From a virus, in the IMG/VR virus record IMGVR_UViG_3300021185_001574, positions 1 through 22,891 of that record: a DNA stretch of 22,891 bases; one strand, 5' to 3'. A program made the translations under genes and the position numbers. The notes under the pieces are model-generated. The model was not told the DNA's origin, made no database searches, and saw nothing but the letters and a program-made list of their open reading frames with translations. Positions 1-22,891 of this stretch are shown piece by piece; the stretch's first letter is position 1, and each line of letters starts with the position of its first letter.

Positions 1-2
1 TT

Positions 3-680
3 GTGAAGAAAATTCGCAAAGAAAACCAAGCATTGTTCGAAGCATCCAAGATGAACGTCAAGGCATACTTCGAGAACGACCTTTCCAAAGAGGAAATGGT
101 TGACCACTTCATTGGTCGTATGGTCAATGAACGTATGAATATGTCTGAAATCTCTGCACAGATTGTTAGTGCAGAAGATGATGCAGACCCAAGAGAATTA
201 GAATTGCTTTCAAAACAAGCAGCAGACGAAGCAAAACACTACCGTATGGTCAAAGAAGTTATTGAACATATCACTGGTGAAGAAGTAAACGTCTCCCAAG
301 CACTTGAAGCTGAAAGAAAAGCAGACACCGCCAAAGGCGCATCACTGCTTGAGAAGTATGACGCAGAGAACGACGAAGCAGTCCTCGCCGCATATCAGTT
401 GGTTGCGGAAGGTCGTGCAGAAGCAGTCTGGAATCAGATGGCAGATACTATCGAAGATAGTTTCATCTCTGGTCGTTATCGTGAGATTGCCAAAGACGAA
501 GGTTTTCACAGTGGTATCGGCGCATACATGTTACGCAAACTTGCAACGAATGAGTCTACACAAAGTCGTGTTCAAGGTATCATCGAAGCAATGCGTAAAG
601 ACCTGTTTGAAATCTCGTGTGAAAACACAGTAGAAGCAAAAGGTTCACGCGAACTCGTAAACGCAGCCTACGGTTGGTAA
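3..680 (+). CDS. Ferritin-like diiron protein
   Basis: This 225-residue, mostly helical protein has the residue pattern of a ferritin-like four-helix diiron fold. Candidate metal ligands are E43, E76-x-x-H79, E136 and E166-x-x-H169, which is two E/ExxH half-sites in the usual order. Members of this superfamily are oxidases, oxygenases, N-oxygenases or iron stores, and the specific reaction cannot be read from the sequence. The start used is a GTG at the very edge of the window, so the true start could lie upstream. The gene directly abuts the amidotransferase gene (TAA followed at once by ATG), so it appears to be the visible head of the glycan-modification operon. A role oxidising a sugar amine or another island substrate is inference only. 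The fold assignment is fairly secure; the substrate is unknown. Confidence 0.7.
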   Translation: MKKIRKENQALFEASKMNVKAYFENDLSKEEMVDHFIGRMVNERMNMSEISAQIVSAEDDADPRELELLSKQAADEAKHYRMVKEVIEHITGEEVNVSQALEAERKADTAKGASLLEKYDAENDEAVLAAYQLVAEGRAEAVWNQMADTIEDSFISGRYREIAKDEGFHSGIGAYMLRKLATNESTQSRVQGIIEAMRKDLFEISCENTVEAKGSRELVNAAYGW

Positions 681-1232
681 ATGAGAATAGGACTCACACA
701 ACGAGTCCTCACGCACAACGGACAAGTTCATGACTCTTTAGACCACAACTGGTATAGGTTGTTGAAGGGTCATGAACTCATCCCCATTCCCAACCGTGAA
801 GACTTAGATTATGAATCCCTTGCGGAGTCTCTCGACCTACTCATCATTACGGGTGGGGACAACGAAGAGATTCGCATCCTCACAGAAGTATCCCTCATAA
901 CCGAAATGTCGAGACTGGGTAAACCTATGCTCGGTATCTGTCATGGTGCGTTTCTACTGACAGAGATGCTCGGTGGCAGCACAAAAGACTGTGAGGGTCA
1001 CTATGATACCGAACATCTCGTCTATGGTAACATACCTACACATAGACATGTGAATAGTTTTCATAATATTTGTATTGACAAACTACCCCAAAATGTGATA
1101 CAATTATACATTGATGATGAAGGTAACACAGAGTCTTGGATGAAGGGTAATGTCTGTGCGATTGTCTGGCATCCCGAAAGAATGACAAACCCCTTTATAC
1201 CTTATGAGATTAGAGAAGTGACAGGATTATGA
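681..1232 (+). CDS. Class I glutamine amidotransferase-like hydrolase
   Basis: This 183-residue stand-alone class I amidotransferase domain has the nucleophile elbow GICHG with C87 and the catalytic pair in WHPE (H164, E166). An oxyanion-side glycine motif, ITGGD, lies near residue 57. Such enzymes release ammonia from glutamine or hydrolyse gamma-glutamyl amides. The N-terminal TQRV, a D-H-N-W segment near residue 21 and VNSFHN near residue 124 resemble, from memory, the capsule phosphoramidate hydrolase subfamily typified by Campylobacter Cj1417 (gamma-glutamyl-CDP-amidate hydrolase). Its stop overlaps the cupin start as ATGA. It sits in an operon with methyltransferases and a nucleotidyltransferase, which fits making a modified sugar substituent. 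The catalytic fold is well supported; the phosphoramidate role is a hypothesis. Confidence 0.8.
   Translation: MRIGLTQRVLTHNGQVHDSLDHNWYRLLKGHELIPIPNREDLDYESLAESLDLLIITGGDNEEIRILTEVSLITEMSRLGKPMLGICHGAFLLTEMLGGSTKDCEGHYDTEHLVYGNIPTHRHVNSFHNICIDKLPQNVIQLYIDDEGNTESWMKGNVCAIVWHPERMTNPFIPYEIREVTGL
1075..1104 (+). promoter_or_regulatory. Predicted intragenic sigma70 promoter
   Basis: TTGACA at 1075-1080 and TACAAT at 1099-1104 are separated by 18 nt. The element lies inside the amidotransferase gene and would start transcripts about 110-120 nt upstream of the cupin gene. This is a near-consensus host-type promoter; activity is inferred. Confidence 0.5.
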
Positions 1233-1909
1233 TGAAACAAATTGAGAATACAGAGACCTATCAAGTTACTGATATTTGGAATTATGATATCCAAGTTGTA
1301 AAGGGTATTAACACAACCTATCTCAACAATCACGAGTCTATCGGAACAAGTTATATCATGGGCAAAGATTGTAGTGTCCATATGAAGAATGGCTGGTCTG
1401 TCGATACAAACAGTTTTGCAGGACAGACAGATAATGAGTTCACGGTTGAGACACACAACGAGACATCTGTATTTGCTCACATCAAGTTCTACGGTCTACA
1501 TCTCAACGATGACCGCATGTTTATACCACACGATAATCCAAAAGGCAACCTATCATACATGGATGGCGGCACGAACACCACCGCAGTAAACCCAGGCCGT
1601 CTTGGACTCCCCGTCATCAACTATGTCCACTTCCCCGCAGGAATGAAACAGACTCTCCACACCCACCCAAGTCAACGCATCGGATTAGTCCTGTCTGGTA
1701 AGGGTGAGATTGAACTTGATAATGGTGAGATGTTCCCTATCAAAGCGGGTGACTGTTGGGTTATGGAAAGAAATGTTTTACATAATTTTATGTGTAATAA
1801 GGGTGAGGATGTTACGTTATTTGTATTCAGTCCTGACTCTGCAACAGGGCCAACAGATGAAGTCAACCCATTGAAAGTGAGAACCTATGTCGGGCAACAA
1901 AGAGTATAA
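1229..1909 (+). CDS. Cupin-domain protein
   Basis: This 226-residue protein has a C-terminal cupin barrel (about residues 125-205). Candidate metal ligands are HTH at 144-146 in cupin motif 1 and H185 in motif 2 (VLHNF). The usual motif-1 glutamate is not visible: the position is filled by R150/I151, so any metal site would be all-histidine or incomplete. Residues 1-120 have no recognised motif and may form a second, degenerate beta-barrel half. Cupins in sugar operons are often epimerases, isomerases or dioxygenases, and no specific reaction can be assigned here. The start overlaps the previous stop (ATGA), and a second ATG follows immediately. The 3' end overlaps the next gene by 23 nt. Confidence 0.75.
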   Translation: MMKQIENTETYQVTDIWNYDIQVVKGINTTYLNNHESIGTSYIMGKDCSVHMKNGWSVDTNSFAGQTDNEFTVETHNETSVFAHIKFYGLHLNDDRMFIPHDNPKGNLSYMDGGTNTTAVNPGRLGLPVINYVHFPAGMKQTLHTHPSQRIGLVLSGKGEIELDNGEMFPIKAGDCWVMERNVLHNFMCNKGEDVTLFVFSPDSATGPTDEVNPLKVRTYVGQQRV

Positions 1910-2525
1910 ACGACTACTGATAGTCACAGGCCCACAAGGGTCTGGTAATCATCTATTCAGTAAAGTTCTTGGTTATCATCCGTATGTGAATGGGTGGGAC
2001 TTTGGTGACAAGTATTGGATACCAAGTGACGAAGAACCCTTTGCAGAGTGTTGGGTTGACCCGTCAAAGACAAAGAGTATGTTGGAGGGTTCTGCGATTG
2101 TTGCAAATGTCAGTGTGCCTTTTGTGTATGACGGAGTGAAACAAGTCCCGAAGATACAAGAAGTTGTAAACGAAGCGAAGAATGCGGGATACGATGTGAA
2201 AGTCTGTGTCGTTGTAAGAGAAGAGAATATCAATAAAGAGCAACAGAGACGAGTCCGAAAAGAAGTGACAATGCCGACTGCACTACAATACTATTACAAT
2301 CTAGATGCAGACCTACACTTCCTATCACACGAGTCACTCTATCTCTATGGCGGTGCATACCTGAAGTGGTTGTCAAAGGTTCTAGACTTCCCAATTGCAT
2401 ATGATGATGAACGAATAAATAAGACAATCAGTGAGAACCCGAATGAGAAGTATGTAAAGCATGTTGACTCTCACTGGCTTGATGAACAAGTATGGAATGG
2501 GATAAGACCAAAGAATGAACGGTAA
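1887..2525 (+). CDS. P-loop sulfotransferase/kinase-like protein
   Basis: This 212-residue protein begins with a beta strand followed by a phosphate-binding loop, GPQGSGNHLFSKVLG (about residues 15-29). A G-x-G-N-H form of this loop occurs in sulfotransferase-like P-loop proteins of marine phages and bacteria. There is no clear 3'-phosphate R-x-x-x-x-x-x-x-S signature, although VVVREEN near residue 110 could be the matching strand. It is therefore called sulfotransferase-like rather than sulfotransferase; a nucleotide kinase fold is the alternative. It overlaps the cupin gene upstream by 23 nt and the next P-loop gene downstream by 11 nt, so it is probably translationally coupled within the glycan island. 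Confidence 0.55.
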   Translation: MSGNKEYKRLLIVTGPQGSGNHLFSKVLGYHPYVNGWDFGDKYWIPSDEEPFAECWVDPSKTKSMLEGSAIVANVSVPFVYDGVKQVPKIQEVVNEAKNAGYDVKVCVVVREENINKEQQRRVRKEVTMPTALQYYYNLDADLHFLSHESLYLYGGAYLKWLSKVLDFPIAYDDERINKTISENPNEKYVKHVDSHWLDEQVWNGIRPKNER

Positions 2526-3051
2526 GTATATCTTCGTAACAGGTGCGCCAGGCAGTCGTTGGAGTGGGTATGTAGAAGACCACCTATACACTCGTGATGA
2601 CCTTGACAAGACAGATATGTCACCTGAACGTGAGTATTGGCGTGGTCGTGAGGGTTGTAAGAACCTGATGCATCGAGGTGCATACTTTGACCCCGGCATG
2701 GAGTTTAGAAACGAAGAGAAACACTGGGACGAACCTTTCAGTGGTGAGGGCATTCGCGTAATCAAGTCTCACACATTTGCATATCACTTACCATATCTCA
2801 TGGACTTTGGTTGTCCTATTCATTTGGTATATAGAACTAACCAAGAATGTTTCGATTGGTGGCATCAATGTGGTGGTTGGAATATCTCGTATCCTGACTA
2901 CAAGTGGTATCGTGACGATGACAATATGATAGAACAGATACAGATGCAGAACCTTCTCATCACGGAATTTGTTCAAGAACATGAACTTGAAAAACATAAT
3001 GATGGAAAAAGAGATTACTATATATGGTTACCTACGACAGAGAATGGTTAA
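2515..3051 (+). CDS. Divergent P-loop sulfotransferase-like protein
   Basis: This 178-residue protein opens with a strand and loop (YIFVTGAPGSRWSG, residues 5-18) equivalent to the nucleotide-binding loop of sulfotransferases. A second strand, PIHLVYRTNQ, near residue 101 sits where the PAPS 3'-phosphate-binding strand and arginine would be. Tryptophan and tyrosine are very common in the middle of the protein, as in carbohydrate-binding clefts. It follows another P-loop gene with an 11-nt overlap and overlaps the next methyltransferase gene by 28 nt. Function is assigned only at fold level. It could be a degenerate sulfotransferase; a kinase is less likely because the GKS/T lysine is missing. 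Confidence 0.5.
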   Translation: MNGKYIFVTGAPGSRWSGYVEDHLYTRDDLDKTDMSPEREYWRGREGCKNLMHRGAYFDPGMEFRNEEKHWDEPFSGEGIRVIKSHTFAYHLPYLMDFGCPIHLVYRTNQECFDWWHQCGGWNISYPDYKWYRDDDNMIEQIQMQNLLITEFVQEHELEKHNDGKRDYYIWLPTTENG

Positions 3052-3563
3052 GAGATTATTTCACATATGATTGGCCGAGTTCTCGCACCGCAGGACTTGA
3101 TAGTTATTACTGGACTGGATGGAGATTGATAGATGAAATTAATGATACAGAATCTGTGCTTGACGTGGGTTGTGGGGTTAATCCTTTTAAGAGACACATT
3201 AAAAACCTACACGGTATCGATATTACAGATGTTGGGTCAGACGAACAGGTGGCAATAGAGGACTATAAACCTCAAGAGAAGTTTGATGTTGCGTTTTGTT
3301 TAGGTAGTATTAACTTTGGTGAGTTTACGGATGTCGCAAAACAAATCGATAACTTGACTAAGTTCTGTATGAAAGATAAGTCGCGTATCTACTGGAGATG
3401 TAATCCAGGCCATCGTGACCATGACAATAAGAATGTGAACAAAGTTCCTTTCTTTGAATGGCATATAAATCATCATATAATGCTTTCAGAAGCAACGGGT
3501 TATAGGGTCACGGAGTTTATGCCTGACCAGAATAGAATGTATGTAAAGTGGGAAAGAAAATGA
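3024..3563 (+). CDS. SAM-dependent methyltransferase (class I)
   Basis: This 179-residue class I methyltransferase has motif I VLDVGCG at residues 45-51. An acidic end of beta2 (GIDITD, about 64-69) would bind the SAM ribose, and the motif IV region is FDVAFCLGSINFG near residue 90. The N-terminal segment (REWLRDYFTYDWPSSRT) is typical of small-molecule or sugar methyltransferases that bind the acceptor through an aromatic N-terminus. The acceptor is unknown; an O-methyl group on a glycan is the natural guess from context. Its stop overlaps the ATG of the following sulfotransferase (ATGA at 3560-3563). Confidence 0.8.
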   Translation: MVTYDREWLRDYFTYDWPSSRTAGLDSYYWTGWRLIDEINDTESVLDVGCGVNPFKRHIKNLHGIDITDVGSDEQVAIEDYKPQEKFDVAFCLGSINFGEFTDVAKQIDNLTKFCMKDKSRIYWRCNPGHRDHDNKNVNKVPFFEWHINHHIMLSEATGYRVTEFMPDQNRMYVKWERK

Positions 3564-4261
3564 AACTATTTGTTCACATTCCAAAAAACGGTGGTATGAC
3601 GATTCGCAAGAATATGGACATCCGCAAACAAGTGTTACTCGCACAACCTGACCATCATATCAATAAGAAATATACCAAAGGTCTGGTTGAGAAGATGAAA
3701 AAGACTCAAGACCATGAGGGTTATGAACATGCTCCACTGAGATACTGGCGGTCAGACCTTCGTGACCAGTTCCGTGCGGTTGCGATTGTCCGTAATCCGT
3801 GGGACAGAGTTGTCTCTCGATATCTGTTTGCAAAGAAAGTAATCTTGCACGAGGGGACACAACCACCAGAATATGCAGACATCTCTTCGTTTGAGGCATT
3901 CCTTGAGGAACGACATAAGTGGGGCGGGGAAGAGTATATGTGGCATCGTGCAGTTCGTAACTGGTATCCATCGCATTTTCATGTAGCCGATGAGAACGGT
4001 AATGTGAAGTGTGATATCCTTAGATTTGAGAACTATAATGATGATGTAAAACAATACTTCGGAACTCTCGCAAATCCCGAACCAAGAAACATAACCCGTG
4101 TGCCTAATGACAAAGGTAAGACGGGACACGGGATTCATTACAAAGACATATATACACCAGAGACAACACAGATTGTCGCGGATTGGTATAAACAAGACAT
4201 CGACCACTGGGGTTATGACTTCGACACAGGCCCAACAAGGAACTATTGGAATCGTGGATAA
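3560..4261 (+). CDS. PAPS-dependent carbohydrate sulfotransferase (copy 1)
   Basis: This 233-residue sulfotransferase has both cofactor signatures: the 5'-phosphosulfate loop HIPKNGGMT (residues 6-14) and the 3'-phosphate strand IVRNPWDRVVSRY (about 76-88). Proteins of this type move sulfate from PAPS to a sugar hydroxyl. ATG 3560 is chosen over the in-frame GTG at 3548 because it makes the ATGA overlap seen across this operon and places the first strand at the N-terminus. The next gene is a tandem paralogue. The two share the central motif almost exactly and end in nearly the same residues (WGYDFDTGPTRNYWN). No PAPS-synthesis genes are in the window, so the donor would come from the host or from genes elsewhere. 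Confidence 0.85.
   Translation: MKLFVHIPKNGGMTIRKNMDIRKQVLLAQPDHHINKKYTKGLVEKMKKTQDHEGYEHAPLRYWRSDLRDQFRAVAIVRNPWDRVVSRYLFAKKVILHEGTQPPEYADISSFEAFLEERHKWGGEEYMWHRAVRNWYPSHFHVADENGNVKCDILRFENYNDDVKQYFGTLANPEPRNITRVPNDKGKTGHGIHYKDIYTPETTQIVADWYKQDIDHWGYDFDTGPTRNYWNRG
4223..4252 (+). repeat. 30-bp direct repeat, copy 1
   Basis: This 30-base segment at the 3' end of sulfotransferase copy 1 is identical to 4863-4892 at the 3' end of copy 2, 640 bp away. Each copy carries the AAGGA translation signal and runs into the start of the next gene. The repeat therefore brackets the whole copy-2 gene. Confidence 0.9.
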
Positions 4262-4898
4262 GGAAAAACTACTTATTCATATACCTAAAAATGCAGGCAC
4301 AACTTTTCAGAGACCTGAGTTTATCGGAAAGATTAAACTTCAAACGTGGAGTGGACATCGACACTGGCGATATGTTGACAGGTCAAAATCTTTTATGGAT
4401 AAATTTGATACTGTAGCGATTGTCCGTAATCCGTGGGATAGAGTTGTGTCACGTTACTTTTACGCAAAGAAAGTTATCTATGAAATTGAGGAAAGTTTTT
4501 ACTATGGATACCACAATTATGTTGACCTCACTTCATTTGAGGCGTTTGTAGAACAGAGACACCTATGGGGAAAACCCATGAAACCAAAAGACCTCAGCTC
4601 CGTGCATCATCTATGTTCCATTCGTAGTTGGTCGCCCTCATTTGATTTTGTCGTAGAAGATGATGGGGAAGTCCGTAGCGACATTCTCAGATTTGAAAAC
4701 TTTGATGAAGATATTAATTCATATTTTGGATTTACATCAAATGTAGAACCGATGAATGTGACAGAAAATAGATGTTTATGTCGAGACCTATATACACCAG
4801 AGACAATTCAGATTGTCGCTGACTGGTATAAAAAAGATATTGATTACTGGGGTTATGATTTTGACACAGGCCCAACAAGGAACTATTGGAATGCTTAG
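4254..4898 (+). CDS. PAPS-dependent carbohydrate sulfotransferase (copy 2)
   Basis: This sulfotransferase of about 214 residues has the 5'-phosphosulfate loop HIPKNAGTT (about residues 9-17) and the 3'-phosphate strand AIVRNPWDRVVSRY (about 55-68). The reading frame extends upstream to 4098, but that part overlaps the previous gene out of frame and matches nothing. GTG 4254 places the first beta strand at the expected distance from the N-terminus and overlaps the upstream stop by 8 nt. The protein is a clear tandem paralogue of its neighbour, sharing the central motif, the FEAFxExRH segment and the C-terminus. The two differ in the loops expected to hold the acceptor, which suggests different sugar positions or substrates. 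Confidence 0.85.
   Translation: MDKEKLLIHIPKNAGTTFQRPEFIGKIKLQTWSGHRHWRYVDRSKSFMDKFDTVAIVRNPWDRVVSRYFYAKKVIYEIEESFYYGYHNYVDLTSFEAFVEQRHLWGKPMKPKDLSSVHHLCSIRSWSPSFDFVVEDDGEVRSDILRFENFDEDINSYFGFTSNVEPMNVTENRCLCRDLYTPETIQIVADWYKKDIDYWGYDFDTGPTRNYWNA
4863..4892 (+). repeat. 30-bp direct repeat, copy 2
   Basis: Identical to 4223-4252. It ends at the ATG (4891) of the second methyltransferase. It is probably the trace of the duplication that produced the second sulfotransferase and a potential site for recombinational loss of that gene. Confidence 0.9.
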
Positions 4899-5508
4899 AG
4901 AACTATTTGACAAATACGAGTGTGATAAAGGCACAGAGAAACATCACTACTATAAAGAGTATGAGAAATACTTTGAGTCTGTGAGAGAGAAACCAATCAA
5001 TCTTCTTGAGATTGGAACTTTCAAGGGTGCATCAACTCGTGCGTTTCATGAATACTTGCCGAATGCGAACATCTATACGATTGACATCTTTGTGAGGACT
5101 CTACCAGAGGAGTTGGATATTTTGAGTGAAGAACGTGTTCACTGGTTAAAAGCAGACTCTATGGATGCGTCTCTTGGGAGTAAGATTAAGAGTGAATGGG
5201 GTGATGTGAAGTTTGACTTTATTATTGATGATGGCGCACATTGGCCCGAAGCAAATCGACTGACTTTTGAGAACTGTATTCCTTTTTTAAAAGAAGATGG
5301 AACATATTTCATCGAAGATATCTGGCCTTTACATAGAATGAGTCAAAACGAAATGTCTAACCCGTGGATTCAAAATCGTCTTGACTTATATGATGTATTG
5401 AAACATAATCATTTTATGACAACACTTGAAAAATATAATCATAAGACATATGATAGACGCAAAGAAACAAAGTGTGGTGACACATATATCATCGCATTGA
5501 CCAAATGA
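4891..5508 (+). CDS. SAM-dependent methyltransferase (TylF/Methyltransf_24-like)
   Basis: This protein of about 205 residues has motif I LLEIGTFKGAS at 38-48, an acidic beta2 end (YTIDIF near 62) and IIDDGAH at 111-117. The last motif is the metal-binding-type DD signature of TylF/macrocin and cephalosporin-hydroxylase-like O-methyltransferases. The start at ATG 4891 is preferred because the upstream in-frame extension from 4813 overlaps the sulfotransferase out of frame. The gene overlaps the sulfotransferase stop by 8 nt and its own stop forms ATGA with the next gene. It probably O-methylates a sugar hydroxyl, perhaps metal-dependently; the acceptor is not identifiable. Confidence 0.78.
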   Translation: MLRELFDKYECDKGTEKHHYYKEYEKYFESVREKPINLLEIGTFKGASTRAFHEYLPNANIYTIDIFVRTLPEELDILSEERVHWLKADSMDASLGSKIKSEWGDVKFDFIIDDGAHWPEANRLTFENCIPFLKEDGTYFIEDIWPLHRMSQNEMSNPWIQNRLDLYDVLKHNHFMTTLEKYNHKTYDRRKETKCGDTYIIALTK

Positions 5509-6827
5509 TTAAACTTGTCCTCTTTGACCTAGATGGTGTTCTGGTTGATACAAAGGATATCCACTACGAGGCACTAAACAAAGCACTGGGTCACCGTGCA
5601 ATAACTCAGGAGGAACACCTGAGAGTCTATGATGGTATGACCACCAAAGACAAACTATCTCGTATGGGTTACTCTGAATCAGAGTCGAAAAAGATATTCG
5701 AAGAAAAACAACTGAACACATATGATAGATTAGATACGATACAACAGAACGATGACATTATAGATTTGTTCTTACGACTAAAGGAAGACGGTTATGATAT
5801 TGGAATATGCTCTAATGCGATTAAAAAAACCGTGGAGAAATGCCTATCCAGAATTGGTGTTATTCATCTATGTTCATTTTTTATTACTGCTGATGATGTA
5901 GACCACGCAAAACCACATCCAGAGATATACTGGAAAGCAATGTCTCAATGTGGAGTGTTACCCGAAGAGACTATAATTATTGAGGACTCTCCAACAGGTC
6001 TACTCGCAGCTCATCGTTCAGGTGCGAATGTGATACGAGTGAGTTCACCCGAAGAAGTAAACGTTGACCTAGTAGAGAAGATAAAAGGTAAACCAGTGAA
6101 ACCGAAGTGGAAAGATGATAAACTCAATGTCCTGATTCCGATGGCAGGGGCGGGGAGTCGTTTTGTTGATGCGGGGTATACCTTTCCCAAACCCTTGATT
6201 GATGTTGAGGGTAAACCTATGATTCAGACGGTTGTGGATAATCTAGGGTTTGATGCAAACTATATCTTTGTTGTTCAGAAAGAACACCGCAAACAATATA
6301 ACCTCGACTCAATGTTGAACCTGATTGCACCGAACTGTAAGATTGTAGAGGTCGATGGTGTGACCGAAGGTGCAGCCTGCACAACTCTTCTTGCAAAAGA
6401 ATATATCGACAACGATAACCCATTGTTCATCGCGAACTCTGACCAGTATGTTGAGTGGGACGCGATTGACTTCATGTATACAATGAACGAGAAAGAAGCT
6501 GATGGTGGTCTTGTCACATTCAAGGCAACCCACCCCAAGTGGTCATACGCAAAGACTGATGGTATGGGAATGGTTGTAGAGGTCGCAGAGAAGAACCCTA
6601 TCAGTGACAATGCGACTGTTGGGTTCTACTACTGGAAACGTGGTAAGGATTATGTAACCTATGCCGAAGATATGATTTACCATGATATTCGTGTGAATAA
6701 TGAATTCTATGTTTGTCCTGTGTATAATCTTGCCCTCAAAGAAGGTAAACAGATACACACATATGAGGCAGATACCATGTGGGGTCTTGGAACACCCGAA
6801 GACTTAGAGACTTACCTGTGTCGATAA
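5505..6827 (+). CDS. HAD phosphatase/phosphomutase fused to sugar nucleotidyltransferase
   Basis: This is a two-domain protein of 440 residues. Residues 1-195 are a HAD domain of the beta-phosphoglucomutase type: DLDGVLVDT with nucleophile D8 and acid/base D10, SN at 103-104, K136 and ED at 160-161. Residues 207-440 are a nucleotidyltransferase fold: IPMAGAGSRF at 211-220, FPKPLIDVEGKP at 227-238 and a GLGTPEDL C-terminal motif. Such a fusion could isomerise or dephosphorylate a sugar phosphate and then activate it as an NDP-sugar in one polypeptide, supplying donor for the downstream glycosyltransferases. The nucleotide and sugar are not readable. A heptose-type phosphatase/guanylyltransferase or a polyol/choline-type cytidylyltransferase are alternatives. 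Confidence 0.85.
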   Translation: MIKLVLFDLDGVLVDTKDIHYEALNKALGHRAITQEEHLRVYDGMTTKDKLSRMGYSESESKKIFEEKQLNTYDRLDTIQQNDDIIDLFLRLKEDGYDIGICSNAIKKTVEKCLSRIGVIHLCSFFITADDVDHAKPHPEIYWKAMSQCGVLPEETIIIEDSPTGLLAAHRSGANVIRVSSPEEVNVDLVEKIKGKPVKPKWKDDKLNVLIPMAGAGSRFVDAGYTFPKPLIDVEGKPMIQTVVDNLGFDANYIFVVQKEHRKQYNLDSMLNLIAPNCKIVEVDGVTEGAACTTLLAKEYIDNDNPLFIANSDQYVEWDAIDFMYTMNEKEADGGLVTFKATHPKWSYAKTDGMGMVVEVAEKNPISDNATVGFYYWKRGKDYVTYAEDMIYHDIRVNNEFYVCPVYNLALKEGKQIHTYEADTMWGLGTPEDLETYLCR

Positions 6828-7603
6828 ATGTTTCGTTGTGTGTGTCGGGTAAGTGGATGGGACTTGATTTCACAGAAAGATTGCGTAGAATTATTCCTCA
6901 TGATAATTACTTCACAGGAACATATACTGACTGTGTTTATGACTCAAATTTCAAGATGGGTGAGCCTGAGATGACTTATCATCCTGTCCTTGATACGAAA
7001 CCATATGGAGACCAAGAAAGTCTACAGAGGAGACAATTTTTTAGGTATAGTGATGAAGACATTTTGGACACCGATGGAAATCATAGAGATATGGAAGGTA
7101 GTCGTAACAAATGGTTGAAGAAATTTAGAGACAAGAGTATCAACTGGCACAAACAAATACTAATCCACAATCATATGATGAAAAATATTCCAGAGTGTGA
7201 TATTGTGATAAGGAGTCGGTTTGATGCAATTGCATCTGAAAAGATTGATTGGCAATCGCATATACAGAAGTCACATGATGAAGAAATACCTATAGGATTC
7301 AATACAATCAACATTGCAAAAAACTCGAAGAGGTATTACCATCAGTTGACTAAGATGCAGGATGGCGCAGTATTTTATATCAACGATGCATTGATTATAC
7401 ATCCATATAAGTCTTGGGATTGCGACTTAGTTGATGAACTATATAAAAACAAAGAACTAAAGGGCGCTGAAGAGGGTTGGTATCAAATTCTATCAGAACC
7501 AAATAATCATTACCACCTAACACATGTTGGTGGTGTTTATCTGGAAGCCTATCACGAAAACATTATGGATAAAGATGCAAGCCTACATAATCACTCTTCT
7601 TGA
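6818..7603 (+). CDS. Putative glycosyltransferase (LPS type)
   Basis: This protein of about 261 residues has the first strand NVSLCVSGKW at residues 3-12 and a central CDIVIRSRFDA segment. Both recall bacterial surface-glycan glycosyltransferases that begin with a LSGQ-type motif and carry a VIRxRxD motif. No ATG stands at a sensible position. A GTG at 6818 gives a 10-nt overlap with the previous gene and a complete first strand, whereas ATG 6857 would delete that strand and an in-frame ATA sits at 6824. The acidic R-F-D segment could be the metal/nucleotide site. The 3' end overlaps the GT25 gene by 29 nt. Family assignment is by pattern only, so the confidence is moderate. Confidence 0.55.
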   Translation: MSINVSLCVSGKWMGLDFTERLRRIIPHDNYFTGTYTDCVYDSNFKMGEPEMTYHPVLDTKPYGDQESLQRRQFFRYSDEDILDTDGNHRDMEGSRNKWLKKFRDKSINWHKQILIHNHMMKNIPECDIVIRSRFDAIASEKIDWQSHIQKSHDEEIPIGFNTINIAKNSKRYYHQLTKMQDGAVFYINDALIIHPYKSWDCDLVDELYKNKELKGAEEGWYQILSEPNNHYHLTHVGGVYLEAYHENIMDKDASLHNHSS

Positions 7604-8273
7604 TGACCGTGACTCTCGTGATGCATCTAATCGCGTGGTCAAGTCTATCGATGACACGGGTTCAGAACTTGAACCAATAATCTTTCGTGCGACTACACCA
7701 GAGTCTCTCGAAGAAGATATGTGGTTGAAACTTGATTGGACATATCCAACCAAACCAAGTCAAGATGGTATGGACTTTGCGACAGGACTATACCTTCAAC
7801 ACTATCAGACCGCAGACCTACAGAATCGTATTGCGTGTATGGTGAGTCACATGCGTCTGTGGCAGAAGTCAATCGACCTTGACGAACCGATTATGGTTCT
7901 GGAACATGATGCACTCTTCACTCGCAAGTTTAGATTTTTGGACTTGACAGATGGGTTCAAAGGTGGTATAGTAGGACTCAATGACCCTCGTGGTGCAACT
8001 CGAAAGGCGAGTTTGTTTCATTCGAAGGTCAGTTCGCGTATGGGGTTACAACCAGTTCCAGACCTTGAGGACAACTATCCTCACGGACTCGCTGGAAATT
8101 CTGCATATATAATTACACCAAAAGGTGCAAAGAAAGTATTAAAAATGACAGAGAGTATTGGAATGTGGCCCAATGATGCAATCATGAACAGACAGTTCTT
8201 TCCGTGGATGCAAGTGGTCTATCCTTACTATACAACTATTCAGAGGGGGTTGGTCTCAACCACAACGTCATGA
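7575..8273 (+). CDS. Glycosyltransferase family 25-like protein (copy 1)
   Basis: This protein of about 232 residues has the layout of family 25 (LPS/collagen-type) glycosyltransferases. An N-terminal strand (AYIITLLDDRDSR) is followed by IACMVSHMRLWQ near residue 87, the acidic motif EHDA at 110-113, and a C-terminal GNSAYIITPKGAKKVL segment. These proteins move a hexose from an NDP-sugar. ATG 7575 is used because the upstream extension overlaps the previous gene out of frame. The next gene is a tandem relative with the same motif order, and the two overlap as ATGA. Confidence 0.75.
   Translation: MQAYIITLLDDRDSRDASNRVVKSIDDTGSELEPIIFRATTPESLEEDMWLKLDWTYPTKPSQDGMDFATGLYLQHYQTADLQNRIACMVSHMRLWQKSIDLDEPIMVLEHDALFTRKFRFLDLTDGFKGGIVGLNDPRGATRKASLFHSKVSSRMGLQPVPDLEDNYPHGLAGNSAYIITPKGAKKVLKMTESIGMWPNDAIMNRQFFPWMQVVYPYYTTIQRGLVSTTTS
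7944..7972 (+). promoter_or_regulatory. Predicted intragenic sigma70 promoter
   Basis: TTGACA at 7944-7949 and TATAGT at 7967-7972 have a 17-nt spacer. The element lies inside the first GT25 gene and could boost the distal glycosyltransferase and sulfotransferase genes. Activity is inferred from match quality only. Confidence 0.4.
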
Positions 8274-8917
8274 AAGCAAAAGTAATTACACTAATCAACA
8301 ATTCATCGAGTATCGATGTCGCTGAACGATGTATCGAGTCAGGCAAAAAACACGGTGTGACTGTAGAATGGTTTCGTGCTATCACGCCTAATGACGAACC
8401 ACTCGAACTACTAGAACGTGAACGTATTCCACCAAGCGCATTTGACGAGAGATACTCTCGTAATCTGAATTGTATCTCTGCATTCCTGTCACACTATTCA
8501 TTGTGGAAAGAATGTGCATCAGGTAAAGAGACCTATGCAATCTTTGAACACGATGCGGTCATCACCGCACCCCTCCCAACCCAACCATTTCAGTATGCGA
8601 TGAACATTGGTGCGCCATCATATGGTAATTGGAATACGCCAGAGACTCTTGGTATCAATCCACTAACAACCAAGAAATACTTTCCAGGCGCACATGCGTA
8701 TATGGTCACGCCCGCAGGCGCGAAGAAACTCGTAGAGGCTGCACCCAAGTTCGCGAAACCAACTGATGTGTATCTGAACCTTGATACTTTTCCGTGGTTA
8801 CAGGAATACTATCCATTCTGTGCAGAGGCGAAAGATAGTTTCACCACGATTCAGGTAGAAGAAGGTTGTCGCGCAAAGCACAACTGGAAGAAGGGGTATA
8901 AGATTATCGATGCGTGA
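8270..8917 (+). CDS. Glycosyltransferase family 25-like protein (copy 2)
   Basis: This 215-residue protein has the same motif order as its upstream neighbour: AKVITLINN at the N-terminus, CISAFLSHYSLWK near 68-80, EHDA at 93-96, then AYMVTPAGAKKLVE and FPWLQEYYP. The HAY-V-TP-GAKK segment matches copy 1 closely, indicating tandem duplication and divergence. It probably adds a different sugar in the same chain. ATG 8270 makes an ATGA overlap with copy 1. The stop overlaps the following gene by 8 nt. Confidence 0.75.
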   Translation: MKAKVITLINNSSSIDVAERCIESGKKHGVTVEWFRAITPNDEPLELLERERIPPSAFDERYSRNLNCISAFLSHYSLWKECASGKETYAIFEHDAVITAPLPTQPFQYAMNIGAPSYGNWNTPETLGINPLTTKKYFPGAHAYMVTPAGAKKLVEAAPKFAKPTDVYLNLDTFPWLQEYYPFCAEAKDSFTTIQVEEGCRAKHNWKKGYKIIDA

Positions 8918-9560
8918 AGTATTTCTAACTGGATGTGATATCAACACAGAGTGGCAACTCCCGTGGTTCATTCATAACTTTGAACGACACAATGAAGGTC
9001 GCCTCATCATTGCTGACTTCGGTATGTCCGAAGAGATGTTGAGTCACATATCCATGTATCATATCATTCCTATCAAATCACAGGAAAAGGGTTGGTTCAA
9101 GAAACCCCGTGCGATACTGACAGCCTCACGTCTCAGAGATGTTGACAAGGTTTGTTGGATTGATACTGATTGTGAAATCAAAGGGAATATAGAACATATC
9201 TTTGACCTGTCTGAACCAAACAAACTTGGTATGGTAGAGGATAGACCGTGGACTGCTCGAAGGAATGAGATGGGTAAATGGTATAATTCTGGTGTTGTTC
9301 TGATTGAAGGAACACCTACAATACTTGGGGACTGGGCAAGTAACTGTGTTAGTAATCCAGTTCAGGGTGACCAAGAGGTTCTCTACTTCATGATGGGTGG
9401 AGATGAGTTGAAAAAACTTGCATATATAAATCCATTACCTCACACATATAATACATTGCGTATCGACTATCAAGATGGTATCGCGGTGAGGAAGCCACTA
9501 ATTGTTCACCACACGGGTGAAAAAGGTAATCAAGCAATAAGGAAACAAATGAATGTATGA
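8910..9560 (+). CDS. Glycosyltransferase family 8-like protein
   Basis: This 216-residue GT-A fold protein has a DxD motif in VCWIDTDCEI (D85, D87) for the metal and nucleotide-sugar. GKWYNSGVVLIEG follows near residue 122, and a C-terminal HHTGEKG (H200-H201) corresponds to the metal-binding HxxG region of family 8 retaining transferases. It is shorter than most family members and has no membrane segment, so it would act in the cytoplasm on a precursor or a virion protein. It overlaps GT25 copy 2 upstream and the nuclease gene downstream by 8 nt each. Confidence 0.7.
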   Translation: MREVFLTGCDINTEWQLPWFIHNFERHNEGRLIIADFGMSEEMLSHISMYHIIPIKSQEKGWFKKPRAILTASRLRDVDKVCWIDTDCEIKGNIEHIFDLSEPNKLGMVEDRPWTARRNEMGKWYNSGVVLIEGTPTILGDWASNCVSNPVQGDQEVLYFMMGGDELKKLAYINPLPHTYNTLRIDYQDGIAVRKPLIVHHTGEKGNQAIRKQMNV

Positions 9561-9969
9561 ATATAGATGTAATGTCGTGAAGATTATTGACGGCGACACA
9601 GTTGACGTTGATATCGACCTCGGCTTTGGTGTGTGGATGCGTAAACAACGTATTCGAATGTATGGTATTGATACGCCCGAGTCACGCACACGCGACCTCG
9701 AAGAAAAAAAATATGGTCTTGCTGCAAAGGACTTTCTGACTGGTTTGTTGGATGACGAAGGCGGTATTGTTTTGAAAACACATAAGGACGGTAAGGGTAA
9801 GTTTGGTCGTATTCTGGGTGAGTTGTGGAGAACCACAAACTACGCAGACCAATCAATCAATGACTATATGATTGAGAAGCACCATGCGGTTCGTTACATG
9901 GGTCAGTCCAAAGATGACATTGAAGAACAACACCTAGAAAATAGAAAACATGTTTCTCTCGTCGAGTAA
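9553..9969 (+). CDS. Staphylococcal-nuclease-like (thermonuclease) protein
   Basis: This 138-residue single SNase domain has DGDT (D15), R35, DTPE (D40, E43) and GKFGR (R86). These match the calcium and catalytic residues D21, R35, D40, E43 and R87 of staphylococcal nuclease, so the active site looks complete. There is no signal peptide, so it should act in the infected cell, cutting DNA or RNA with calcium. Its place between a glycosyltransferase and a sulfotransferase, with overlaps of 8 and 20 nt, is unexpected for a nuclease. It may simply be carried along as phage DNA-degradation cargo. Confidence 0.88.
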   Translation: MYEYRCNVVKIIDGDTVDVDIDLGFGVWMRKQRIRMYGIDTPESRTRDLEEKKYGLAAKDFLTGLLDDEGGIVLKTHKDGKGKFGRILGELWRTTNYADQSINDYMIEKHHAVRYMGQSKDDIEEQHLENRKHVSLVE

Positions 9970-10651
9970 AGAAATAGGGTTCATCCATGTTCCCAAATCT
10001 GCGGGAACAACCATCAAGGGTGAACTAGAAAGAACTCTTGATAACGATTATCATATCGGTAGAGGTAAGTCAGTCGCACAAGAAATACGATATCTCAAGG
10101 GTGAGAATGACGGGTCTCCTGCATTCCATTCTGAGAAGATAACGCATCGGGAGAGTCATGACCTCGCACAATATCCTCATCACCTTGAGAGACATCTTCT
10201 CGAGAAACGTAATGGGAAATGGTGTGATTACAAAATCTTTGCGGTGATACGAAACCCGTGGGATAGATTGATGGGTGCGTTTCTGTATCGGGTGATGAAG
10301 GACGGCCCTGTGTGGGAGAAAGATGGAGACTATCTGAATGACTTCAACTTCGAATACTGGTTGAAGGAAGAACATGAGAAACAATGGCCTCACATCTTTG
10401 TTCACCCGTTATCAACATGGGTCAAAGAGACAGACGCGATTATGAAGTTTGAGAACTTAAAAAACGATATACATATTCTAAATGATTATCTAGGGTTCGA
10501 ACTCGACTTGGGTATTCATAGAAATAAAAGTTTTAAACACCTGATGGGAATTAGAAACAGTAACGATTTGATTCAACCTCACATGAAGAAATGGATTACA
10601 GAAAAGTATAGTGATGAGATTGAGATGTTCGGATATGGAGACTATGAATGA
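9950..10651 (+). CDS. PAPS-dependent sulfotransferase (third)
   Basis: This 233-residue protein has the 5'-phosphosulfate loop FIHVPKSAGTT at 11-21 and the 3'-phosphate strand AVIRNPWDRLMGAFL near 98-112. It is a Sulfotransfer_2-type enzyme but is clearly more distant from the two tandem copies upstream: the insert between the motifs is longer and histidine-rich, and the C-terminus is unrelated. It probably sulfates a different acceptor. It overlaps the nuclease gene by 20 nt and forms ATGA with the next gene. Confidence 0.83.
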   Translation: MFLSSSKEIGFIHVPKSAGTTIKGELERTLDNDYHIGRGKSVAQEIRYLKGENDGSPAFHSEKITHRESHDLAQYPHHLERHLLEKRNGKWCDYKIFAVIRNPWDRLMGAFLYRVMKDGPVWEKDGDYLNDFNFEYWLKEEHEKQWPHIFVHPLSTWVKETDAIMKFENLKNDIHILNDYLGFELDLGIHRNKSFKHLMGIRNSNDLIQPHMKKWITEKYSDEIEMFGYGDYE

Positions 10652-11286
10652 GAGTTAACGTATTAGGAAATGGCCCTAGTGCTGGAATGTTCCAGAGAGG
10701 GACAAAGGGTAAACTATTAATATGTAATATGCCACCGTTTGCAATTCCTCGTAAGGAAGTCTGGGCGACCTGTATGGTTGACTTCAAGATGATGATGGCA
10801 CTACAAGAAGGTCATATCAAACTTGACATGTATGATTGGGTTCTGGGCAATCGTCCAAAGATTTGGATGGAACAGAGCGGAACATTCTACATGAAATACT
10901 CACATCTTATCAAGGGTTTCCACCTTGAAGTTCCAGAGTATGCAGCACGAGAAGGTCAATCCAAAGGTCAGGCGGCCACTAATTTCAACTGTGGTCATTT
11001 TGCGGTTCACTACGCTTGCAAAAAGATGAAGGCAACAGAGGTTCACATCTACGGTTTCGATAGTATCTTCGATATGAACCTAGAGAGTTTCACGGACTTG
11101 TTATTGGAATCAGACCGTTCAATACAGAACACAGTTCGACTGAATGATAACTGGAGACATGTGTGGGTTGGTATGTTTAATGAATTCAAAAAAGTCCAGT
11201 TCCATCTGTATCATAACCATAGTGATATCAAGTTTCCTGTCCCAGATAATGTAAAAATAAACGTAGTGACTAAAAATAAGTCTTGA
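10648..11286 (+). CDS. DUF115/sialyltransferase-like protein
   Basis: This 212-residue protein starts with a strand and glycine loop, VNVLGNGPSAG (3-13), and carries EVHIYGFDSIFD near residue 131. Both are hallmarks of the DUF115/6-hydroxymethylpterin-pyrophosphokinase-like and GT42 sialyltransferase-like Rossmann proteins found in flagellin and LPS glycosylation loci. A role in transferring a nonulosonic acid or other sugar is plausible, but no CMP-sugar genes are visible. It is the last gene of the island and is followed by the tRNA promoter; its 3' end overlaps the -35 box. Confidence 0.6.
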   Translation: MRVNVLGNGPSAGMFQRGTKGKLLICNMPPFAIPRKEVWATCMVDFKMMMALQEGHIKLDMYDWVLGNRPKIWMEQSGTFYMKYSHLIKGFHLEVPEYAAREGQSKGQAATNFNCGHFAVHYACKKMKATEVHIYGFDSIFDMNLESFTDLLLESDRSIQNTVRLNDNWRHVWVGMFNEFKKVQFHLYHNHSDIKFPVPDNVKINVVTKNKS

Positions 11287-11311
11287 CTTTGATAACCGAT
11301 TGTGTTATTAT
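11283..11311 (+). promoter_or_regulatory. Sigma70-type promoter for tRNA-Arg
   Basis: TTGACT at 11283-11288 and TATTAT at 11306-11311 have an exact 17-nt spacer. They are placed so that transcription starts a few bases before the tRNA. The -35 box overlaps the stop codon of the last island gene. Confidence 0.7.
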
Positions 11312-11325
11312 ATAAAAACAATCGG
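11296..11325 (+). repeat. Perfect 8-bp inverted repeat over tRNA promoter
   Basis: The arms CCGATTGT (11296-11303) and ACAATCGG (11318-11325) surround a 14-nt AT-rich centre holding the -10 box. The right arm includes the first two bases of the tRNA. In read-through RNA from the island this would form a hairpin ending at the tRNA 5' end; in DNA it could be an operator. There is no downstream U-tract, so it is not a standard terminator. Confidence 0.65.
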
Positions 11326-11400
11326 ACGCATAGCTCAACTGGATAGAGCAACAGCCTTCTAAGCTGTAGGTTCGGGGTTCAAGTCCCTGTGCGTTCACCA
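11324..11400 (+). tRNA. tRNA-Arg (anticodon UCU)
   Basis: The 77-nt cloverleaf folds fully. The acceptor arms are GGACGCA/TGCGTTC with one G-U pair. The D arm is GCTC/GAGC, and the anticodon stem ACAGC/GCTGT has loop CTTCTAA (anticodon TCT at 11358-11360). The T arm is CGGGG/CCCTG with loop TTCAAGT. The CCA end is encoded. It decodes AGA/AGG, and AGA is frequent in the phage genes here, so it probably compensates for host codon use. Confidence 0.95.
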
Positions 11401-11415
11401 AACATGGAGCATATA

Positions 11416-11634
11416 ATGAGTGAAACCGTAACAATCGAACAAGTCCTTCAGGACGTTCATCCTGAACTTTCTGCCGACAACAACACCTATCGTCTTTTCA
11501 GACTGAACGAAGGGTTCTCCCTTGACCGTCTGTCTAACAACGACATCGCTTACTACAAGCGTGTCAACAACTTTGTCAAAGGTGACAAGTTGGCTGTTGT
11601 TCAGAATTCCAAAATCATCTACATTGAGGATTAA
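11416..11634 (+). CDS. Hypothetical small protein
   Basis: This 72-residue acidic protein is not recognised. ATG 11416 is chosen because GGAG (11406-11409) lies 6 nt upstream; an upstream in-frame start would begin inside the tRNA. The sequence is rich in N, D and E and ends in a predicted beta strand (VVQNSKIIYIED), suggesting a small folded domain. It follows the tRNA and probably shares its promoter. Confidence 0.75.
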   Translation: MSETVTIEQVLQDVHPELSADNNTYRLFRLNEGFSLDRLSNNDIAYYKRVNNFVKGDKLAVVQNSKIIYIED

Positions 11635-11637
11635 GAT

Positions 11638-11808
11638 ATGAATAAAGTAAAAGTATTTTTTGATACACCAACATCCAATATGTTTGGCATATGTCTAGGT
11701 GGTGCATTGATTGGTATCAACATCGTAGAGTTTTCTCTAATTGGTATTGTAGCAGGCGCATTTCTTATCGTTGCTGAAGGTCTTCAATATTGGGAACGTT
11801 CTAACTAA
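11638..11808 (+). CDS. Small membrane protein
   Basis: This 56-residue protein has a long hydrophobic stretch from about residue 15 to 46 (FGICLGGALIGINIVEF, then SLIGIVAGAFLIVAEG), enough for one or two membrane segments. It lies 3 nt after the previous gene, and its stop overlaps the next start as TAATG. Function is unknown. Small early membrane proteins of phages often alter host envelope processes, but nothing here shows which. Confidence 0.65.
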   Translation: MNKVKVFFDTPTSNMFGICLGGALIGINIVEFSLIGIVAGAFLIVAEGLQYWERSN

Positions 11809-11978
11809 TGTCAAAACAGTTAAACTCTCGTGCAGTCTTTGCTCCAGATGACTATGCGACAATCCGTAAAGCACTGCAAGTGTATATGCACAACTATGGT
11901 AATAGTTTAGATGAAGAAGAGTCTCGTAAGATTGCGAGTCTTCTTCACCGACTAGGAAGATTTGGTTATGAAACGTGA
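11808..11978 (+). CDS. Hypothetical small protein
   Basis: This 56-residue soluble protein is rich in arginine and leucine, with a predicted helical C-terminal half (SRKIASLLHRLGRFG). The start overlaps the previous stop (TAATG) and its end overlaps the next gene by 11 nt. The compact coupling on both sides is the main support for it being real. It is not recognised. Confidence 0.6.
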   Translation: MSKQLNSRAVFAPDDYATIRKALQVYMHNYGNSLDEEESRKIASLLHRLGRFGYET

Positions 11979-12153
11979 GAGTTATTGGGACTATATGGGT
12001 CGGAAGATTCGTGAGTCTCGTGAGGCCATGTTGACCGATAAAGAACGTATCGAAGACTTAGAGAGACGAGTTGTAACTCTTGAAGGTAAGTTGGAAAAGA
12101 TAAGTGCCAGTTATAGAAAAGCCTCGTGGCGACCAAATCCACTTGACGGTTAA
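11968..12153 (+). CDS. Small coiled-coil protein
   Basis: This 61-residue charged protein has a heptad-like segment (KERIEDLERRVVTLEGKLEK, about 26-45) that should form a short coiled coil, flanked by a basic N-terminus and a proline-containing tail. ATG 11968 is preferred over an in-frame TTG at 11962. The 3' end overlaps by 4 nt the end of the convergent P-loop kinase gene. Function is unknown. Confidence 0.65.
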   Translation: MKRESYWDYMGRKIRESREAMLTDKERIEDLERRVVTLEGKLEKISASYRKASWRPNPLDG

Positions 12154-12839
12154 CGAGTAATACCGCGCTTCTCTTTCTCTTGTTTAATCCACTTCTTGGC
12201 GAGTGGATTATCGGGTTCACGTTTGATAAACTTCTGAACATCACGATATGCACGGAGCGTTTCTTTCTTGAAGTCTTTACCAGTTGAATTATCAACTACG
12301 AGCATATCTTTCTTACCGAACATCTGTTGGAAAGCACCAATGTTCTTTTGAACATCTTTCCACATCTGGGTAACTTCTTTTTCACCAACTGAACGGTCAC
12401 GCAACTTATCTCTTTCGATTGCAGTATCAAGGTCGGTGTTGACAAAAATCATTGCAGTGTCATAACCCAAGTCTTGAAGAACCTTGGCTTGTCTTCTCAC
12501 CTTTGCAAAATCTTTACCAGTTCCGTCAATGACTAGACCAAGACGACCTGTGATATACATTGCTTGTTTCTTACCAGTCAACGCCTTTGCTCTACCACGA
12601 ATCTCTTGACCTTCGTCGGAGAAGATTTCGTCAGGAGTCATCGCTTTACCAGCCTTCTTCATTGCATTCTCGAATGCATCATCAGAGTTGACGACTCTGA
12701 ATCCAAGAACAGGAAGACCCGTCTTACCTACGATAAACGATTTACCAGACCCAGGCCCACCCGCAAGGAATACTGCCTTGAAGATTGCGGGGTCGTTAAC
12801 ACCCTCTTCGATATGTTGGAATTGATTAAATGATAACAT
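12150..12839 (-). CDS. P-loop kinase (zeta-toxin-like)
   Basis: This 229-residue protein has a perfect Walker A, GGPGSGKS, at 27-34. VVNSDD near residue 49 is the acceptor-site aspartate pair typical of zeta-toxin/chloramphenicol-phosphotransferase-like kinases. LGLVIDGTGKDF near residue 99 is the Walker B/second strand, and an R-D-x-x-R lid (RDKLRDRSV) lies near 144. Relatives are common in T4-like marine phages with unknown substrates. The start overlaps the upstream stop as TAATG, so it is the last gene of the minus-strand island. Confidence 0.8.
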   Translation of the reverse strand: MLSFNQFQHIEEGVNDPAIFKAVFLAGGPGSGKSFIVGKTGLPVLGFRVVNSDDAFENAMKKAGKAMTPDEIFSDEGQEIRGRAKALTGKKQAMYITGRLGLVIDGTGKDFAKVRRQAKVLQDLGYDTAMIFVNTDLDTAIERDKLRDRSVGEKEVTQMWKDVQKNIGAFQQMFGKKDMLVVDNSTGKDFKKETLRAYRDVQKFIKREPDNPLAKKWIKQEKEKRGITR

Positions 12840-13732
12840 TAGTAAATATCCAAAAAATATTCAAACAAAGTTTCGCTAGCTCTATTGAAACTTATTGTGG
12901 CTTCATCAAGTTCCTCTGAAAATAGACTGTAAGTATTTATACTTCTATACTCTTCAACAAAGTTTAGTTTGTTACCTTCGATTCTCTGAGGTCTCTCCAA
13001 ACCAATTCTTTTTATTTCATCTGGGTTGTTGTGCGGCCATAGTTTTGCTATTTCTAACCTACTCTCATCAGACTCAAATTCGTCTAGTAGAATAAAATCA
13101 TCAGTGCAATATGGTGCGAAGGTTGATTTGATGTCTTCGATGTTATGAACCTGACCGCTAGGATTGTCAATACCTGCCAATACGACAGTATCATATTTGG
13201 AATCTGGTTGGTCAATTTCCCAATCAGTCATACCAAGTTCATACTTCTTATTACAGTTTATTGATGGAACACCAAATTCACCGTGTGTATACTTCAACAC
13301 ACTTTGGTCACCTGATGGAAACGTAGATGTAAAGTTAACGAAACATCTACCTTCCATATATTGGTCAATAAGAGGTGTCCATAATAACCCAAGATTGGGT
13401 TTCAGTGATAATGGATTTAAAACTTCTTCGTGTATTAGATTAAAATTTGGCCATTCAGAATCATTAAAGTTAGTAACGAACAAAACGTTATTTCTACCCA
13501 TTTTACTGAGTATGTTGTTCATACCCACTCCGTGATAGGTGGTAGCTCTGATGATAAAGTGTATCAAAGCACTGATTTCGTCTGCGTTGCCTGCAACAGG
13601 TGTATCAGTCCTTATGTTACTGTAATAATTAATAACTTTGTTAGAAACCTTTGACGCAAGTTTCTGTCTGAGTGATGGGGTGAATAAATCTATAGTATTT
13701 TCACTTGTATAAATGTATAAACTATCAGCCAT
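12839..13732 (-). CDS. Unknown protein, paralogue of the upstream gene
   Basis: This protein of about 297 residues is not recognised. ATG 13732 is chosen because it lies 2 nt after the upstream stop; the longer in-frame start at 13750 overlaps the upstream gene. A predicted strand plus loop (YDTVVLAGIDNPSG, about 180-193) is followed by FAPYCTDDFILLDEF near 205. The same pattern recurs in the upstream gene (FAPYCTEDFSLIDLY), as does an earlier NNxLFV strand and a GxxxxPxxxQ segment. The fold looks alpha/beta, Rossmann-like, but no catalytic signature is evident. An internal TATAAATA lies at 12934-12941. Confidence 0.8.
   Translation of the reverse strand: MADSLYIYTSENTIDLFTPSLRQKLASKVSNKVINYYSNIRTDTPVAGNADEISALIHFIIRATTYHGVGMNNILSKMGRNNVLFVTNFNDSEWPNFNLIHEEVLNPLSLKPNLGLLWTPLIDQYMEGRCFVNFTSTFPSGDQSVLKYTHGEFGVPSINCNKKYELGMTDWEIDQPDSKYDTVVLAGIDNPSGQVHNIEDIKSTFAPYCTDDFILLDEFESDESRLEIAKLWPHNNPDEIKRIGLERPQRIEGNKLNFVEEYRSINTYSLFSEELDEATISFNRASETLFEYFLDIY
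12934..12941 (-). promoter_or_regulatory. Possible internal late promoter motif
   Basis: An exact TATAAATA on the minus strand lies about 95 nt upstream of the P-loop kinase start, inside the preceding gene. It could serve the kinase gene, but AT-rich coding sequence can produce the motif by chance. Confidence 0.25.
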
Positions 13733-13734
13733 AA

Positions 13735-14460
13735 TTAGTAAACTCCGCAAACACTCTGAAAATATTCTAGACGATTGTCAAAGGGTGTTTTGACATCAGG
13801 ATTACTGATTACCTTTGCATTTCTTTTGATGCGACTTATATCTTTTTGTTCAAGTTTTCTGTTCGGTTGTAGAGTTCTATTTTTACCAGCATACAAATCA
13901 ATTAGACTAAAGTCTTCGGTGCAGTATGGAGCAAACATGTTTTTAACATAAGAAACACTATGTTTACCTGATGTCACAGATTCGCATCCCATAAGAACTA
14001 CAGCATCAAACTTAACATCGGTTGATAGTTTCAACTTTTTAGTGTCGATGAAATATTCATTGTTTATCTTCACCACTTCTAATCCAGCATTTTCATAAAG
14101 TTTCGAAAACGGCGATGGTGTTGATACTATATAACATTTACCAGCAGAATTATTTCGTTGGTGAACCATAGGCGCAAAATGATAACCGATTAAGGATGAA
14201 TCGTTAATGATGTCTCCCACCTTGTATGTTGGAACAAAAAGAATATTGTTATATGCTGATGTGACTAACATAGAATCTAGAATAGCACCGTCAGTAAATA
14301 ATTGAATTATTTTTTTTCTGTCTAATTTTGTATGAAAGAAATCTCCAATCTCATTAGATATTTCCTCCAAAAAGAATTCCTTAAATGGTTTTGAGATATA
14401 ATTACTTGTCAAGTTACCATTTATATCATAACCTACAGGTTGGTGTTTAACTAGAAACAT
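13735..14460 (-). CDS. Unknown protein, paralogue of the downstream gene
   Basis: This 241-residue protein of unknown function is related to the following gene. Shared elements in the same order are NNILFVPTY near 71, GYHFAPMVHQ near 92, FDAVVLMGCESVTSG near 151, and FAPYCTEDFSLIDLY near 176. It is shorter mainly in the middle and at the C-terminus. The end carries a basic segment (QKDISRIKRNAK). It starts as TAATG on the stop of the coiled-coil gene and ends 2 nt before the next start, so it is firmly in the late minus-strand operon. Confidence 0.8.
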   Translation of the reverse strand: MFLVKHQPVGYDINGNLTSNYISKPFKEFFLEEISNEIGDFFHTKLDRKKIIQLFTDGAILDSMLVTSAYNNILFVPTYKVGDIINDSSLIGYHFAPMVHQRNNSAGKCYIVSTPSPFSKLYENAGLEVVKINNEYFIDTKKLKLSTDVKFDAVVLMGCESVTSGKHSVSYVKNMFAPYCTEDFSLIDLYAGKNRTLQPNRKLEQKDISRIKRNAKVISNPDVKTPFDNRLEYFQSVCGVY

Positions 14461-14729
14461 TACTTATCGCCTTGATAGATTGATTGAATATGGTCTTCGA
14501 ACTGTTCAATCTTCTCCGTGCGATTAGGCCATAGGATGTATTCCTTTTCAGGATTCAACTTCAGGTTGTTCAACAACGGTTGGATTGCATTATAGAGTTT
14601 ATTGAGTTTCTCTTGGGTCTCTTCCACGTTAGAGGACACTGATGCGACCTGTGCGGTGGCAGTCTGGACTGCTTCCAGTTCGTTCTCATCTACAAGGGTA
14701 AACCCAAAATCAAATAATTCGTCAGACAT
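14460..14729 (-). CDS. Small acidic coiled-coil protein
   Basis: This 89-residue acidic protein has a predicted helical, coiled-coil-prone middle (about residues 17-57; SNVEETQEKLNKLYNAIQ) and a short C-terminal EYILWPNR segment. It resembles conserved small proteins of T4-like marine phages by general look, but no function is known to me. It is preceded by AAGGAGA and by a TATAAATA late promoter, giving a clear late transcription unit with the three genes that follow. Confidence 0.8.
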   Translation of the reverse strand: MSDELFDFGFTLVDENELEAVQTATAQVASVSSNVEETQEKLNKLYNAIQPLLNNLKLNPEKEYILWPNRTEKIEQFEDHIQSIYQGDK

Positions 14730-14747
14730 GTCAGTCTCCTTTTCTTC

Positions 14748-14755
14748 TATTTATA
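14748..14755 (-). promoter_or_regulatory. T4-type late promoter (TATAAATA)
   Basis: An exact TATAAATA reads on the minus strand in the gap between divergent genes, 18 nt before the ATG of the coiled-coil gene, with an AAGGAGA ribosome site between. The T4 late promoter element needs gp55, gp33 and gp45, and a gp33-like gene is in this window. Confidence 0.8.
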
Positions 14756-14767
14756 TGAAAAAAACGC

Positions 14768-14796
14768 TTGACAAAAGATGTTTTTTGTCGTAATAT
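14768..14796 (+). promoter_or_regulatory. Consensus sigma70 promoter
   Basis: TTGACA at 14768-14773, a 17-nt spacer, and TAATAT at 14791-14796. It lies about 30 nt before the next plus-strand gene and back to back with the late promoter on the other strand. It is probably an early promoter read by host polymerase. Confidence 0.75.
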
Positions 14797-14825
14797 GTAT
14801 ATAGAGATTGAGAGAGGAAATGATT

Positions 14826-14999
14826 ATGAATACTTTGTTGTTAGATTTAGAACGTATTGCCTTAGAAGATGATAAGACGAAGGTAATGCGTTTATTGAAG
14901 TCTATAGCAGAATGCACTGGTATAGAGATGGAATATCTCATAAAGCGCATGAAAGAGGCTCAGATGAGTCAGCTTGGTCGTTGTGATAATTGGACATAA
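14826..14999 (+). CDS. Hypothetical small protein
   Basis: This 57-residue helical protein is not recognised. ATG 14826 is preferred over ATG 14820 because the GAGG of GAGAGGAAA (14814-14817) then lies 8 nt upstream of the start. It contains a repeating charged/hydrophobic pattern (KTKVMRLLKSIAECTG, MEYLIKRMKEAQ). It is the first gene behind the promoter at 14768. Confidence 0.65.
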   Translation: MNTLLLDLERIALEDDKTKVMRLLKSIAECTGIEMEYLIKRMKEAQMSQLGRCDNWT

Positions 15000-15010
15000 G
15001 AGGTGAACTG

Positions 15011-15265
15011 ATGATGTATATATGGCACGAATGGAAGCAACAAAGAGACCATCGAAAGAGTTTAGAGGTGGAGCGTAAAGCAGCCAATAAGCGTATCTGG
15101 AAGAATATGAATGAAGAACTGAGAGTGGCACGGAAGAATAGAGACTGGGAGAAGGCTAACCGTTTGAAAGTTGACATTTCTAATTACAGATACAATAAGA
15201 GTGGTCAATGGGGATTGAACTTACCATTCGATGGCAGGTGGGACTTCTCTAAGTGGGATTATTAG
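15011..15265 (+). CDS. Hypothetical basic protein
   Basis: This protein of about 84 residues has a highly charged helical centre (VERKAANKRIWKNMNEELR) and a tryptophan-rich tail (GRWDFSKWD). ATG 15011 follows AAGAGGTG by about 5 nt; the track back to TTG 14990 overlaps the previous gene. The middle resembles UVR/coiled-coil hairpins (NRDWEKANRLKVDI), but that similarity is weak. Confidence 0.65.
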   Translation: MMYIWHEWKQQRDHRKSLEVERKAANKRIWKNMNEELRVARKNRDWEKANRLKVDISNYRYNKSGQWGLNLPFDGRWDFSKWDY

Positions 15266-15292
15266 AAAGGTAGACTAATGAGTATTTTTTGC

Positions 15293-15320
15293 TTGACAAA
15301 TTCCGCGAGATATGTAATAA
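15293..15320 (+). promoter_or_regulatory. Sigma70-type promoter
   Basis: TTGACA at 15293-15298 and TAATAA at 15315-15320 have a 16-nt spacer. The pair lies in the 83-nt gap before the next gene. Confidence 0.6.
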
Positions 15321-15348
15321 TTAAGTATAGTCGAAAGGATAAGAGATT

Positions 15349-15552
15349 ATGGAATTGATTGGTAGAGATATTGTAGTAGTGGCGTGGGACGGTGGACATC
15401 ATGGCATGATTGAGAAGACGGTCAAAGTGACTGATGTTCTTGATGGGCCTGGCAGTGGCCACCGTGACTATGTTACGGTTGAGGGTCTGCAAGACTGGGA
15501 AGTTGACATGCCTCTTGAAGACTTTATCAAGATGGTTAAGGAGGTTCGCTAA
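15349..15552 (+). CDS. Hypothetical small protein
   Basis: This 67-residue protein is not recognised. Alternating hydrophobic strands (IGRDIVVVAWDGG, KTVKVTDVLDG, DYVTVEGLQDWEVDMP) suggest a small beta-barrel such as an SH3-like fold. The stop overlaps the next start as TAATG. It is transcribed from the promoter at 15293. Confidence 0.7.
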   Translation: MELIGRDIVVVAWDGGHHGMIEKTVKVTDVLDGPGSGHRDYVTVEGLQDWEVDMPLEDFIKMVKEVR

Positions 15553-15800
15553 TGGCTTTGCTAACATTTGCTACTGATGAGCGTATCGATGTTCTCCGTG
15601 AGAAGTTTGACACTCTCACAGAAGGCATGGACAACTGGAAAGACCCGATTGATACGGTCATTCCGATTGCTGAGTTCAATGACATGCAGGATGCGTGTGC
15701 ATGGTTCACAGGTTCAGAGTTGTTTGTCCAAGAACAGATTATGAATGAAGCGAAGTTTCGAGTTACTGCGGAAGGATATTACAATGCAGTCGGAGCGTAA
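15552..15800 (+). CDS. Hypothetical acidic small protein
   Basis: This 82-residue acidic, mostly helical protein is not recognised. TAATG coupling to the previous gene and an AGGAGG-like site (AAGGAGG at 15539-15545) in the previous gene's end support the start. It overlaps the next gene by 17 nt. Confidence 0.7.
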   Translation: MALLTFATDERIDVLREKFDTLTEGMDNWKDPIDTVIPIAEFNDMQDACAWFTGSELFVQEQIMNEAKFRVTAEGYYNAVGA

Positions 15801-16047
15801 TGTAAGTCATGTGTCGATAAGGAAACGTAATCAGTATCAGAAGACATATACTTTTGATAATGGGTATGGTGCGTCTGTGATTTGTAATCAGAGTTCGTAT
15901 GGCAACACCGATGGACTTTTCGAAGTCGCGGTGCTTGACATTAATGGAAACTTGTGTTACAATACAACTATCGCTGATGATGTGATTGGTCATTTGACCT
16001 TTCAAGAAGTTGCTGATGTATTAAAAGAGATTGAGAATTTGGCATGA
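15784..16047 (+). CDS. Hypothetical small protein
   Basis: This protein of about 87 residues has a beta-rich centre (TYTFDNGYGASVICN, LFEVAVLDINGNLCY) and a helical C-terminus. ATG 15784 is chosen because GGAAGGA lies about 8 nt upstream; the longer frame from 15745 would overlap more of the previous gene. It contains a near-perfect promoter within its coding sequence and forms ATGA with the next gene. Confidence 0.65.
   Translation: MQSERNVSHVSIRKRNQYQKTYTFDNGYGASVICNQSSYGNTDGLFEVAVLDINGNLCYNTTIADDVIGHLTFQEVADVLKEIENLA
15935..15963 (+). promoter_or_regulatory. Intragenic consensus sigma70 promoter
   Basis: TTGACA at 15935-15940, a 17-nt spacer, and TACAAT at 15958-15963. It lies inside the preceding small gene about 80 nt before the next start, with the same boxes and spacing as the gp32 promoter. 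Confidence 0.55.
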
Positions 16048-16187
16048 TGTATTTTCTAGTTTTATTTACGATGACAGGTAGTGTCGAAGTCGTGGAGTTC
16101 ACCAGTTATAATCACTGTGCGAATGCCTATGAGTATCTCAGTGAAGTCAGCACAGTCAAACAAATCGTGGGGTGTTTACCGAAATGA
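16044..16187 (+). CDS. Hypothetical very small protein
   Basis: This 47-residue protein has a hydrophobic N-terminus (MMYFLVLFTMTG) that could be a short membrane or signal segment, and two cysteines (in HCANA and VGCLP). It is joined by ATGA overlaps at both ends, which supports translation. It is not recognised. Confidence 0.55.
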   Translation: MMYFLVLFTMTGSVEVVEFTSYNHCANAYEYLSEVSTVKQIVGCLPK

Positions 16188-16723
16188 ATATCTTTCACCT
16201 AGACAATGACCCTATCAAGGCAGCCCAGATGATGCTTGACAAACATGTTGTCAAGATGATTGTCGAGTATGCTCAACTGATGTCAACCGCACACCGTGTG
16301 CTTGATGGTGAACACTATTATGGTAAGACTGCGAATGGTCGTAAGATTGCTCGTTGGAAACATCCGACACTTGATAACTCACTCTACAAGGCATCTCATG
16401 TCAATCATCCAAGTAACATCTGGTTGCGTGAGTCTGATGATAACTACTTCTGGTTGTATCGTCACTTTCGTAGTGCGTGTAAAGAATATACTCATCGGTA
16501 TGGTAAATTTCACTTGACAGACACTCGTTTATCTGATATACTACTAAACATACCAAAGAACATTCCCAAAGTGGGATTGACGAAATTCGCACAAGCAATG
16601 CCTGAGTATTGCAAACGTGAAGACCCTGTAGATGCATATCGCTTCTACTATATTAATGAGAAGAAGTCCTTTGCAAAATGGACTAATCGTGATGAACCAA
16701 CTTGGTGGAAGGAGTGTGCATGA
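16184..16723 (+). CDS. Conserved phage protein of unknown function
   Basis: This 179-residue protein begins NIFHLDNDPIKAAQMMLD and continues KHVVKMIVEYAQLMSTAHR. From memory, this signature is widespread in phage and some bacterial proteins without a known function. Invariant-looking H, K, E and W residues (KHVVK, WKHPTLDNS, HPSNIWLRES) suggest a nucleic-acid or enzymatic role, possibly glycosylase-like, but this is not established. ATG 16184 overlaps the previous stop (ATGA). A TTGACA/TATACT promoter lies inside its 3' half. Confidence 0.8.
   Translation: MNIFHLDNDPIKAAQMMLDKHVVKMIVEYAQLMSTAHRVLDGEHYYGKTANGRKIARWKHPTLDNSLYKASHVNHPSNIWLRESDDNYFWLYRHFRSACKEYTHRYGKFHLTDTRLSDILLNIPKNIPKVGLTKFAQAMPEYCKREDPVDAYRFYYINEKKSFAKWTNRDEPTWWKECA
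16514..16542 (+). promoter_or_regulatory. Intragenic consensus sigma70 promoter
   Basis: TTGACA at 16514-16519, a 17-nt spacer, and TATACT at 16537-16542. It lies about 180 nt before the end of the host gene and would feed the following small genes and gp33. Confidence 0.5.
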
Positions 16724-16881
16724 TGAACCGCCCAAAGAAGAAAGTTGCTGAAGACCTGTTCGAAGGTGACTATGATAACCGTGACGTTCTGTATTGGAAC
16801 GACACAAAAGATTATTTCAATGAGATTGGTGTTACCAACTCTTATCAAGACACAGTAGGATATGACAATGACTGGAATTGA
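16720..16881 (+). CDS. Hypothetical small acidic protein
   Basis: This 53-residue protein has a lysine-rich N-terminus (NRPKKKV) and an acidic, tyrosine-rich remainder. It forms ATGA with the previous gene and overlaps the next by 14 nt. It is not recognised. Confidence 0.6.
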   Translation: MMNRPKKKVAEDLFEGDYDNRDVLYWNDTKDYFNEIGVTNSYQDTVGYDNDWN

Positions 16882-17128
16882 TTTTACATATGATAGTGTG
16901 ATGGATACACTACAACAAAATATTGTGCGTCTGTCTTTCATCAAAGTGAAAGATGGCCAAGTTCGCAACATGCGAGCAACACTGAATGAGAAGTTTATCC
17001 CTGATGAACATAAACCTACTCAGGTTGTTGCTAATGAAAAGAAAGAAACTGTTCGTGTCTATGACCTTGATGTAGAGGGGTGGCGTTCTTTCCGTGTAAA
17101 TTCTTTGCAAACTTTCGACACTATATAG
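16868..17128 (+). CDS. SH3-fold (DUF2693-like) phage protein
   Basis: This protein of about 86 residues has the pattern of small phage SH3-barrel proteins. A strand RLSFIKVKDGQVRNMRATL is followed by VRVYDLDVEGWRSFRVNSL. The W-R-S-F-R ending and the V-K-x-DG-x-x-R-x-M-R-x-TL core match, from memory, the DUF2693-type family of T4-like phages. The molecular role is unknown. ATG 16868 is used because AGTAGGA then has proper spacing; ATG 16862 would be too close. Confidence 0.7.
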   Translation: MTGIDFTYDSVMDTLQQNIVRLSFIKVKDGQVRNMRATLNEKFIPDEHKPTQVVANEKKETVRVYDLDVEGWRSFRVNSLQTFDTI

Positions 17129-17131
17129 TGT

Positions 17132-17587
17132 ATGGCAAAGAGAAAACTCACTGCGGAACAGAAGAAGGCTGCGTCTGAACGTCTTGCGAAAGCACGGGCA
17201 GCACGAGGCCACGATGGTCGGATGGGAGTTCATGAGAGTATTCGTGACCTTCCTGAAGACTATTACCTTCATTGGAAGAAAGTGAAGCAATGGATTAAGT
17301 CCTGTGAGTTGGAACTAAAAGGTATTAGGCATCTCAAGAAATCTATTAAGTATACTGAGAGAGCCCAATACAAAGACCTTGAAGTCTACATCTATAATAT
17401 GAAAAAATATTTGACTAGTGGTGTCTGGTTAGACTTTCGTTATGGAGAAGACCGTGAGAGTAAAATTAAATATCGTTGTCTTGCGAAAGCTTATGATGAA
17501 TACGGTGAAGTGAAACGCACAGTCGGTGTCTGGTATGATGATATTGGTATGTGGTCTAAGGAGTTGAAAGAAGAACTTGAAGGTTGA
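17132..17587 (+). CDS. Hypothetical basic protein
   Basis: This 151-residue protein has a lysine/arginine/alanine-rich N-terminus (KRKLTAEQKKAASERLAKAR) typical of nucleic-acid-binding tails. It also has a C-terminal beta-rich region with VGVWYDDIGMWSKELKEELE. It directly precedes and overlaps the gp33-like gene by 11 nt, so the two are probably co-translated. It is similar in layout to a conserved protein next to gene 33 in marine T4-like phages, but I cannot name it. Confidence 0.75.
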   Translation: MAKRKLTAEQKKAASERLAKARAARGHDGRMGVHESIRDLPEDYYLHWKKVKQWIKSCELELKGIRHLKKSIKYTERAQYKDLEVYIYNMKKYLTSGVWLDFRYGEDRESKIKYRCLAKAYDEYGEVKRTVGVWYDDIGMWSKELKEELEG

Positions 17588-17852
17588 TTTAATTATTGGT
17601 GGTGTTGACTCTGACTCAAACGAGGAGGCAAACTTTCTAAGTAAGAAGAAGTTCTCTCGTATGATTGAGGACACCGTTAAACAAAACAGTCTGTCCTATA
17701 TGGACGCTGTAATTCACCTCTGTCTAGAAAATACGATAGAGGTTGAAGATGTGAAGAAATATCTCTCCACATCAATTAAGCAGAGAATTGAGATGGAAGC
17801 AATGAAACTCAATTATCTGGATAAGGGTAACTCAAAATCCTTATCCGAATAA
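17577..17852 (+). CDS. 33: Late-transcription co-activator, gp33-like
   Basis: This 91-residue protein aligns with T4 gp33 in its conserved core: T4 has SYLEATTAFLEENSI and SGIIEKIQSEAIDENLL, and here SYMDAVIHLCLENTI (about 40-54) and STSIKQRIEMEAMKLNYL (about 65-82). gp33 binds the polymerase beta-flap and, with gp55 and the sliding clamp, drives transcription from TATAAATA promoters, two of which stand before minus-strand genes here. No ATG is available at the N-terminus. TTG 17577 is used, with an 11-nt overlap; an ATT at 17592 behind GAAGG is a second possibility. Confidence 0.8.
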   Translation: MKVDLIIGGVDSDSNEEANFLSKKKFSRMIEDTVKQNSLSYMDAVIHLCLENTIEVEDVKKYLSTSIKQRIEMEAMKLNYLDKGNSKSLSE

Positions 17853-17861
17853 ATAAATGTA

Positions 17862-17890
17862 TTGACAAATACACTATATTATGATACAAT
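17862..17890 (+). promoter_or_regulatory. Consensus sigma70 promoter of gene 32
   Basis: TTGACA at 17862-17867, a 17-nt spacer, and TACAAT at 17885-17890. Transcripts would begin near 17897 with a leader of about 32 nt before the gp32 ATG. Confidence 0.8.
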
Positions 17891-17896
17891 GAATAC

Positions 17897-17928
17897 ACTT
17901 AATACAAATACATACGGAGAATACAAAT
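17897..17928 (+). promoter_or_regulatory. G-poor, unstructured gp32 leader
   Basis: The leader is almost free of G outside the CGGAGA ribosome site. It repeats AATACA-type words (also 17884-17897), so little secondary structure is possible. In T4, gp32 represses its own translation by binding cooperatively to an unstructured leader; this leader fits that mode, but no pseudoknot is evident. Confidence 0.45.
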
Positions 17929-18849
17929 ATGTCTTTTGCAAATCTAAAATCTAATCGTCCTGATATTTCTAAACTGGCATCTGCTGCCCAAGAAATGTCT
18001 GGCACAAAACAAACCAAAAACAAATATGAAGACCTACGTTTCTGGAAACCAACTGTCGATGACGCTGGTAACGGATACGCAGAGATTCGTTTTCTTCCTG
18101 CTGTCGAAGGTCAGGAACTCCCGTGGGTTCGTTACTTCGACCACTTCTTTAAAGGCCCGACTGGTCAATGGTATGTTGAGAAGTCTCTGACTACTCTGGG
18201 TAACAATGACCCTGTGAGTGAATACAACTCACGTCTTTGGAACTCTGGTATTGATGAGGACAAAGAGCTTGCTCGTAAACAGAAACGCCGTCTGCATCAC
18301 GTCTCTAACATCATTGTTATCAGTGACCCTGCCAATCCTCAGAATGAGGGTAAGGTATTCCTGTATGACTATGGTAAGAAAATCTTTGATAAGGTTATGG
18401 ACAAGATGCAACCAGAGTTTCCTGGCGAAACACCAATCAATCCGTTTGACTTCTGGGCTGGTGCGAACTTCCAACTGAAGATTCGTAATGTTGCAGGATA
18501 TCGTAACTATGACAAGTCAGAGTTCAAAGCACCCGCTGCGTTGTTCGATGCCGATGAGACCAAACTCGAAGCAACCTACAATCAGTTGCACGAGGTCACT
18601 GAGTTCACCGATGCATCAAGTTACAAAACCTATGATGAGTTGAAAGCACGTCTCGAAACTGTTCTGGGTCAAGCAACAGGTGGTGGTGCAACTGTCAAGA
18701 ACGAAGCACTGACACAGACTGCCGAGACTGTTGAACCAAAAGCAACAGAACCGCAAGTCATTCAGTCTGCGCCTGAACCTGCCATCGCATCAACCGATGA
18801 CGATGATGACACACTGTCTTACTTCGCGAAACTCGCTGCGGAAGACTAG
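17929..18849 (+). CDS. 32: Single-stranded DNA-binding protein gp32
   Basis: This 306-residue protein matches T4 gp32 in order. It has a basic N-terminal cooperativity segment (LKSNRPDISKL) and the OB-fold core with RFWKP, EIRFLP and the GQWYVEKSLTT region. NIIVISDP and NEGKVFLYDYGKKIFDK (T4 NILVVKDP and NEGKVFKYRFGKKIWDK) follow, then GANFQLKIRNVAGYRNYDKSEF and an acidic C-terminal tail (DDDDDTLSYF) that recruits replication partners. It coats single-stranded DNA in replication, recombination and repair. It has no cysteine at all, so the zinc site of T4 gp32 is absent. It ends at a strong terminator. Confidence 0.95.
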   Translation: MSFANLKSNRPDISKLASAAQEMSGTKQTKNKYEDLRFWKPTVDDAGNGYAEIRFLPAVEGQELPWVRYFDHFFKGPTGQWYVEKSLTTLGNNDPVSEYNSRLWNSGIDEDKELARKQKRRLHHVSNIIVISDPANPQNEGKVFLYDYGKKIFDKVMDKMQPEFPGETPINPFDFWAGANFQLKIRNVAGYRNYDKSEFKAPAALFDADETKLEATYNQLHEVTEFTDASSYKTYDELKARLETVLGQATGGGATVKNEALTQTAETVEPKATEPQVIQSAPEPAIASTDDDDDTLSYFAKLAAED

Positions 18850-18874
18850 GATTCATTCTCCTATGGATGATGAG

Positions 18875-18901
18875 AAAGGGTGGCTTCGGTCACCCTTTTT
18901 T
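18875..18901 (+). terminator. Intrinsic terminator after gp32
   Basis: The stem is GGGTGGC/GTCACCC around a UUCG tetraloop closed by C-G, preceded by AAA and followed by six T. It lies between the convergent gp32 and tape-measure-like genes; on the minus strand its U-tract is weak (TTTC). Confidence 0.9.
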
Positions 18902-20441
18902 AATTAGGCTTCTTGTCGGTATCGTCGGTTGCAGCCGAGTAGTCTTGAATAAATGAGTTTGATGACTGATAAACTGCACCAGTGCTATTGTCCACATAGT
19001 TCATTCCTGCAACACCTTGTTCTGTTGCCATCTTATTGATTGCATCGAGACGTGACTTCAATGCATCACCCTGTAGGTTTTCTTCTCTAATTCTCTGTAG
19101 TGCTTGATTTCTGTCTTTTAAGAACTTCTTTTGTTCATCAGACAAATCAGCTTTATTTACATCTTGAAAAGCATTGCCTTGCACTTCACTGTCGTCTGCT
19201 ATTCCAAATTTGTCTTTTATAAAGTTTTTTACGTTTTGAACCAATCTGTCGAATAGTTCACCAACGAAGTCAAAAATACTCTTTACTTTTGGAATGATAC
19301 TTTCTTTTACATAATTGTCAGCAAAGGAAAAAAGTTCTGCAACCCCGTCTCTCAACCAACCAAGTTTAAGCCATTCTACAAACGCTTGAAGAGTTGGTGA
19401 ATTATTTGCTAATTCATTTAAATCTTCACCCAAGACAAATCCCGTCAAAAGGTCAATCGCTTCGTTGAATGCATCACCTATCTTTCCAACGACTTTATCG
19501 AAAATATTTATAATTTTTACACCAAGTTCCAAGTCGAAATATTCAAATACTTTTCTTAACCCACCTGTTATGAGTTCAACAAAGTCAAAGATAAAGAAGT
19601 TGAGGACACCTCGAACACCTTCTAGGAGACCGTTGACAATTCTTTGTCCAATATCACCCTCACCAGTAATCAGTTCTTTAATGAAATTAAATGCAAAAAC
19701 AAATGGAGCTGAGAATACTCTACCAATTATTCCAACAAAGAAACGAAGAAATCGTCCGAAGACATTTAAAAAATTACCAATGGCTCTTACAATAGGATTT
19801 TTATCAGCTCCAAGTCCAAGTTGCTTTAAATTGTCTCTCAAGAATTTGAATGGTTCAGTTATTCCCTTAAATAATTGAGTAAGCGGTTCGAGAATACCAC
19901 CAGCGAGTGACAATCTTAGTGTTGCACCTAGTTTAGCCATTTTAGTGGTAAAGTCTGAAACTTTGAGTTCTTTTAGACCTTTCACACCAGCATTTATCTC
20001 AGCTCCAATCTTGGTAAACCCAATCATGAAATTTTTGAATGGTGCGAGAATCCGTGTTCTCATACGACCAAAGAATCCTTTCCTACCATTCTTATCACCA
20101 CCAGCGATTCTTTGAAACAAATCTTTATAGAAGTTTGCATAGGCTGATGCAAGACCAACAATAGCCCCGACTGCACCCGCACCCGCAACACCAAGTATTC
20201 CGCTTGGAGACAGAATATCTTTAGCACTCACCTTTGCTAATGGTGCAAGTGTTTCTTTTGCCTTTTTATCTTTATCCCTTTGGGATTCAAGTGCATCAAG
20301 TTTACTACGGTCATCACGTTTGAACATCTCAGCAAATTTGCCGACAATTTTACTAAGAACTTCGCGGTTCTCTTTTGCGTCTTCTTGTTGTTGTTCACTG
20401 TTATGTCTTAGTTGTTCAGTGACGGCGTTCATCTCAGCCAT
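18900..20441 (-). CDS. Putative tape measure / tail structural protein
   Basis: This 513-residue protein has a charged, coiled-coil-prone N-terminus (about 1-65) and a glycine/alanine-rich hydrophobic segment (ILGVAGAGAVGAIVGLASAY, about 82-101). A long run of amphipathic helices rich in F, I, L, G and K follows (about 110-420), then a soluble charged C-terminus. This layout and its position directly after gp26 and the small frameshift ORF, where the tape measure stands in most long-tailed phages, suggest it is the tail length ruler (T4 gp29 role, 590 aa). Sequence identity to gp29 is not evident to me. A baseplate-associated structural protein is the alternative. Its start overlaps the small ORF's stop. 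Confidence 0.6.
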   Translation of the reverse strand: MAEMNAVTEQLRHNSEQQQEDAKENREVLSKIVGKFAEMFKRDDRSKLDALESQRDKDKKAKETLAPLAKVSAKDILSPSGILGVAGAGAVGAIVGLASAYANFYKDLFQRIAGGDKNGRKGFFGRMRTRILAPFKNFMIGFTKIGAEINAGVKGLKELKVSDFTTKMAKLGATLRLSLAGGILEPLTQLFKGITEPFKFLRDNLKQLGLGADKNPIVRAIGNFLNVFGRFLRFFVGIIGRVFSAPFVFAFNFIKELITGEGDIGQRIVNGLLEGVRGVLNFFIFDFVELITGGLRKVFEYFDLELGVKIINIFDKVVGKIGDAFNEAIDLLTGFVLGEDLNELANNSPTLQAFVEWLKLGWLRDGVAELFSFADNYVKESIIPKVKSIFDFVGELFDRLVQNVKNFIKDKFGIADDSEVQGNAFQDVNKADLSDEQKKFLKDRNQALQRIREENLQGDALKSRLDAINKMATEQGVAGMNYVDNSTGAVYQSSNSFIQDYSAATDDTDKKPN

Positions 20442-20589
20442 TTTGTTTTGCTCTTTCTTTTTCTTCTTCTAGGTGTTGTAATAACATACTGACATATATT
20501 TCCCTCTCCCACGGCATCATCATATCCAGTTCCGTTAATGAGTATTTAAAGTGTTGCATCATAGAAAAGTTCGTATTATAATGATTCAC
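20434..20589 (-). CDS. Small ORF, probable -1 frameshift extension of gp26
   Basis: If translated independently from GTG 20589 this is a 51-residue protein. It has an N-terminal polar part, a central SLTELDMMMPWEREIYVSML and a charged helical tail ending in the first codons of the tape-measure gene. The P-W-E-x-E-x-Y segment resembles, from memory, the second tail-assembly-chaperone ORF found before tape-measure genes. The same frame is open from 20616, where a slippery heptamer ends gp26. A -1 slip would therefore fuse 60 residues (CTG ATA AGC onward) to gp26. No good ribosome site precedes the GTG. Confidence 0.65.
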   Translation of the reverse strand: MNHYNTNFSMMQHFKYSLTELDMMMPWEREIYVSMLLQHLEEEKERAKQNG

Positions 20590-20593
20590 TAAA

Positions 20594-20622
20594 CTCTCAT
20601 GGGAGAGGCTTATCAGAAAAAA
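20594..20622 (-). promoter_or_regulatory. Predicted programmed -1 ribosomal frameshift signal
   Basis: On the minus strand, T TTT TTC in the zero frame of gp26 (complement of 20616-20622) is followed at once by the TGA stop. After an 8-nt spacer comes a hairpin CTCTC-CCAT-GAGAG (complement of 20594-20607). Heptamer type, frame, spacer length and stem are all as expected for -1 frameshifting. Confidence 0.65.
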
Positions 20623-21317
20623 TCAGCGACCCCTCTCAGTTCTTGTTTATTATCTGAACTACAATTCGAACAATTGAATTCGATGTCATGTTTCAGTGTA
20701 GGCATTTGTTCTACAAAGTCTGATACCATAGACAACTGTGCGGTTGTCATGGATTCAACAAATTCTTTTACTTCGACTGATTTAACTTCGTTGGTGTTGA
20801 TTCTCTCGTCAGGAGTGATGATTGCACCAATACTTTTTTCAATTAGTTCAAATGCAAATTTACTTTCCTGTTTACCCTCTTCATATCCATCAACGACTTC
20901 ATTGAATTTTGGGTATGTCATCTCAATAGAAATCTCTGGGGTAAGTTCAATTAGTTTACTCACATCTGATTTTGGAATCTTGATGTCACCAACAGGGACA
21001 ACCACTTCATTCTGATGTTCACACTCAGAACACTTCACACCAATCGTTGATGTTTCACCAACAGATTTGGAACGAATTTGTAAGAACATATATTCAACAT
21101 CAAAGGTTGTCAGTGATTGTGGATTTATATCCTCATACACACAGGCAACAACCGTGTCTACCATTGCTCTCATTGCTTGTTTCTGGTCTTGCGACTCAAA
21201 TGCCATAAGAAGAATTTTTTCTTCCTTGACAAGATACGGCCGATATGATATTACACTTCCTGTGGAAGGGATTTCTAGTTCATACTTCGGTGTATCATTT
21301 AACTTAGGTAATGCCAT
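20613..21317 (-). CDS. 26: Baseplate hub protein gp26-like
   Basis: This 234-residue protein resembles the gp26/T4 baseplate family of marine T4-like phages, with the N-terminal pattern ALPKLNDTPKYELEIPSTG and RPYLVKEEKILLMA near residue 26. Two CxxC pairs (C96/C99 in KCSECEHQN and C216/C219 in NCSNCSSDN) could form a zinc ribbon. In T4, gp26 acts in building the baseplate hub. A GGAG ribosome site precedes the ATG. The last codons GAT TTT TTC TGA carry a -1 slippery heptamer, so a longer fusion form is likely. Assignment is by family pattern; an alternative description is a tail assembly chaperone. Confidence 0.72.
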   Translation of the reverse strand: MALPKLNDTPKYELEIPSTGSVISYRPYLVKEEKILLMAFESQDQKQAMRAMVDTVVACVYEDINPQSLTTFDVEYMFLQIRSKSVGETSTIGVKCSECEHQNEVVVPVGDIKIPKSDVSKLIELTPEISIEMTYPKFNEVVDGYEEGKQESKFAFELIEKSIGAIITPDERINTNEVKSVEVKEFVESMTTAQLSMVSDFVEQMPTLKHDIEFNCSNCSSDNKQELRGVADFF

Positions 21318-21332
21318 AATTTAACTCCATAA

Positions 21333-22055
21333 TTACCTTAATACTCTACGAATCAATTCGCCTGCGAGACCTTCAACCAAACCGCTGGAGATTTCGCCTT
21401 GTTGGGAGCGCCAGTCTTTGTAAGACAATTGGACTGACACTTCCACAACATCTTGCGTTTCATTATTTAGTGTGATTTCATTCAGTGTTGTTGGGTATGC
21501 ATTCTCAAGAACACAACTGTATGCAATCTGGTCACCAAAGATACCGTTCAAATCAATCTCACCCTGTGCAAGGTCAAGTGGCCCAATACGAGGGAGACGA
21601 TTACGAATACCACTAGGAATTCTACCAGTATCAAAAACTTTCTTCTTTTTGATTGGGAATGACACACCCTTCTTCAGTTGTTGAATGACAACTGGTTTGG
21701 CATAGTCTTTGAAATACCCAATCGTTTTTGTTTGTTGATTGTGTGCGAGGTTTTGCCATGTCTCAAAGTATTTACGAATGCCATAGTCGTTCATACAATA
21801 GAATGTCATATTCAAATCTGCAACTGCATATCCGTTTGCAACTTTGGTTAGAACTGTTCCAATCTGTTTGTCCGTTGACAAAACCTGACGGCCTGGCAAA
21901 CTAGTTACACGACACAACATGTCTAGTTCTCTTGGGTCGTTACCACCCAGAGGCGCACCCTGAATACGAGGCAGTTGAACACGGAACATGTTCTGTGATG
22001 CGAACCCACCACCTCTGCTTACTTGCGCTCTAAAATCGTCTACGCGAAATACCAT
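21333..22055 (-). CDS. Tube-fold baseplate/tail protein (gp19/gp54-like)
   Basis: This protein of about 240 residues has a core matching the tail-tube fold of T4 gp19 and its baseplate relatives gp48/gp54: RVTSLPGRQVLSTD, NGYAVADLNMTFYCMNDYG and IRKYFETWQ correspond to the IPGR, D-L-x-V-T-F-Y and FFEEWQ segments of gp19. Being longer than the tube protein, with a basic insert (FPIKKKKVFDTG) and a C-terminal extension, it more likely caps or initiates the tube at the baseplate. ATG 22055 overlaps the upstream stop as TAATG; the longer frame to 22145 runs inside the upstream gene. Confidence 0.7.
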   Translation of the reverse strand: MVFRVDDFRAQVSRGGGFASQNMFRVQLPRIQGAPLGGNDPRELDMLCRVTSLPGRQVLSTDKQIGTVLTKVANGYAVADLNMTFYCMNDYGIRKYFETWQNLAHNQQTKTIGYFKDYAKPVVIQQLKKGVSFPIKKKKVFDTGRIPSGIRNRLPRIGPLDLAQGEIDLNGIFGDQIAYSCVLENAYPTTLNEITLNNETQDVVEVSVQLSYKDWRSQQGEISSGLVEGLAGELIRRVLR

Positions 22056-22639
22056 TATCCTATCATCCGTCTTGAATCTGAGAACACTTTGGAAGAGTTT
22101 CTCTTGCGGAAGTCTGCGGTTGGTAGGAAGGTTGCGATTTCCCACTCTGGTGCTTGGACTTCTGCGAACTTACTCTTCACATGGTCATTCAGATAGTGTT
22201 TGAAACATGGTTTGAAATACTTGAACTTACTTGCAGCCTGCAATCTCTTATAGGTGATATTGAACTTGGAATCATCACTTGTCTTACTGGACTGGATATC
22301 CAGAAGGGAGTCAAGGAACTTCGCACGAAGAAGTGGTGGAAGATAGTGAAGGTTCAATCCATAGAACCCACCTTCCGCAGGGCCAACCACAATCACCAGA
22401 GGAAACGCATCATAGTATGGAAGGGTGTCTTTGGTCTTCGGGTCATAGAAGAACATCTGCATCGAACCAATGATTTGTTTACCACCACGATTCAGTTCCT
22501 TCTCTTGCATCAACGCTTCACGGTTGACAGAACGAAGGTTCTTTGCTTTCTTACGAAACCATTCACGCGATTCCTTTGTGCGTGGTGTAATACCAGCACG
22601 GAATGCTTGCAGTTCCAGTCTTTGGAATAAGTTACTCAT
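22055..22639 (-). CDS. Conserved T4-like late protein, function unknown
   Basis: This 194-residue basic protein has an arginine/lysine-rich N-terminal third (TPRTKESREWFRKKAKNLRS). A hydrophobic centre, MQMFFYDPKTKDTLPYYDAFP, then LVIVVGPAEGGFYGLNLHYL, is followed by LPPLLRAKFLDSL. The FYDPK-LPYYDAFPLV pattern is one I associate with conserved proteins next to gene 4 and tail genes in marine T4-like phages; no role is known to me. It is the first complete gene of the late block, starting close behind a TATAAATA motif. Confidence 0.75.
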   Translation of the reverse strand: MSNLFQRLELQAFRAGITPRTKESREWFRKKAKNLRSVNREALMQEKELNRGGKQIIGSMQMFFYDPKTKDTLPYYDAFPLVIVVGPAEGGFYGLNLHYLPPLLRAKFLDSLLDIQSSKTSDDSKFNITYKRLQAASKFKYFKPCFKHYLNDHVKSKFAEVQAPEWEIATFLPTADFRKRNSSKVFSDSRRMIG

Positions 22640-22644
22640 GCCAG

Positions 22645-22652
22645 TATTTATA
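22645..22652 (-). promoter_or_regulatory. T4-type late promoter motif close to the start codon
   Basis: An exact TATAAATA reads on the minus strand only 5 nt before the ATG at 22639. With normal T4 spacing the transcript would start at or next to the ATG, so either the mRNA is leaderless or the gene is served mainly by read-through. Confidence 0.5.
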
Positions 22653-22653
22653 C

Positions 22654-22890
22654 TTATTTCTTACGTCTTTTGAAAGGTTTTAGTTGTTTTGTTGATTTCG
22701 GTATCATTGATTTCAATGGTTCGGTCTTCTCTGTCCATATAGCAAAACTCCAACCACGGTCTTTTGCATACTCACTGGCTGCCTTCCACTTATTCATATT
22801 CTTAACATAAGTCAGACTTTCGGTGATATATCGTTTCGTCCTGCGTTGACCTGTCGGTGGTCGTGTCTGTGCATCTGGTTTTATCTCAAT
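22654..22890 (-). CDS. 4: Head completion protein gp4-like (partial, C-terminus)
   Basis: The C-terminal 78 residues of a gene entering from the right edge read IEIKPDAQTRPP, then RRTKRYITESLTYVKNMNKW, KAASEYAKDRGWSFAIWTE and a lysine-rich end. The K-R-Y-x-x-E-S-x-x-Y ... KW-x-A-x-x-Y/F-C/A-x-x-R-x-x-x-F-x-I-x-TE pattern fits the T4 gp4 head-completion family, whose fold is nuclease-like. In T4 gp4 acts with gp2 and gp50 before the tail joins. The start is outside the window. The stop lies 2 nt before the late promoter motif. Confidence 0.72.
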   Translation of the reverse strand: MEIKPDAQTRPPTGQRRTKRYITESLTYVKNMNKWKAASEYAKDRGWSFAIWTEKTEPLKSMIPKSTKQLKPFKRRKK

Positions 22891-22891
22891 T

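Follow-up and report, generated by a model that had tools for sequence, protein, structure and literature searches.

A gp26-like gene that ends in a run of T residues, with a small ORF following in the −1 frame, raises the question of whether the two are separate genes or the short and long products of one gene read in two frames. The arrangement lies on the minus strand of a 22,891-base record of an uncultured virus (the window, that is, the whole stretch of DNA analysed), which we take to be a marine T4-like myophage. Genes on that strand stand in the order DNA end protector (gp2 type), tail-tube-family protein, gp26, small ORF and a gene for a 513-aa protein. The gp26-like gene (20613–21317, 234 aa) matched the Pfam family PF12322 T4_baseplate (E 1.5e-53, residues 10–234, 182 bits against a cut-off of 24.5) and the PHROG baseplate hub family phrog_150 (E 1.2e-55). 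It ends GTC GCT GAT TTT TTC TGA TAA, with the slippery heptamer T TTT TTC (20622–20616) in frame directly ahead of its stop codon TGA (20615–20613), exactly where an earlier note on this DNA had placed it. From the heptamer, the −1 frame (ORF 20434–20622) is open to a TGA at 20436–20434 and, as that note said, reaches the start of the next gene; it holds 62 sense codons including the two phenylalanines, or 60 past them, and overlaps the next gene (18900–20441) by 8 nt. The 513-aa product of this gene is likely a tape measure protein, a weak assignment by sequence that rests on a match to phrog_1535, tail length tape measure (E 1.7e-6), and on four weaker tape-measure PHROGs. The −1 ORF directly adjoins the tape-measure-like gene, as the G/GT type of tail assembly chaperone (TAC) requires, the tape-measure match being weak and spread over five families. 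We put a probability of about 0.88 on the reading that this locus serves a marine T4-like myophage as its G/GT-type tail assembly chaperone cassette, working by a −1 slip with probable RNA stimulators, in which gp26 would be the short form (G) and the −1 ORF would encode the extension (T).

Other genes were recorded in the window. A gp32-type single-strand DNA-binding protein gene (17929–18849, plus strand; phrog_224, E 1.2e-107) converges with the tape-measure-like gene across a gap of 50 bases. Also on the plus strand are two adjoining genes (7524–8917), each a weak match to phage 2OG-Fe(II) oxygenases (phrog_61), and a gene (9950–10651) weakly matching galactose-3-O-sulfotransferase (phrog_3347) that adjoins an endonuclease-family gene (9553–9969).

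The window holds 32 TTTTTT runs, both strands counted. A T run alone is thus not rare, and the slip site is significant because of its position, frame and conservation. Relatives were gathered from IMG/VR and phage records, giving 340 loci in which the end of gp26 is complete; the identity of their gp26 to that of the window spans 22–90%, and the loci share ancestry, so that probabilities calculated from them are overstated. T TTT TTN was kept in 339 of the 340 (236 of these 339 being distinct), the exception being Pseudomonas phage Cygsa01, in which the heptamer is lost (ATT TTC). Among the distinct loci the last letter was C in 125, T in 76, A in 23 and G in 12. The codon ahead of the heptamer's first full codon (GAT, AGT, AAT, TCT, GCT or GGT) ended in T without exception. 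The first Phe codon of the heptamer was always TTT, compared with about 70% TTT in the rest of gp26; the second switched between Phe and Leu with the T hexamer constant, indicating that the DNA string is held, not the protein. The −1 frame was uninterrupted in all complete relatives, and the check on conservation proposed in the earlier note therefore came out in favour of frameshifting on both counts, heptamer and frame. Residues L5, S6, H7 and L10 of the −1 frame were invariant in 70 of 70 distinct close relatives, in which they were written with 3, 4, 2 and 5 different codons, respectively. Invariant residues with synonymous codons indicated protein selection in the −1 frame, starting five codons past the slip. 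On these sequence comparisons, we regard −1 frameshifting at the gp26 end as near certain.

Bacterial −1 signals of the dnaX type consist of a Shine–Dalgarno (SD)-like sequence about 10 nt upstream, a heptamer and a downstream stem. The same three parts are present here; unlike the dnaX-type signal, the heptamer is U-rich and the stem is long-range in the window's clade. A GGAGGG-like stretch is conserved 7–9 nt upstream of the heptamer. In the window it reads GAGAGGGG (20630–20637, minus strand), lies 7 nt upstream of the heptamer and pairs with the anti-SD at −8.1 kcal/mol. Mean pairing of the element to the 16S tail was −6.8 kcal/mol, compared with −1.3 kcal/mol for randomly chosen positions of the same genes, and −5 kcal/mol was passed by 85% at the element against 9% in the background. 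Its Glu codon was GAG in 96 of 115, against a background of 30% (p 7e-32 if the loci were independent). The element likely promotes slippage.

On the downstream side, the earlier note had described an 8-nt spacer and a 5-bp hairpin with a 4-nt loop. This description is exact for the window, in which CTCTC(CCAT)GAGAG (20607–20594) begins after the spacer; the hairpin occurs only in the window and in its closest relatives, however, and the conserved structure is a long-range stem that shares its 5′ arm. As a stimulator the local hairpin was rejected: 70% of its cells were paired, its covariation was below that of shuffles, its middle pair was broken in 53 of 60 distinct relatives, and its variable pair ranked 4138 of 4234 column pairs.

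The long-range stem has 9 bp and closes about 88 nt. Its 5′ arm, CCTCTCCCA (20600–20608, minus strand), starts 7 nt past the heptamer, within the usual 5–9 nt spacing, and pairs with TGGGAGAGG (20503–20511), which lies in the codons of the PWERE motif. We examined this stem in 116 distinct relatives that, like the window, are of the LSH type (columns 15–23 against 112–120); 93.4% of cells were paired, and 58 double changes were found compared with 21 after shuffling (0/500). Two pairs varied on both sides, one coupling Leu CTC/CTT with Glu GAG/GAA and the other coupling the third base of codon 4 with Arg AGG/AGA. After background correction they ranked 1 and 4 of 4234 variable column pairs, and 0 of 300 tree-aware simulations reached either. 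The covariation, which falls on synonymous sites, supports the stem because the pairing, CCTCTCCC/GGGAGAGG, was named from the window alone before any alignment; over all column pairs, the best stem pair has an E no better than 0.52 against the global simulated background. RNAalifold picked the long-range stem unprompted. Folding energy in the window was unremarkable just downstream (z −1.22 over 78 nt) and reached z −2.54 with the far arm included; the mean over 70 loci was z −1.6 against codon-drawn controls, a null that ignores position. A comparison with Rfam gave no match.

Cyanophages with Met at codon 5 showed a local 10-bp hairpin (columns 13–22 with 34–43), 82% paired, with a covariation of 0.265 compared with 0.170 (0/500). 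Its pair 21–35, which couples the silent base of an Ala codon with an E/V/A change at codon 11, ranked 2 of 3227 and was reached in 0 of 300 simulations. In a further set of cyanophage loci (L095–L122, LFH at codons 5–7), a candidate third downstream fold pairs CTCTTCC with GGAGGGG around a 10-nt loop in more than one register. By eye, the CCTCTC arm of the window is a candidate for pairing with the upstream GAGAGGGG. Downstream RNA structures likely stimulate slippage. We lean, with modest confidence, towards a scheme in which the long-range 9-bp helix, whose far arm is formed by the invariant PWERE codons some 90 nt off, stimulates the slip, cyanophages swap in the local hairpin and keep the heptamer and the SD-like element, and two paralogous genes replace the device in the T4 branch. 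No mention of either the SD-like element or the RNA stems was found in the searchable literature, outside which the full text of Vladimirov et al. (2022) lay.

Profile comparison (hhalign) related both reading frames to T4 proteins. The window's gp26 matched T4-type gp26 (E 9.6e-19) and the first ~200 residues of T4-type gp51 (E 1.7e-9), and T4-type gp26 and gp51 matched each other (E 6e-11). The −1 peptide matched residues 199–250 of T4-type gp51, which are its last 52 (E 5e-10), and the −1 ORF matched phrog_634, baseplate hub assembly catalyst (gp51), with an E of 6.8e-26. The small ORF also matched the C-terminal end of the gp26 PHROG, some members of which may be recorded as fusions. The homologies of gp26 and the −1 peptide to gp51 indicated that T4 gp51 is built like gp26 with the extension added. 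This gp51-family architecture, a gp26-like N-terminus followed by a C-terminal domain with FYxxN..YSL..M.P.ER, is found here as well, its two parts fused solely via the frameshift. The earlier note had also likened the locus to a placement of T4 gene 51 after gene 26, which proved incorrect: the two T4 genes are divergent, on opposite strands, and the T4 long form is a separate gene. Genes 26 and 51 are likewise separate and divergent in Shewanella phage Thanatos-2 and Aeromonas phage Aes012. One gene with a frameshift would thus yield here what T4 makes from two. Sullivan et al. (2010; PMC3037559) described cyanophage and marine vibriophage gp51 without the first ~200 residues; these proteins would be short because gp26 supplies the ~200 residues through the frameshift.

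Databases annotate the small ORF as a separate gp51, and a joined gp26–small-ORF gene was annotated in none of the cyanophage and other phage records examined. Such an annotation would be right if the small ORF were an independent gene, with its own start or with termination–reinitiation where gp26 stops, the T run being incidental. An ATG does overlap the gp26 stop (TAATG or TGATG) in Vibrio, Caulobacter, Delftia, Rhizobium and Pseudomonas relatives, Cygsa01 keeps such an ATG without the heptamer, and many cyanophages have an ATG at codons 4–6 of the −1 frame. In the window, however, a −1-frame TGA stands directly ahead of the heptamer and the first ATG, GTG or TTG is codon 11, so that the segment past the slip is unreachable by a normal start; yet the preceding LSHESL is conserved family-wide with synonymous changes. 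With a threshold of −5 kcal/mol or better, none of 193 internal −1-frame ATGs (codons 20/21) had an SD, compared with 63% for gp26's own start by the same measure. The cyanophage ATGs at codons 4–6 had none either (0/56), and the SD-like element upstream of the heptamer is too distant from the −1-frame ATGs to be their ribosome site. A conserved start with a ribosome site, which the earlier note had named beforehand as evidence against frameshifting, was thus not found among these ATGs, and an independent start was rejected for the window's clade. Five of six sampled phages with a stop-overlapping ATG still keep the heptamer (the two occur together in the Vibrio, Caulobacter, Delftia and Rhizobium relatives), and in T4 gp51 itself the T domain follows a gp26-like N-terminus in one continuous frame. 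We consider an independent small-ORF gene very improbable. In Cygsa01, loss of the slippery run with retention of the overlapping ATG suggests a switch to termination–reinitiation, and the pattern in the overlap-ATG relatives indicates that reinitiation there may supplement the frameshift or take its place. The overlapping ATGs lie near 2500–2515 in L175, L176, L178, L179 and L180 and at about 2465–2495 in L182 (Cygsa01). As regards annotation, gp51 of Phage C48C1 (L083, 3699–3887) starts at codon 29 of the −1 ORF and the conserved LSHDSL block is cut off, and in records L084, L175 and L183 the small ORF is wholly unannotated.

T runs can be slippery for polymerases, and many relatives have seven or more T. 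An RNA polymerase that added or dropped a U at the run would also open the −1 frame. The run is only six T and then C in the window and in 125 of the 236 distinct loci, however, and T TTT TTA and T TTT TTG also occur; short runs and these variants fit the ribosomal heptamer rule rather than one based on run length. Ribosomal frameshifting is also typified by an SD-like element and by RNA pairing at a suitable distance downstream, as seen at this locus, and transcriptional slippage is barely credible here. A real frameshift could also produce baseplate-hub parts or hub-assembly factors rather than chaperones in the lambda G/GT sense. T4 gp26 and gp51 are annotated as a hub protein and a hub-assembly protein, reports on the presence of gp26 in the hub conflict (PMC3004832), and the fold match of gp26 to a known TAC is sub-significant. 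The AlphaFold model of gp26 (pLDDT 90.9) gave Foldseek probabilities of 0.72 and 0.57 against the HK97 tail assembly chaperone 2ob9 at E ~1, a suggestive resemblance short of proof, and no match in the PDB at E < 0.001, and a profile sequence search of the PDB with gp26 returned nothing of note. On the other hand, T4 gp51, described as essential and of unknown function, is needed yet does not occur in the particle, and a table lists both gp26 and gp51 as hub assembly chaperones (PMC3004832). As in G/GT systems, the genes run tail tube, gp26, T, tape measure and the design is one of a short and a long form, and an independent 2022 study, as cited in PMC10885494, identified T4-like tail assembly chaperones. 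The hub reading has a small but real chance of being correct.

Conservation, the lack of an independent start, the homology of the fusion to T4 gp51 and the gene order all support the programmed −1 frameshift and the G/GT-type chaperone cassette put forward in the earlier note, and a chaperone role of gp26 and its fusion is likely. From the DNA features we infer both the slip and the fraction of ribosomes that take it. Most ribosomes would stop at the gp26 TGA and give the short form, and a fraction would shift by −1 on T TTT TTC and translate another 60 codons beyond the two phenylalanines, producing gp26 fused to a gp51-type C-terminal domain. The SD-like stretch 7–9 nt upstream and the downstream RNA structure, which would be the stem closing about 88 nt in the window's clade and the local 10-bp hairpin in cyanophages, probably promote this slippage. 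The short form would then cover the tape measure protein made from the next gene, with tail-tube or initiator parts recruited by the long form.

G–T frameshifting is conserved in long-tailed phages, with T4 listed as the exception in a 2016 review (PMC5009743). Like lambda gpG/gpGT, the locus has a short gene that ends in a slippery heptamer, a −1 extension and an adjoining tape measure gene, and would make a short form and a rarer long form (PMC5009743). It differs from lambda in that no sequence similarity was shown, the heptamer is U UUU UUN, an SD-like element and a long-range or local RNA stem are present, and the G domain belongs to the PF12322 T4_baseplate family with Cys pairs. Tail assembly chaperones of T4-like phages were identified by Vladimirov, Gautam and Davidson (2022; Virology 566:9–15), as cited in PMC10885494 and PMC12846349. 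According to PMC10885494, citing that study, some of them have a short gene and a long fused gene, and PMC12846349 reports that poly-T slippery sites occur in the TAC-N genes of T4-like phages; the locus resembles them in both respects, and these reports make the frameshift and chaperone reading one of an already known kind. The Vandenendeviridae/Andersonviridae TAC (Pseudomonas phage Adele) likewise has a conserved slip motif (GTTTTT in the Adele group) and, ahead of the tape measure gene, a −1 frame without interruption; it belongs to another phage group, and the accessible part of PMC12846349 mentions no RNA structure or SD evidence for it.

The signal described here is concrete, has three separable parts and is easily assayed. 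In many marine phage genomes this gene has probably been wrongly split in the annotation. The results support reading T4 gp51 as the long chaperone form, and the same protein pair would then be made in two ways, by frameshift or from two paralogous genes, within one phage lineage.
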